50,014 bases of DNA from a virus. The translations under genes and the position numbers were made by a program. The stretch covers positions 1 to 50,014 of IMG/VR virus record IMGVR_UViG_3300027834_000009; one strand, given 5' to 3'. This document shows, piece after piece, positions 1 through 50,014 of this stretch. A model generated the notes under the pieces. The model was not told the origin of the DNA. It worked only from the letters and a program-made list of their open reading frames with translations, and made no database searches. Positions within the stretch are counted from its first letter, which is position 1. Each line of letters starts with the position of its first letter.

Positions 1-38
1 TCTACCGTGGCGACAGTCCAGTCACCCGCGCATTGTGA

Positions 39-56
39 ACCGCCCCGAGAGGCGGT
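39..56. other. GC-rich hairpin downstream of the leftward block
   Basis: ACCGCC and GGCGGT form a 6-bp stem with a CCGAGA loop just beyond the stop of the leftward ssDNA-binding protein gene. The position suits a terminator, but no T-run follows on either strand, so it could also be an mRNA 3' stabiliser or chance. Confidence 0.35.
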
Positions 57-63
57 GTTGTGG

Positions 64-933
64 TTACTGTGGACCGTTTAGATAGTCTGGTGCTGGTGCT
101 ACTCCCGGCTGAGGATAGCCGCTTGGTGCCACTTGAGGTTGCACTGGCTGAGGATAGCCACCCGGTGCTACTTGAGGTGCTACTTGAGGTGCTACTTGAG
201 GTGCTACTTGAGGTGCTACTTGAGGTGCTGGTGCTACACCCGGTTGAGGATAGCCGCCAGGTGCTACTTGAGGTACTGGTGCTACACCCGGTTGAGGTGT
301 AGGTAATGGTAGTGGTGCAGCTGGTCCCACAGCTGGTGTAGGTAATGGTAATGGTGCACTTGTAGCTAATGGTGTAGCACTAACACCCGGTGGTAATGCT
401 ATAGGCTGGCTGAATACTTCCGCAGCATCTGGACCGCTGAGAATTTCCTCACCGTAACCTACCAGCAAGCCCATGCTTAAATTCACATAAATACTGGGAT
501 TGGCCAAATCGGTACCACACTTGATACTAATTTGCAGCTGGTAGTAGTAACCCTTTTTAGCCAAGTTAGGGTCTGAGATTACACTACGGGTTTGGTCATT
601 GTTGTGTACTGTAGGATTGAATCGAGCCTTAGTGTTAGCCTTAAGGATCATGTGGCCTGCGTAAGCTGCAAATTTACCCATGTGCTTTGGGTCATCGCAA
701 TCAATAAATTTCCATGCAAAGTCTGTGCGCTGGAATTCCCCATTAGGATATCCAGCTGCAGCGACTTGATACATTTGCGCATAAAGCTGGTCCCACTCAG
801 GACCCTTGGGGATTGCTAGTCCTGTGTATATTTCAGGCTCGGCTAGTGGTACATTTTGGTAGCCTTTGGTTTGATGTTCGAAAAAGCTACCTTGTACAAG
901 ACGGCCTACAGGTGTTAATAAAAATGTGCTCAT
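64..933 (-). CDS. Phage ssDNA-binding protein, DUF2815-like, with a long QVAP-repeat tail
   Basis: The N-terminal part (about residues 1-180) resembles the DUF2815 family of phage ssDNA-binding proteins (gp2.5-like OB fold). It has an early GRLVQGSFFE stretch, then a W-K-F-x-D-C-D-D segment, a YYYQLQISIKCG strand and a NLSMGLLVGYG segment. Members probably coat single-stranded phage DNA during replication. The last 100 or so residues are low complexity, rich in Pro, Ala, Val, Gln and Gly, with QVAP repeated five times in tandem; the rest of the family is nearer 180-200 residues. The usual acidic SSB tail is not evident (it ends in DYLNGPQ). The gene overlaps the DUF2800 gene upstream by 4 bases, so the two are translated together. 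The family call is moderately firm; the function of the tail is unknown. Confidence 0.65.
   Translation of the reverse strand: MSTFLLTPVGRLVQGSFFEHQTKGYQNVPLAEPEIYTGLAIPKGPEWDQLYAQMYQVAAAGYPNGEFQRTDFAWKFIDCDDPKHMGKFAAYAGHMILKANTKARFNPTVHNNDQTRSVISDPNLAKKGYYYQLQISIKCGTDLANPSIYVNLSMGLLVGYGEEILSGPDAAEVFSQPIALPPGVSATPLATSAPLPLPTPAVGPAAPLPLPTPQPGVAPVPQVAPGGYPQPGVAPAPQVAPQVAPQVAPQVAPQVAPGGYPQPVQPQVAPSGYPQPGVAPAPDYLNGPQ
164..223. repeat. Five tandem copies of a 12-bp unit (GGTGCTACTTGA)
   Basis: Five exact copies of GGTGCTACTTGA lie end to end and continue into degenerate copies on both sides. On the minus strand each encodes QVAP in the tail of the ssDNA-binding protein. The identity of the copies suggests recent slippage expansion. 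Because the unit is a multiple of three, length changes keep the frame. Confidence 0.9.
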
Positions 934-2039
934 AATTTAAATACCTTTTGTGCTAGTTCTGAGGCATCGCCAGTTTTAAGTGATGATTTCCCCTGTGTTG
1001 ATGTGACGTATTGTTTTACTAAATCTTTTGGCATGCCTGCTAATTCGGCCTGATAAGGAGTAATTAGTTTTTCCTCTGATAATTTAATTCCTGTTAACAA
1101 CTCTAAAGTTTTCACCTCCTTTTCATCTGTCCAATCACGAGAGCCACGGCCAAAGCCTTTGTGATAACCTGGTACATGCTTTTGGTTCTCAATTCGCTCA
1201 AGTGCATCCTCTTTGAGCACTTCGAGCCTGTCATCAAGTAGCTTTTTGCTGCGCTCCATGATTGACAAGTAGATACCCAAGTCAGTTTCATTTAAGTCAG
1301 TTAATTGTGGCCTTTCAACAAAGTCAAGTATATGGTCAACTGCCTTCTGATTAGCTGGACAACGGACCATAACAGGACAATATCGGCAATGTTTACCAAC
1401 TCTTGTAACTGGGTTGGTAAATACTTCATTCGCACGAGCTTGCAACCTATGAAATGATTCAGAAAGGCCGCTAACATGCATTGTTTCCTCACGTATCGGA
1501 CCCAACCTATGCCACGCTCTAGGCTGTATAACACCTAAAGTCACACTTTTAACTGGCTTTCCTAGTTTTGTTACTAATTCATCCACTAACCCGTTGCCGT
1601 AGGTGTGCAGCTGGTCGTCAACTTCTCTAGCCAAAAACCCATGCTTATAGTCGAAAATATAAACATGCTGCATTGAGGGTATGTATAGAGCCCAATCTAG
1701 AGTACCCCAACATTCAATATGAATTCGAGTTTGAACCTTTCGCTCAATAAACTCTATCCCGTCTGGATGTCTAACCTTAAGCAGATTTATCCTATCGATG
1801 TAAACTCTAACCTTCGTGATCATTTCCTCGGTTACAATCACACCATTAGTCATAGGTGTTCCAGACGCTAATGGGGACCCTGTATTGATCCAATACTCTG
1901 CTAGTTCGTGCGCCGCTTCCCCAATTTTTGCGGCTTCCCCCTGTTTGTCAGGGAATAGTGCCGACAACGTTGGGTAGGCAGTACAACCGCCTTTTCCCCA
2001 AATTGATGCAGCACTTGGCGCTAGAATAGCATGAGACAT
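930..2039 (-). CDS. DUF2800 family phage nuclease (PD-(D/E)XK, Cas4/RecB-like)
   Basis: The protein opens with a Ser-Ala-Ala-Ser-x-W segment followed by GEAAHELAEYW near residue 40, as in DUF2800. A GTLDWALY...IFDYKHG region near residues 112-135 matches the D-x(n)-(D/E)xK core of PD-(D/E)XK nucleases. Near residue 216 HCRYCPVMVRCPA supplies clustered cysteines like the Fe-S cluster of Cas4/AddB-type nucleases. DUF2800 genes usually sit beside DUF2815 and phage DNA polymerase genes in replication modules, and DUF2815 is the next gene here. The role is probably exonuclease work in phage replication or recombination, which is an inference. It starts one base into the preceding stop (ATG/TAA overlap at 2039). 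Confidence 0.75.
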   Translation of the reverse strand: MSHAILAPSAASIWGKGGCTAYPTLSALFPDKQGEAAKIGEAAHELAEYWINTGSPLASGTPMTNGVIVTEEMITKVRVYIDRINLLKVRHPDGIEFIERKVQTRIHIECWGTLDWALYIPSMQHVYIFDYKHGFLAREVDDQLHTYGNGLVDELVTKLGKPVKSVTLGVIQPRAWHRLGPIREETMHVSGLSESFHRLQARANEVFTNPVTRVGKHCRYCPVMVRCPANQKAVDHILDFVERPQLTDLNETDLGIYLSIMERSKKLLDDRLEVLKEDALERIENQKHVPGYHKGFGRGSRDWTDEKEVKTLELLTGIKLSEEKLITPYQAELAGMPKDLVKQYVTSTQGKSSLKTGDASELAQKVFKL

Positions 2040-2944
2040 TATAGTAACCCTTGCGCTCTGAACGTTGCCCAGTTGAGAACAATAGTGTCTTTAACCTGTG
2101 GCTGCAATGTCAATAGTGCCTTGACCTTTTCCCACTGATTATAGAATGGCGCTACTAATTGCGGCTGAGAGTTCAACTCCATTGGGTTACCGACTCCTAA
2201 ATCATCACAAATATGCTGTGACACACCATTTGGTACAGTGCCTGAGGTGGTATCAGTTGCAATAGTTTTAAACAACTGTAAGTAAGTCATAGCTGCTGCG
2301 CTTTCTTGAGGTGTTGGTGTGGTGTTCACCTCGGGAATAGCTGCAGGTGTCACTTGGGGCACAGGAACTGTACTTTGTACTTCAGTTGGCTGAGGAATTG
2401 TAGGTGACATTGCTCTTGGGTCGTTACCAACTTCTTGAGGTCCGTAACCATTGGCGCGATCTTGAGCCTCAATTTGTTCAATCAATGCCTTATCAGTCTT
2501 TGGCTTGTACTTCCAACATCCCGCACGCTTACCGGTCGTACCCATTTTAGTTTTACCTTTGGTGTGAATTTCAAGGTGATGAGGATAGTTCTGGTCGTCA
2601 GTTTCCACGCCAGCAGCCACAGCCGTATTTGGTAAGGTACCATTCGTCGACTCGTCGATACTTGGGGCTGTTTCTACCACAGTTGGCGCAACGTTTCCCA
2701 CCGGTGGGAATGCTTCTTGCGCTAGTGCTTGTTTTTGCTGGTCGGTTAGCACTGGCGCAACGTCTTTGAATGCTTCTTGAGGGCTTGGCTTAGTTTCTAC
2801 AGATTGTACAATCGCGGTCTCGCCAGCCATCCCACCAATAGGTGTGACATCAGATAAGGTTGGCTGACCAGATACGGCGGATAGTACACGTTCTACGTCT
2901 ACTAACTCATCTATTAATGTGTCTAGTTCTATACTAATTTTCAT
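2039..2944 (-). CDS. Phage protein of unknown function, first gene of the leftward replication operon
   Basis: I cannot name this protein, but three parts are visible. The N-terminus (about 1-30) is acidic and helical. The middle (about 120-165) is basic: EIHTKGKTK...GCWKYKPKTDKALIEQIEAQ. This resembles the ERIHASTK...GTWRxKRGVDxALVxQVEAE segment common in phage proteins coded next to SSB and DUF2800. The C-terminal segment (MTYLQLFKTIA...DDLGV) resembles the end of that same family. The linkers are rich in Pro, Gln and Thr and probably disordered. The gene follows the divergent promoter at 2991-3019. A recombination or replication accessory role is a guess from context only. Confidence 0.6.
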   Translation of the reverse strand: MKISIELDTLIDELVDVERVLSAVSGQPTLSDVTPIGGMAGETAIVQSVETKPSPQEAFKDVAPVLTDQQKQALAQEAFPPVGNVAPTVVETAPSIDESTNGTLPNTAVAAGVETDDQNYPHHLEIHTKGKTKMGTTGKRAGCWKYKPKTDKALIEQIEAQDRANGYGPQEVGNDPRAMSPTIPQPTEVQSTVPVPQVTPAAIPEVNTTPTPQESAAAMTYLQLFKTIATDTTSGTVPNGVSQHICDDLGVGNPMELNSQPQLVAPFYNQWEKVKALLTLQPQVKDTIVLNWATFRAQGLL

Positions 2945-2978
2945 TTTTTACGTTTCCTCGTTTTGAATGAATTACTTG

Positions 2979-3007
2979 TTGACCCGATACACAATAATAG
3001 TTATTCT
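2979..3007 (+). promoter_or_regulatory. Sigma70 promoter for the rightward replication operon
   Basis: TTGACC, a 17-bp spacer and TATTCT lie 33 bp before the first rightward start codon. The promoter sits within an inverted repeat and faces a promoter of the opposite strand. Confidence 0.6.
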
Positions 3008-3019
3008 ATTTCGCGTCAA
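2991..3019 (-). promoter_or_regulatory. Sigma70 promoter for the leftward DUF2800/SSB operon
   Basis: On the minus strand TTGACG (3014-3019), a 17-bp spacer and TATTGT (2991-2996) precede the gene starting at 2944. It overlaps the rightward promoter, so the two probably compete or share one regulator. Confidence 0.5.
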
Positions 3020-3039
3020 CAATAAATTCAAATTAATTC

Positions 3040-3249
3040 ATGCAAACAGTGCAGATAGACAAAGACTATTCAACTCGCGACGGGCGGACGGTGATAATAT
3101 CAAGAATCATTGATAATTCAACGTTTCCCTATCCTGTTGAAGGGTATATTTTACAAGGGGGTAAGCAAGTGGTCGAAGTGTGGAGCATTAAGGGTTTAAT
3201 TAATATCAATGGGTCTACTGATGATAGGGACCTTGTGGAATGTCTATAA
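3040..3249 (+). CDS. Small phage protein, first gene of the rightward replication operon
   Basis: This 69-residue protein has no name I can support. Its start (VQIDKDYSTRDGRTVIISR) and pattern of short beta strands resemble small phage proteins carrying a TRDGRxV motif that are common near replication genes. It has no membrane segment or Cys cluster. It overlaps the helicase gene by 10 bases, indicating coupled translation, and is transcribed from the promoter at 2979-3007. Confidence 0.65.
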   Translation: MQTVQIDKDYSTRDGRTVIISRIIDNSTFPYPVEGYILQGGKQVVEVWSIKGLININGSTDDRDLVECL

Positions 3250-4904
3250 CGCTATACCCTCAGCAAAACAGACTTAGGGATGGTATCTATAACTCGTGGA
3301 ACTCGGGCAATCGCAATGCACTAGCCGTATTACCTACTGGTGGCGGAAAGACTGTATTACTCGCCCATATTATGCGTAATTGGAATGGGGCGAAATGTGC
3401 CATAGCTCACCGTCAAGAGTTAGTTGGTCAAATTTCTTTAGCTCTTGCACGAGAAGAAATTACACATCGCATCATTGCTGCTAAAAGTACTGTCAAAGAA
3501 ATAAGACGCCAACATCGTGTTGAGATTGGGCATTCACAATTTTATAATCCAAACGCACCCACAATGGTGGCGGGTGTCGACACTCTGATCCGCAAGAATG
3601 ATTTATTCGAGCAATTCAAACAAGTAACACTATGGATTCAAGACGAGGCACACCATGTATTGGCGAAAAATAAATGGGGAAAGGCCGCCGATTTATTTCC
3701 TAACGCTTTTGGACTAGGTGTGACAGCCACGCCAATAAGGGCCGACGGTGCGGGGCTTGGTCGCCATGCCGATGGCCTCTTTGATGATATGGTCGTCGGC
3801 GAGGATATGCGGTGGCATATTGATAACAACTACCTTACAGAATATACAATTTTTGTACCAGCAAGTAGCCAGATTGAAATTAATGAGAACGAGGTTGGCT
3901 ATGGGGTTAACGGTGACTTTAATCAAACTCGATTACGCAATGCATACGCGGAACAGCGTAGTCAAATTGTCGGTGACGTGGTAGGCGAGTATATTAGGCG
4001 AACGCCAGATAAACTTGGGGTTACTTTCACCACTGACGTGGAAACTGCCAAAGCGCTGGCCCAAGAGTATCGAGCTAAAGGTGTATCAGCTGAGGCATTA
4101 AGCGCTAAAACTTCAGATTCTATTCGTAACAACATGATCGCCAGATTTCGGCGTGGCGAGATTAAGCAGCTAGTCAATGTAGATCTGTTTGGTGAGGGCT
4201 TCGATTTGCCAGCACTGGAGGTAGTTTCTATGGCGAGACATACAGCAAGTTTCGCGGTTTATGCTCAGCAATTTGGGCGAGCTCTGAGAAAAATGGAAGG
4301 TAAAGACCGCGCTATCATCATTGACCATGTCAATAATGTTGCAAGGCACAACGGACCGCCTGATATTCCAAGGCTCTGGTCACTGGATAGGCGCGAGAAA
4401 CGAGGCAAGCGTGATGAGCCTGACGACGTTATTCCGTACACCTCGTGCGCTGAGTGTTCCCAACCATATCCACAAACTGAAAAAATTTGTCCGTGGTGTG
4501 GCCATTACAGCCCCCCTGCCGCACGTTCCGGTCCTGAGTATGTAGCGGGTGACTTGACCGAGTTATCAGCTGAGGCGCTTAAAAAGATGCGTCATGATGC
4601 GGCTATGTCCTTTATGGGAAGTGAACAGAAATATAACAACATGATTGGTGGCGGATATAGCGACCAGGTTGCTCAAGCTCAGGCAGCCATAGCCCGTGAC
4701 CGTAAAACCTCTCAGGAAAATCTACGAGATGCATTGTCATGGTATGGCGGCATGAGTCGGGCAGCTGGTATACCAGATAGTGAAAGTTACCGCCGTTTTT
4801 ATTTTAGATTCGGTATCGATATTCTAGGCGCCCAAGCACTCAAGAAGGGCGACGCTAAAAAATTAGAAGATAAAGTTAGAGGTTATTTACCATGTATAAA
4901 GTAA
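3240..4904 (+). CDS. SF2 DEAD/DEAH-box helicase with C-terminal zinc ribbon
   Basis: An ATP-dependent helicase of superfamily 2 (SSL2/type III restriction Res-subunit style). The Q-like motif LYPQQNRLRDGI is at residues 5-16, Walker A LPTGGGKT at 31-38, the Walker B box DEAH at 135-138, motif III TATPIR near 163-168, and motif VI QQFGRALRK near 345. After the helicase core there is a zinc ribbon (CAEC...CPWC, around residues 400-420) and a C-terminal helical region. Length (554) is normal for the phage form. It probably unwinds DNA during phage replication or recombination. It overlaps both neighbours (10 and 13 bases), so it is in a tight operon with the methylase and VRR-NUC nuclease. Confidence 0.9.
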   Translation: MSITLYPQQNRLRDGIYNSWNSGNRNALAVLPTGGGKTVLLAHIMRNWNGAKCAIAHRQELVGQISLALAREEITHRIIAAKSTVKEIRRQHRVEIGHSQFYNPNAPTMVAGVDTLIRKNDLFEQFKQVTLWIQDEAHHVLAKNKWGKAADLFPNAFGLGVTATPIRADGAGLGRHADGLFDDMVVGEDMRWHIDNNYLTEYTIFVPASSQIEINENEVGYGVNGDFNQTRLRNAYAEQRSQIVGDVVGEYIRRTPDKLGVTFTTDVETAKALAQEYRAKGVSAEALSAKTSDSIRNNMIARFRRGEIKQLVNVDLFGEGFDLPALEVVSMARHTASFAVYAQQFGRALRKMEGKDRAIIIDHVNNVARHNGPPDIPRLWSLDRREKRGKRDEPDDVIPYTSCAECSQPYPQTEKICPWCGHYSPPAARSGPEYVAGDLTELSAEALKKMRHDAAMSFMGSEQKYNNMIGGGYSDQVAQAQAAIARDRKTSQENLRDALSWYGGMSRAAGIPDSESYRRFYFRFGIDILGAQALKKGDAKKLEDKVRGYLPCIK

Positions 4905-5623
4905 TACAAGGGGATTGTCACAGATTACTGGCATCAATACCTGATAGTTCAATTGACATGGTGCTGACCGATCCGCCCTATGGTACCACCCAATGCGCTT
5001 GGGATAGTGTGTTGGATTTTGACATTATATGGCCTGAACTAATTAGAGTAACTAAACCCAATGCAGCAACACTGCTGATGGCACAGACGCCGTATGATAA
5101 AGTTTTAGGCTGTACTAATTTAAAAATGCTGCGGTACGAGTGGATCTGGGAGAAAACTGCAGCAACTGGATTTTTGAATGCTAAAAAAATGCCCCTTAAG
5201 GCGCATGAAAATATATTAGTTTTTTACAAATCGCTGCCAAGTTTCAATCCGGTAATGACTCGTAGTCACTCTAGGAAAACAGCAAGCAGAAAGACTGTCA
5301 CATCAGAATGCTACGGTAAAGCAATAGAATTGGTAAATTATGATTCTACATCCCGATACCCTCGTAGTGTTCAAATTTTTAATAAGGATAAACAACGTAG
5401 TACCTTACACCCCACTCAGAAGCCCGTAGCTCTTATGGAATATTTAATAAAAACTTACAGCAATGAAGGTGACACGGTGCTTGATTTCACCATGGGTAGC
5501 GGCTCAACTGGTGTGGCAGCCATTAAGAATAAGCGTAATTTTGCAGGCATTGAGCTTGATAAAAGCTACCATAATGCGGCCGAAAATCGAATATTAGAAA
5601 CTATTTGTGAGTATATATTATGA
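4892..5623 (+). CDS. DNA methyltransferase (N6-adenine/N4-cytosine, beta-type order)
   Basis: The catalytic motif IV TDPPYGTTQCAWD is at residues 26-38 and the SAM-binding motif LDFTMGSGSTG lies near 200-212. This order (IV first, motif I last) is that of beta-class amino-methyltransferases. HPTQKPVALMEYLI before motif I is typical of the family. It transfers a methyl group from SAM to an exocyclic amino group of A or C in DNA; the target sequence is not deducible. No restriction enzyme gene is adjacent, so a solitary phage methylase that protects against host restriction or marks DNA is the likeliest reading. It overlaps the neighbours by 13 and 4 bases. Confidence 0.88.
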   Translation: MYKVIQGDCHRLLASIPDSSIDMVLTDPPYGTTQCAWDSVLDFDIIWPELIRVTKPNAATLLMAQTPYDKVLGCTNLKMLRYEWIWEKTAATGFLNAKKMPLKAHENILVFYKSLPSFNPVMTRSHSRKTASRKTVTSECYGKAIELVNYDSTSRYPRSVQIFNKDKQRSTLHPTQKPVALMEYLIKTYSNEGDTVLDFTMGSGSTGVAAIKNKRNFAGIELDKSYHNAAENRILETICEYIL

Positions 5624-6108
5624 CATTCCAACAATGGCAGATCAGGCATGGTGTCAGTGACCAAGCAATGTATGAGTTAGAGCAAATGCTACTCGAACCG
5701 TCAAAGACCACGGGTGACGTAGTGGGCAGTAGTGAGGCTGGTTCACAGCAAAGGATTAGAGCTGCTGCACCGCATCAATGCGGCATACTTTGGCGTAATA
5801 ATGTTGGGGCTTTTGCCGATGAGCGCGGTGTGTGGGTTCGGTATGGTATTTGTAATGATTCTAAGAAAGTCAATGATAAAATTAAGTCGTCAGATTTGAT
5901 AGGTAGCACTAAGATCAGTTATCATGGTCGGCACTTTGGAGTATTTACAGCAATTGAATGCAAAAAACCGGGTTGGAAATTTACCGGTTCTATCCGGGAG
6001 AATGCACAGTTAAAATTTCACAATATTGTCAGGTCTAATGGGGGGATCGCGGGTTTTGCTACCTCTGTAAATGACTACCAACAGATCATTCAGGAGTACA
6101 TAACGTGA
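5620..6108 (+). CDS. VRR-NUC domain nuclease
   Basis: The order of elements fits VRR-NUC, a PD-(D/E)XK nuclease domain common in phages: an N-terminal helix, HQCGILWRNNVGAF (R-N-x-x-G), SSDLIGST near residue 90 (G/S-x-D-L metal ligand), and FTAIECKKPGWKF near residue 109 (the E-x-K catalytic pair). A late Q...F...V...GG.AGFA segment follows (QLKFHNIVRSNGGIAGFA). It probably cleaves branched DNA, as related Holliday-junction resolvase-like enzymes do. Start ATG 5620 overlaps the methylase stop by 4 bases; its own stop overlaps the next GTG start. Confidence 0.85.
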   Translation: MTFQQWQIRHGVSDQAMYELEQMLLEPSKTTGDVVGSSEAGSQQRIRAAAPHQCGILWRNNVGAFADERGVWVRYGICNDSKKVNDKIKSSDLIGSTKISYHGRHFGVFTAIECKKPGWKFTGSIRENAQLKFHNIVRSNGGIAGFATSVNDYQQIIQEYIT

Positions 6109-6404
6109 GATTAAAACCAGATGACCGACGGCAATTTATTTTAGAAGCTGCAACAGAAGAAGCAAAAATTGCAGGTTGGCAATTTATCGAACGTGAGGCC
6201 GTCGCTAATAGGGCTCAGTGCACACCTACTCTGATAAATCACTATTTCAAAAATATGAAAAGTCTCAAAAGCGATGTCATGCAATACTCTGTTGATATGG
6301 GTATTCCTGAAGTTATCGCACACGGTTTAGTTATGGGGGATGCTGTCGCACTGTCGGCAAGCAAGGAGTTAAAACAACGGGCGAAAGCCTTAATAATGGG
6401 TTGA
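6105..6404 (+). CDS. Small TetR-like helix-turn-helix protein
   Basis: Residues 5-55 match the DNA-binding part of TetR regulators: RRQFILEAATEEAKIAGW, then EAVANRAQCTPTLINHYF, the typical A-x-x-A-x-x-(S/T)xxx-(L/I)-(Y/N)-xYF recognition helix. At 99 residues it lacks the large ligand-binding half of TetR (normally about 200 residues). It starts with GTG in a GTGA overlap with the nuclease stop. It sits between nuclease and primase genes rather than beside an operator, so it may be a DNA-binding replication factor instead of a repressor. No target site is evident. Confidence 0.7.
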   Translation: MRLKPDDRRQFILEAATEEAKIAGWQFIEREAVANRAQCTPTLINHYFKNMKSLKSDVMQYSVDMGIPEVIAHGLVMGDAVALSASKELKQRAKALIMG

Positions 6405-6409
6405 AGTAT

Positions 6410-8743
6410 ATGTCATTGTCTGCAAGTTTAAAGGCTTTAGAGCCTTATAAACAATTTATACTATGGAAGAAAGTTCCTGCACAAAATGGAAAAGTCGATA
6501 AGTTACCAGTTAATGGTAGGGGTGAAGTAGCTAGCGCACAAGATCCCACAATATGGTTACACTATGGTGAGGCGTTATCATTATCTCAAGTATTTGGGCT
6601 AGAGGTTGGTTTTGTTTTTACACATCATGACCCTTTCTTTTTCATTGATGTTGATAATTGTGTAACACCTGATAGCCAGTGGACGCCTGAGGCTTGTGAT
6701 TTAATGACCAGGTTTAATGGTGCAGCTGTCGAAGTTAGTCAAAGTGGTCGCGGTCTCCATATTATTGGTACAGGTTCTGTATCTGAAGAAAGAAAGAAGA
6801 AAAGCGCTCACTTTGACCTGTACACCAGCGGTCGATTTATTGCGCTCACTGATAATGGTACTGTCGGGGATGCAGCCACACAGCATCAACCAGCCCTAGA
6901 AAAATTGGTTGTGGATTTTCTCGCCAAGTCTACAAGTGGTAAAACTGAGTGGTCCACAGAAAAACACCCCGATTGTACGGCGCCGGATAGTGACGAGGAA
7001 TTAATAACACTTATTCGTAACTCCAAATCAGCAAAAGACGCTTTCGATCCTGAGGGTAAAAACAAGTTCGATGCACTTTACAATGCGGATCATGACTACT
7101 TAGTAGAAAATTATCCACACGACCAAAAAGAAGGTGAGTTTGACCATAGCTCAGCCGACGCAGCTATGTGCTCAATTTTGGCATTTTGGACTGGGGGCGA
7201 TTGTAACCGAATAGACCGAATTTTTAGACAATCCGCTTTGTATCGAGATAAATGGGAAAATAGACCTGATTACAGATTCAATACAGTTGTCGGTTCGGTG
7301 GCCCAGTGTAAAAACTTTTATACCGGTGGCGCTAAGATTCACGCTGTTGTTAATAAAGTTTTAGCCCAGACTAGTGGTTATGAGGGTAGAGACTATTCCA
7401 ATCAATTCGTGAATTGTGACCAGCAAATGCAATTTTTCAAAGGCTGTACATACCTACCAATTTTAAACAGAGTACTTACTCCTCGCGGGATTTTACTGAA
7501 ACCCGATAGTTTCAAAGGTGAGTATGGCGGCCATATTTTTTATATTGACCCAGACGGTGAGAAAACAACGGTAAACGCGTTTGAAGCTTTCACACTGAAT
7601 CAAGGCTACAAACCACCAAAAGCTGATAAACTCTGCTTTAGGCCCAAGCTAGCACCAAATACAATCGTTGATGAGGGTGGTGAACGATTAATCAATTCTT
7701 ACTACCCAATAGATACACCGAAAACTAAAGGCGATATAGGGCCATTTTTAGACCTTGTAGCCCGAATGCTACCGGACGCTACCGACCAGCAAATATTGGT
7801 CTCTTATATGGCCTCTATGGTACAGAATATTGGAACAAAATTTCAATACGCTGTGTTGCTCCAGGGTACTGAGGGTAACGGTAAAAGTATGATGATTAGA
7901 ATGCTTGATAAATGTATCGGTCGTCGCTATTCATTCATGCCGAACGCTAAGCAACTCGATAAAAACTTTAACTCTTGGATGAGTGAAAAATTGTTCATTG
8001 GTGTTGAGGAAATAAAAGTAAGTCATAGCAGATTAGACATGTTGGAAGCTCTCAAACCTATGATCACCAATGAGAGTATTGAGGTTGAATCAAAAGGTGT
8101 AGACCAAGTAATGATGGATAACTACGCCAATTTCTTTATGTGTTCTAATTACAAAGACGCTATTCCTATTACTGTCGATACTCGCCGCTATTGCATTCTA
8201 TACTCTGGTCAACAGTGTAAGAACGACAAGATCAGAGATGGACTAACCAATCAGTACTTGAGCCAATTTTTTAAATGGCTTGAATTTGATAACGGATTTG
8301 CGATTGTACATGATTTTCTATTTAATTTTAAAATACCGGAAATTTACGATCCCTCCACAGGGATTGAAGCGCCAACTACTAGTAGTAGTACCGAGGCTGT
8401 GGCTATGAGTTTAGGGCCGATAGAGCAAGAAATATTCGCAGCAATTGAAGAAGGTAGACCCGGTTTCAAATACGGTTGGATATCATCAATAGCACTTAAA
8501 ACCCTAATCGATAATATGAGGGGCTATACTCCACCTCGTAACAAATGGGCGGAAATTGTTAGCCGTATTGGATACGTTCATCATCCTGCGCTTACTAAAG
8601 GTATCCCTAACCGGCCGGTCATCACTGCAACTGATGCGGGACGAAGACCATCATTATATTGTAATTCTGATATTGTGGATCGTACTAATGGTATGTCTCA
8701 AGAGGATATAACGAGTTACTACGAACAGTGTCAGATTAGCTAA
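6410..8743 (+). CDS. Primase-polymerase/SF3 helicase fusion (phage replication protein)
   Basis: The N-terminal part carries an archaeo-eukaryotic primase-type pattern: FIDVDN at residues 78-83 (metal-binding DxD) and SQSGRGLHIIG about 30 residues on, then a HFDLYTSGRFIALT segment. The C-terminal half is a P-loop NTPase: LLQGTEGNGKS with Walker A ending GNGKS (489-493), followed by the EEIKV Walker B region and ANFFMCSNYKDAIPI (SF3/D5-like sensor). The product probably primes and unwinds DNA at the phage origin. An upstream TTG at 6401 is in frame, but ATG 6410 is a more usual start; neither has a strong ribosome site. It is last in the operon and faces the leftward block. Confidence 0.85.
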   Translation: MSLSASLKALEPYKQFILWKKVPAQNGKVDKLPVNGRGEVASAQDPTIWLHYGEALSLSQVFGLEVGFVFTHHDPFFFIDVDNCVTPDSQWTPEACDLMTRFNGAAVEVSQSGRGLHIIGTGSVSEERKKKSAHFDLYTSGRFIALTDNGTVGDAATQHQPALEKLVVDFLAKSTSGKTEWSTEKHPDCTAPDSDEELITLIRNSKSAKDAFDPEGKNKFDALYNADHDYLVENYPHDQKEGEFDHSSADAAMCSILAFWTGGDCNRIDRIFRQSALYRDKWENRPDYRFNTVVGSVAQCKNFYTGGAKIHAVVNKVLAQTSGYEGRDYSNQFVNCDQQMQFFKGCTYLPILNRVLTPRGILLKPDSFKGEYGGHIFYIDPDGEKTTVNAFEAFTLNQGYKPPKADKLCFRPKLAPNTIVDEGGERLINSYYPIDTPKTKGDIGPFLDLVARMLPDATDQQILVSYMASMVQNIGTKFQYAVLLQGTEGNGKSMMIRMLDKCIGRRYSFMPNAKQLDKNFNSWMSEKLFIGVEEIKVSHSRLDMLEALKPMITNESIEVESKGVDQVMMDNYANFFMCSNYKDAIPITVDTRRYCILYSGQQCKNDKIRDGLTNQYLSQFFKWLEFDNGFAIVHDFLFNFKIPEIYDPSTGIEAPTTSSSTEAVAMSLGPIEQEIFAAIEEGRPGFKYGWISSIALKTLIDNMRGYTPPRNKWAEIVSRIGYVHHPALTKGIPNRPVITATDAGRRPSLYCNSDIVDRTNGMSQEDITSYYEQCQIS

Positions 8744-8749
8744 AAAAAA

Positions 8750-8767
8750 AGCCTCAATAAAGAGGCT
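8750..8767 (-). terminator. Rho-independent terminator, chiefly for the leftward block
   Basis: AGCCTC...GAGGCT form a 6-bp stem with a 6-base loop. Read on the minus strand it is followed by a run of eight or nine T, a strong intrinsic terminator for the gene ending at 8849. On the plus strand the tail (CTTCT) is weak, so rightward termination after the primase is less certain. Confidence 0.8.
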
Positions 8768-8812
8768 CTTCTAACGTCACTGTCTTTGGGTATGGGGGAA
8801 ACCAAAACTAAA

Positions 8813-8827
8813 GAAGTTAACAACTTC
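8813..8827. repeat. Perfect short palindrome GAAGTT-AAC-AACTTC
   Basis: A 6-bp inverted repeat with a 3-base centre lies between two convergent operons. It may be a weak hairpin aiding termination or a protein-binding site; nothing else supports either. Confidence 0.35.
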
Positions 8828-8848
8828 ATTGTATCAGCACTTACCCCC

Positions 8849-9019
8849 TTACACAATACCTAAGTCTTTCCTGATTAATTCAATCCTCATAGCATTGTAC
8901 TGCCATTTATCCAAACATTTAGGCGGGTTCTTATCATTCTTACCCCACTGAAAGCCACAACGATTGCAAGTGTGACTACCATCGCTCTCGGTTCTGGATT
9001 TACAGTTTTGAGTGGTCAC
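8849..9019 (-). CDS. Small zinc-ribbon phage protein
   Basis: A 56-residue protein read from GTG 9019, with GAGG nine bases ahead. It has HTCNRCGFQWG followed by PPKCLDKWQ, a C-x2-C...C ribbon; an earlier Cys (NCKS) may supply the fourth ligand. The pattern CxxCGxxW...P..C..KW is common in tiny phage proteins of unknown role. It overlaps the preceding gene by 20 bases and is the last gene before the terminator. The neighbour's middle also has LDKWQ, suggesting shared ancestry. Confidence 0.65.
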   Translation of the reverse strand: MTTQNCKSRTESDGSHTCNRCGFQWGKNDKNPPKCLDKWQYNAMRIELIRKDLGIV

Positions 9020-9455
9020 GGGCTAAGTCCTCTAGTTCCTTAAGCCATTCCGGTTCAATAAGTCTACCAGCATCAATGTAGCTTTGGATCTCGTCCAGTA
9101 GTGACATGCAACGTTTATGGACGTGCTGCTTGCGAGATGGTAATTGTGATGGAGTAGGTATAGGTGATGGTACTCCGGGTGGTGCGGGTGGTGGTCCTGG
9201 TAATATCACTGGGTGACTTGGTATATCGATCATTAAGATGTTCGGCGCGTGCTGCCATTTGTCTAAGTCCTTATTAAATATTACTTCTAGATTACATGTC
9301 TCACAATACTGTGGTGGCACTGGTGGTGTTGGTGCTACGGCAATATGGTCATATGTAAACGGGCCGTCGTTACTGTGGGTCCACATTTTAGCATCAGGCC
9401 CACGAGCGTAATCGTTTATTAGCTCGATTGGTTCGTTACATTGTTTACATCTCAT
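9000..9455 (-). CDS. Two-zinc-ribbon protein with proline-rich linker
   Basis: The product has a C-x2-C pair at the very N-terminus (MRCKQCNEP), a second pair near residue 50 (YCETC), and LDKWQHAP about 15 residues later. A proline-rich linker follows (PPVPP earlier, then PGPPPAPPGVPSPIPTPS), then a charged helical C-terminus (LIEPEWLKELEDLARDH). It is presumably a small metal-binding protein, perhaps a protein or nucleic-acid adaptor; there is no catalytic motif. It overlaps both neighbours and belongs to the operon driven by the promoter at 10027-10055. Confidence 0.6.
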   Translation of the reverse strand: MRCKQCNEPIELINDYARGPDAKMWTHSNDGPFTYDHIAVAPTPPVPPQYCETCNLEVIFNKDLDKWQHAPNILMIDIPSHPVILPGPPPAPPGVPSPIPTPSQLPSRKQHVHKRCMSLLDEIQSYIDAGRLIEPEWLKELEDLARDHSKL

Positions 9456-9627
9456 CGCTTTGGTCCTCTAATATTTTAATAATGTTACACGTGAGAAGCG
9501 CGAAAACTAGCGCCCATATATCTATAAAATTTACTATTAGTTGCGTTTCGGTCATTTCTGGATTGCTAAACCTGAGGTAAAAGATGGCAATCACCATGAC
9601 TATCAATGACAAGATGTTAAGTTTCAT
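9445..9627 (-). CDS. Small two-helix membrane protein
   Basis: A 60-residue protein with two hydrophobic segments, roughly residues 3-19 (LNILSLIVMVIAIFYL) and 32-50 (VNFIDIWALVFALLTCNII), separated by a short polar loop with a charged tail. The function is unknown; small early phage membrane proteins often act in superinfection exclusion, but nothing here proves that. Its start follows the upstream stop directly and its end overlaps the next start by 11 bases. Confidence 0.55.
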   Translation of the reverse strand: MKLNILSLIVMVIAIFYLRFSNPEMTETQLIVNFIDIWALVFALLTCNIIKILEDQSDEM

Positions 9628-9966
9628 TTAATCTGAACCCCCAGTAAATGCAGCACCCCACGCCGCAGCGAGTGTAATTGCAATGGGTAGCTTGCTAAAC
9701 CCTGATGAATTACTTGTATTAGTTATTGATTCATACTTAGGCTTTGTAGTTGACTTAACGCTTTCATACTTACGAAATTTGGATTTGGCCATTTTGTTAC
9801 GCGGTTTACTCTTTGCCATCACAAATAATTTATTATTGATTATTTCATCATCAAGAGACTCTATGACTTCATATTCCTCAGCAGTCATTTGAAATTTAGA
9901 GCCGCTAAATGTGGTAATTATATAACTATTTATATGGGGATGTAGTCGACGGTTTGAACTAGACAT
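9628..9966 (-). CDS. Unknown early protein with basic middle and C-terminal hydrophobic segment
   Basis: 112 residues, first gene after the promoter at 10027-10055. The N-terminal half has a beta-rich segment and TAEEYEVIESL; the middle is strongly basic (KSKPRNKMAKSKFRKYE), and the last 25 residues hold a hydrophobic stretch (LPIAITLAAAWGAAFTGG). GAGG before the ATG is a good ribosome site. A 21-codon reading frame starts about 30 bases upstream in the leader and overlaps this start. I do not recognise the family. Confidence 0.55.
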   Translation of the reverse strand: MSSSNRRLHPHINSYIITTFSGSKFQMTAEEYEVIESLDDEIINNKLFVMAKSKPRNKMAKSKFRKYESVKSTTKPKYESITNTSNSSGFSKLPIAITLAAAWGAAFTGGSD

Positions 9967-10026
9967 GGTATACCCTCGTCATCACACTTGATCATTTTGT
10001 TTGCTCCATTAGGCTAAGTTATGGTC

Positions 10027-10055
10027 ATCATAGTGCAACAGTTGCGCAGTGTCAA
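10027..10055 (-). promoter_or_regulatory. Early promoter A with embedded palindromic operator
   Basis: On the minus strand TTGACA (10050-10055), a 17-bp spacer containing GCAACTGTTGC, and TATGAT (10027-10032). The stop codon of the upstream methylase gene lies inside the -35 box. It serves the genes 9966 to 8849. One of six closely similar elements. Confidence 0.85.
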
Positions 10056-10630
10056 CGCTTAATTACTCCAAATTTTTCAAAGATTATTTCAAAGTCAAGC
10101 TCACGGTCGCCCATGTAGGTGATCATAGAGCCCTTGGGTGCTCCACGCTGTGGCATGCCGTCAGCTTGGATGTAGTGTGACCTTGGCGAGCAGAAGCAAG
10201 TCGGAAATGCTAGTAATTTTTGAGCCCATGCCTCACTGGTATTGGCGAACGTGATGCACATCAGCTGCTTGACGTTGAAATTAGCATATTGATTGATAGC
10301 ATAATCAATGTATTCCTCGTTACTTGGTTTGTCAGTGTCGATACAGTGGCCACGGTCTTTGCACTTCTTTTTTACACATTTAGGCTTGCAGGCAAGCTCG
10401 CCACGGCTGAATGGGTGATTCATCCACACGTTGCCGTACCATTGCTGCTTTAAGCCGTTATCCTCCTTGGTGAATATGTTAGTGGCCCCTACAAATAAAT
10501 TGGCCACAGGGTGCGAGAATGGGTCAAGATCAATAGACCCCATTAATTCACGAGCAGCACTAGTAAACTTTGGGTCGGTATAGTACTCGACATTACCGCT
10601 ATCTTGATTGATGAGTTGCGAGTTATTCAT
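10052..10630 (-). CDS. Phage Dam-like DNA N6-adenine methyltransferase
   Basis: The start matches the phage Dam family (PF05869): EYYTDPKFTSAARELMG, SIDLDPFSHPVAN, TKEDNGLKQQWYGNVWMNHPF. The catalytic DPPY-type motif appears as NHPF (about residues 71-74). After it there is a cysteine-rich insertion (CKPKCVKKKCKDRGHC) that probably binds a metal. It would methylate adenine in DNA, possibly to resist host restriction. The start is taken as ATG 10630; an in-frame TTG lies 9 bases further out. The stop overlaps promoter A. It is the last gene of the operon driven by promoter B. Confidence 0.8.
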   Translation of the reverse strand: MNNSQLINQDSGNVEYYTDPKFTSAARELMGSIDLDPFSHPVANLFVGATNIFTKEDNGLKQQWYGNVWMNHPFSRGELACKPKCVKKKCKDRGHCIDTDKPSNEEYIDYAINQYANFNVKQLMCITFANTSEAWAQKLLAFPTCFCSPRSHYIQADGMPQRGAPKGSMITYMGDRELDFEIIFEKFGVIKR

Positions 10631-10669
10631 TGGCCGCAAATCTTGAGACCATCCAATAGTTAGCCATAC

Positions 10670-10792
10670 CTACCCCCTTAGTGCTTGACGTACTGCCAGT
10701 ACTGATGGTTTGACGGCATATTTAGCTCGTTCCGAGATTAATAGTGCTTGCTTTTCAGCTCGCTCGATTGCTTTTTTGTTACTCTTGCTCAT
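10670..10792 (-). CDS. 40-residue basic peptide
   Basis: A short gene overlapping the upstream stop by 4 bases (ATG at 10792). The product is basic and probably helical: SNKKAIERAEKQALLISERA, then VLAVRQALRG. A 14-codon frame follows directly after a GGGGG site and leads into the methylase start. Function unknown. Confidence 0.5.
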   Translation of the reverse strand: MSKSNKKAIERAEKQALLISERAKYAVKPSVLAVRQALRG

Positions 10793-11001
10793 GGTCTCAC
10801 CCTTGTTAATGCTAATTGATATAGTTCGTGGTCATAGTCAAAGCTGCCCAGTCTGATGACGTGCGAGAACTCCACCCCTCTGGTGTGCTCGTGCCTGTTA
10901 ATGTAGACAAACTGTTCTCGGTCATCAGGGTGGATATACATTGATTGCCACTGCCTAAAGGTGTACCGGTGATCAGCTAATACCGCTATTTTCATCGTCA
11001 T
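10789..11001 (-). CDS. Small phage protein (MKIAVLADHR family)
   Basis: 70 residues from ATG 11001, which has AGGTG six bases ahead; GTG 11010 is an alternative. The sequence (IAVLADHRYTFRQWQS, then FVYIN near residue 35, RGVEFSHVIRLGSF, and a final YQLALTRVR) resembles a widespread family of small phage proteins of about 70-80 residues that look like an alpha/beta fold. No function is established. It overlaps both neighbours in the promoter B operon. Confidence 0.6.
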   Translation of the reverse strand: MTMKIAVLADHRYTFRQWQSMYIHPDDREQFVYINRHEHTRGVEFSHVIRLGSFDYDHELYQLALTRVRP

Positions 11002-11287
11002 ATTTTTCACCTAGTTTATAAAGTTTTTGACCGAAAGTGGTTAGCGGATAGTTAGCCCTATTACCATTTTGGTAAAATTCAACGGCTAATGCTCGCAGTT
11101 CTTCCAGCTCAGAGGTGTCCACCTCGTCGCTATTCGCTATTGCCTGCTTAAAATCTGCTATATTCTCAAAGTCATTCTCACTAGAGCAATGTGGGCAATT
11201 TTCATTCCACCACTCAAGCCCAATGGTTGCAGTCTGTAGTGCAACTCGCAAATTAAAAACCATAGATTTTAGTACTGTCTCTCTCAT
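10973..11287 (-). CDS. Unknown early protein with one CxxC pair
   Basis: 104 residues; WWNENCPHCSSEN near residue 30 gives a single C-x2-C pair, with acidic helices before and after (ADFKQAIANSDEVDTSELEEL split across the middle). The C-terminus overlaps the next gene by 29 bases. The family is not recognised; a metal-binding or redox role is possible but unsupported by a second Cys pair. Confidence 0.55.
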   Translation of the reverse strand: MRETVLKSMVFNLRVALQTATIGLEWWNENCPHCSSENDFENIADFKQAIANSDEVDTSELEELRALAVEFYQNGNRANYPLTTFGQKLYKLGEKYDDENSGIS

Positions 11288-11556
11288 CGCTGTCTACCTT
11301 TAAAGTTGTTTTGAAATTTAACCCAGCTTTTCTGCTTGAGCTTTTTCTCGTCAGTGGTTGCGGTCGCTACTTCTAAGCTCTCTAACTCATTAATACTGGC
11401 GAACTTTACGCGACCATTGATAGCAACGCTAAGTTGTTTCACAGCCCCCACAACTTCGATACCCGCCTCTCTTAATTTAACAATAGTTGCGTTTATCTCT
11501 GCTGCTCGAGACTTACCCACGCACCGAGGTGCCATCGTGATTTTAATTTTAGTCAT
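11284..11556 (-). CDS. Unknown small early protein
   Basis: 90 residues, basic at both ends. It has a MAPRCVGKSRAAEINATIV segment near the start (G-K-S without a full P-loop) and a basic C-terminus (KKLKQKSWVKFQNNFKGRQR). I do not recognise it. It overlaps the upstream gene by 1 base and the downstream gene by 4, in the promoter B operon. Confidence 0.5.
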   Translation of the reverse strand: MTKIKITMAPRCVGKSRAAEINATIVKLREAGIEVVGAVKQLSVAINGRVKFASINELESLEVATATTDEKKLKQKSWVKFQNNFKGRQR

Positions 11557-11795
11557 TAGTGGCCCCTTGGGTGCAGGTCACCGATGATCACTGTGACATT
11601 ATCGAGGAAAATTTTAGTTTGTATTTCGTTACGTTCTTCAGTGAGCATGTGACAAGCGGTTCTAAGTGCAGTTGTAACAAGTGATTCTTGAGTGAGTAGC
11701 ATTCCACACAAAAATTCATATTGCAGGTCACTAAGTGGATCACCAGCATTACCCATTGTTGCCGCAAGTTTGGCTAGCATTTCATTAGCGTTCAT
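11556..11795 (-). CDS. Unknown small early protein
   Basis: 79 residues, helical: EMLAKLAATMGNAGDPLSDL, then LCGMLLTQESLVTTALRTAC, ending DLHPRGH. No motif recognised. It overlaps the gene before it by 11 bases and ends one base into the next start codon. Confidence 0.5.
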   Translation of the reverse strand: MNANEMLAKLAATMGNAGDPLSDLQYEFLCGMLLTQESLVTTALRTACHMLTEERNEIQTKIFLDNVTVIIGDLHPRGH

Positions 11796-12042
11796 TAGCG
11801 TTAGCCTTACAAATTTCAGCGATAGTTTCTAGTCGGTCTTGCTTTCGACGTTCCTTAGATTTGTCTCTAGTTGCCTTTCGACGTTCCTGTATGCGTCGGT
11901 CTTCGCTCTGACTCATTACCCATTTCAGCTCTGCTGCGGCTGCTGTATCACCAAGTTTTGCGGCCTCCCTCAGTTCCTTAATTAGGTCTATATCAGCCAT
12001 TAAAGACTCACCAAAAATACTATTCATGTTAAAGTTTTCCAT
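11785..12042 (-). CDS. Unknown charged helical protein, first gene of the promoter B operon
   Basis: The C-terminal half is extremely charged and arginine-rich (SEDRRIQERRKATRDKSKER), resembling a coiled or nucleic-acid-binding helix. I place the start at ATG 12042, since an upstream in-frame TTG at 12090 lies inside the -35 box of promoter B and cannot be in the transcript. ATG 12000 (MADIDLIKELREAAKLGD) has a better GGTGAG ribosome site and may be the true start. Function unknown. Confidence 0.5.
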   Translation of the reverse strand: MENFNMNSIFGESLMADIDLIKELREAAKLGDTAAAAELKWVMSQSEDRRIQERRKATRDKSKERRKQDRLETIAEICKANANER

Positions 12043-12061
12043 TTCTCGTTGATTTAACCCG

Positions 12062-12090
12062 ACTATAGTGCAATGGTTGCGTAGTGTCAA
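12062..12090 (-). promoter_or_regulatory. Early promoter B with embedded palindromic operator
   Basis: Minus strand TTGACA (12085-12090), 17-bp spacer with GCAACCATTGC, and TATAGT (12062-12067). The upstream gene's stop codon abuts the -35 box. It drives genes 12042 to 10052. Confidence 0.85.
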
Positions 12091-12366
12091 CTAATAAAAC
12101 ACAGCTGGTTGTAAATAATCGTAAGCCAGGCTCGGGTCAATTTTTTTGACAAAAGGTCTCATATCATCAAGTAATTTCTTAGTGCATCGATACCGATGGT
12201 CACCGACGATACTTTTACCAATGGTTCGGTAGATAGTTCTAAGCTCATCATCATTATTAATGACTATTCGAGTGCGAAACCGCTGCAAGAGCTCGTCTAG
12301 TTGTGGCTCGCATAATGCAATATGGTCTAGATAGTCTGATGATGCTTTAATTTTAATAGGGTACAT
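12091..12366 (-). CDS. Unknown early protein
   Basis: 91 residues, basic: YPIKIKASSDYLDHIALCEP, an LLQRFRTRIVINNDDELRTI segment and KSIVGDHRYRCTKKLLDDM. No family recognised. It lies between a hairpin terminator and promoter B and has no clear promoter of its own, so it probably depends on read-through from the operon upstream. Confidence 0.5.
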   Translation of the reverse strand: MYPIKIKASSDYLDHIALCEPQLDELLQRFRTRIVINNDDELRTIYRTIGKSIVGDHRYRCTKKLLDDMRPFVKKIDPSLAYDYLQPAVFY

Positions 12367-12393
12367 TTTAATTAATTCTTGTTATTTGAAGGA

Positions 12394-12416
12394 AAGGCCC
12401 CTAATTAGGAGGCCTT
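12394..12416 (-). terminator. Hairpin terminator after the secreted-peptide gene
   Basis: AAGGCC (12394-12399) and GGCCTT (12411-12416) pair, with a second palindrome CCTAATTAGG inside. On the minus strand TTTCCTTC follows, a weak T-tract, so termination may be partial. Confidence 0.55.
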
Positions 12417-12434
12417 CTTAAGTGTTATTAATAT

Positions 12435-12689
12435 TTACCTGTAAAAAGTCAGTGATGCAAAGTCACCAGACGGACGACAACCCCGATCGCCCTCACAAAT
12501 TTTGCAATTTTTACCGTCTTTATCACAAAATTTACCTTTCGGTTCTTTTGGTCTACCCTCATTGATAACATTAAATACGCCTGGAATGGTGCTAGATACG
12601 CTAATGCTAGTGTTCACACTTGCCTGAACGGGCATGATAAACACCATGAACAAAGCGATAATAATCAAAGTGGCTAATTTTCTAAACAT
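12435..12689 (-). CDS. Small secreted cysteine-rich protein
   Basis: 84 residues with a clear signal peptide: FRKLA followed by a hydrophobic core (TLIIIALFMVFIMP) and a VQA-S cleavage site near residue 23. The mature part of about 60 residues has four Cys in a compact segment (FCDKDGKNCKICEGDRGC), likely paired as disulfides in the periplasm. TTAGGAG stands seven bases before the ATG, one of the best ribosome sites in the block. A terminator follows. Such a protein could act at the cell envelope (exclusion of other phages, inhibition of host enzymes), but that is inference. Family not recognised. Confidence 0.65.
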   Translation of the reverse strand: MFRKLATLIIIALFMVFIMPVQASVNTSISVSSTIPGVFNVINEGRPKEPKGKFCDKDGKNCKICEGDRGCRPSGDFASLTFYR

Positions 12690-12743
12690 AGTTTTCTCCT
12701 AATTTGCCGTCAGAATCCGGTGACGACTTCCGGTTGTTGTTTG

Positions 12744-13163
12744 TTAATATCTCGTACTCTGTAGAATCTTTGCAATAGCACAGAGTGTTTGATGTGCTGC
12801 CTCTTCCGTTTTAAAGAAATTTCCTTGATTGAAATGATTCATGTCTACAGGATCGTCATCGAAAGGCATATCCATTACATCATGGCTGCTAAATATCCAA
12901 TATTTATCACCAATTTTAGGTTTTTCGCTCATTGGCGCTATACACTCAATACCGTTGATAGTGTATGTTTTAGACTCTATTGAGTAGTTTTCTGCTGCAT
13001 CGTTAAATGTGAAATATTCAAAACTATTGTCCGAACTAGTTACCTTTTCACCCCTGCCGAATGCCTTCATAAATTCAATGCACTCAGGATTGAATCGTGG
13101 AAAGATTACTTTCACTTCATCACCATCAAGTACGCTTAGTACTCTTGCTTGTTCTCTGTTCAT
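12744..13163 (-). CDS. Unknown phage protein, 139 residues
   Basis: The C-terminal half has a recurring phage pattern: KIGDKYWIF, then an acidic stretch, then NQGNFFKTEEAAHQTL (GN-x-F-x-T-x-E-x-A). This is found in many small phage proteins of unknown function. The N-terminus (RVLSVLDGDEVKVI) looks like a short beta domain. It begins right after the AATAAAAA junction that ends the preceding NHKE-type gene, which supplies its ribosome site. Confidence 0.55.
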   Translation of the reverse strand: MNREQARVLSVLDGDEVKVIFPRFNPECIEFMKAFGRGEKVTSSDNSFEYFTFNDAAENYSIESKTYTINGIECIAPMSEKPKIGDKYWIFSSHDVMDMPFDDDPVDMNHFNQGNFFKTEEAAHQTLCAIAKILQSTRY

Positions 13164-13166
13164 TTT

Positions 13167-13502
13167 TTATTCTTTATGGTTGGTTAGTAGTTTTTCGAAA
13201 GAATTAACCACTTGTTTCATTAGCTCGAATTGTATTTTAGCCTCAAACCTTATTGAGTTGCACACCTCACTAGTAGTCGCTGTTTTATATTCGTCCCGAA
13301 CTGCTTTGAATTTATGAAAGAGTAAAAGCGCATCTTCCTTGGGTATCGACTCAGCTAGCTTAGCCTCGAGATACTCCTCCCTTTCCATCTGTACGCTGAT
13401 ATATATTATTTGCGCTAAAATGTCTTTTTTAGAGGCCCTTAGCTTTTTCTCTAGCTCGTTGATTCTGGCACTGTTGTCTGTAAATGTGTCATGTTCACTC
13501 AT
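13167..13502 (-). CDS. Coiled-coil early protein, NHKE-tail paralogue 1
   Basis: 111 residues, mostly helical. ARINELEKKLRASKKD near the start, AKLAESIPKEDALLLF in the middle and LEKLL-type ending (FEKLLTNHKE). The same blocks (RINELDKDL, AKLAESIPKKD, LEKLLSNHKE) occur in the protein at 15309-15734, so the two are paralogues with different fillers. The final NHKE codons form the repeated gene-junction sequence whose AAAGAA serves the next gene. Function unknown. Confidence 0.6.
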   Translation of the reverse strand: MSEHDTFTDNSARINELEKKLRASKKDILAQIIYISVQMEREEYLEAKLAESIPKEDALLLFHKFKAVRDEYKTATTSEVCNSIRFEAKIQFELMKQVVNSFEKLLTNHKE

Positions 13503-13657
13503 AATTTAAAATCCCTACAGTTGGTGCACTGACCTTTCCTGTTCAGTTCGTGGTCGTGATATTCATTTTCACAATTAACACAATGTTTTAGTTCGTAACG
13601 ACCTTTGAATGATGCACGTCTACGAGAGCGTAGGTAGTTTGGCTTAAGGTTACTCAC
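13499..13657 (-). CDS. 52-residue zinc-finger protein
   Basis: Read from GTG 13657, overlapping the upstream stop by 8 bases. A basic N-terminus (NLKPNYLRSRRRASFKGR) precedes two C-x2-C pairs (HCVNCENEYHD and QCTNCRD) 16 residues apart, a treble-clef or ribbon arrangement likely to bind zinc. Probably nucleic-acid or protein binding. Its TGA overlaps the ATG of the next gene (ATGA). Confidence 0.6.
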   Translation of the reverse strand: MSNLKPNYLRSRRRASFKGRYELKHCVNCENEYHDHELNRKGQCTNCRDFKL

Positions 13658-13811
13658 TGGTCCAGCCCTCGACCTCCTCCCAGTTGATCATATTTAATAT
13701 CTGGTCATTAGCTGGTATGCTATCACCTACAATTACAAAGCTGTCATCAGCTTTGATTAGAACTAAATCATGAGGGTTAGAGTTGTTTGAATAAGTTACC
13801 ATTGTAGTCAT
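13650..13811 (-). CDS. 53-residue acidic protein, first gene after promoter C
   Basis: Starts at ATG 13811 after a leader (CAACTTAAACGCAACGAGC) almost identical to the leader after promoter E. The product is acidic with a beta-strand stretch (DLVLIKADDSFVIVGDSI) and ends WEEVEGWTSE. No family recognised. Confidence 0.55.
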   Translation of the reverse strand: MTTMVTYSNNSNPHDLVLIKADDSFVIVGDSIPANDQILNMINWEEVEGWTSE

Positions 13812-13843
13812 TTTTGTTTGCTCGTTGCGTTTAAGTTGAATCC

Positions 13844-13872
13844 ACTATAGTGCAACTGCTGCATACTGTCAA
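13844..13872 (-). promoter_or_regulatory. Early promoter C with embedded palindromic operator
   Basis: Minus strand TTGACA (13867-13872), 17-bp spacer with TGCAGCAGTTGCA, and TATAGT (13844-13849). The TGA stop of the upstream zinc-ribbon gene is inside the -35 box. It drives genes 13811 to 12435. Confidence 0.87.
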
Positions 13873-14075
13873 CAACTAATTTCTAGCCTGTTCACATCAG
13901 ATTCTAACTCTTTAATTCTATCGTGCAGTTCCTCGATGACTTCTATTAGATCACTAGTTCCTATCGGTTCCAACTCACTACACACATGACATTTACAACA
14001 CGTATAGAATCCCTCAATCTTTTCATCTAGGCCGACGGGTTGCTCATTTTCACAATGTGCACATGTAGTTTTCAT
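13869..14075 (-). CDS. Zinc-ribbon plus coiled-coil protein
   Basis: 68 residues. Cys pairs CAHC (residues 5-8) and CCKCHVC near 27-33 form a probable zinc ribbon; residues 40-65 are a coiled coil (LIEVIEELHDRIKELESDV). This build is typical of small DNA- or protein-binding dimers. Its ATG overlaps the upstream stop (ATGA) and its own stop lies in promoter C. Confidence 0.6.
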   Translation of the reverse strand: MKTTCAHCENEQPVGLDEKIEGFYTCCKCHVCSELEPIGTSDLIEVIEELHDRIKELESDVNRLEISC

Positions 14076-14227
14076 AGTGTTATTATCTCCAAGGTTTCAA
14101 GAGCTCCACGGTGGAACTCTGTGGCTATTCTCGCGTCATAGCATGACTGAATGTAGCCCATGATATTCACGAGGTTTAGTCGCTGCTCGACGCACCTGAT
14201 TGCCCATTCTTGCCCGTGTTCATACAT
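14072..14227 (-). CDS. 51-residue early protein overlapping its neighbour
   Basis: From ATG 14227, ten bases after AGAGGT. The product YEHGQEWAIRCVEQRLNLV, then MGYIQSCYDARIATEFHRG reads as an ordinary helical protein. Its first 52 bases overlap the C-terminal codons of the membrane protein gene in another frame. It ends in an ATGA overlap with the zinc-ribbon gene. Function unknown. Confidence 0.5.
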   Translation of the reverse strand: MYEHGQEWAIRCVEQRLNLVNIMGYIQSCYDARIATEFHRGALETLEIITL

Positions 14228-14370
14228 CTTGATACTACCTCTAGTTTGTAAAGAATATTCACCAACAATATATTAACTAATACCTCATGATACTCAAGAT
14301 TGGGGCTTGTAATGGCGCTACCCAATGCTACCAGGTTAGCAATCAAATATAGTATTATGGTGTTTTTCAT
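14176..14370 (-). CDS. Small membrane protein
   Basis: 64 residues, with a hydrophobic N-terminal segment (IILYLIANLVALGSAI, about residues 4-19) and a second apolar stretch (VLVNILLVNILYKLEVV). The last 18 residues are polar and overlap another gene. The ribosome site is the AAGGAATAG junction repeat. The overlap raises the chance that the tail is a run-on extension. Function unknown. Confidence 0.5.
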   Translation of the reverse strand: MKNTIILYLIANLVALGSAITSPNLEYHEVLVNILLVNILYKLEVVSRCMNTGKNGQSGASSSD

Positions 14371-14390
14371 GACCTATTCCTTATGGTTGG

Positions 14391-14559
14391 TTAGAGTTGT
14401 TTGTGTATCGACGTTCTGATAGTTTCAACACACTCAAACCAATGATTCCTTTCGCCCCCTAGCGGCAAGCTTTTAGCGTAAATCATTACTTTAGAACAGG
14501 CGTTATCAATAGAATCAAATGCTTCTTTTTTTTAAGTTTTCTAATTCTTTGTTACTCAT
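14391..14559 (-). pseudogene. Small early gene out of frame by one base at an A8 run
   Basis: ATG 14559 has a good AAGGAATAA site. The frame breaks after 14 codons at TGA. If one A is removed from the A8 run (14526-14533 on the plus strand as T8), the frame continues to TAA 14391 and gives a natural-looking 55-residue protein (KEAFDSIDNACSKVMIYAKS, then LPLGGERNHWFECVETIR). Possible explanations are a homopolymer base-calling error, true decay, or transcript slippage on the A8 run, which would restore the frame. The coding pattern downstream of the break favours a recent or technical event. Confidence 0.6.
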
Positions 14560-14598
14560 ATTATTTATTCCTTATGGTTAAACTAAAAGTATTGGTCG

Positions 14599-14847
14599 TT
14601 AATGATTGGAAACATAGCCAGGGTCTTTGCAGTCGCCGTACCAACGTAATAACCAACAGTCTTTGGTTTTACATTTCCACATTTTCCCGACATACACCCC
14701 TGACGGCATAGAGTTTGAATATTCATATAATTTAGAAAGAGACTGTATACTCATTAGTGCGTGGTTATCGTCTATTTCGATTTCGGAAAGTTTAGGTTGG
14801 TCCCAGTAAGCGCCTAACGGGTCTGTCATTTCAGGTACTGCTTTCAT
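14599..14847 (-). CDS. Unknown early protein, 82 residues
   Basis: The middle is helical (DDNHALMSIQSLSKLYEYSN) and the C-terminal part has GKMWKCKTKDCWLLRWYGDC, with three Cys and several aromatic residues, perhaps a small metal-binding or oligomer surface. Translation begins behind the AAAGAATAG junction repeat. Family not recognised. Confidence 0.5.
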   Translation of the reverse strand: MKAVPEMTDPLGAYWDQPKLSEIEIDDNHALMSIQSLSKLYEYSNSMPSGVYVGKMWKCKTKDCWLLRWYGDCKDPGYVSNH

Positions 14848-14867
14848 TATCTATTCTTTATGGTTGG

Positions 14868-15083
14868 CTAGCATCTCAATTTCACATCGTTATTAGGTGA
14901 GTGAGTTTGATTTAAAACGTTAGGCTTAGCAGTTGTTTGCTTTTCCCTCAATGGATCAATTTCATGTACAAAAACAAGATTAAGATGATTTTTTACAATC
15001 TCAACTTGCTCCTGTGTTAATTCTTTTTTACCACTTATTTCAAAATAACCCTGTAACCAAAAACAAAAATCTATAGTGTTCAT
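14868..15083 (-). CDS. Unknown early protein with FCFWLQGYFEISG motif
   Basis: 71 residues. The start, IDFCFWLQGYFEISG followed by LTQEQVEIVKNHLNLVF, is a motif seen in many small phage proteins (FxxWLxGFlE followed by L...Q...I...L). The family is widespread in phage early regions and has no assigned function. The C-terminal 25 residues are polar and variable. It lies behind an AAGGAATAG junction site. Confidence 0.6.
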   Translation of the reverse strand: MNTIDFCFWLQGYFEISGKKELTQEQVEIVKNHLNLVFVHEIDPLREKQTTAKPNVLNQTHSPNNDVKLRC

Positions 15084-15086
15084 AAT

Positions 15087-15305
15087 CTATTCCTTATGGT
15101 TGGTTAAAATATCCTGAGCAACTAACACAGGGCAATCTAACGAGTGTTTGAAATTTTCCTTTTTTTGGCTCCGAGGCTTCAATCCATCGTCACACCAATT
15201 ACAAATGTAACCATCATACGGGTACATTGCATCGTCCCACATAATACAATTATGAATCATGGCACCAGCAATCATGATAACGTCCTCTTTTTTGAAATCA
15301 CTCAT
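15087..15305 (-). CDS. Cys/His-containing early protein with NHKE tail
   Basis: 72 residues. C...C-x2-C (YICNWCDD) plus HSLDC later suggests a single zinc site. The order, MIAGAMIHNCIMWDD, YICNWC, then HSLDCPVLVAQDIL, resembles small phage proteins with a C-x2-C...H-x3-D-C-x3-A pattern. It ends LTNHKE, the shared junction tail. Function unknown. Confidence 0.6.
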   Translation of the reverse strand: MSDFKKEDVIMIAGAMIHNCIMWDDAMYPYDGYICNWCDDGLKPRSQKKENFKHSLDCPVLVAQDILTNHKE

Positions 15306-15308
15306 AAT

Positions 15309-15734
15309 CTATTCCTTATGGTTGGATAGTAGCTTTTCTAGGTCGCATAAAACACCTGTCAAAACCGCGTTATACCCCTCGTCAAGGCAATCTTTCATTA
15401 GCTCTGCGTAAACGTTTTGGAGTATCTCAATATCCTTCTTAGGTATTGACTCAGCTAGCTTGGCATTCCTTCCTCCTAAAGACTTTTCGCATGATTTAAG
15501 CAACGCTTGTTTATGATCTAAGTCAATTTCAAGAAGACCGTAGTCGAGCTTTAAACTCTCTAATTGCTTCTCTAGCTCACTAACCCTTTTCTCGAACTGG
15601 TTAGACGTGGCCTCCCATAAAGTGGCTGAACCTTTATACGCGAACAAATCCTTATCTAGCTCGTTGATTCTTTCTTTGTCAGTCATGCGTCTAGTTATCT
15701 CGCCACCGCCGTTTAAGCTTAAATTATCATTCAT
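15309..15734 (-). CDS. Coiled-coil early protein, NHKE-tail paralogue 2
   Basis: 141 residues. Long coiled coil (FEKRVSELEKQLESLKLDYG, about residues 48-67, and further heptads), then AKLAESIPKKDIEIL and a final LEKLLSNHKE. It shares RINEL, AKLAESIPK and LEKLL-NHKE blocks with the protein at 13167-13502. Such a pair implies gene duplication with replacement of the intervening parts. Function unknown. Confidence 0.6.
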   Translation of the reverse strand: MNDNLSLNGGGEITRRMTDKERINELDKDLFAYKGSATLWEATSNQFEKRVSELEKQLESLKLDYGLLEIDLDHKQALLKSCEKSLGGRNAKLAESIPKKDIEILQNVYAELMKDCLDEGYNAVLTGVLCDLEKLLSNHKE

Positions 15735-15736
15735 AT

Positions 15737-15976
15737 CTATTCCTTATGGCTGGATAGACAAGCCTCTCGCCTATCATGTAAATTATTTAGTTTTTCAGTA
15801 CCCATCTTTAGCCGATACTCATAATCTCTTTTTAGGTCAGGATAGCAACAGCTAAAATCTAAAGTACATTCATCATTTCTATGCTCTGATTTTCCATTTA
15901 TCCATAATAGAGTTTGCTCTATGCAATTATCGATATAACCAAGTTGTTTATATGCTGGTGCTAACTTGTAACCCAT
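15737..15976 (-). CDS. Unknown early protein with SHKE tail
   Basis: 79 residues, helical: YKLAPAYKQLGYIDNCIEQT, ECTLDFSCCYPDLKRDYEYR and LHDRREACLSSHKE. It ends with a variant (SSHKE) of the junction tail, so the 3' end and next ribosome site again come from the shared repeat. Function unknown. Confidence 0.55.
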   Translation of the reverse strand: MGYKLAPAYKQLGYIDNCIEQTLLWINGKSEHRNDECTLDFSCCYPDLKRDYEYRLKMGTEKLNNLHDRREACLSSHKE

Positions 15977-15997
15977 CTATCTATTCCTTATGGTTGG

Positions 15998-16263
15998 TTA
16001 ATCTAATCCTGTATCTGGCTCCGCATCCCTAACCGCTTTAGCCATTTTCTCAAACGTTTTAGCTAAGGACTCTCGACGGCTAGGTGATTTAGGTAGCCAA
16101 AAAGTAACGGCGCTTCTGTCGTCGTCTTCCGGCGGGTGATGCAACCTTTCAGACGAATGTAATACCACTTGTACCGCAGGGTAAATAATCCCCGTATTAC
16201 TTTTTTATTGAAACTTATAACCTCTTCCGTTATTTCTTGGCTGTATACATTGATTCTCATCAT
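15998..16263 (-). pseudogene. Conserved-looking phage gene frameshifted at an A6 run
   Basis: The frame from ATG 16263 begins MRINVYSQEITEEV, typical of a small phage protein family (MRINVYxEE...). At AAAAAA (16201-16206 on the plus strand as T6) the reading frame that continues the family is one base away. Adding one A yields GIIYPAVQVVLHSS, then LHHPPEDDDRSAVTFWLP and an AKTFEKMAKAVRDAE helix, ending at TAA 15998 (88 residues). As sequenced, translation instead runs into a non-homologous tail stopping at 16063. A one-base deletion in a homopolymer, technical or real, is the best reading; a -1 ribosomal slip is less likely. Confidence 0.7.
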
Positions 16264-16401
16264 TTATTCCTTATCGTTGGTTAAAACCGCGCCACAATCG
16301 GCACAGCACATTTTTTTAGTAAAGCCTTGTCGGTGCTTACCTTTGCATTCGTCAGCCCACGAGACAAGCTTAGGCTTTGTTTTTAGGTGTTTGCATTGCA
16401 T
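16264..16401 (-). CDS. 45-residue Cys-rich protein with NDKE tail
   Basis: I start this at ATG 16401, behind GAAGGT; a longer frame to 16452 overlaps another gene without a ribosome site. The product has QCKHLKTK, ECKGKHRQG and MCCADCGAVL, a likely zinc ribbon. It ends LTNDKE, a variant of the junction tail. Function unknown. Confidence 0.55.
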   Translation of the reverse strand: MQCKHLKTKPKLVSWADECKGKHRQGFTKKMCCADCGAVLTNDKE

Positions 16402-16522
16402 AGTAGTGTTTACCTTCGAACCAAGGAGCATTCCAGTCTCTGGCTTGAACAATTCTAAGCCTCGTCAGGATATCGATCTTTTGTACCATCTGCTCGAGTT
16501 GTTGTTTGTATGAGCTATTCAT
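16370..16522 (-). CDS. 50-residue early protein
   Basis: From ATG 16522, which overlaps the upstream stop by 8 bases. N-terminal helix (YKQQLEQMVQKIDILTRLRI) then a tryptophan-rich segment (ARDWNAPWFEGKHYYAM). Its last 32 bases overlap the next gene in another frame. It looks like a real small protein of unknown function. Confidence 0.5.
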   Translation of the reverse strand: MNSSYKQQLEQMVQKIDILTRLRIVQARDWNAPWFEGKHYYAMQTPKNKA

Positions 16523-16775
16523 AAGCTACAGCCGTTAAGTTAATACCGGTGATACTACTAGAATCATCAAAAGTTGTGCCAAAGCAGCGACGACCAATGA
16601 TATGTAATCTACGCTCGCGACTCAGTTGCTGTAGCAAGTCAAACTTAATTTTGTTGTGAATACTAGTCACACCCTTGGTGCTGGTTCGGGTAAAGTATCG
16701 AACCTGATAGGAGCCATTTTTTTTAATGGCAGCCAATATGATACGACGATACTTAACATCCATGCTATTTTTCAC
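16515..16775 (-). CDS. Unknown early basic protein, 86 residues
   Basis: Start GTG 16775 sits in a GTGA overlap with the upstream stop and has GAGGG six bases ahead; the longer frame from 16799 has no such site. The protein is basic and probably beta-rich (KYRRIILAAIKKNGSYQVRY, then LSRERRLHIIGRR). No family recognised. Confidence 0.5.
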   Translation of the reverse strand: MKNSMDVKYRRIILAAIKKNGSYQVRYFTRTSTKGVTSIHNKIKFDLLQQLSRERRLHIIGRRCFGTTFDDSSSITGINLTAVAYE

Positions 16776-17107
16776 AGGTCCCTCACCCATGTAATGCAAT
16801 CAGAAGCCATAGCAGGACCTGACCCGTTAGTATTCCAGTAAAACATGTTGCGCTTGACGAAGTAGCTAGCGAGAGTGACTTTACCCTTGTAGATTACAAA
16901 GCATTCTTGCGATCCGATGGTCATTACACCTTTTACCCAGTATTCCATCTTAAGCCATCCGGTTTGGGATGCTAGGATCTGCATTTCTTTAAGCTGGTAT
17001 AATTGGTCGATAGTGCTTTGAAATACCTTAGCCTCTCGATGCTGCTCAGGCTTCAAATTTTCTATGATTTTTTCAAGTACAGTAATATTATCTTCTACTA
17101 ATCGCAT
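16772..17107 (-). CDS. Unknown early protein, first gene after promoter D
   Basis: 111 residues. The N-terminus is helical (ITVLEKIIENLKPEQHREAK), the rest beta-like (GWLKMEYWVKGVMTIG). AGTAGGGGAAACC leads into the ATG and is nearly the same as the leader after promoter F. Family not recognised. Confidence 0.55.
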   Translation of the reverse strand: MRLVEDNITVLEKIIENLKPEQHREAKVFQSTIDQLYQLKEMQILASQTGWLKMEYWVKGVMTIGSQECFVIYKGKVTLASYFVKRNMFYWNTNGSGPAMASDCITWVRDL

Positions 17108-17140
17108 TGTGGTTTCCCCTACTTCTTAAATGGTGTAGTC

Positions 17141-17169
17141 ATTATAGTGCAACTGTTGCATACTGTCAA
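17141..17169 (-). promoter_or_regulatory. Early promoter D, full consensus, with perfect palindromic operator
   Basis: Minus strand TTGACA (17164-17169), 17-bp spacer holding the perfect palindrome TGCAACAGTTGCA, and TATAAT (17141-17146). Both boxes are exact sigma70 consensus. It drives genes 17107 to 13869. Confidence 0.92.
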
Positions 17170-17172
17170 TAA

Positions 17173-18138
17173 CTACTTTTTAAATACTGGTAATTCTTCT
17201 AGTTCTAAATATTTGTCTGTAAGTTTTTCGACTGTCGTGTAATTTCTATAGAGCGTTCGAGGCAGCTTTGAGTATTCACCGTTAATTTTATTGCCTCCTA
17301 CGTGTCCGTATTCCTTTTCAAGCATGTCTGGAAATTCAAAAATACCTGGGTCATTATCCATGATGGTAAGTAGCTTTTTCTCGCACTTTTTGAAGCACCA
17401 AGCGCAGTTACCTTGGTAATCTTCAATACCTAAATCGAACGTCATCGACTTCCAATAATCCCTGATCATTTGTTGTGTCATAGGCACATGGTCTGCCAAA
17501 GGATAGAATTTATTTTGCCAATTTTTATTACGATTGAGCCGCTTGGGTTCGTCACCACGGATACCGATAGCTGTGTGGTAGGTGCCTTTTTCCCACCCGA
17601 TGACCTTCTGTACGTAATGGTGAATAGGGTTCTCTTTAAGCTCTCGCGAGCAGTGTGGGTATGCTTTATTTGGCACCCCATATTTTTTGACCACATCAAG
17701 GTATGGGCCATCAAACCTACTACTCCTTGTAGCGCTCTCGTAATCAACCAGCTCTGATGTGGAAGCAATCCGACCAGCCCAGACACACGCCTCAACCCAT
17801 GCTGTATTGAGTTTGAAGTATTGGTCCACCTCGTCCATAAATTCTAAAGTCTCGTCCATCTCTTGCCCAGTATTAGCAAATACGAATCGAACGTCATAGA
17901 TTGCGGAGTCATAGTATTGCTTTGCCCAACCAGCCATGAAGCAAGAACTACGACCACCACTGACAGTGATGAGTATTTTTTCTCGCGGTAGTTCGTCGAC
18001 ACTAATACCAGTTATACTACAAGCTTGGGATGCAATCTCTAACGTTTCACTTATGGGCTTGTCACTACAGTCCTCGTAATGTCGAACCCTATAGACAAAA
18101 TTGCCCATACTCGTGATTTCGTAATTTCCGACTAGCAT
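17173..18138 (-). CDS. PAPS-reductase-like PP-loop protein (adenine nucleotide alpha hydrolase family)
   Basis: The PP-loop ILITVSGGRSSCFMA lies near residues 55-70. Later come FVFANTGQEMDETLEF, CSRELKENPIHHYV, a IGIRGDEPKR motif and a cysteine cluster GNCAWCFKKCEKK (about 243-255). This is the layout of phage PAPS-reductase-family proteins, which activate or reduce sulfur compounds or modify nucleotides and are distant relatives of CysH and DndC. The actual substrate is unknown, and no other Dnd genes are seen. GAGG eight bases before ATG 18138; it overlaps the preceding gene by 7 bases. Confidence 0.8.
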   Translation of the reverse strand: MLVGNYEITSMGNFVYRVRHYEDCSDKPISETLEIASQACSITGISVDELPREKILITVSGGRSSCFMAGWAKQYYDSAIYDVRFVFANTGQEMDETLEFMDEVDQYFKLNTAWVEACVWAGRIASTSELVDYESATRSSRFDGPYLDVVKKYGVPNKAYPHCSRELKENPIHHYVQKVIGWEKGTYHTAIGIRGDEPKRLNRNKNWQNKFYPLADHVPMTQQMIRDYWKSMTFDLGIEDYQGNCAWCFKKCEKKLLTIMDNDPGIFEFPDMLEKEYGHVGGNKINGEYSKLPRTLYRNYTTVEKLTDKYLELEELPVFKK

Positions 18139-18359
18139 TGCTTAGCCTCTCGATAAATTTGCTTGATGGCCTCTATGGTGTGGTCTCTCGCGTCGTAAGT
18201 TAGGTCAACCCAGTACTCGCCAGTGTCGTCGCCACCGTCACATATCATTAGTTCCTCAGTGGCCTGCATCTTGGCTGCTACTCTTTCAATCTTATCAGCT
18301 TCAGCGGTAGTTCCTTGGATGTTTGCTAAGCCCTTACTGATTACTAATTTCATTTTCAT
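18132..18359 (-). CDS. Unknown early protein after promoter E
   Basis: 75 residues with a beta-alpha look: LVISKGLANIQGTTAEADKI, an MICDGGDDTGEYWVDLTYD segment and ARDHTIEAIKQIY. It resembles small phage proteins with a YWVDLTYDA-type motif whose role is unknown. The leader after promoter E is CAACTTAAACGCAAAGAGC, almost the same as after promoter C. Confidence 0.55.
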   Translation of the reverse strand: MKMKLVISKGLANIQGTTAEADKIERVAAKMQATEELMICDGGDDTGEYWVDLTYDARDHTIEAIKQIYREAKQC

Positions 18360-18385
18360 TTGCTCTTTGCGTTTAAGTTGTACCT

Positions 18386-18414
18386 ATTGTAGTGCAATGG
18401 TTGCATACTGTCAA
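18386..18414 (-). promoter_or_regulatory. Early promoter E with embedded palindromic operator
   Basis: Minus strand TTGACA (18409-18414), 17-bp spacer with TGCAACCATTGCA, and TACAAT (18386-18391). A terminator hairpin lies directly upstream, so terminator plus promoter form one 73-bp unit. Confidence 0.88.
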
Positions 18415-18420
18415 GTAAAA

Positions 18421-18458
18421 AAAAGCCCTAAATTCATGGGGGCGAATTAGGGGCTTTT
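18421..18458 (-). terminator. Rho-independent terminator ending the 22200-18485 operon
   Basis: AAAAGCCCTAAATTC and GAATTAGGGGCTTTT pair almost fully across an 8-base loop. On the minus strand a run of eight T follows, then the -35 box of promoter E. Confidence 0.85.
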
Positions 18459-18484
18459 CTGGGTTTGCATCATCTCTGCGGGTG

Positions 18485-19042
18485 TCATAATAAACCAAGG
18501 CTTTTACATTTGTCAATAAACAGCTGTTCATGCTGGTTTGGGTCATTAATAAAATAGAACTCCCGCAAGTTATCATCAATAGCAATGGGCGGAATATCAT
18601 CTAGTATTGGCCACGGTCTGCCAGGTGGCATGAAGTTATCACGCTCGTACTTTAGACAGCATAGGTCCGCATAAGTGATCCAATTCTTACCCGTCTTACG
18701 GGAGACCTTGAAGCGGTTGTAAATTTTACCATCGATATTGACAGTCATTTGCTCAAGGTCTCTAAGGTATGGCTTGATAGGGCTAGCGATATCACCGAGA
18801 TATGCCTCATGAGCATCATGAAGTATCGCCCATCGCTGCATATTCTCATCATAGCCCATCATTTGGATGAGCCCTAGAACCATCACAGAATGTAATGCAA
18901 CACTGCAATTAGCGCTTGCGTGGCCATTAAATCGACGAATGCGAGCAAGACTAAAGGCGATGTCCTCAATATACACATCCTCCCAATTAATGTTTTTAAA
19001 TGAGAACTCATGCCCATGATGAGTGAGTATCCAATGTGCCAT
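18485..19042 (-). CDS. HD-domain phosphohydrolase (YfbR/5'-deoxynucleotidase-like)
   Basis: From ATG 19042 the protein has 185 residues. IARIRRFNGH-like segment (ARIRRFNGHASANCSVALHS) with His 51, then ILHDAHEAYLGDIASPIK with the HD pair at 75-76, and an Asp in ITYADLCCLKYERD. This order matches YfbR-type HD enzymes that remove phosphate from deoxynucleotides, so a role in nucleotide pool control is plausible. A longer frame to 19162 exists, but the stretch upstream overlaps the preceding gene and lacks family similarity. It is the last gene before the terminator. Confidence 0.82.
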   Translation of the reverse strand: MAHWILTHHGHEFSFKNINWEDVYIEDIAFSLARIRRFNGHASANCSVALHSVMVLGLIQMMGYDENMQRWAILHDAHEAYLGDIASPIKPYLRDLEQMTVNIDGKIYNRFKVSRKTGKNWITYADLCCLKYERDNFMPPGRPWPILDDIPPIAIDDNLREFYFINDPNQHEQLFIDKCKSLGLL

Positions 19043-19043
19043 T

Positions 19044-19352
19044 TCAAAAATGCTCTTCGTTGTCAAATTCTGCAATGGTGCTAAGAGCATCTGCAAGCTG
19101 CTTTTGAGTGTGTGCCAATTGTCGCTCGAGGTGTGCTGAATAGAAGCCGTGACGTTGGTCAAGCCTGTGCAAATATTCTGGGTTATCCCCCCTCATTGCA
19201 TTATTGTACAAGTCGGCTATCACATCCCAATCTTGATTACTATGCCCACCGGGATATCCTCGGTCTATTGAATGTTGCTTTATTGACTCGCCCGTTTGGA
19301 ACTCTCGGCGCATGCCGGTGACTTGTATTGATACTGATATGTTATTGCTCAT
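19044..19352 (-). CDS. Unknown early protein, 102 residues
   Basis: Start ATG 19352, with GAGG ten bases ahead inside the upstream gene's end. The middle has DWDVIADLYNNAMRG and the C-terminus is helical (HLERQLAHTQKQLADALSTI), probably coiled. Family not recognised. It overlaps the preceding gene by 11 bases. Confidence 0.5.
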   Translation of the reverse strand: MSNNISVSIQVTGMRREFQTGESIKQHSIDRGYPGGHSNQDWDVIADLYNNAMRGDNPEYLHRLDQRHGFYSAHLERQLAHTQKQLADALSTIAEFDNEEHF

Positions 19353-19674
19353 CTTGTAGCCTCGCTTGATTTTTAAAAGTGTGTATATCCTTGCTGGCAA
19401 TAATTACCCGGCCATCGGGCATGAAGACCTCAAATTGTACATAGCGGTCCTGAGTACTGAGTACTTTATAATACTTGCATTGGTCACTCATATAAGGGTT
19501 TTTAGGACATTCCACCCATGTTTGACCAGCTAATGGTATTTGATGCTCGTCAATATATTCGTTTATTGCTACAGCAATCACACCAATACCAATTACTATC
19601 CACATAAGCTTGTCTAACAGTTTACCTACAGGGATTATGTGTATGCACTCAGTTGTAGGGGGTTCGTTACTCAT
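19342..19674 (-). CDS. Single-pass membrane protein
   Basis: 110 residues with one hydrophobic segment (LMWIVIGIGVIAVAINEYI, about residues 23-41), then a domain of about 65 residues with short strands (WVECPKNPY...YYKVLSTQDRYVQFEVF). The C-terminal part resembles small phage proteins with a YKVL...VxFExxxDGR pattern. It may expose a soluble domain on one side of the inner membrane. Function unknown. Confidence 0.55.
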   Translation of the reverse strand: MSNEPPTTECIHIIPVGKLLDKLMWIVIGIGVIAVAINEYIDEHQIPLAGQTWVECPKNPYMSDQCKYYKVLSTQDRYVQFEVFMPDGRVIIASKDIHTFKNQARLQDEQ

Positions 19675-20086
19675 TATCCACCTCGTAGCTATAGGTTATG
19701 TCAGTGACTAGTCCCCTACCAGCGTGAAGCCATTTAGCATGATAGTTATCATCAGCCACGCAATACCGAATGATTTTAACCGAATTGTGCTTACAGGACT
19801 TAACCAGCGTATTGTGTAAACTAGTGGCTACCCCTACCATGCGATACTCGGGTTTGACATAAATTATAGTGACTACAGCCTCATCATGTACACAATTAGT
19901 GTCTATCATAAAACTGATTAAACCGATATGTTTACCACCATGTTTAGCAATGATGACGTGCTCATCAAAGTCAACTTCCAGGCTTTTTAGCTGTGCATGG
20001 TGACCAGCGTCTATCAGTTCGCGCCAAGCCTGTTTGTAAATAGAGGGTGTCTTCTTGGTTGAGTGGTAGGTGCACTTTATTAGCAT
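19667..20086 (-). CDS. GNAT-family N-acetyltransferase
   Basis: The order of strands fits GNAT: VIIAKHGGKHIGLISFMI (beta 2-4), then VVTIIYVKPEYRMVGVATSL (motif A, with R-x-x-G-x-A for CoA binding, about residues 70-90), and an LHAGRGLVTDITYSYEV end. It probably acetylates an amine on a protein or small molecule with acetyl-CoA; the target is unknown. It overlaps its neighbours by 7-8 bases. Confidence 0.78.
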   Translation of the reverse strand: MLIKCTYHSTKKTPSIYKQAWRELIDAGHHAQLKSLEVDFDEHVIIAKHGGKHIGLISFMIDTNCVHDEAVVTIIYVKPEYRMVGVATSLHNTLVKSCKHNSVKIIRYCVADDNYHAKWLHAGRGLVTDITYSYEVDNE

Positions 20087-20529
20087 TTTAATATCTCCAT
20101 TAGGACACTTGCAGCCGCTAGAGCTTCTTTCTGCGTGGCAAATAATGAACCCCTATCAAGTTTCATTCCATTGGTGAAATTATAAGAATACTCAAAGCTA
20201 TAAACCCCGCCATCTTGAGAAAAATCAATACCCCAGACAGCCGTGCCAATTTTAATACTACCGCTAAGTGGTATAGGCATTTCTAAACCCTCATCAGGTG
20301 GGTTGATCAGTCTGGTTCTTATGATTATCGAATAGTTCATATTATCAGACCATTCAGGATTGGAAGTTAGAAAACGATCCCCTTGCGCGACCCAATAAGT
20401 TACTAAGTCATAAGTGCCGTTAGACCATTCAGTCGCGATATCACGATGCTTAATAAGTCCTTGTAAGTTAATTTTACGAAGTTCACAGTCTGATAGTTTT
20501 AATAAATGTTTAGTCGTTGATTTGTTCAT
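20080..20529 (-). CDS. Unknown early protein, 149 residues
   Basis: I choose ATG 20529, nine bases after GAGG; a longer frame starts at 20556. The C-terminal half is beta-rich (GVYSFEYSYNFTNGMKL), ending LFATQKEALAAASVLMEIL, an ending common among small phage proteins (FxTxxEAxxAA). A membrane-free, soluble protein. Function unknown. Confidence 0.5.
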   Translation of the reverse strand: MNKSTTKHLLKLSDCELRKINLQGLIKHRDIATEWSNGTYDLVTYWVAQGDRFLTSNPEWSDNMNYSIIIRTRLINPPDEGLEMPIPLSGSIKIGTAVWGIDFSQDGGVYSFEYSYNFTNGMKLDRGSLFATQKEALAAASVLMEILKC

Positions 20530-21025
20530 TGTAATGGTCCTCATAGTTGCCAACAATTAAATAGGCTGCTTTGGTGACTAATTGTTGCCTATCTAGTTTT
20601 TTAATTTCACCGAGGCCGATTGAGATTTGTGTCTCTAGCTCGGCGTTGAACAGGTCTTTTCCGTCTTTGCAATGTACCCTGCCTTGCACTTTTTTTAGCC
20701 GAGTAACCTTATTTTTATTGATACCTGTATCGCGTTTGATATCACTAGCAATTCGGTCGAGTCCAGCCTCAATATGCTCAACCACGTTATTAATATTAAA
20801 GGAGGTAAGCTGCGCCACAGTGTTAATAAATAAGCGGCTAACCAATTGCTCGGCTTCTTTTTCGATGGGCGTATGTAGTGCTTCATACGCTTGTCTGATG
20901 GCAATGAATCGATTACTATCGCCGCCTGAGTCGGGATGATGTTTCTTAGCCAACTTGCGGTAAGCCCTTTTGATCTCAGCCTCATCAGCGTTGTGGTTAA
21001 CACCAAGTGTATCGTGCGGATTCAT
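20510..21025 (-). CDS. J-domain (DnaJ-like) protein
   Basis: The N-terminal J domain is clear: DTLGVNHNADEAEIKRAYRK, then LAKKHHPDSGGD with the HPD triad at residues 30-32, and FIAIRQAYEAL. The remaining 120 residues are not zinc-finger or substrate-binding DnaJ regions. The protein would stimulate host DnaK and bring it to a phage target, as J-domain proteins do in replication or assembly. It overlaps neighbours on both sides. Confidence 0.88.
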   Translation of the reverse strand: MNPHDTLGVNHNADEAEIKRAYRKLAKKHHPDSGGDSNRFIAIRQAYEALHTPIEKEAEQLVSRLFINTVAQLTSFNINNVVEHIEAGLDRIASDIKRDTGINKNKVTRLKKVQGRVHCKDGKDLFNAELETQISIGLGEIKKLDRQQLVTKAAYLIVGNYEDHYNEQIND

Positions 21026-21414
21026 ATTTTAAACTCCATACCAGGGGGTACGTCACAGTGACGAAGGTTAGCAAATTTACTCATATCTCTGACAATGTCT
21101 ATCAGCTTATTGAACTCATCCCCAGGCACATCATGGCTGCGAATATAAGATTTACCATGATAGCGGCCAATGGTGATAATAGTATTAGATGCTTGAGGAT
21201 GTTGGTAATAGTCCACATCAATAGTAGTAGCCTTTTTAATATGCTCCTCGGCGGCCTTAGATAGTGATAAAGCTTTTCGAGCTACAGTGTTAGCGTGGTT
21301 GATATCACTTTGTAATTGAGATTCCATAGCCATTAGATTTTTAATCTGCATGTGGAGGTATCCGCCTAACGTTACGACGCTGAGAATAAGTAGTATAAGT
21401 ATTACCTCAATCAT
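21022..21414 (-). CDS. Membrane-anchored early protein
   Basis: 130 residues. An N-terminal hydrophobic segment (VILILLILSVVTLGGYL, about 3-19) is followed by a coiled coil (MAMESQLQSDINHANTVARK, then ALSLSKAAEEHIKKA) and a C-terminal region with short strands. The layout is that of a signal-anchored protein with periplasmic or cytoplasmic helices. Function unknown; start and stop overlap neighbours by 1-4 bases. Confidence 0.55.
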   Translation of the reverse strand: MIEVILILLILSVVTLGGYLHMQIKNLMAMESQLQSDINHANTVARKALSLSKAAEEHIKKATTIDVDYYQHPQASNTIITIGRYHGKSYIRSHDVPGDEFNKLIDIVRDMSKFANLRHCDVPPGMEFKI

Positions 21415-21695
21415 TATTTATCCCCATCGACTTTGATTCTATCGGTCAAGCAAAGAGCGTAGAATGTGGTGTACTTAGTCTGCAAGTCGATAAGCAAATT
21501 ATTGATAACGTTGTAGTGCGGAGTGTGGATGTCATGTTCATCACGAGCCGCCTTAACTTGGTTAATAATTTGAGCCGCGTTAATAGCTACACTATTTTGA
21601 TAAACATGCTCAGCTACTTTAATATCACGCGGTGACATCTTACCGATTGATGAATTCCTAACAATGCTAGTTAGTTCTTGGCTGAAGTTTTTCAT
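21414..21695 (-). CDS. Unknown early helical protein
   Basis: 93 residues, largely helical (KVAEHVYQNSVAINAAQIIN, then LQTKYTTFYALCLTDRIKV). No motif recognised. It overlaps the upstream gene by 29 bases. Confidence 0.5.
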   Translation of the reverse strand: MKNFSQELTSIVRNSSIGKMSPRDIKVAEHVYQNSVAINAAQIINQVKAARDEHDIHTPHYNVINNLLIDLQTKYTTFYALCLTDRIKVDGDK

Positions 21696-22200
21696 TGAAT
21701 AAGTCCTCTAATTGTTTGTTTTTATGAATAGTTGCGGCATGAGAGAATGCCAAATGTGCAGAATGTGCACTACAAGGGGTAAAGCAACTCCTAATACACT
21801 CTACTGCACGAAATGCCTGTACCGGAATTGTGCAGTAATTTGACTTTTGTAAATATGTCAGGTGTATATAGTGTTCTCTCAGCTGGCTATATTTACAATC
21901 ACCATTAATATAATCTCGCAGGGCTTGTACGGCCTGCTCGGGTTCCTTACTTTCTGGCAATTCGTTATTAATAATGTCAAGTGGCACACATTCAATTAGT
22001 GCTAAAAGTAAAGGTGCATAATCCTTGTAGTCACATGTCCTAAGCGCCCATGCTGCATCGTTGATCCCGTTAGATTCCATGATGGTTAGTATGTGGATTG
22101 GATTATTAATTCCGTAGTCAGGACCTAAATACTCAGTGAGTATCCGATATCCTCTCTTACATGGTTTAAATGATGAAATTTCAGCTAGTGTCGTATACAT
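21667..22200 (-). CDS. Helical protein resembling the Imm-5-like family common in phages
   Basis: The start (TLAEISSFKPCKRGYRILTE) followed by LTIMESNGINDAAWALRTCD, and later helical repeats with AL/AF/CA pairs, matches the pattern of phage proteins with an immunity-like (Imm-5-like) fold: P-C-x-x-G...L, ...NG.DDA.W.LR. In those proteins an Ala-rich helical array follows; here it is QAVQALRDYINGDCKYSQLR. Their role in phages is not established. It is the first gene after promoter F, so it is made early. Family call is tentative. Confidence 0.55.
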   Translation of the reverse strand: MYTTLAEISSFKPCKRGYRILTEYLGPDYGINNPIHILTIMESNGINDAAWALRTCDYKDYAPLLLALIECVPLDIINNELPESKEPEQAVQALRDYINGDCKYSQLREHYIHLTYLQKSNYCTIPVQAFRAVECIRSCFTPCSAHSAHLAFSHAATIHKNKQLEDLFNEKLQPRTN

Positions 22201-22229
22201 TTAGTTTCCCCTATTTAGTAGACAAATCG

Positions 22230-22258
22230 ATTGTAGTGCAACGATTGCACACTGTCAA
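22230..22258 (-). promoter_or_regulatory. Early promoter F with embedded palindromic operator
   Basis: Minus strand TTGACA (22253-22258), 17-bp spacer with TGCAATCGTTGCA, and TACAAT (22230-22235). The TGA stop of the XRE gene lies within the -35 box. It drives the long operon 22200 to 18485. Confidence 0.87.
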
Positions 22259-22704
22259 TGATTACTTCTCACAATTGCAGATTCAAATAATTGAGCGTCA
22301 CTTTCTCCATTTTGCCAGCGAATTTTTAATATCATTAGTAAGCCATTCATGGTGGTGGCGGTCACTTCTCGAAGGTGTGATTTATACCGATAAATTTTAC
22401 CGTTATGGGTAATAATTGGCATTTCTTTGTCCATTGTTTTCGTATTGACAACGACTAAATCAGCCAGTGAGAGGTAACAGGCGTGTGATATTGTGGTTAA
22501 TAACTCATCAGTCATGCCATTTTTGTTAGTGACGTACAGCTGCAGTGTGCATCCTATAGCATCGAGATAGCGGTACAGCGATGAGAGCGTGTAGTCTCGC
22601 TTGCTCTCCATGCGTCTGATAGTAGCGAGACAAAATCCAGCTCTTTTTACGAGTTGCGCCTGTGTGGTGTTGCTAGAGCGCCGTAGAGTGTGTAGTGGTA
22701 TCAT
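22255..22704 (-). CDS. XRE/Cro-CI-like helix-turn-helix regulator
   Basis: Residues 1-45 form an XRE HTH: LRRSSNTTQAQLVKRAGFCL (helices 1-2), then ATIRRMESKRDYTLSSLYRY (recognition helix with I-x-x-M-E-x). Residues 46-149 lack a LexA-type peptidase; the C-terminus contains ITHNGKIYRYKSHLREVTA. The position, at the head of the leftward block, makes this the best candidate for binding the TGCAACnGTTGCA operators or the palindrome CAGCTATAGTAGCTG upstream of its own gene. GGGGAG stands about ten bases before the ATG. No peptidase domain, so RecA-dependent self-cleavage is not expected. Confidence 0.78.
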   Translation of the reverse strand: MIPLHTLRRSSNTTQAQLVKRAGFCLATIRRMESKRDYTLSSLYRYLDAIGCTLQLYVTNKNGMTDELLTTISHACYLSLADLVVVNTKTMDKEMPIITHNGKIYRYKSHLREVTATTMNGLLMILKIRWQNGESDAQLFESAIVRSNH

Positions 22705-22728
22705 TTCCAGTTACTCCCCAGTTACTTA

Positions 22729-22743
22729 CAGCTATAGTAGCTG
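22729..22743. promoter_or_regulatory. Perfect palindrome CAGCTA-TAG-TAGCTG before the XRE gene
   Basis: A 6-3-6 inverted repeat 25 bp before the XRE start codon overlaps a TACTAT/TATAGC -10-like sequence of the minus strand. The position fits an autoregulatory operator. The match to a -35 box is poor, so the promoter itself is uncertain. Confidence 0.5.
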
Positions 22744-23067
22744 TTGCTGGATTAGTTGAATTTAAAGGGCTGTAGAGAATTAACAGTTACTACAGTTAGT
22801 TTGTATATATATAAAGAAGTAATACATACATAAAGTATAACATAATACAGGTGTTGTCAATGTAATACTTTACGTACCGATCACCTAGTAGTAAGTTTTG
22901 GAAAGTAACTGTTGGTAAAAAAAGGGTGTTTTCCCGTTTAAAATCAATAGCTTGGCGTAACAGCATGCAGTAATTGCGTAACTGGTAACTGTGGCTGTAG
23001 TGTCTCGCTGTAGTGTGTCGCTGTAGAGCGCTGTGGTGTGTAGCGTGTAGGGGCTGTAAGAAAAACA

Positions 23068-23102
23068 CTACTGACATCCTACTGACATTTATATGCTATG
23101 AT
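23068..23102 (+). promoter_or_regulatory. Possible extended -10 promoter for the late block
   Basis: TGCTATGAT (extended -10) ends at 23102, preceded by a tandem CTACTGACAT repeat (23068-23077 and 23079-23088). Neither TGACA copy is at the normal 17-bp spacing, so recognition would rely on the extended -10 or an activator bound at the repeat. It lies 67 bp before the first late reading frame. Confidence 0.4.
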
Positions 23103-23168
23103 TTGATTTCCTGTACCAGTGTGCTAGTATCTTCACTCCAATTAACCATAATCTCATGAGGTGATATT

Positions 23169-23207
23169 ATGCCAGGTTCTAACAAGCCACCACGCCCACC
23201 AAAATAG
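23169..23207 (+). CDS. 12-residue proline-rich peptide, first frame of the late block
   Basis: A strong GAGGTGAT site precedes ATG, which reads 12 codons to TAG (product MPGSNKPPRPPK). It lies 14 bases before the membrane protein gene. It could be a leader peptide: ribosomes stall at proline runs (PPRPP), which may tune the following gene. It could also be an ordinary chance frame. Confidence 0.4.
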   Translation: MPGSNKPPRPPK

Positions 23208-23221
23208 GCAACGGGGAAACC

Positions 23222-23704
23222 ATGCTAATACTTGACGTTACACTACTGCTCATTGTGGCAATTCTGCACCGCACATCACTAGCGCCTACAGCTAGTAAAA
23301 TCATCTATTTAGAATTCGCTGGAGGGATAACCTTTGGATATCTCAGCCCGATATTATTCGCCTATGACCTGCTCGCAGCTGAGTGGTTCTTTGTGGTTCG
23401 TGCTTACATCATGTTGGCAGCTATGGTATTATTGGTCGTAGAGAACGCCCCGTATAAAATCGGTATGGTTATTGTCTTAGGAATAATTTATAACTTGTTG
23501 ATGTTTTTTGAATACGCGCTAAGTCTGTACAGTTGGGTAGATACTTACTACACACCTTTCATGCTAGCTAACATGTTTCTTCAAGTGCTCTATGTATTTG
23601 GAATTAGTAAGGGTGCCATCACAGCCTATGAACGAATTATGGATAATATTAGGTCTGTTACTGATCGTATGTTCTGTGGTATTATCGTTAATACTTTTAC
23701 ATAG
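23222..23704 (+). CDS. Polytopic membrane protein near the lysis genes
   Basis: 160 residues with about four or five hydrophobic segments: near 2-15 (LILDVTLLLIVAIL), 28-45, 57-75 (FVVRAYIMLAAMVLLVV), 80-97 (IGMVIVLGIIYNLLMFF) and 108-130. GGGGAAA stands before the ATG. It is the first substantial late gene and may be a holin-like or other membrane-active protein, but I do not recognise the family. Its C-terminal codons overlap a second frame that encodes a clean transmembrane segment. Confidence 0.6.
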   Translation: MLILDVTLLLIVAILHRTSLAPTASKIIYLEFAGGITFGYLSPILFAYDLLAAEWFFVVRAYIMLAAMVLLVVENAPYKIGMVIVLGIIYNLLMFFEYALSLYSWVDTYYTPFMLANMFLQVLYVFGISKGAITAYERIMDNIRSVTDRMFCGIIVNTFT

Positions 23705-23721
23705 AATGGGGCCTAGTGGCC

Positions 23722-24090
23722 ATGAGCGAAGCCGTAAAACTGTCAGACGTAAAGGACGAGATAAAAGAGCTGAGCGTAGACATGAGGGGTATGGTCAAGG
23801 CCGTCACCGCAGTCACTAAATCTGTCAATACGTTCATTACCCACATGACGCTCGCTGAAGAAAGACACGCCCTACAACGAGAAGAAAATAACCGCATCCA
23901 CGAACGGTGTGACAAAATCGAGGAGATATTAATTGATTTGCGTCGCACCCAGGACAAAGAACTCACCCTCAATACCCAAATTCGAAAGCGATATAACTGG
24001 TTCATCATGGCTGTAGCAGCTATGGCACTAACCAGCATAGGCTCGGGCATTTGGTTTGTAATCAAGCAAATGGCACAGGCAGCAATATGA
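23722..24090 (+). CDS. Coiled-coil protein with C-terminal membrane segment
   Basis: From ATG 23722 (an in-frame GTG lies 6 bases upstream). The first 85 residues are helical (LSDVKDEIKELSVDMRGMVK, then HALQREENNRIHERCDKIEE, and a ILIDLRRTQDK stretch), and residues 92-115 are hydrophobic (NWFIMAVAAMALTSIGSGIW). The layout resembles phage holin-accessory or haemolysin XhlA-type proteins (coiled coil then TM). It probably sits in the inner membrane as part of the lysis set. It ends in an ATGA overlap with the next gene. Confidence 0.6.
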   Translation: MSEAVKLSDVKDEIKELSVDMRGMVKAVTAVTKSVNTFITHMTLAEERHALQREENNRIHERCDKIEEILIDLRRTQDKELTLNTQIRKRYNWFIMAVAAMALTSIGSGIWFVIKQMAQAAI

Positions 24091-24572
24091 ATCTCGCCTA
24101 CATCTACAGAACACCCCTACCAGATTGTAACTCGGGCATTCTCAAAGTTGACGACCACATATTTTTCACCGTAGAACGCCCCTGGATACCTCATAGGGAG
24201 TCGAAAGGTGGAACACCCTTTCAATCATGTATCCCTGATGGCCGATATACCTTAGAGCCGTTCTTACGCACCAATGGTGATACAGTTCCTTGTATGATTA
24301 ACGAGGATTTAGGTGTGTTCAAATATGCTGAAGACCGCAATACAGAATTTGAACGATACGCTTGCTTAATCCACATAGCTAACAAGGTTCAAAATGTTGT
24401 CGGTTGCATCGGTCCAGGACTAGGCGCGATGAATGATGAAAAAGGTTATCGTACAGTCTCTAGCGGTTTAGCTATGAATAAGTTACAATCACTCCTCATA
24501 TTAGTAACGCATCTTGAGATTATAACTAATGCTGTCACTACGTTATCAGGACCTAGTCTATCGGAGCTCTAA
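24087..24572 (+). CDS. DUF5675 family protein
   Basis: The pattern matches DUF5675: Y-x-R-T-x-L-P-D-C-x-x-G-x-L near the start (YIYRTPLPDCNSGILKVDD), FTVERPWIPHRES, SCIPDGRYTLEP, and the core YACLIHIANKV...VVGCIGPG. The I-H...GCI pair recalls the His and Cys of L,D-transpeptidase (YkuD) sites, so an action on peptidoglycan is possible, though this is inference. ATG 24087 overlaps the previous stop (ATGA). It lies among membrane/lysis-type genes, and no classical endolysin is seen elsewhere in the window. Confidence 0.75.
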   Translation: MNLAYIYRTPLPDCNSGILKVDDHIFFTVERPWIPHRESKGGTPFQSCIPDGRYTLEPFLRTNGDTVPCMINEDLGVFKYAEDRNTEFERYACLIHIANKVQNVVGCIGPGLGAMNDEKGYRTVSSGLAMNKLQSLLILVTHLEIITNAVTTLSGPSLSEL

Positions 24573-24575
24573 CTA

Positions 24576-25493
24576 ATGGCACTGGTACCAGTAGTAACCA
24601 GCCTGCCGACGCCCCCTAATTTAATTTACAACGTCTATGACTCGCTTGACATTGTAGCCGATGCATCGTTTTTAGTAGAAAACTACACCATTGGCCCAGT
24701 TATTAATCTCGGTGCTTTCACTAACATATCAGGCGTTTACTACAATAAATTTACTCATCGCGTCGGGTTCATCCAGAACAACACCGGTTTAATTTACGAA
24801 TTTACCTATGCTGCACTTAAGGCTGCAACTATCGCCGTGCCTCCAGTACTATTACGCACTATCACACTAGCAGGGCTTGACGGTGATGACACCGAGGGAT
24901 GCAGCAACATAGTGCATAACTACCTCGAAGGCGGTTTTGAGAATTGGGTGTGTGACGAGAACGGCGGGGCTAATCGCGTGTACAATTTGCCTTGGACATT
25001 TGACGAAATGTTTAGCACTGCTGATGTCACCATCACTGCGAGACAGCGCCTAACTATGGCAGCTAATGCCAGTCCCAATGAGGGTACAGAGGGCGTCTCG
25101 ATGAATAAATGGACGCAAGATATCGACAGTGTCCAAGAGGGTGGTGTTAGTCCCCAAGTGTACCGTCGAGCTGTACGCCCTACGAACCGAGACACTAGTT
25201 ACACATTCACGGACCCTGAACTTGTGGTCACAAATCCATTTGATTCAAGCACATTAGCGGGTGATCAGTCTGACGTAACCATTCACCACGGTACAGGTCA
25301 CAGCTTGATATTGTCGGACACAGCGAATGCACTAAATCAAGTAACTACTGACGGACTAAACACTCTAGTCTCCACGCTAAACCTTGGCGCTACATTTGAT
25401 CAGCCTGAGGGTTTTTGCCAAACCATAGGGCTTGAAGGTATCATTGCGAGCGAAACCGATTCATTCGCATTCTTGACATACGTGACACCATAA
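24576..25493 (+). CDS. SdiA-regulated-like beta-propeller protein
   Basis: Blade-like repeats fit SdiA-regulated domains: INLGAFTNISGVYYNKFTHR (xxLSGVxYNPxT), then LLRTITLAGLDGDDTEGCSN, EGTEGVSMNKW and, near the end, QSDVTIHHGTGHSLILSD and FDQPEGFCQTIGLEGI. Propellers of this type bind ligands such as sugars or proteins. Beside the fibre genes it is probably a virion or receptor-binding component; that is inference. Length 305 is normal. It abuts the next gene at TAATG. Confidence 0.65.
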   Translation: MALVPVVTSLPTPPNLIYNVYDSLDIVADASFLVENYTIGPVINLGAFTNISGVYYNKFTHRVGFIQNNTGLIYEFTYAALKAATIAVPPVLLRTITLAGLDGDDTEGCSNIVHNYLEGGFENWVCDENGGANRVYNLPWTFDEMFSTADVTITARQRLTMAANASPNEGTEGVSMNKWTQDIDSVQEGGVSPQVYRRAVRPTNRDTSYTFTDPELVVTNPFDSSTLAGDQSDVTIHHGTGHSLILSDTANALNQVTTDGLNTLVSTLNLGATFDQPEGFCQTIGLEGIIASETDSFAFLTYVTP

Positions 25494-28018
25494 TGGCCCT
25501 AATCCTAACCCCTATCGCTGAAACTACTAACAACACTCTCGCGGTGGTTGATGGTGTGGGTAATCGGTACATCGGATACTCTATCCATCCTAATGAATCG
25601 AACGCTCAAAGAGACCTAACTGACGTTACACTGGGAGGGGTAAGTGCAGCGGCTGTGCTGGTCAATGAGCCAATCAGCGGCAATCAATTGTCAGTTTTTT
25701 ATGCATATTTTCTAGAAGCGCAGATTGCTGCTAGAGTTAGTGATGTATTTGTCCCGGTCTGGGCTGCGGCTCCTCCTAGCGTTAAAGTTTACGCCTTTCA
25801 GGTTGATGGTGAGGTAGACCAGTTAGCGCCCCATAACGGGGCTGCACAAGTTGTTAGTAATCCAGGCGGACCAATAGCGCCGGTAGACCTACCATCAGTA
25901 AGCGTACTCGATGGCGGCCTTGCTTTCGAATTCGCAGCCTCAGGTACTGGAGGCACAACATTTACTTGGGTTGATTTTACTCAACTAAGTACTAACGGTG
26001 CTGGAGGATTCACTACAGCTACCGCAATGCAAGCCGTACCAGCTGCGGCCAGTATTACAGCTGAATATTCAGCTACCGCTAATCGATCATCGTTAATGCT
26101 GTTATCAATCAGTGAAGCGGGAGATACAAACCCATCAGTATCTAATGTGGCCAGCGGTGCGGGAGACATATCACCGGGTGATGTATCAGTACCCATAGAT
26201 GGTACAAATTTTGAAGCGTTACAAGGGACGGGTATAGTCACGTTCAGCCCAACGGATGATATCACCGACGTACTTAGGGTGGAGGTATCGACCGTCACAG
26301 CCTGGGCAGCAACACAAGTTAGTGTGACTATCCCAGATCCGTTAAGTCTACTGTACGATAATATTTTCGTATTCGTTACAAATAATACGGGCGACTCAAA
26401 CGCTAACGGGTTCCAGATAGCTTTAACTCCTAAGGTTGGAGTAGCTTATACTCGCATCGCTTTTCAACACCCTGACGGAATACTAGCGGGTGTCGCGGGT
26501 GTCGAGCTTGGCGTTGACCAAATAGAATATTCTACAACCACACCAGGTGGCGGTACGGTGGTGTTAGGACCATCGGGTACTTATGAGGTTTTCGGGTATG
26601 TAGGGGCTCCAGTTAGTCAGGATACTTTCACTTATCGATTAGGTGACCAAACTGACCAGACATGGAGCGCCGAAACCACATTCACCATTGGTGCTGAAAC
26701 TGGCACCGGTACAGCTGATACCACCTCTAATTCTGATATCGTTGCGGCTGGTCAAAAGGATACAAGTAGTGACGCGAGTCATTCAAGCACGTCCACATTG
26801 GCCGTAGGTGCTCAAAAAGACACATCGGGGGCCGCGAATACTACCAGTAACTCAAATATCGCAGCAGTAGGCTCTAAGGCTGGCAGTGAGGCTGCAAACA
26901 CCACTAGTAATTCCGATATCGTTGCGGCTGGTACCAAGGCTGGCAATAGTGCCGTCGATACTACCTCTAATTCCGATATCGTTGCGGCTGGTACCAAGGC
27001 TGGCAATAGTGCTGTAAACCTTACTAGTAATTCAACAATTACGGCTATTGGCACATCATCAACCGCCGCCACCGGTACGGCTGACACTACCTCTAATTCT
27101 GATATCGTTGCGGCTGGTACCAAAGATACGAGCAGTGATGTCAGTCATTCAAGTACGTCCGATATCAATGCAGCTGCTGATAAAGACACGACCGGCGCGG
27201 CTGATACTCTTAGTAATTCTGATATCGTTGCTGATGGCACCAAAGATACGAGCAGTGACGCCGGTCATTCGAGTCTATCCGATATTACAGTGGTTAGTGA
27301 TAGAGCCAATGATGGTGTAGTCGATGCTACCTCTAATTCTGATATCAATGCTCAAGGAGATAAAGCGTCCAATAGTGACGCCGGTCATTCAAGCACGTCC
27401 GATATCATCGCTGATGGGCAAAAAGATACGAGCAGCATTGCCGACCACTCGTCGGTAAGCTCAATCACAGTAATAGGTGTAGCGTCTACTCCCGGCGGTG
27501 GTTCGGCAAACACTCTTAGTAATTCCGATATCGTTGCAGCTGGCACTAAGGACGTACCGGGCGCAGTTGATGCCTCGAGTCAATCTGATGTTGTGGCCAT
27601 AGGTGCGCGTAGTTCTAGTGGTGTTTCAGACACTTCTAGTTTGTCAAACATCACCGCCACCGGGCAAAAAGGGGCTAGTAGTGCCGCAGATTTAGCAAGC
27701 CAATCAGACCTACAAGCTACCGGTGAGGGTGTTCTACCAGATGAGGGAGTGGCTAACACTTCCAGCTTGAGTACAGTAACAGCCATAGGTCGTAAATCTT
27801 CTACCGGTGCGGCCAACCACTCGTCAGTAAGTTCAATCACAGCGATAGGCTTAAAGAACGCATCCAGTGCCGCAGACCTATCAAGTGTGTCAAATATCAC
27901 CATTCTGTCAGGATCTCAAGTACTTCCAGATATAGATCCTGATTTAATTATGTTAGAATCATTAACTATGCCGGTACAAATAGAATCTGTACCGTCAACA
28001 CAACTACTAAGAGGGTAG
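25493..28018 (+). CDS. Large repeat-bearing tail fibre or surface protein
   Basis: 841 residues. N-terminal part (1-205): beta-rich, with GGTTFTWVDFTQLSTNG. Residues about 210-310: an Ig-like/IPT domain (VPIDGTNFEALQGTGIVTF, then an SVTIPDPL strand). Residues 315-405: a second beta domain (GTYEVFGYVG...TWSAETTF). Residues 408-809: twenty 20-residue repeats. A short acidic C-terminus follows with LPDIDPDLIMLESL. The protein has no Cys-rich or catalytic motif. It lies in the lysis/fibre region, so a tail fibre or adhesin is likely. The repeats probably form a long rod; which end binds the virion is unknown. Confidence 0.7.
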   Translation: MALILTPIAETTNNTLAVVDGVGNRYIGYSIHPNESNAQRDLTDVTLGGVSAAAVLVNEPISGNQLSVFYAYFLEAQIAARVSDVFVPVWAAAPPSVKVYAFQVDGEVDQLAPHNGAAQVVSNPGGPIAPVDLPSVSVLDGGLAFEFAASGTGGTTFTWVDFTQLSTNGAGGFTTATAMQAVPAAASITAEYSATANRSSLMLLSISEAGDTNPSVSNVASGAGDISPGDVSVPIDGTNFEALQGTGIVTFSPTDDITDVLRVEVSTVTAWAATQVSVTIPDPLSLLYDNIFVFVTNNTGDSNANGFQIALTPKVGVAYTRIAFQHPDGILAGVAGVELGVDQIEYSTTTPGGGTVVLGPSGTYEVFGYVGAPVSQDTFTYRLGDQTDQTWSAETTFTIGAETGTGTADTTSNSDIVAAGQKDTSSDASHSSTSTLAVGAQKDTSGAANTTSNSNIAAVGSKAGSEAANTTSNSDIVAAGTKAGNSAVDTTSNSDIVAAGTKAGNSAVNLTSNSTITAIGTSSTAATGTADTTSNSDIVAAGTKDTSSDVSHSSTSDINAAADKDTTGAADTLSNSDIVADGTKDTSSDAGHSSLSDITVVSDRANDGVVDATSNSDINAQGDKASNSDAGHSSTSDIIADGQKDTSSIADHSSVSSITVIGVASTPGGGSANTLSNSDIVAAGTKDVPGAVDASSQSDVVAIGARSSSGVSDTSSLSNITATGQKGASSAADLASQSDLQATGEGVLPDEGVANTSSLSTVTAIGRKSSTGAANHSSVSSITAIGLKNASSAADLSSVSNITILSGSQVLPDIDPDLIMLESLTMPVQIESVPSTQLLRG
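26714..27919 (+). repeat. Twenty tandem 60-bp (20-residue) repeats within the fibre gene
   Basis: Consensus A-[DN]-x-[ST]-S-x-S-[DN]-I-x-A-x-G-x-K-x-[ST]-S-x-[AD]. Copies 6, 13 and 17 are 22 residues (two extra codons); the last is cut to 16. At DNA level copies 1, 4, 5 and 7 are nearly identical over about 30 bases (AATTCCGATATCGTTGCGGC), so unequal exchange or slippage has acted recently. The alternating small/polar pattern suits a beta-solenoid rod. Confidence 0.92.
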
Positions 28019-28024
28019 ATAATC

Positions 28025-28363
28025 ATGGCTTTAAACGCAGATGCGCACAACGTACTATTGGGCGCTTTGGATATCACACAAGTATCATTGCATACCGCAG
28101 CACCTGGTGTTGGTGGTCTAGCAAATGAGGTTACAGGCGGTACTTATGCGAGACAAAACATCACTTATGCGGCGGCTGCGGCTGAAGCACGAGCGGCAAG
28201 CAACCAACCCGTATTTGATGTACCCGCAGCTACCACCGTAGCATTTGTCGGATTTTGGGCTGTAGCGGCTTATCGGGGTGATGTTGATGTGGTCGACGAG
28301 GTATTTGGTGGTGCTGGTACTTACACTATCACTAGCTCGACGGTATCATTAGCGGCTGCATAA
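28025..28363 (+). CDS. Phage tail-fibre-type structural protein
   Basis: 112 residues with the pattern of a widespread short phage structural family: LNADAHNVLLGAL, VSLHTAAPG, NEVTGGTYARQNITYA and NQPVFDVPAATTVAFVGFWA. Often labelled minor tail or tail fibre protein. It is beta-rich and lacks Cys. AGGG stands before the ATG. The position directly after the long fibre gene suggests a fibre or tip component. Confidence 0.7.
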   Translation: MALNADAHNVLLGALDITQVSLHTAAPGVGGLANEVTGGTYARQNITYAAAAAEARAASNQPVFDVPAATTVAFVGFWAVAAYRGDVDVVDEVFGGAGTYTITSSTVSLAAA

Positions 28364-28364
28364 A

Positions 28365-28736
28365 GTGAGCGGGGCCAATAGTGCGGCACGTGAAATAGTA
28401 TTTATTGGTACGTCCGACTTATTCAGGATACGACTAAATACATTTGATTCGGTTCAAGGGCGCTATGTCCCTTTTCCGTTTGAAAATGCTACTCGTATCA
28501 CTCTAGAATTTGCAGGGCTTACCATAGATGAAACTAGCTTTGGTGCAGGTAGTACAATCGATACCAGCGAGGGAGGCGGCGCTCTAGTTTTTAGACTTGG
28601 CGCTACTCCTAATCTGGTCCCAGTAACTCAGGCTAACGCGGTGCTGAGAGTGTTTGACCCTGTACACCCGAGCGGTCAAACACTAGCAAGTCCAGCACTA
28701 CCGCTAAGCGGCCTACAAATTACGGTAAGCAACTAA
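28365..28736 (+). CDS. Beta-sandwich structural protein (possible baseplate/fibre part)
   Basis: 123 residues, read from GTG 28365 two bases after the previous stop. DLFRIRLNTFDS, ATRITLEFAGLTI, GALVFRLG and AVLRVFDPVHPSGQTL give the look of an Ig-like domain with a final strand pattern (x-V-x-D-x-x-H-P-x-G-Q) seen in small proteins encoded beside fibre genes. Function is inferred from location only. Confidence 0.6.
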   Translation: MSGANSAAREIVFIGTSDLFRIRLNTFDSVQGRYVPFPFENATRITLEFAGLTIDETSFGAGSTIDTSEGGGALVFRLGATPNLVPVTQANAVLRVFDPVHPSGQTLASPALPLSGLQITVSN

Positions 28737-28867
28737 ACTAGGAGAAACTAATGGCAGTTATACAATCAGTAATTAACGAGACCGCGGGCGAAGGTATTGA
28801 AGCTGGAGGTTTATGTGTTGAGGGTGGTGGCGCAGGTATTAGCAACTAAACTAGGAGAAACTAATGG
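28728..28867 (+). repeat. 27-bp direct repeat flanking a 32-codon gene
   Basis: The 27-base sequence AGCAACTAAACTAGGAGAAA... (28728-28754) recurs exactly at 28841-28867. Each copy contains a stop codon, a strong AGGAG ribosome site and the following ATGG. The two copies delimit the small gene between them like a cassette. Confidence 0.9.
28751..28849 (+). CDS. 32-residue glycine-rich peptide
   Basis: A perfect AGGAG site and ATG at 28751 give a peptide ending GGAGISN, rich in Gly and Glu with one Cys (AVIQSVINETAGEGIEAGGL in its first part). The coding status rests on the ribosome site and the repeat structure around it; no family is known. Confidence 0.5.
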   Translation: MAVIQSVINETAGEGIEAGGLCVEGGGAGISN

Positions 28868-29106
28868 AAGTTATCAAACGTCTATATACTGACTCTGAGG
28901 GGAAACCATGTAGCGCAAAAATGCAGAATTCTGCGGTATTTTTCCTCATTTTTATCAAACTAGCAGTAAGTGGTGCCACATTATTCGGCCATGAGTTCAG
29001 CGCTGTGACACTCGAGAGCATGGGTCCATACCTCGCGCTTATGGGTGTCACGACAGGCGGATACTTAAAGCGAGCTAGTGATAAGGGTAAGGGGTCCGCA
29101 GCATGA
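28864..29106 (+). CDS. Holin-like membrane protein (DUF2644-like)
   Basis: 80 residues with two hydrophobic segments: about 25-43 (AVFFLIFIKLAVSGATLFG) and 52-70 (MGPYLALMGVTTGGYLKRA). The start, LYTDSEGKPCSAKMQNSAVFF, matches the LxTDxxGxxSxxxxxxF pattern of the DUF2644 family found next to Rz genes in phages such as HP1. It probably forms the inner-membrane lesion or part of it. The stop overlaps the i-spanin start (ATGA). Confidence 0.7.
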   Translation: MEVIKRLYTDSEGKPCSAKMQNSAVFFLIFIKLAVSGATLFGHEFSAVTLESMGPYLALMGVTTGGYLKRASDKGKGSAA

Positions 29107-29348
29107 TTGAGCTATACTTACTCGGCGGCGCGGCTGGCTTCATCGCTTGGTTGTGGTTTTCTCGTAAAAAACTAAAGAATGAGAATAATGAGCTACGTGA
29201 AAATCTAACCATAGCGACTACTCAGGTTAACTATTACAAAACTCATTCCGCAGAGGTGCAAAAAATCCTTTCAGATGATGAGGGAAAAATAGAGGAGGCT
29301 GTACAAAATGCGAAAGATAATAATTTTGATGAGTTTTATAATACTTAG
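29103..29348 (+). CDS. i-spanin (Rz-like)
   Basis: 81 residues: an N-terminal membrane segment (LYLLGGAAGFIAWLWF) followed by a long coiled coil (KKLKNENNELRENLTIATTQ, then AEVQKILSDDEGKIEEAVQN). This layout is that of Rz/DUF2681 inner-membrane spanins. Its 3' end overlaps the o-spanin gene by 41 bases in another frame, as is usual for spanin pairs. In lysis the pair links inner and outer membrane and fuses them. Confidence 0.82.
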   Translation: MIELYLLGGAAGFIAWLWFSRKKLKNENNELRENLTIATTQVNYYKTHSAEVQKILSDDEGKIEEAVQNAKDNNFDEFYNT

Positions 29349-29562
29349 TGGTTGTGCCTCAGTTCCGCCACCGATCCCTCATCCTGATGTTGAAATTTTA
29401 ACAATACCTAAACTACCAGCTACCACGCGAGCGGTGCTTGATTGTACTGACCATCTTAATATTGATATTTGTACATGGATTCAGCGACGAGAATCAATAC
29501 TCAAAGAGCAGTTACACAACCAGTTTGATATTAATCGTAGCCACAATGAGAAATTACACTAA
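29308..29562 (+). CDS. o-spanin (Rz1-like lipoprotein)
   Basis: 84 residues. The signal sequence RKIIILMSFIILSGC has a lipobox LSGC (residues 13-16), so Cys16 is lipidated; Ala17-Ser18 follow, consistent with the outer membrane. A proline-rich segment (PPPIPHPDVE) comes next and then a helical C-terminus. It starts behind GAGGAGG inside the i-spanin gene. It pairs with the i-spanin for outer membrane disruption. Confidence 0.85.
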   Translation: MRKIIILMSFIILSGCASVPPPIPHPDVEILTIPKLPATTRAVLDCTDHLNIDICTWIQRRESILKEQLHNQFDINRSHNEKLH

Positions 29563-30365
29563 TGTCTACCTTACAAGGCCGTCAACACAATAACACTTAC
29601 CTCGATTTACTCCACATTGAAAATAGTAACGGTGGGTTTGATTCAGTCCTCAGGCGTATTGAGTCGGGCAATGGTGACGAATCCGCATTGTCCCTCAGTG
29701 AAACCGAGGCTAGGGTGGATGGTGCTTTAACTGTCACCGGTGTCACAGAATTCACTATTAGACCAACTGTCGGCGGTGTTGGTGTGGCTCTAACCAGTGA
29801 GCTTGGCGGAGCGGCTGTAAACCTTAATAACGTATTCATCCAGTGGCGTAATGTAGCTGATCTTGCTGATGTTGATGTGCTCAAACTAAACGCTAGCGAC
29901 CAGGTAGAACTAGGTGCTAGTAGTACGGTTCTACTCAGTTCTCCAGCAGGAGGAACAGCATTTCAAACCGTAGACAGAACCACTTTAACGAGGGTTTCTG
30001 GTGCTGAAGTGCTGGACGGTAACGGAACGTTTAGAAGTGTAGGTTTCAATGTTATGCCGATACTTGCGGTCGCTGGTAGTGTCACAGTGGGTAGGAGTCA
30101 GGCAGGTTACCAAATGCGGATTACAGGCGCCGGTGGTGTCACGATAACCATTGATGATGCGTCAATGCCTGAGGGTGCGACGTTCGTGGTTTTAAATAAT
30201 AGTGGAGCTGCATGTACTGTAGCTGGCGTTGTAACTTACGAATTTTATAATGGGTCTGCTGTAGCTTCACAAGGCACTATTACGGTGGCGGTAGGCGGTG
30301 TCCTCACAATATCCCGCACTGCAACATCAGCGGTTTACTCAGCATGGGGCGCGGGTTTAAGTTAA
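29562..30365 (+). CDS. Fibre-like structural protein, unknown
   Basis: 267 residues, beta-rich. Near the start YLDLLHIENSNGGFDSVLRR, then DGALTVTGVTEFTI and VGGVGVALTSELGGAAV, resembling shaft segments of fibres that end with a tail-fibre repeat. The middle has QVELGASSTVLLSSP and the end has an Ig-like look (GVTITIDDASMPEGATFVVL). Start TAATG overlaps the o-spanin stop. Probably virion-associated; family not certain. Confidence 0.55.
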   Translation: MSTLQGRQHNNTYLDLLHIENSNGGFDSVLRRIESGNGDESALSLSETEARVDGALTVTGVTEFTIRPTVGGVGVALTSELGGAAVNLNNVFIQWRNVADLADVDVLKLNASDQVELGASSTVLLSSPAGGTAFQTVDRTTLTRVSGAEVLDGNGTFRSVGFNVMPILAVAGSVTVGRSQAGYQMRITGAGGVTITIDDASMPEGATFVVLNNSGAACTVAGVVTYEFYNGSAVASQGTITVAVGGVLTISRTATSAVYSAWGAGLS

Positions 30366-31423
30366 TGAGTATTTGTCACTTTGCAACCATGAATCAAGTA
30401 GAGTCTGGGCCTGTAGTTATTCAGGAAAATTGGGACCCTACATTAGAGTTAGGCAATAGTTCCAATGACCAATCTGTAACCTATACCGAAAGTAACCGAC
30501 TAGCAACAATGGCCGCATTCAATACAACTAGCTCAGTCTCCTTAGCTGGAGGACTCGCTAGGGACACTGAACGTCGATATATTGAATTCGAACTAGTCAC
30601 CGGTCAAGTAGCCGTTGTGACTACTCCTCTTAATGTAAGCCTGATTGAAGAGGGTAGAACACCTACTCTGAACAGTCCTGGTGATGTTGATGGAACGAGG
30701 ATTGCGGGTTTCAAAATGGAAAGCCTGAGTACTATTGGTGCAGATGGGGAATGGGTACGCTCATTCCTCAACGAACAACAATTCTCAAATGGGTTCAAAA
30801 CATCCTATTCAGTAAGCGGCGATGTTCTCGGTTTAGAAATAGATTTTGTTAGTCGCGATGTGAGCGTATACAACGATGGTGTATTGCAAGCCACTGTATC
30901 GGGCGCACTACCGGCAAACCTTTATGGGTCATTGAGACCACATATAGTATTGCCGCAAATTGGGGCTACGCTCTGGTCTGTGCGATTAAATCAGCGTGAG
31001 GGTGAGTTTGCCAACCTGATCCCACTTGGCGCGATAGCATGGGCTGGTGAGGACTTTATAGGGCAATTAGCAGCTATTGCCGCACCAAATGTCACCGATA
31101 TGTCAGTGGGGGTAACTTCCGCTGCAAATACTATGGCCGCTGGTGAATGGTCTGCTTGGACAATGGACACTACAATCACATCCGAGAACGGGCTACAAGG
31201 AAATATAGTTACATCTAGTAACGACCTATTCACAGATAGATATCTAGTCGAAATTTGGGGAGATGATGGAACTGGATTAGCTAGACATGTGCAGAGCAGC
31301 GCTCAAGCATTACCCACCGTGGCATTTAGTCCTGCATCACTAGGGCTGACAAGTGCGTTCTTCGTAATCAGGAATGATACAGTAGCTTCTCGCACGGTAA
31401 CTGTTACAGTCAATTTCAGTTAG
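30365..31423 (+). CDS. SPRY/concanavalin-like structural protein, tentative
   Basis: 352 residues from ATG 30365 (overlapping the previous TAA). Residues about 20-210 have the pattern of a lectin-like beta sandwich: SVSLAGGLARDTERRYIEFE, ...IAGFKMESL, VSGDVLGLEIDFVSRDVSVY (D-x-x-G-x-x-I/L-D), NDGVLQATVSG and LYGSLRPHIVLP. This order recalls SPRY/concanavalin domains with a fYxNG motif. The rest is another beta domain. It may bind a receptor or glycan. It precedes the promoter for the terminase operon. Confidence 0.5.
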   Translation: MSICHFATMNQVESGPVVIQENWDPTLELGNSSNDQSVTYTESNRLATMAAFNTTSSVSLAGGLARDTERRYIEFELVTGQVAVVTTPLNVSLIEEGRTPTLNSPGDVDGTRIAGFKMESLSTIGADGEWVRSFLNEQQFSNGFKTSYSVSGDVLGLEIDFVSRDVSVYNDGVLQATVSGALPANLYGSLRPHIVLPQIGATLWSVRLNQREGEFANLIPLGAIAWAGEDFIGQLAAIAAPNVTDMSVGVTSAANTMAAGEWSAWTMDTTITSENGLQGNIVTSSNDLFTDRYLVEIWGDDGTGLARHVQSSAQALPTVAFSPASLGLTSAFFVIRNDTVASRTVTVTVNFS

Positions 31424-31432
31424 TGTTATAAT
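31404..31432 (+). promoter_or_regulatory. Sigma70 promoter (extended -10) for the head/terminase operon
   Basis: TTACAG, a 17-bp spacer and TATAAT with TG one base upstream (TGTTATAAT). It overlaps the stop codon of the previous gene and lies 32 bp before the next start codon. Confidence 0.7.
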
Positions 31433-31463
31433 TGCACTTTAAGGCAAATCACCGGGGGATACG

Positions 31464-31640
31464 ATGGATTATTTCGTGCTCAGAATGACAGAGCAAGACA
31501 AAACAAATTTAATTAATATTATGGATAAGGCCACAATCACAGGCTTGGCCAATTCAAAAGCAATCGTAGACCTAGCGCAACGAATTGTCGACGCACCCAT
31601 AGAAGGGGGTAGTTCGGGTACTCCCCTAGGCGACGAGTAA
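31464..31640 (+). CDS. 58-residue protein before the terminase
   Basis: First gene after the promoter at 31404-31432, with GGGGG eight bases before the ATG. The product is helical and acidic at the end (DYFVLRMTEQDKTNLINIMD, then SKAIVDLAQRIVDAPIEGG). It is too short for the usual search tools. It could be a small DNA-packaging accessory, but nothing proves it. Confidence 0.55.
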   Translation: MDYFVLRMTEQDKTNLINIMDKATITGLANSKAIVDLAQRIVDAPIEGGSSGTPLGDE

Positions 31641-31645
31641 CGCTT

Positions 31646-32062
31646 ATGGCTTACGAGGTGATGTACGGCAAGGAACATAAGGACGCTGTCGTAGAGTTAA
31701 TTGAATCAGGAATGACTCAGGGACAAATATCAGCGGTTGGTGGAATGCCGTCGGCTAGCGTTGTGTATAAGTGGCGCAAAGACGATAAGAAATTTTTACA
31801 AAGATATGACGCTGCTATAGCGACCCGTACCCTTTTATATTTTGACAAGCTGCAGCAAGTCGCTAATGACCTGCTCGACGCTGACAAGCACCTCACGAAT
31901 CAGTACACTAATCGAGTCAAGGTGGCGGCTGATATACTTCTTAAAACCGCGGCATTAGTTGCACCGAGTGTGGCTACGCCCAAAGGGGTACTAGAATTAG
32001 CCGCGCCCAACAGTACCGATATGAATCTACAAGTGAGCTTTGTCAGTGCCAAATCTGATTGA
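31646..32062 (+). CDS. Terminase small subunit
   Basis: 138 residues with an N-terminal helix-turn-helix (YGKEHKDAVVELIESGMTQG, then ISAVGGMPSASVVYKWRKDD), a helical middle (FDKLQQVANDLLDADKHLTN) and a C-terminal segment. Together with the adjacent large subunit gene this fits a phage small terminase that recognises the packaging site on DNA. It overlaps the large subunit gene by 23 bases. Confidence 0.85.
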   Translation: MAYEVMYGKEHKDAVVELIESGMTQGQISAVGGMPSASVVYKWRKDDKKFLQRYDAAIATRTLLYFDKLQQVANDLLDADKHLTNQYTNRVKVAADILLKTAALVAPSVATPKGVLELAAPNSTDMNLQVSFVSAKSD

Positions 32063-33260
32063 GCTACCTGAGGATTTTCGAGACCTGTTCACGCCATCTA
32101 GGTACAAGGGTTTCTATGGTGGTCGGGGTAGTGGTAAGTCACGCTCGTTTTGTCGCGCAGCACTCATTAAAGGCACTCAAAAGCCTACGCGCATCCTCTG
32201 TTGCCGTGAGATCCAAAAGTCAATCAAGGACTCAGTCAAGCGCGTACTAGATGATGACATTGAACGCATGGGTCTGCAAAATTTCTATCGGTCTACTCGC
32301 GACAATATTTTTGGCCGCAATGGTACTGTATTTATCTTTGCTGGTCTGCGCTCCAATATTGAATCAATTAAATCAATGGAAGGTATCGACCTAGTACTAG
32401 TAGAAGAATCTAACACAATTAGTCAGTACAACCTTGACCAGCTCATACCTACTATTCGTGAGGATAACTCAGAGCTCTGGTTTTGCTGGAATCCAAGACA
32501 CAGTAGTGACCCAGTAGACGCCATGTTTCGAGATGATAAAGGTAACAACCTTGACATGCCCGGCGCTATCATTAAGCAGGTCAATCATGATGGTAATCCG
32601 TGGTTCCCTCAAGTACTCAATACCGAGATGGAATGGTGTAAATCCCGAGACATGGATAAGTACTTACATGTGTGGGAAGGCGGCTACCTACTTAACGGCG
32701 AATCTAGAGTATTCAAAAACTGGAAGGTCGAGCCATTCGACACGCCAACCGATGCAATATTCTACTTTGGCGCTGATTGGGGCTTTAGTATCGACCCGTC
32801 AGTATTAGTTAGAATGTTTATCAAACACAGCATAAACCCAGATACGGGGCTACCTCTGCGCCAATTATTCATTGATTATGAAGCGTGGGCAGTAGGTTGT
32901 GAAATTGACGACACGCCCGAACTATTCGATAATGTACCATTGTCACGCAAATATAGAATCAGAGCGGACAGCGCAAGACCTGAAACAATTAGCCACATGG
33001 TTAAAAAAGGTTTCAGAGTTGTTGCAGCGACAAAGGGTCCCGGTAGTGTCGTTGAAGGAGTAACGTTTATACAAAACTATGAGGTTGTCATTCATCCTCG
33101 GTGTAGACACGTGGCTGAAGAATTTCAACATTATAGCTACAAAACAGATCCGCTAACTGATGAGGTGATCCCCATCTTAGAGGATAAGAAGAATCACACA
33201 ATAGATGCGGTTCGCTACGCATTAGAGCAAGTGCGACTTAAGTCACACTTTGCAGTATAA
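32040..33260 (+). CDS. Terminase large subunit (PBSX/Terminase_3 type)
   Basis: 406 residues. ATPase: Walker A GGRGSGKS at 27-34; LVLVEE (Walker B) at 118-123; coupling motif LWFCWNP near 146-152. Nuclease half: an Asp in FYFGADWGFSIDPS (D246, D252) and a final NHTIDAVRYAL segment near 390, which carry the metal-binding acids. The protein cuts concatemeric DNA and drives it into the prohead. The start is TTG 32040 or GTG 32046 (neither with a strong site), 23 bases into the small subunit gene. Confidence 0.93.
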   Translation: MSVPNLIELPEDFRDLFTPSRYKGFYGGRGSGKSRSFCRAALIKGTQKPTRILCCREIQKSIKDSVKRVLDDDIERMGLQNFYRSTRDNIFGRNGTVFIFAGLRSNIESIKSMEGIDLVLVEESNTISQYNLDQLIPTIREDNSELWFCWNPRHSSDPVDAMFRDDKGNNLDMPGAIIKQVNHDGNPWFPQVLNTEMEWCKSRDMDKYLHVWEGGYLLNGESRVFKNWKVEPFDTPTDAIFYFGADWGFSIDPSVLVRMFIKHSINPDTGLPLRQLFIDYEAWAVGCEIDDTPELFDNVPLSRKYRIRADSARPETISHMVKKGFRVVAATKGPGSVVEGVTFIQNYEVVIHPRCRHVAEEFQHYSYKTDPLTDEVIPILEDKKNHTIDAVRYALEQVRLKSHFAV

Positions 33261-33272
33261 GAGGGTACCACC

Positions 33273-34607
33273 TTGTTTGAATCTATAACCAAGCATTTCA
33301 AGAAAAGTACAGAGACGAAAGCCTCAGGCTACTTCCAAGGTCTAGGTGATGTTTCAGGTAATTCACTAAACGAGCTAATAGTGGGCGGGGGTAATTACAA
33401 CGTTACCCCACACACAGCAGCCCAACTGTATAGGCAATCTTCAGCTATCGCTATAGCTGTGGATACCATCGCTGAAGAGATTGAGCAGATTAAGCCAGTT
33501 CTTAAAATTGGTGATGACTTTATTGATAATCATCCTGTACTCGATTTACTAGCGCAGCCTAACCCAGATGAGTACAACGATACATTTTTAGGGCAATTAG
33601 CTAGGGATTGGTTGTTAAACCATGATTTTTACTTTGGCATGACTGGCAACATTAGAAGTGAACCGATAAGCCTTTACTCAGTACCTCCACAATACATTAC
33701 TGTACGTGAGGGTGAGAACCTGTACCCTAATTATTACATCGTTTATCGTGGGCTATTCACAGGTACTTTTAATCGCGACCAGCGAGGTCGAGAACGTGCA
33801 AGATATAAAGAGGGCAACCTTAAGGAATTAGCCCACTGTAGAGGCTATTCTAGCCGTCGAACGTTCACTAGTGGTGACAGCCCCATCAATGCGATATTAC
33901 TTGAGGCTCGCCAGCACATTCAAGGCCGATATCACAACCTTAAGTTGTTAGACAATGGTGGCCGCTTGAGTCTCGTTGCGATTTTCAAAGACCGGCTCGA
34001 CAACGACGAAATTCAAGAACGTCGAGAAGGTCTCAACGAGCAATTAGGAGGAGCCCATAATGCAGGCAAGATAGCCACAATTAGTGCTGATGATATGGAA
34101 TTGATGGAGTTTGGCACAACGAATAAGGACATGGATTACGCAAACCTAGATAGTGTGGTGTTCAATACCACAATGCTACGGTATAAAGTACCCCTACCTT
34201 TGGTTACTAACGACGCGAGTACATTTAATAATTTCTCTGAGGCTGTGTTCCACCTTTATGATCGCGCTATCATTCCCAACTATAAATCGGTAATGAACGG
34301 TCTTAGTCGAGTACTTTTGCCTCGTTTCAATATTGATGTGCGTAACGCTGAGTTAACATTCAATCCTGAGACCATTGAACCGCTAAAAGCTCGTCGATTG
34401 GATGAACTGGCCAAGCGTAAAGAAGTTGGTATTGAGACTATTAACGAATTACGAACATTGCTACCAAACAGAGAACCAATTGGTGAGGAGGGTGACGTGG
34501 TGTATCAGCCAGCCACTTTAACCCCAGTAGGGCAAGATTTATTTACAGATGATAATTATAGCAGCGCCGAGGAACAACGACGCGCACAACGGGGGAATAA
34601 TGAGTAA
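33273..34607 (+). CDS. Portal protein (HK97-like Phage_portal)
   Basis: 444 residues read from TTG 33273, behind AAGAGGG; no ATG fits better. Typical features: VTPHTAAQLYRQSSAIAIAV (start of the portal domain), the VDTIAEEIEQI helix, ...NHDFYFGMTGNIRSEPI, YSSRRTFTSGDSPINA and a C-terminal segment with FNPETIEPLKARRLDELAKR. The portal ring sits at one vertex and is the DNA entry channel. It lies next to the terminase, as usual. Confidence 0.92.
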   Translation: MFESITKHFKKSTETKASGYFQGLGDVSGNSLNELIVGGGNYNVTPHTAAQLYRQSSAIAIAVDTIAEEIEQIKPVLKIGDDFIDNHPVLDLLAQPNPDEYNDTFLGQLARDWLLNHDFYFGMTGNIRSEPISLYSVPPQYITVREGENLYPNYYIVYRGLFTGTFNRDQRGRERARYKEGNLKELAHCRGYSSRRTFTSGDSPINAILLEARQHIQGRYHNLKLLDNGGRLSLVAIFKDRLDNDEIQERREGLNEQLGGAHNAGKIATISADDMELMEFGTTNKDMDYANLDSVVFNTTMLRYKVPLPLVTNDASTFNNFSEAVFHLYDRAIIPNYKSVMNGLSRVLLPRFNIDVRNAELTFNPETIEPLKARRLDELAKRKEVGIETINELRTLLPNREPIGEEGDVVYQPATLTPVGQDLFTDDNYSSAEEQRRAQRGNNE

Positions 34608-34893
34608 TAAAGTAGGTCGTATAATATTTACTGGCGAGTTTCTGCGTGAGTCCACAGTTGATCAGCGCACCTCAATATTCAGTAAGTTTCATCCTTATGC
34701 CATTTACCCTGGGACGGATAGGGACACCTACGAATATTACGGTGTGTGTGAGGAATTCGACGAGGTAGAACCTGGCGAAGATACCCCGCTGTATCACATT
34801 GTAATTAAGGACGTTCACGGAGCCACGATAATATCATTTGACCGTATCGGTCCTCAGACTCTGCGGCAAGCATTCCCGTTGACGTTTAACTAA
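34600..34893 (+). CDS. Unknown small protein between portal and gpF genes
   Basis: 97 residues from ATG 34600, behind GGGGGAATA and overlapping the portal stop; a longer frame to 34549 is unlikely. The pattern is beta-rich and acidic (YGVCEEFDEVEPGEDTPLYH). No family recognised. Confidence 0.55.
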   Translation: MSNKVGRIIFTGEFLRESTVDQRTSIFSKFHPYAIYPGTDRDTYEYYGVCEEFDEVEPGEDTPLYHIVIKDVHGATIISFDRIGPQTLRQAFPLTFN

Positions 34894-35768
34894 TGTGTAT
34901 AATACATCAAATAGATTTCAAGCAGATTAGCCCAGATGCTGAGAGACAGCTGCGGGCTAAGATGGAACTAGAGGAAATGGTTAAGCCAGCATTGCGTGGC
35001 TATTTTCGACGCATCATCAGAGATTTTCGTAAAATTTATGCTGCATCCGGTCGACCTATTAATATGGATGCTTATAAAAGCGAATTAGAAGTAATTCTCA
35101 CCAGACATTACGAGCGTGTACAAAGGCGATTCAAAGATAATATTCTCAATCGTAATGGTGGTAAAAATTTAATCGCGTTCTCTTGTAAGCAAACATCAGA
35201 AGAACGCCAAAGACTGGACGAGCTAATTATAATCTCACTGGCTGCATGGGCTGTAGAGAAGAGAGCTAGGGCATTAAGCTTTATAACCGCCACCAATGAC
35301 GAGCAAATGCTAAGAGCTATTGAAGCGGCACGAAGAGAACTAATTGACGCTGGTATGCCTATTGATAATCGAACACTCGCCGTCGCATCATCTAGTATAT
35401 TAAGTCGCGCATTCAATACTCGAGTTGATAGGATTGCTGTCACTGAAACTGAAGAATCAGCGGAAGCCACAAACCAAATAGTTGCATCTGCTACCGCTGG
35501 CGCTGTACCGTTTAGTGCTGTGGCTATCCAAGGTATACAACCCGCTGTACAAACTACAGAAGTGATAAAAACTTGGCGTGACATGAATGATAGCGTAGTG
35601 CGTCCCTCACATCGCCTTATTAACGGGACAAGTATCACAGAAAGTGGTATATTTATAGTAGGCGGTAGCCGGTTAAGGTTTCCCAGTGATACAAGCTTAG
35701 GAGCTTCAATCTCTGAAATTATCAACTGTAGATGTTTTGCAGATTATCAAATAGGATTTCCAACATGA
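34893..35768 (+). CDS. Mu gpF-like minor head morphogenesis protein
   Basis: 291 residues. The C-terminal half has the gpF signature: RVDRIAVTETEESAEATNQI, then IKTWRDMNDSVVRPSHRLIN (K-x-W-x-x-x-x-D-x-x-x-R-x-S-H), FPSDTSLGASISEIINCRCF (P-D...NCRC). The N-terminal half is helical. Proteins of this group join the head during assembly or eject with DNA. Start TAATG overlaps the upstream stop; stop overlaps the protease start (ATGA). Confidence 0.85.
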   Translation: MCIIHQIDFKQISPDAERQLRAKMELEEMVKPALRGYFRRIIRDFRKIYAASGRPINMDAYKSELEVILTRHYERVQRRFKDNILNRNGGKNLIAFSCKQTSEERQRLDELIIISLAAWAVEKRARALSFITATNDEQMLRAIEAARRELIDAGMPIDNRTLAVASSSILSRAFNTRVDRIAVTETEESAEATNQIVASATAGAVPFSAVAIQGIQPAVQTTEVIKTWRDMNDSVVRPSHRLINGTSITESGIFIVGGSRLRFPSDTSLGASISEIINCRCFADYQIGFPT

Positions 35769-36754
35769 CAACTAAGTATTTAACCGTACCTTTTGAAATT
35801 AAGCAGGTTGAAGAAGAGGACGAGTTTTTCCGAGTCAAAGGCTTAGGATCTACATTTGGTAACGTAGACCGAGGCGGTGACATTGTAATTCGTGGTGCTT
35901 TCAAGCAATCACTCACCATGCTCAAGCAGCAAGCTCGTGCCATTCCTGGCAAGCAGATGTACAACAAAATTATACCAATGCTTTACCAGCATGATCCAAA
36001 TCAACCTATTGGTTCATTTATTGTGGTAGACGAATCTGAGCGCGGTTTAGAAATGGAAGCAATATTACCAAAGGCTGACACTTTCGTCAGTGGTAGAATC
36101 ATTCCGCAAATGAAAGTCGGTAGTCTCGCTGATCTATCCATTGGATACATCACCCGTGAAAGAGAATTCGACGAGGAAGGCAACCGCAAGCTAATACAAG
36201 TCGACCTAGTCGAAACCAGCTTAGTTACAATTCCAATGAATGAAATGGCCAATGTGACAGGTATGAAAGCCTTCAAGTTCAAAAATTTACCATTAGCTAA
36301 CCGCAATCATGAATATAATTCTACCGAATCATCAGCCCGAATCGCAGAGCTCAAGGGTGATGAATACGAGTCTTTAGGGATAGAAGATGTCATTGACGGC
36401 AAGCTGCACGTAGTACCTCAGGCTCTATTTGCTAAAGCTGCTGAGTTGTGGAATTCAAAGAGCACAGACAGTGCAACTATTAGTCATTTAGAGTGCTACT
36501 ATGATAAACTAGACCTCGAAAGTCCTTTTGAGGGTAAAAATGCGTTCCGTATCGATGATATAGACACACTCTCTGAAAAGGACTTAGAACAACTTTTGAA
36601 TCATGGCGCTGCTATGAGTCGAAAATCTGCTAAAAGAATTGTAGCCGCCTTACGTGTTGAGCGAGACGCCAACAAAGGGACCGAGCGAGACGCCGGATTC
36701 ACAGATCTAGTGGCAGATTTGAAAAGTTTTAACCAATCAATCAAACAAGGGTAA
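35765..36754 (+). CDS. HK97-like prohead protease with C-terminal extension
   Basis: The start ATG 35765 overlaps the gpF stop. Residues 1-165 match the U35/S78 prohead protease: GLGSTFGNVDRGGDIVIRGA, MLYQHDP with His76, LADLSIGY with Ser125 and ETSLVTIPMNEMA. The other 165 residues (with a LDLESPFEGKNAFRIDDID stretch) are an extension of unclear role, maybe a scaffold. The protease cuts the capsid precursor and itself in the prohead. Confidence 0.9.
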   Translation: MTTKYLTVPFEIKQVEEEDEFFRVKGLGSTFGNVDRGGDIVIRGAFKQSLTMLKQQARAIPGKQMYNKIIPMLYQHDPNQPIGSFIVVDESERGLEMEAILPKADTFVSGRIIPQMKVGSLADLSIGYITREREFDEEGNRKLIQVDLVETSLVTIPMNEMANVTGMKAFKFKNLPLANRNHEYNSTESSARIAELKGDEYESLGIEDVIDGKLHVVPQALFAKAAELWNSKSTDSATISHLECYYDKLDLESPFEGKNAFRIDDIDTLSEKDLEQLLNHGAAMSRKSAKRIVAALRVERDANKGTERDAGFTDLVADLKSFNQSIKQG

Positions 36755-36761
36755 TTCAACT

Positions 36762-38021
36762 ATGAGTACTGAATTAAAAGCAGCACAAGACGCAGCCATT
36801 GAAGCGAAAAAAGCGCTTACTGAGTTGCGTGAAAGTGTCGACAAATATGGGCAAGAGTCTATAGATGTTAAATCGCGTCTCGACAAGATGGACGAAGTTT
36901 TCGAAAAGTCCGAGAAACATAACGAGCTGATGGTTAAAAATCATGCTGATGGAATTAAAGCTGCTGAAGAACTGAAAGACCGCATTAAGGATTTAGAGCA
37001 TGACCTAGCTACTAAGGCCGATAACAATCCTGACTATAAAGAGACTCCCGAGTATAAAGCTCTTGAGACTTTTGTATCTAAGGGTCTTGATGGTATTGAG
37101 CCTGAAATGAAGCAATTGTTAAGAACTGATGATGCAACGCAGGGCGGTTACTTAACTATGTCAGAAATGGATAATATGATTATCCGCTCAATCACTGAAA
37201 TTTCGCCAGTTCGTACAGTGGCACGTGTTAAGTCTGTAGGTAAGAAAACCCTTGAGATCCCAGTAAGGACGGGTATTCCTACCGCCACCTATGAAGGTGA
37301 AGCGGCGACAAGTCGTCGTGACACTTCAACATATGGTAACGAAACATTAACCGCGTACCGTCAGACGGTTACGGTTCCGTATACTATGGACCAGTTAATG
37401 GACTCTAATTTCAGCCTAGAATCTGAGATTAATCAAGATGTTAGCGAAGCTTTTGCACAAGGTGAAGGTCGAGCAATGGTACTTGGTACAGGTTCAAAGC
37501 AACCTGAGGGATTCTTATCCGCTGCCGCAGGCTTAATCGGTGACGCAAATCGTATCCGTAATGGTGGGTCTGGTGCAGCTGGTACCTTTAGTACTGCAGA
37601 TGCAGACGCAATCATTCGCTTAACAGGTGATTTAAAAGTAGGTTACAACCCTTACTATTCTTTCAATCGTCGTACTTTGGCCACTTTAAGAACTGTCAAG
37701 GATACATCGGGCGCTTATATATTTCAGCAAGGTATTCCTACTGTCGGTGAGGCCAGCCTAGCCGGTGCAGTACCTAATACTATCGCAGGTCAACCTTATA
37801 TATTATTTGAGGATATGCCAGATATTGCGGCTAATTCGGTACCTGTAGTTTACGCTGACTTTATGCGCGGATATTGTGTAATCGACCGCACAGGTATGTC
37901 AATGGTTCGTGATGAGCTAACGCGTAAGCGTGAAGCAATCATTGAAATTACTTTCAATCGATGGAACTATGGACAGGTTGTACTACCTGAAGCATTCCAC
38001 CTATTACAAATGGGCGTTTAA
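36762..38021 (+). CDS. Major capsid protein (HK97 fold)
   Basis: 419 residues. Residues 1-110 are a coiled-coil delta domain (AAQDAAIEAKKALTELRESV, ...AAEELKDRIKDLEHDLATKA) normally removed by the protease. A linker (LLRTDDATQGGYLTMSEMDN) near 120-140 starts the mature capsid; typical HK97 features follow: ITEISPVRTVARVKSV, VPYTMDQLMDSNFSLE and GQPYILFEDMPDI near the end. Position right after the protease supports it. The exact cut site is not visible. Confidence 0.93.
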   Translation: MSTELKAAQDAAIEAKKALTELRESVDKYGQESIDVKSRLDKMDEVFEKSEKHNELMVKNHADGIKAAEELKDRIKDLEHDLATKADNNPDYKETPEYKALETFVSKGLDGIEPEMKQLLRTDDATQGGYLTMSEMDNMIIRSITEISPVRTVARVKSVGKKTLEIPVRTGIPTATYEGEAATSRRDTSTYGNETLTAYRQTVTVPYTMDQLMDSNFSLESEINQDVSEAFAQGEGRAMVLGTGSKQPEGFLSAAAGLIGDANRIRNGGSGAAGTFSTADADAIIRLTGDLKVGYNPYYSFNRRTLATLRTVKDTSGAYIFQQGIPTVGEASLAGAVPNTIAGQPYILFEDMPDIAANSVPVVYADFMRGYCVIDRTGMSMVRDELTRKREAIIEITFNRWNYGQVVLPEAFHLLQMGV

Positions 38022-38063
38022 TAGCGCTTGTTTTTGATTAACTAATTTAGGAGTTAAAAAATT

Positions 38064-38492
38064 ATGAAAGTATTTGATATGCATCATGATATTGCGCCAC
38101 GGCAAGCGTTGGCACAAGTAGCCATTACCACGGCTACTAATACTGATTGTACTCAAGTTGATACCGCAGGGTTTGAATCCTTACAATTTTTATTTTTGTT
38201 CGGGGTAATCGCAGCCGGTGGTGTGGCTACAATTGAGCTACATCATTCCGATACTGATGGTTTTACGCCTTCAGCTGAGACACTCGTCAGTACTGAGGAA
38301 ACATTAGGTAACACAACTATTGCTGACACCAATGATAACCTTGTAGGGAGAATTGGGTACATCGGAAAGAGTCGTTACGTAGTAGCTAGAATTGTGTCAA
38401 CCACAGTAAACAGCATTGCAGTAGCTGCGATCTCTGTATTGGGTACACCACATCATGCGCCTGTCGCTGATGGACCCTTAGCTGCACAGTAG
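38064..38492 (+). CDS. Small head protein (possible decoration), unknown
   Basis: 142 residues behind TTAGGAG. The order ATNTDCTQVDTAGFESLQFL, GGVATIELHHSDTDGF, then RIGYIGKSRYVVARIVST is typical of phage proteins coded directly after the capsid (VxLxGFExxTxxVxxG...RYVRV). Probably a head decoration or stabilising protein; proof is lacking. A terminator follows. Confidence 0.6.
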   Translation: MKVFDMHHDIAPRQALAQVAITTATNTDCTQVDTAGFESLQFLFLFGVIAAGGVATIELHHSDTDGFTPSAETLVSTEETLGNTTIADTNDNLVGRIGYIGKSRYVVARIVSTTVNSIAVAAISVLGTPHHAPVADGPLAAQ

Positions 38493-38497
38493 TTAAC

Positions 38498-38519
38498 AAT
38501 CCACCCCTAAGGGTGGATT
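38498..38519 (+). terminator. Rho-independent terminator after the capsid genes
   Basis: AATCCACCC and GGGTGGATT form a perfect 9-bp stem with a CTAA loop; TTACTTTT follows. It probably reduces read-through so that capsid genes are expressed more than the connector and tail genes. Confidence 0.85.
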
Positions 38520-38549
38520 TACTTTTCTCCTTAACATGGGGTACCTAAT

Positions 38550-38897
38550 ATGAACGACGAAGTTAAAAAAACAGGAATTGTAATTATTGAAGATTGTAGT
38601 TATGCGTTTGATTGCGTTAACATAATTCATTTCGATAAAGACCAAATTGTAAAAGATGAAAATCAAGCGGCCATTCTTTTGGGTTGCGGATACGCCGAAG
38701 AACGTGACATCAATGATGTTGATTTTGATAAGCTTGCAAAAGATCTTGAAGTTGCACAAGCTGCGTTAGTTGAGGCTACTGAAAAGCACGATAAATCTGA
38801 AGCCAAAGACAAAAGTAAGTTAGCCAAAGCTATCGAGGAAGCGACAGAACAGGTTAAAAATGCAGAGAAAGCAATGACGGAAGCATTAGAGGGCTAG
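38550..38897 (+). CDS. Unknown structural-module protein with charged C-terminal helix
   Basis: 115 residues. The first 60 are acidic (IIEDCSYAFDCVNIIHFDKD), and the last 50 form a charged helix (LAKAIEEATEQVKNAEKAMT). It lies between the capsid genes and the connector, a slot often used by small head-completion genes. No name can be supported. Confidence 0.55.
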   Translation: MNDEVKKTGIVIIEDCSYAFDCVNIIHFDKDQIVKDENQAAILLGCGYAEERDINDVDFDKLAKDLEVAQAALVEATEKHDKSEAKDKSKLAKAIEEATEQVKNAEKAMTEALEG

Positions 38898-38899
38898 TC

Positions 38900-39511
38900 G
38901 TGGGTAATAAAATCAAACCCAACTACTACGAGACCACCTTTACGGACCCGGTGCCAGTGGTGGTCTCTTTAGATTTAATAAAATGTCAAGGTCGCATTGA
39001 TTATAATGATGATGACGCATTGCTAGAAATTTATCGCGATACGGCAATTGAACGTATTGAAGATTTAACCAATCGATTATTAAGACCTGCTAGCGTAGTT
39101 TGTCACGCAGCATTTGAGGATCTAACAGAATTCGAGAGATATCCTTTTGTAGAGTTAGAACGCAATCCCTGTCAGTCGGTTACGTTGGTTGAATTCCACA
39201 ATGGTACAGACTTCGAGACTATCGATGTTGACAATTACCTAGTGGAACAAAAAGCGGGTTACTGGAGAGTCCAGTTATATCCTTATCAATTTTTCAGAAA
39301 TTATACATTCCCTGTCGATGTTCCTTATCCTATCCGTATCACTTTTGATGCTGGATATCCTGACGGTCAAATAACAGCAAAATTAAAGCTTGCTGTTATG
39401 CAGTATGCTGTATGGCTTTGGAATAATCGAGGCGATTGTAGCGAGGAAGATTTACCGCCTGCATTATGGGACCTTATCGGACAATGTCGAATAGTTAGAG
39501 TTTTTGGATAA
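38900..39511 (+). CDS. Head-tail connector (phiE125 gp8/HK97 gp6-like)
   Basis: 203 residues from GTG 38900. VSLDLIKCQGRIDYNDDDAL (N-terminal helical gp6 feature), IYRDTAIERIEDLTNRLLRP, then a beta part FVELERNPCQSVTLVEF, VPYPIRITFDAGYPDG and LAVMQYAVWLWNNRGDC. This is a typical connector that binds under the portal. It overlaps the next gene by one base. Confidence 0.82.
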   Translation: MGNKIKPNYYETTFTDPVPVVVSLDLIKCQGRIDYNDDDALLEIYRDTAIERIEDLTNRLLRPASVVCHAAFEDLTEFERYPFVELERNPCQSVTLVEFHNGTDFETIDVDNYLVEQKAGYWRVQLYPYQFFRNYTFPVDVPYPIRITFDAGYPDGQITAKLKLAVMQYAVWLWNNRGDCSEEDLPPALWDLIGQCRIVRVFG

Positions 39512-39930
39512 TGGCCACTTGTAAAACTCGTCGATTCCCACGAGAAAAAGTATGTGCTGGTGATTTACGTCATCGTATCACCATAGAACAGCGTACTCAT
39601 GTAGAACCTCAGCCTGGTCTAAATACAGGTGTGGGGTCTATGCAGTATCAAATAATTAAACGTTGCTATGCTGGTATTAAGACACTTAGCGGCATGTTTA
39701 GTGGCACCGCTAGGTTTGACGGTACCAACATTGAAGATAGACCTACTCACACATTCACTATTCGACGAGACCCGAATTTTTCTTTGATTGAGGCTAGTAA
39801 TTATTTTATTCGTTACAATTCCAGACTATTTAGAATATTAAGAGCAGCTATCAAAGACGAAGATAATAATATAGTGGATATATCCGCCACCGAACGAGGA
39901 GTGGATACTCAAGAGGCTAATCAGGCATGA
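39511..39930 (+). CDS. Head-tail adaptor (SPP1 gp16/HK97 gp7-9 type)
   Basis: 139 residues. The GDLRHRITIEQRT start and later YAGIKTLSGM, RFDGTNIEDRPTHTFTIRRD, RLFRILRAAIKDEDNNIVDI are the pattern of Phage_H_T_join proteins. It should close the neck between head connector and tail. Overlaps the next gene by 4 bases. Confidence 0.85.
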   Translation: MATCKTRRFPREKVCAGDLRHRITIEQRTHVEPQPGLNTGVGSMQYQIIKRCYAGIKTLSGMFSGTARFDGTNIEDRPTHTFTIRRDPNFSLIEASNYFIRYNSRLFRILRAAIKDEDNNIVDISATERGVDTQEANQA

Positions 39931-40370
39931 CGGTTAGGGTATCAGTTCATGCTCGTAGCAAGCGAGTATTAATAGCACTTAGGAATCATAACACCCAGTT
40001 TGATCAAGGGATACATGAGGCTCTTTATGATATTGGACGCATTACGCAAACTGAGATTAGGCGCTTGCTTGATACTGGTCCTAAGACTGGTAGAATATAC
40101 TCCAGACCCGGAGGGCGAAGACATAGAGCCTCGGCACCTGGAGAAGCCCCCGCGACCGATACCGGGGCATTAGCTAAATCAGTTGATTATGTTGTTCAAA
40201 GTGCTATAAGAATGGAAGTAGGCGACCGAGAACATTATGGTGAGTATTTAGAGGACGGCACCCGTAGGATGCGAGCTAGACCTCATGTTGTACGGGGTGC
40301 TAATAACACAGCTGGTAGAGCTGTGGTGCTATTAAGTGAGAGAGTCATCCCAAGGTTAGGCATACTATAA
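39927..40370 (+). CDS. HK97 gp10-like neck/tail completion protein
   Basis: 147 residues with ALYDIGRITQTEIRRLLDTG, a basic segment RPGGRRHRASAPGEAPATDT, GALAKSVDY and YGEYLEDGTRRMRARPHV (the common G-x-x-Y-xxx-LE-x-GT-x-x-x-x-xRP motif). These proteins finish the neck or tail-joining ring. Overlaps the next gene by one base. Confidence 0.82.
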   Translation: MTVRVSVHARSKRVLIALRNHNTQFDQGIHEALYDIGRITQTEIRRLLDTGPKTGRIYSRPGGRRHRASAPGEAPATDTGALAKSVDYVVQSAIRMEVGDREHYGEYLEDGTRRMRARPHVVRGANNTAGRAVVLLSERVIPRLGIL

Positions 40371-41482
40371 TGATTAGTCCTGAAGATATTGTATTTCATC
40401 TACAAACATTCATACCTAGATTTACTAATGACTTTAGTGAGCAAATCCAAGGCTCTGCTAGTGTGTTAGGAAATGTGGTCACAGTGCAAGCTAGTAATCA
40501 TGCATTACAAGACGGTAATAATATTATTGTCCGTGGGTCTAATTTTCAAAACCAATTATCTGACGTAACTATCAATGCAGATGGTTCAACCAGATTTATT
40601 ACAACTTTTGACCATGACCTAACAGAGCCTAGATTAGCGGAGGACCAAAGGACGTTAGTACTAGATGGAATTGCGGTTCCTTGGGAGGGTGCACACATCA
40701 TTGATAGTGTATCGAATAGACGAACCTTCGAAATACTCACGCCCATTGGTGAAACTATCGAGCCTGACATTACAAATGCGTTCCTCATTGAAAGTAGGTC
40801 TGCTGGTGTAGGTGGTTTACAGCAAGTGGATACTACTGATATAAGTTCATTCACGTTCAATTTATCCCCTGATTTCCCCACACTCCCTACTGGGGAAATT
40901 GGCGATATTGAAATTTTAAAATCAGTTAGGGTGTCGGGTGCTGCTGATCTTGCTAGGGCTGAGGAGTTGTACACCCAAAAAAGCGGCATAAACGCGACTA
41001 AGCCCTATTTATTTGTTATCATGTTAGATGCTGACGTATCGAAGGATAGGCATAGCTTGAATGATGGTGTGGGTACATTCACATCTCAGAATACAATGAA
41101 GCAAACTATATTACAAAATTTCGTAGTAGCCGCATTTATTCCTACTATTACGGATGTATCAGGATTCAAGGCTCAAGACTTAGCCTATAATGATTATTTT
41201 ACAGCGTTAGTCAACGTTATGTTTGGTTTTCAGTTTCCTGATCCTGAGACTCAACAAAACTATGTGACAGTTTCAAATGGTCACGGCCCTGCGGGTGATT
41301 ACAATTCGAGCTATTACATACACGTGTATAATTGGCAAACACCCAGTGTTATCACCTTTGATAATGGGTTTAATTTACAACCTGATGTAGCATTTAGAGA
41401 TATAACCGCTACATGGGATATTAACAGAGACGACATGTCACAAATGTCTAATAATATCAATCTCGATGATGAGGCGTTATAA
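40370..41482 (+). CDS. Tail terminator/Mu gp37-like protein with inserted beta domains
   Basis: 370 residues, much longer than the usual 150-200. The outer parts (PEDIVFHLQTFIPRFTNDFS at the start and YLFVIMLDADVSKDR onward) look like a tail completion protein of the Mu gp37 type. Between residues about 30 and 165 lie two Ig-like inserts: VTVQASNHALQDGNNIIVRG, then FDHDLTEPRLAEDQRTLVLD followed by RRTFEILTP. The second insert resembles a segment in the baseplate J start at the window end. Role assigned by location before the sheath gene. Confidence 0.6.
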   Translation: MISPEDIVFHLQTFIPRFTNDFSEQIQGSASVLGNVVTVQASNHALQDGNNIIVRGSNFQNQLSDVTINADGSTRFITTFDHDLTEPRLAEDQRTLVLDGIAVPWEGAHIIDSVSNRRTFEILTPIGETIEPDITNAFLIESRSAGVGGLQQVDTTDISSFTFNLSPDFPTLPTGEIGDIEILKSVRVSGAADLARAEELYTQKSGINATKPYLFVIMLDADVSKDRHSLNDGVGTFTSQNTMKQTILQNFVVAAFIPTITDVSGFKAQDLAYNDYFTALVNVMFGFQFPDPETQQNYVTVSNGHGPAGDYNSSYYIHVYNWQTPSVITFDNGFNLQPDVAFRDITATWDINRDDMSQMSNNINLDDEAL

Positions 41483-41483
41483 T

Positions 41484-41714
41484 ATGCTTAGTTCTAATAA
41501 GTTAGAGAATAAATCCATTACATTGCGTAATGATTCACAGGTTGAACTTAACGGTGTAGAACCAGGTCAATCAGTTAGTGTGAAGGTGGATAAAAAAGGG
41601 GTACCGCTACAACGTTTTTGGCGTGACCGTTTACGAGACTCAAGCTATGACGGTTGTGTCACCAATTTAAACTCGGCTAGCAACAAGCAAGCCCAAGCAA
41701 AAAAAGGTAAATAA
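41484..41714 (+). CDS. DUF2635-like small protein (Mu gp38 position)
   Basis: 76 residues from ATG 41484; a 6-codon longer frame exists in the stop region. ITLRNDSQVELNGVEPGQSV, then DKKGVPLQRFWRDRLRDSSY matches the pattern (V-x-x...L-x-x-x-G-x-x-V...FWxRRLxDxxV) of DUF2635 proteins that precede the Mu-like sheath. Function unknown. Confidence 0.7.
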   Translation: MLSSNKLENKSITLRNDSQVELNGVEPGQSVSVKVDKKGVPLQRFWRDRLRDSSYDGCVTNLNSASNKQAQAKKGK

Positions 41715-41717
41715 ACT

Positions 41718-43262
41718 ATGGGTAGTCCACAAGCTAATCCAAAACTTGGAATTCAGCTTTTAGCAGCTGGAATCATAACCGCTTTCGCTGACCGCCGGGA
41801 TTTAATCGTTGGTCAGTTAGGCTCCGCAGGTAATGCCACAGCTGGTGCATTATCGGTTGATGCACAGTCGATGACTGAAGCTGAACTACGTACCGCTTTC
41901 GGGACTGGTGATTTGTATCATTCAATATTATCGTTCAGAGGAGGTAATGGTGGGTATTCACCTTTAGATATCCTACCTTTTGCCCCAGAAGGTGGCGAGG
42001 CCGCAGCAACATCAATCATTACAATTACTGGACCTGCTACCGCTGACGGAGTGTTGCAGATTCAGGTAGTTGATGGGAGTAGATTTTCGGTCAGTGTGGC
42101 AATTACCAACCTAGATACAGCCACTCAGATAGGTAACGCAATTGCTACCGCTTTGAATGGCCTTTCAAATGCACCATTTACAGCGATTAACGCGTTAGGT
42201 ACGGTCACCATAACAGCTAGTGATATAGGTGCTGTTGCCAATGATTACAGTATTGCTACCAGCGGTGGTGCAGCTGGCGTAACAGTAGCCTTAACCAATT
42301 GGACCGGTGGCGGTGCAAACCCCGCAATTACTAGTTTGCTAGATGCAATTAGTGGTAGACGTTACACTGGTGTTTTATGGCCAGAATATTTACAAGCTGA
42401 AATAAGTACCATTACCGACGAACTTGACGCTCGATTTAATTCGGGGTCTTTAATTCTAGATGGTGTAGCATTTCATGGGCGTAGCGAAACTTTCGCCAAT
42501 GCTCGCGCGGCTGTATCAACACTTAATAGTCAATCGTTAGTAGTTGGTGGTAGTAATGTTGTCGCAGGTAATGCAGCTATTTTACAACCTGCTAGTTGGG
42601 TTATGGCCTATTTCCAAGGAGTTAGGGCTAGACGGTTAACACCTAACGCGCCTATTTCTGATTTTATTGTGGCCACAAATGCACCTCTCGATGCTAGCGG
42701 AGGACCGTCACTCGCATCACTGCCCTATTTCAATACACCATTGGGTCAAGTTCCGGTCACATTACCCGCTAATCAGTTCACTAGCCAAGAACAAGGCACT
42801 CTTGAAGATGATGGTTATACTACCTATGGTGTTAACACTTCCGGTAATAACATGATTATGGGCGCTGTAACAACCACATGGACCACAGACGCAGCAGGTA
42901 ACGCTAATGATAGTTTTCATTATCTAAATTATGTAGATACAGGTTCTGCCTGTCGTGAAATTATTCAACGAACCTTATCAGCTACTTATGCTCAAAGTCG
43001 TCTAACTGAGGGTGATTTAGTTCCTGGACGCAGCATTGCTAATGCGGAATCTATCAAATCCGAATTGCTCAATATTTATCGCAATTTAGCAGAGCTTGCA
43101 CTGACTCAGTCAGGCAGACCAGCCGAGAGTGAATTCAGTAGTAATACTGTTGTGACTGTTAATTTAGCGGCACGTACAGCGACTATAACAGGACCTTTAC
43201 CAATCGTCACACAGCTAGGGCGGATCAACTATCCGTTAGAGCTTGCGTTTACAGTTGGTTAA
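41718..43262 (+). CDS. Contractile tail sheath protein (Mu gpL-like)
   Basis: 514 residues. The start SPQANPKLGIQLLAAGIITA and the DRRDLIVGQLGSAG, ...GTGDLYHSILSFRGGNGG stretch resemble the Mu family sheath N-terminus. A ITITGPATADGVLQIQVVDG domain follows; the C-terminal part holds TYGVNTSGNNMIMGAVTTTW, DSFHYLNYVDTGSACREIIQ and the final NLAARTATITGPLPIVTQLG. This makes the tail contractile, so the phage is a myovirus. It follows the DUF2635 gene as in Mu. Confidence 0.9.
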   Translation: MGSPQANPKLGIQLLAAGIITAFADRRDLIVGQLGSAGNATAGALSVDAQSMTEAELRTAFGTGDLYHSILSFRGGNGGYSPLDILPFAPEGGEAAATSIITITGPATADGVLQIQVVDGSRFSVSVAITNLDTATQIGNAIATALNGLSNAPFTAINALGTVTITASDIGAVANDYSIATSGGAAGVTVALTNWTGGGANPAITSLLDAISGRRYTGVLWPEYLQAEISTITDELDARFNSGSLILDGVAFHGRSETFANARAAVSTLNSQSLVVGGSNVVAGNAAILQPASWVMAYFQGVRARRLTPNAPISDFIVATNAPLDASGGPSLASLPYFNTPLGQVPVTLPANQFTSQEQGTLEDDGYTTYGVNTSGNNMIMGAVTTTWTTDAAGNANDSFHYLNYVDTGSACREIIQRTLSATYAQSRLTEGDLVPGRSIANAESIKSELLNIYRNLAELALTQSGRPAESEFSSNTVVTVNLAARTATITGPLPIVTQLGRINYPLELAFTVG

Positions 43263-43281
43263 TCATTAAGAGGATTATTAA

Positions 43282-43680
43282 ATGCGCGCTTTATCAGTAC
43301 CACAAGTAAATATCAATAACGAAAATATTCGTATTGTCCCTAATTCCCTCGAATACGACGGGGGCGAGGGTGAGGTTAACGTTCGTGCTGCTAGTTCGGG
43401 CGGTAACAGTACCGTTACTGTTCATACAGTTAATGCCGAAACTAAAATGTCTAAAGTAAAAATCGATGTATTTTTGACCACTGACATTGATAGACAGATA
43501 GCTATCTGGAAAGAAAGAGTAGGCGCTAACGCTATTACTTTTGCTGAAAGGTTTGCTAATGGCGAAGCAGTAACACGTGGATTTTCAAGAATGTCACTCA
43601 CGAACAATGTAGATCGTAGTGCATCGGCTGACGGTGTGGTATCTCTAGAATTCATGGGCGACCCAATGACACAACAATAA
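43282..43680 (+). CDS. Tail tube protein (Mu gpM-like)
   Basis: 132 residues, beta-rich: VNINNENIRIVPNSLEYDGG, then ...VTVHTVNAETKMSKVKIDVF, DIDRQIAIWKERVGAN and FSRMSLTNNVDRSASADGVV. The length and the location after the sheath match the tail tube of Mu and P2-like phages. A AAGAGGA site precedes the ATG. Confidence 0.85.
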   Translation: MRALSVPQVNINNENIRIVPNSLEYDGGEGEVNVRAASSGGNSTVTVHTVNAETKMSKVKIDVFLTTDIDRQIAIWKERVGANAITFAERFANGEAVTRGFSRMSLTNNVDRSASADGVVSLEFMGDPMTQQ

Positions 43681-43693
43681 GGAGTTAACTTAT

Positions 43694-44257
43694 ATGTCAC
43701 TAGAAGAAGGTAAAACCGTATACTTGCTATCAAAACAAGGTAAATGCAAGTATATGGCTAACGGGGAAACTAAAGAGGCTATCTCAATTGATCTGCTCGA
43801 ACCTGCCATGTCACACATGAGTCAGTACGCGAGAATCAAACAGACCGTCAACGGTTTAATTATGGACATGCAAAAACTTGCCGGTGAGCTTGATCCTGAT
43901 GCGGTGGTAGCAGGGACTGAAATTAAAAAAATGCATGAGGTGGACGAGTCTGAATTTGGTACTAAGTCGAATCAGCTAGCCGAAATGATTCTTTTTGGAT
44001 TTGGTAAAAGTGATAGTAGTTTAGCGCACTTTGTTGACGACTTTAGAAAAATGGCCGTTAACAAAGGAGGTAGATCAATTTGTGTCGTTGATGGTGTTCA
44101 GCCAATGACTGACGCAATCTGGAATACTTTACATCCTGACGACGCGATTGGTATGGCCGTGAGGTGGGCTGCTTTTTTTACTATGCCTTCGGACTTTCAA
44201 GAGAAGGCAGAATTAGGCGAGGGGTCCGACTCAGCTTTGCCAGTAACGGATCTTTAA
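43694..44257 (+). CDS. Tail assembly chaperone (gpG-like short form)
   Basis: 187 residues; it follows the tube gene and precedes the tape measure, the standard chaperone slot. IDLLEPAMSHMSQYARIKQT and a C-terminal RWAAFFTMPSDFQEKAELG. Chaperones of this type coat the tape measure during tube assembly. At codon 162 a T7 run lets some ribosomes shift to -1 and make a longer product. Confidence 0.8.
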   Translation: MSLEEGKTVYLLSKQGKCKYMANGETKEAISIDLLEPAMSHMSQYARIKQTVNGLIMDMQKLAGELDPDAVVAGTEIKKMHEVDESEFGTKSNQLAEMILFGFGKSDSSLAHFVDDFRKMAVNKGGRSICVVDGVQPMTDAIWNTLHPDDAIGMAVRWAAFFTMPSDFQEKAELGEGSDSALPVTDL

Positions 44258-44349
44258 GTTACGTCGATGCAATCAACTTGCCGCTCTGGGAACAGTCCCT
44301 AATAAATGACGAGCTTGAGCGGCTTCAAAAAAAAGCTAGTGAGGGTTAA
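43694..44349 (+). CDS. Tail assembly chaperone long form via -1 frameshift (G-T fusion)
   Basis: A -1 slip on TTTTTTT (44173-44179) changes FF-TMPSDF to FF-YYAFGLSREGRI and continues 56 residues to 44349, giving a 218-residue fusion. The extension ends SLSYVDAINLPLWEQSLIND ELERLQKKASEG, typical of the frameshifted C-terminus of such chaperones in P2, Mu and lambda-type phages. The extension has no good ribosome site of its own. Ratio of short and long forms cannot be read from sequence. Confidence 0.85.
44173..44179 (+). promoter_or_regulatory. Programmed -1 ribosomal frameshift site T_TTT_TTT
   Basis: Seven T in the register X-XXY-YYZ of the zero frame (GC|T TTT TTT|ACT), with a Shine-Dalgarno-like GAGGTGGG ending about 4 bases upstream, which can stimulate slippage. 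It joins the gpG-like and T frames. Confidence 0.9.
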
Positions 44350-44351
44350 AG

Positions 44352-46361
44352 ATGGCGTTTAGTGTATCTTATGTGTATGAAATTCTAGATCGCTATTCTC
44401 AACCCCTACGGCGGATCAATAGAAATACTCAAAACTTTGGACGTACCATAGCACGAACTAAAGCTCGTCTAGTTGGTATGTCCAATAAGTTACGCTCCAC
44501 AGGTGAGAGAATGTCTAGCTTTAGCGGTGCCGTTGGTGCTGCGGGGGCCACTCTTGCGCTGAGGAACATGATTAACGTAAGTTCAGAATTTGAGGCTGCA
44601 CTTAATAAAGTCGAATCAGTCACCGGGGCTACGGCTAAAGGTATGTTCCTACTAGAACAGCAAGCCTTGAAGCTCGGGCGACAAACCCAATTTAGTGCGG
44701 TGCAATCAGCACAAGCTATGACATTTCTGGGAATGGCCGGATTAAACACACAAGAAATATTATCCACAATGCCAGGAATGCTAGACCTAGCAGCTGCGGG
44801 TGGCATGCAACTAGCAGATGCAGCAAATCATGCTACCAATATTTTGCAGGCATTTGGTTTACCATTGGAAAATATTGGCCATTTATCCGACGTACTCGCT
44901 AAAGCAGCGGCAAGTTCTAACACTAGTGTCATGCAGTTGGCCGGAGCAATGCGAAATGTTGCACCAACCGCGCACTTAGCTGGTGTGGGATTAGAAGAAA
45001 CAACTAGCATGCTAATGATTTTAGCAAACGCTGGTATTCAAGGAGAGGAAGCTGGTACCCAAGTTATGAATGCGTTTAGAGCGCTTGCTAGTATGACGCC
45101 TAAGGCCGCTAAAGCATTAGCTAAGCTTGGTATCAATCCTCGCGGTCTAATCGATACTGACGGTAAAATTAAGGACGTCATCGGCCTGATTGACACAATG
45201 GGTAAACGAGGGGCTACTCTTGGCGAGTTCTTCAAAATATTTGACATCCGTGGCGCAAAAGCTATGGCCGTACTCAGTGAGGCGGGAGCTACAAAATTAA
45301 CAGCGTTCACCAAAGACTTAGTCAATAGTGAAGGTGCCGCAAAGAAAATGGCACAAATATTAATGAAAGGTTTACCAGGTGCTGCAAAACGATTCGAATC
45401 AGTCCTTGAGGGATTGAAACTTAAAGCAGCCGAAACTATTAAGCCGATGTTCATAGATATTTTACAAAGTCTAACCGCCTTCATGATGCGTTTACAAGAG
45501 GGTAACCCCGAGCTACTAAAATGGGGAGTAATAGCAATTGTAGTGACTGGTGCATTAGCTGGTTTAACTGTTGTCGTAGGGTTACTAATGACTGCACTGA
45601 GTGGGCTAATAGCATTAATAGCTGCGATCACTTGGCCTATCACTTTAATAGTCGCGGGGGCTATAGCTTTGACAATGGCATTCCGTCAATGGGTTAAGAA
45701 TAATCACCCAGTCATCCAAGGGTTGAGGCGTCTATGGGATGCATTACAGCCCGTTCGTGATGTGTTTGGTTGGCTAATGCATGAAATTATGGGTACCACC
45801 AAGGAAACAGGTTTATTAACCGCGGCATTTACATTGATTGGTCATGCGCTAAATGTTGTGGTTACGATTATTTCTGCAGCATTGAGGGTTGTATTCTCAG
45901 GAATTAAGGCTTTCTTACAATTCATGAGCGGTGATTTCAAAGGGGCAAGCGATACGTTGCATGAGGGCCTTATGGGTATATTTGGTGATGTATCAGTACT
46001 AGGTGAGAGTTTCGAGGACTTGGGTAATATTGTAGCTAATATATTCCAAGGGATTTCAGATTGGGTATCGAAAGTATGGACCGACGTTAAAGGATTTATC
46101 AATGCTTTCGGGTCTGCGGTATCATCCTTTGGATCTCAAATTTGGGAAGGTGGCATTACGCCTAGTAATATTGCTGTAGCTGGTGCGATGGCCTCTTCAG
46201 AGTTCGGAAAAAGTGCCGCGGAAACCACTGCTAGCCAACAAGCCGCGGTCAGTGATATTAAAGCTAACGGTCAGATAACGGTTAAAGCCACACCCGGTGC
46301 CGAAGTGACAAGTAGTAATATCACCCTTAATGAGGGTAGCAATTTAGCTACAGCTTACTAA
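44352..46361 (+). CDS. Tail tape measure protein (TP901 type)
   Basis: 669 residues. TP901-type core near residues 80-330: VSSEFEAALNKVESVTGATA, GRQTQFSAVQSAQAMTFLGM, AAAGGMQLADAANHATNILQ, ASSNTSVMQLAGAMRNVAPT. Residues about 395-445 are strongly hydrophobic (two or more transmembrane-like segments with VVVGLLMTALSGLIALIAAI). The C-terminus is polar. Tape-measure length sets tail length; about 0.15 nm per residue gives a tail near 100 nm. Confidence 0.92.
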   Translation: MAFSVSYVYEILDRYSQPLRRINRNTQNFGRTIARTKARLVGMSNKLRSTGERMSSFSGAVGAAGATLALRNMINVSSEFEAALNKVESVTGATAKGMFLLEQQALKLGRQTQFSAVQSAQAMTFLGMAGLNTQEILSTMPGMLDLAAAGGMQLADAANHATNILQAFGLPLENIGHLSDVLAKAAASSNTSVMQLAGAMRNVAPTAHLAGVGLEETTSMLMILANAGIQGEEAGTQVMNAFRALASMTPKAAKALAKLGINPRGLIDTDGKIKDVIGLIDTMGKRGATLGEFFKIFDIRGAKAMAVLSEAGATKLTAFTKDLVNSEGAAKKMAQILMKGLPGAAKRFESVLEGLKLKAAETIKPMFIDILQSLTAFMMRLQEGNPELLKWGVIAIVVTGALAGLTVVVGLLMTALSGLIALIAAITWPITLIVAGAIALTMAFRQWVKNNHPVIQGLRRLWDALQPVRDVFGWLMHEIMGTTKETGLLTAAFTLIGHALNVVVTIISAALRVVFSGIKAFLQFMSGDFKGASDTLHEGLMGIFGDVSVLGESFEDLGNIVANIFQGISDWVSKVWTDVKGFINAFGSAVSSFGSQIWEGGITPSNIAVAGAMASSEFGKSAAETTASQQAAVSDIKANGQITVKATPGAEVTSSNITLNEGSNLATAY

Positions 46362-47707
46362 TGACAGATATCATAGCGAGACAACTAGTCGAGGCTAGTT
46401 TTAAAGGTGTAACGTTCAGAGTCAGAGATGAACTACAAACTGAAGGTGGGCGCCGGGTAATACTACATGAATATCCAAATTCTAATCAAAGATTTGTAGA
46501 GGACCTTGGAGAACTACCTCCTATATTTGTGGTACATGCTTTTGTGCATGGGAGTGGGTTTCTAGACTCAGCAAACGCACTTGAGCAAGTTTTAAATAGT
46601 GTGGGGTCAGGTAAACTAACTTTACCCACGTTCGGTACTGTCGAAGCTTATGCACTCCCTTGGAGCAAAAGGGCGTCACAAATTAGTGTCGGTGAAATTG
46701 AATATACTCTTGAGTTTGCATTGGGTAGACCAACACCTGGACCAGTCACTAGAGAGCGCCAGATTGAGGACTTGTACGAGCTTGGGGATACTGCTAGGGG
46801 TCATGTTCAATTAGCCCTTGATATACTGTATTCACCGCCGGGAACAGCATTGAACACGGCTATAATGCAGTACGATATTTTACAGACTGCACAAACGTTA
46901 TTTAATCAATATTCTACAGCTTTTACTACTAATCGACTGAATACTTTTACGGCATTGATTACAGACTCACAGCGTAACCGTGGTACTTTGGTTCGAGTTG
47001 CTGCAAATTTATCTGCTAATTTCATACAGGGTACACCGTCTGACTTAGGTTTGTGGCAACAAGTTAGCGAGGGCGTAACCGGGGGGTTAGATATAGCACT
47101 CCGAGGGATTAATTTCGGGCACGATCTGAGTATTCAGTCATCGGATATTATAGGTGCTGACGAAAATTCAATCACATTAGGTGACCTTAATATCAATCCG
47201 TTTACTAGTGATATTAGCCTTTGGCCTGAAACCACAGAAGAACGTATTTTAAGGAATTCTAATCGCCGGGTATTTGTACAATCCTATAGAGTATCATCGT
47301 TGATCATAGCTTATGAACAAGCAGCTGCTAGCGATTTCGCAACTGAACAACAAGTTATTGATACTAGAGAGCAATTAAACCAAGCGTATGATGTAGTCAT
47401 GCGAGGCGGCATTAATGGCGTTGAATCTATTCAGCTTAGACCTGACGTAAGGGATGCGGTTAATGACGTGAGATTCACAGCGTTAGGCATACTTGAGAGG
47501 AAAGCTCAATCCAGTCCGGGATTAACGACAATTCGAGTTAATGCTCCTATATCTCAATTAGCTCTGACTTATGCTTTGTATTCTGAAGAAATAACTACTA
47601 CATCGGATTTAGAAACTAGGGCCGAACAAATGCGAGTATTAAACCCATCAGTTTCGGGCCTATCTCTCAATGGTGAACTTACTATATTTGACCGTGAGGG
47701 TTTGTAG
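46361..47707 (+). CDS. Mu gpN-like DNA circulation/baseplate hub protein
   Basis: 448 residues. The start (LVEASFKGVTFRVRDELQTE, GGRRVILHEYPNSNQRFVED, LGELPPIFVVHAFVHGSGFL) is the DNA_circ_N domain of Mu gpN. The middle and C-terminal parts vary. It follows the tape measure as in Mu; such proteins form the hub through which DNA passes. ATG overlaps the tape-measure stop. Confidence 0.88.
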   Translation: MTDIIARQLVEASFKGVTFRVRDELQTEGGRRVILHEYPNSNQRFVEDLGELPPIFVVHAFVHGSGFLDSANALEQVLNSVGSGKLTLPTFGTVEAYALPWSKRASQISVGEIEYTLEFALGRPTPGPVTRERQIEDLYELGDTARGHVQLALDILYSPPGTALNTAIMQYDILQTAQTLFNQYSTAFTTNRLNTFTALITDSQRNRGTLVRVAANLSANFIQGTPSDLGLWQQVSEGVTGGLDIALRGINFGHDLSIQSSDIIGADENSITLGDLNINPFTSDISLWPETTEERILRNSNRRVFVQSYRVSSLIIAYEQAAASDFATEQQVIDTREQLNQAYDVVMRGGINGVESIQLRPDVRDAVNDVRFTALGILERKAQSSPGLTTIRVNAPISQLALTYALYSEEITTTSDLETRAEQMRVLNPSVSGLSLNGELTIFDREGL

Positions 47708-48837
47708 TGGCTTTTGAAATTAGAGTTAACAATGAGCCATACACCCTATGGCAAACCGCCGCAGTTCGTAGGTCTATTGATACTAACACCGGTATTTTTA
47801 GTTTTTCTAGTACCTCAGAATCTCCCCCATCCAACTACCCTGTTAGGGCTGGTGACTCGGTGCAGGTTCTAATTAATGGCGTACCAAAGGCTACAGGGTT
47901 TGTCGATCAAGTCAGTGCTTCCCAAAATAAGAGGCAACATACAATCACTGTGAGTGGTCGAGATAATACTCAGGACTTGATTGATAGCAGTGTTCCAGAT
48001 GCAGCCAAGGCAATTGTAGGCCCCGTATCAGGTGTGGCATTTTGTGAGAGAATTATTAGCGCATTAGGTGCTACTATTCCTGTTACCAATGATAGTGGTA
48101 TTACTATTGAATTCACAGATTTGGACTTTTTAAATGCTGATAGTGGTATGCCATGTATGGAATTTTTAACAAATTTCTTTAGAAAAAAACAAGTATATTT
48201 AATTGCAGATGGTAACGGTAAATTATCAATATTCAGACCATCAGGTGATCAAGCTGCTAGTTCACTAGAGCACAGTGGGAGTCCACAGGACAACGTCATT
48301 AATTACAATGCCTCATGGAGCCATCAAGATTTATATAATACGTATAGAGTTCGAAGTCAGGATAATTTCGGATTTAATTTACTGGCCGATTACGATGGTA
48401 ATGGTGTGGATCGAACCGGTGATGTGATAGACGACAGTATTCGTACTAGCCGATATTTAGAGGTTCAAGGTGAGGAAACATTATTTGCCGAAGAAACTAG
48501 CAACCGAGCGCAAGAAGAAGCCAACATTAGAAGGGCTAGAGCTATCAGTTATAGTGCCACTGTTCAAGGTACTCAACAACGAGATGGTAGTATCTGGGAT
48601 ATAGGGTTGATTGTTAAAATTAGAGATAGGTTTGCGGGGGTTAGTGGTAGTTTCCTAGCTAGGTCAATAGAATATAATCAAGACGTCACAGGTGGGACAA
48701 CCACAACAATGGATTTCGCTAGTCCCGATGCTTATACAGTACAAGGTGTGGCTACTGCTAAAGACAGTAGACGAGCAGATCGTGGTAGTCGTTTTGAAAA
48801 TACATCGCCAAGTAACGGGTCGAGGTTCGGTCGATGA
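47707..48837 (+). CDS. Mu gpP-like baseplate hub protein
   Basis: 376 residues from GTG 47707, overlapping the upstream TAG. ITVSGRDNTQDLIDSSVPDA, KAIVGPVSGVAFCERIISAL and an FRKKQVYLIADGNGKLSIFR block are typical of the gpP (gp44) family: hub with T4 gp27-like fold. It ends ATGA with the next gene. Confidence 0.88.
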   Translation: MAFEIRVNNEPYTLWQTAAVRRSIDTNTGIFSFSSTSESPPSNYPVRAGDSVQVLINGVPKATGFVDQVSASQNKRQHTITVSGRDNTQDLIDSSVPDAAKAIVGPVSGVAFCERIISALGATIPVTNDSGITIEFTDLDFLNADSGMPCMEFLTNFFRKKQVYLIADGNGKLSIFRPSGDQAASSLEHSGSPQDNVINYNASWSHQDLYNTYRVRSQDNFGFNLLADYDGNGVDRTGDVIDDSIRTSRYLEVQGEETLFAEETSNRAQEEANIRRARAISYSATVQGTQQRDGSIWDIGLIVKIRDRFAGVSGSFLARSIEYNQDVTGGTTTTMDFASPDAYTVQGVATAKDSRRADRGSRFENTSPSNGSRFGR

Positions 48838-49403
48838 TTAAAAAATTAGTCACTATAATCAAGGGTATCGTTAAAGTTGCACGTATGGTATCTAGTGATG
48901 ATAGCGGTGATTTTCAACAAGGTCGATTTTTCTACATGGGGCGAGAGGTTACCGGTAACGTGTTAAAGCAGTATGGACTCCTCAGTAAAGCGCCTGATAA
49001 TAGTTTTGCCGTTCTTTTTTCTCAAAACGGACAAGGGTCTAATGTATTAGCTATGGTTGATGATCCTAAGCGTCGACCGTTTCGAAACTTGGCTGAGGGT
49101 GAGGTGGTGCTGTCTAATTACTTGGCTGAACAGTATTTACACCTCAAGGAAAATGGAGACGCTGAATTAAGCGCGACTCGTGTTATAATTCTTGTAGGTG
49201 GCACCACTGTGACTATTGAAGATGGTACAATGACTATCGATAGTGTTGACACTACATTGACAGGCAATTTACAGGTGGATGGTGATATAACCACTAATGG
49301 TGGAGTAACAGCCGACGCGGCCGGTGCTGGCGTCACATTAACAGGTCATCAGCACCCAACCGCAGCAACGGGACCACCTAGTTCACCAACACCGGGGACA
49401 TAA
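48834..49403 (+). CDS. Baseplate assembly/spike protein (gpV, Mu gp45-like)
   Basis: 189 residues: SSDDSGDFQQGRFFYMGREV, LFSQNGQGSNVLAMVDDPKR, GEVVLSNYLAEQYLHLKENG (OB-fold features), then a repetitive beta part (VTIEDGTMTIDSVDTTLTGN, LQVDGDITTNGGVTADAAGA) as in spike stems. The final GHQHPTAATGPPSSPTPGT carries H-x-H that can bind metal at the tip. This spike punctures the outer membrane. Confidence 0.88.
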   Translation: MIKKLVTIIKGIVKVARMVSSDDSGDFQQGRFFYMGREVTGNVLKQYGLLSKAPDNSFAVLFSQNGQGSNVLAMVDDPKRRPFRNLAEGEVVLSNYLAEQYLHLKENGDAELSATRVIILVGGTTVTIEDGTMTIDSVDTTLTGNLQVDGDITTNGGVTADAAGAGVTLTGHQHPTAATGPPSSPTPGT

Positions 49404-49407
49404 TAAA

Positions 49408-50010
49408 ATGGCATTAAATCATCCTAGTTTTGATGACTACGTGGAATTAATAAGCGCAGAAGTTAGACGCCAGTTACCAAGTGTAGATCCCACTGTATTC
49501 GGTTCGTGGGCTCGAGCATTTGCTGAAGGTAATGCAGCTCTAGCAACAGCATTAGGGCTTACTATTCGAGACCTTGAGCGTCAATTATTCCCGCAGACCG
49601 CAGAGGGTGTATTCCTCGAAAGGTGGGGAGGGTATGAAGGACTTGAACGTAATCCTGCCAGTTCAGCCGAGGGCAATATATCAATGCCTGGTACTGATGG
49701 CACCGTAATACCATCGGGTGCAGAATGGCGAATAGGCAATATTAACTATGAAACTATTGACCAAAGTACGGTAAGTATAGTTAGTCAGTCAATCACTAGT
49801 CTAACGAGTACTGGCACCACCGCAACGGCTCAAATGGCAACTGACCATAACCTTGCCACTGGTATGTCATTAACGATACTAGGGGCCACTGAGACCGCTT
49901 ATAATAGGACTGATGTTGTGATCTCAGTTACCGGTGCTGACGAGTTTCAATATGAGTTATTAAGTGCACCGGGGGTGCCTGCTACTGGTGCACTTAATAA
50001 CTCATATTGA
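49408..50010 (+). CDS. Baseplate J-like protein (Mu gp47), 5' part only
   Basis: Only the first 190 or so residues are genuine. FDDYVELISAEVRRQLPSVD, FAEGNAALATALGLTIRDLE, GVFLERWGGYEGLERNPASS and GNISMPGTDGTVIPSGAEWR match the start of baseplate J. From about residue 130 an inserted domain begins (TDHNLATGMSLTILGATETA) as in the 40370 gene. The apparent stop at 50008-50010 lies in the fold-back repeat, so it is probably artificial; J proteins are 350-400 residues. The gene directly follows the spike gene; a gp46/gpW-like gene is missing between. Confidence 0.85.
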   Translation: MALNHPSFDDYVELISAEVRRQLPSVDPTVFGSWARAFAEGNAALATALGLTIRDLERQLFPQTAEGVFLERWGGYEGLERNPASSAEGNISMPGTDGTVIPSGAEWRIGNINYETIDQSTVSIVSQSITSLTSTGTTATAQMATDHNLATGMSLTILGATETAYNRTDVVISVTGADEFQYELLSAPGVPATGALNNSY

Positions 50011-50014
50011 AACT
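49943..50014. repeat. Perfect 28-bp inverted repeat at the right end (fold-back)
   Basis: 49943-49970 and 49987-50014 are exact reverse complements around a 16-base loop (49971-49986), and the second arm ends at the last base. The second arm breaks the baseplate J frame. The pattern is that of a snap-back chimera or assembly turn-around, perhaps primed by GGTGCAC, rather than a natural element. Confidence 0.9.

Follow-up and report, generated by a model that had tools for sequence, protein, structure and literature searches.

What does an array of 20-residue repeats do in a phage protein whose family no profile library names? The array discussed here lies in a virus record of 50,014 bases, analysed over its whole length and called the window below. 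The record belongs to a contractile-tail phage: PHROGs profiles recognise terminase, portal, major capsid protein, sheath, tape measure and baseplate hub in it. The repeat gene (Table 1) shares one overlapping base with the gene of a SdiA-regulated-like protein, whose relatives were looked for in viral_contigs without any being found, and is separated by 7 bases from a downstream gene of family PF23140. The product of the gene that follows next has no profile match in Pfam or PHROGs. Elsewhere in the window, a perfect 12-base tandem repeat, GGTGCTACTTGA, is present in 5.5 copies at positions 164-229, three short tandem arrays with periods of 13, 23 and 11 (22994-23088) sit between the genes that run leftward and the structural block that runs rightward, and the minus strand carries a phosphoadenosine phosphosulfate reductase-like gene (17173-18138), an auxiliary metabolic gene.

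Table 1. The repeat gene, its parts and its neighbours (positions in the window)
Feature	Position	Strand	Basis
SdiA-regulated-like protein (PF06977), 305 aa	24576..25493	+	Pfam E 5.9e-7, exceeds curated cut-off
Repeat protein, 841 aa, proposed fibre spine	25493..28018	+	Open reading frame and repeat array
Non-repetitive N-terminal half, residues 1-405	25493..26707	+	Best lag identity 0.10, no profile match
Repeat array, 19 full units and a partial 20th, residues 412-805	26726..27907	+	S-x-S anchoring, lag identity
Unit 6, 22 residues	27026..27091	+	Unit anchoring
Unit 13, 22 residues	27452..27517	+	Unit anchoring
Unit 17, 22 residues	27698..27763	+	Unit anchoring
Non-repetitive C-terminal tail, 36 residues	27908..28015	+	Unit anchoring
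Gp80-family protein, 112 aa, proposed bead	28025..28363	+	PF23140 E 4.7e-9, exceeds cut-off; phrog_240 E 2.3e-12
Third gene of the set, 123 aa	28365..28736	+	Position only; Ig-like by eye, possibly equivalent to LSH1 gp36

Units of the array were delimited by anchoring on S-x-S. The full ones start at residues 412, 432, 452, 472, 492, 512, 534, 554, 574, 594, 614, 634, 654, 676, 696, 716, 736, 758 and 778, and a partial one starts at 798. An earlier note, made from the sequence, had counted twenty 20-residue repeats; the repeat is real and was placed correctly, its number being 19 full units and a partial 20th. The note's 22-residue exceptions at copies 6, 13 and 17, with all others at 20, are exactly so, and in all three of them K11 is lost and the two extra residues fall into the variable part of the unit. 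The exceptions had also been called phased, which does not hold, as they follow each other at an irregular spacing of 7 and then 4 units. Between residues 406 and 815, identity at lag 20 is 0.374, compared with a maximum of 0.186 at any lag from 2 to 61 in 2,000 shuffles; the repeat protein has its best lag at 20 (z 12.2). Two open reading frames antisense to the array (26812-27123 and 27580-27903, both minus) were put down to the repeat itself and discarded.

The consensus reads S-x-S-[DN]-I-x-A-x-G-x-K; the nine residues after it are more variable. Both S1 and S3 occur in 19/19 units, A7 and G9 in 16/19, I5 in 15/19 and K11 in 14/19; positions 1, 3, 5, 7, 9 and 11 have a mean entropy of 0.62 bits, versus 2.20 for positions 2, 4, 6, 8 and 10. 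Both serines are retained through both the AGY and the TCN codon families, and close pairs of copies differ at synonymous and nonsynonymous sites with pS 0.50 and pN 0.18. As far as sequence can tell, such fixed alternate positions are what a beta-strand under selection, with one constant face, would show. The composition of the 410 residues is dominated by serine (86), alanine (63), threonine (50) and aspartate (42), with few bulky hydrophobic residues. At the DNA level the closest pairs of units are 1-7, 4-5 and 7-9 (85%) and 1-9 (76%), and Tandem Repeats Finder reports a two-unit period across units 7-11. From the close copies 1/7/9 and 4/5 and this two-unit period it follows that units were duplicated both singly and in pairs. 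Close pairs thus exist among copies 1, 4, 5 and 7, whose DNA had been described as near-identical; copy 9 belongs with them, the best identity of 85% still means about 9 differences per 60 bases, and copies 1 and 4 agree at only 66%.

Direct relatives are scarce. The window protein has no match in Pfam, PHROGs, NCBIfam, PDB or annotated phages and plasmids, none of the curated families (Pfam, PHROG, NCBIfam, including repeats of the YadA-head type) matches the repeat significantly, and a PDB sequence search with the repeat gave an unrelated best hit at E 0.18. The remark that no named domain has exactly this repeat was therefore borne out in the profile libraries and the PDB, where no clear match to a characterised repeat family was found either. 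A tblastn search with consensus repeats was likewise without a match, perhaps through low-complexity filtering, and is not evidence of absence from annotated phages. The strict two-copy motif with K11 finds only the window itself in viral_contigs; its two matches in genome_contigs, a non-repetitive Prevotella protein and a stretch antisense to an ordinary Paenibacillus gene, are about the number expected by chance and were rejected. The sole other copy in IMG/VR is one contig (L002/L003, 18,571 bases), 100% identical over the overlap. It begins within the array, at window position 27069, as expected when assembly breaks in a repeat; the search thus gave this contig-cut identical sequence and no isolate with a different copy number.

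Loci of viruses related by capsid or terminase (L004-L141) contain no similar repeat by HMM search; other repeats of 21, 22 and 28 residues occur there. Strict 28-residue repeats of the PVTVAPETAGEI... type, with no assigned role, are found in phage open reading frames of L018 (from 9968, plus strand) and L047. Repeats of 22 residues (LFTNTQTFYSPTV; LDTTPGDYDITGSSPSLL) are seen in L101 (from 13638), L073 (from 9015) and L082 (from 6408), in the latter two after a domain that looks lectin-like; Pseudanabaena phage Pam2 matches the first of these types. Another of the loci, L056, carries a replicative helicase gene, apparently with an in-frame intein (11102-13450, minus).

More distant relatives were sought in IMG/VR with a relaxed motif, [ST]-x-hydrophobic-x-A-x-G, required three times over at a spacing of 20 codons. 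It occurs in at least 120 stretches, nearly all of them tandem-repeat open reading frames, compared with a chance expectation of a few, estimated from the information content of the pattern. Two large subfamilies, 'GSATIAQTSSMTAVGTQIDR' and 'VALTGVSASGAVGTVT', stand out. A second, stricter pattern, to which S1 and A17 were added, gave 62 stretches, including the 'GAATLASTSALTATG' and 'ASAVTAGGKQISHAAA' types. Strictly consecutive motif units in the distant relatives number 3 to 11. The window array has the class motif in register at 20-residue spacing, and an HMM built from the window repeats alone matches two of the loci, L289 (6.5e-9) and L318 (1.5e-7). As the relatives had been picked by the motif, only columns outside it were compared, against permutations of the columns: agreement with the main set was equalled in 199/3000 permutations, a weak signal, and that with the second set in 34/5000, a moderate one. 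No homology is proposed for the 'LTGVSASGAVGTV' subfamily, which has nothing beyond the motif in common with the window (2446/3000 permutations did as well); with the LTGV subfamily the non-motif columns show no agreement in these permutations. On this modest sequence evidence, the window array plausibly belongs, as a divergent member, to a widespread but unnamed class of phage repeats of 20 residues. The 'GSATIAQTSSMTAVGTQIDR' and 'VALTGVSASGAVGTVT' repeats belong to SU10-like viruses and share with the window the period, the motif and an adjoining gene for Gp80 or phrog_644. Other positions of the unit are different, K11 and the serine pair S1/S3 being specific to the window. The SU10-like repeat proteins, mostly 200-500 residues long, begin with a short YG-rich N terminus and end in a W-rich C terminus, unlike the window protein.

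Independent evidence is given by the adjoining genes. Among the matches listed, the 1.5 kb upstream contain a Gp80-type gene (36) or a phrog_644 gene (64) in 100 of 111 metagenomic loci selected by their repeat, although single linkage groups the partner proteins into few clusters, which therefore do not represent 100 independent cases. In the set found with the stricter pattern the figure is 12/17. For background, 138 loci retrieved for different purposes (1.36 Mb) contain 4 Gp80 and 10 phrog_644 matches. Representatives of the neighbours match PF23140, 'Podophage GP4 fiber I protein gp80' (E 7.8e-45), as well as the SU10 adaptor (PF24175) and SU10 capsid protein (PF17236), and one Gp80 representative matches PDB chain 8jou_a (E 1.1e-11). 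An HMM made exclusively from the repeat-gene neighbours of other viruses finds the Gp80-family product of the window with E 1.9e-7. The phrog_644 profile has a short match to Gp80 (hhalign probability 72%), and the family, which takes the place of Gp80 in the larger part of the 111 loci, may be a second family of beads.

Because the 111 loci are not independent, the association was also tested in reverse, in 23 annotated phages chosen only for a Gp80-like gene, with a lag-20 z of at least 3 as the threshold for periodicity. Their hosts come from Pseudomonadota, Mycobacterium, Bacillota and cyanobacteria (among them Burkholderia, Sinorhizobium, Methylophilales, Roseobacter relatives, Caulobacter, Mycobacterium, Psychrobacillus, Sporosarcina, Alicyclobacillus and Microcystis). 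A 20-residue periodicity is present in 8/44 genes adjoining Gp80 and in 1/108 others (Fisher p 2e-4). In about half of the surveyed phages no clear periodic neighbour of Gp80 was seen; the link is common, not universal. As in the window, the repeat gene precedes Gp80 in Lumos and phi1_186018. Two Bacillota phages show the periodicity in the first 125-130 residues of a larger protein, annotated as a DUF2313 baseplate protein or recognisable as one (z 5.6 and 3.8, the restriction to these residues having been made after seeing the sequences). These phages are Psychrobacillus phage PVJ1 and Sporosarcina phage Lietuvens (genes at L333 4402-5427 and L325 4403-5326; DUF2313 is named in the Lietuvens annotation), in which the 20-residue repeats form the N terminus of the baseplate protein next to a Gp80-like gene, an arrangement that suggests a spine fused to its anchor. 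The class of 20-residue repeats accompanies Gp80 genes across phages, and the association of the repeat protein with a fibre is well supported. The description of the window protein as fibre-like thus gains support from its gene neighbourhood.

In the Ralstonia podophage GP4, fibre I is reportedly built of gp80 dimers that an elongated rope protein links together. Its PDB entry, 8JOU, contains 10 gp80 chains. The GP4 protein has been described as a dimer that makes up a fibril joining an adhesin to the tail collar (PMC13243795). In the GP4 relative BcepMigl, gp56 is nearly the same protein as gp80 (E 2.5e-59 to 8jou_a), and the product of the following gene, gp57 (246 residues), has its best lag at 20 (z 3.5) and no match in the PDB. 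The simplest reading, drawn by analogy, is that the 20-residue repeat protein would be the rope of the GP4 type. As in the GP4 arrangement, the Gp80-family gene directly adjoins the repeat gene in the window. The differences are that the window phage has a contractile tail with a sheath, whereas that of GP4 is short, that the repeat gene lies upstream of Gp80 in the window and downstream in the GP4-type arrangement, and that the window protein, with 19-20 units and some 400 residues in its N-terminal half, is much larger than gp57. A bead-chain fibre in a contractile phage has a counterpart in the neck fibres of Anabaena myophage A-1(L), whose beads, unlike those proposed here, are self-linking gp81 trimers without a spine protein (PMC10966104).

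A further parallel is offered by Alishewanella phage LSH1, in which a module of three genes, gp34-gp36, has been described (PMC13243795). Gp34 has a predictable N-terminal domain and a C-terminal part called 'hallucinatory', gp35 matches 8JOU, forms a dimer and always travels with gp34, and gp36 is Ig-like; homologues of gp34 in myoviruses contain poorly predicted stretches, for which the authors had no explanation and guessed at a repetitive motif (PMC13243795). A 20-residue period was expected beforehand in the corresponding protein of the myovirus Slicko01. The protein of 1,843 residues, identified there by size and period, not by alignment to LSH1 gp34, has its best period at 20 with z 8.5, the highest of all long open reading frames in that 50-kb stretch, and the signal is strongest around residues 1050-1400. 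Two positions further on lies a gene for 121 residues with a weak Gp80-type match (E 0.012); no such module was found in the stretch 1-50000 of Slicko01. The order of genes in the LSH1 module is that of the window, with a large protein, a small Gp80-like protein and a small third protein, and the large protein likewise combines a globular N-terminal part with a poorly predictable C-terminal part and, in Slicko01, the period of 20. It differs in its N-terminal domain, a lyase-like beta-helix, and in the sequence of the Slicko01 repeat, which follows a S-T-F-D-V-S-D-I pattern. By analogy, a spine for Gp80 beads could explain the 'hallucinatory' stretch beside the Gp80-like protein of LSH1.

Structure prediction bears on whether the array could stand on its own. 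AlphaFold2 gave a mean pLDDT of 47.7 for residues 404-841 alone and of 45.9 for units 1-6, where two further blocks of the array supplied the alignment; no residue exceeded 70 in either run, and both models show two short strands per unit with a pTM of 0.35. A Foldseek search of BFVD with the low-confidence array model gave no match with E below 0.05 and was treated as meaningless. AlphaFold2 is known to have made beta-solenoids of 36/50 random 20-residue repeats (PMC11795689), so even a confident solenoid model would be weak evidence. That none was obtained despite this bias speaks mildly against a self-standing solenoid without disproving it.

The beta-solenoid rod suggested in the earlier note is accordingly unsupported so far by either run. 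According to it, the array would fold alone, two strands to each 20-residue coil, and hold the N-terminal domains away from the virion; the Gp80-like protein would be a separate part of the fibre. The fixed unit length, the conservation of alternate positions and the two strands per unit in both models agree with such a coil, with which two-residue insertions in one turn would also be compatible. Set against the low confidence of the models (pLDDT 46-48), the few bulky hydrophobic residues and the link to Gp80, which it leaves unexplained, we regard the rod as unlikely.

A disordered linker rich in Ser, Thr and Asp, perhaps glycosylated and needing nothing except length, would account for the low-complexity composition and for the low confidence of both predictions, and is still harder to reconcile with the array: a mere linker would not keep the strict 20/22 spacing, serines 1 and 3 invariant across both codon families, or I5, A7 and G9 in copies that differ at about half their bases, which makes it quite improbable. 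A multivalent adhesin with many weak identical host-binding sites, its length varying by recombination between copies, is the least credible reading, as the variation falls on the linker and even positions and not on one exposed cluster and IMG/VR yielded no copy-number variants (the sole other copy being identical and contig-cut), even though the C-terminal placement behind a large N-terminal region and the internal duplication of one- and two-unit blocks would suit it.

We therefore favour, as the probable explanation, that the array is the extended spine of a bead-chain fibre of the Gp80 type, each unit binding Gp80 subunits. A chain that requires a partner would agree with the low AlphaFold2 confidence obtained when the array was modelled alone. 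Residues 1-405, possibly beta-sandwich and Ig-like by eye and a putative anchor or adhesin part, would form the anchoring or host-facing end of the fibre. The roughly 20 units would be extended segments, each with one alternating beta-strand, S1-x-S3-x-I5-x-A7-x-G9-x-K11, that would dock onto a subunit or dimer of the Gp80-family protein encoded by the next gene, and residues 12-20 would serve as linker to the following unit. In units 6, 13 and 17 the two additional linker residues would shift the spacing and leave the strand intact. Copy number would set the count of beads per fibre, and the window array would be a long spine that offers some 20 binding units at most and bears a head of about 400 residues at its N terminus. 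What the data show is the repeat, its conserved alternate positions, the adjoining PF23140 gene and the recurrent association of 20-residue repeats with Gp80-type genes in phages; the physical binding, the ratio of one unit per bead, the docking of the strand and the rule for length are inferred.

It is possible, though we hold it with less than even confidence, that this is one instance of a general spine-and-bead system in tailed phages. The 20-residue repeat would then act as a ruler that fixes the number of Gp80 beads, and length would evolve by gain and loss of units. The pair would have spread across podo-, sipho- and myophages that infect several bacterial phyla, and its spine would be fused to a variety of anchors, such as beta-sandwich and lectin-like domains, a lyase-like beta-helix or the DUF2313 baseplate protein.

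Many phage genomes encode low-complexity repeat proteins that are unnamed in the libraries and beyond the reach of structure predictors. Tying one class of such repeats to the Gp80 fibre family gives these proteins a concrete, testable role. The repeat is probably the string on which fibre beads are threaded, its copy number may set the length of the fibre, and across a broad range of phages fibre length may be written as a repeat count.
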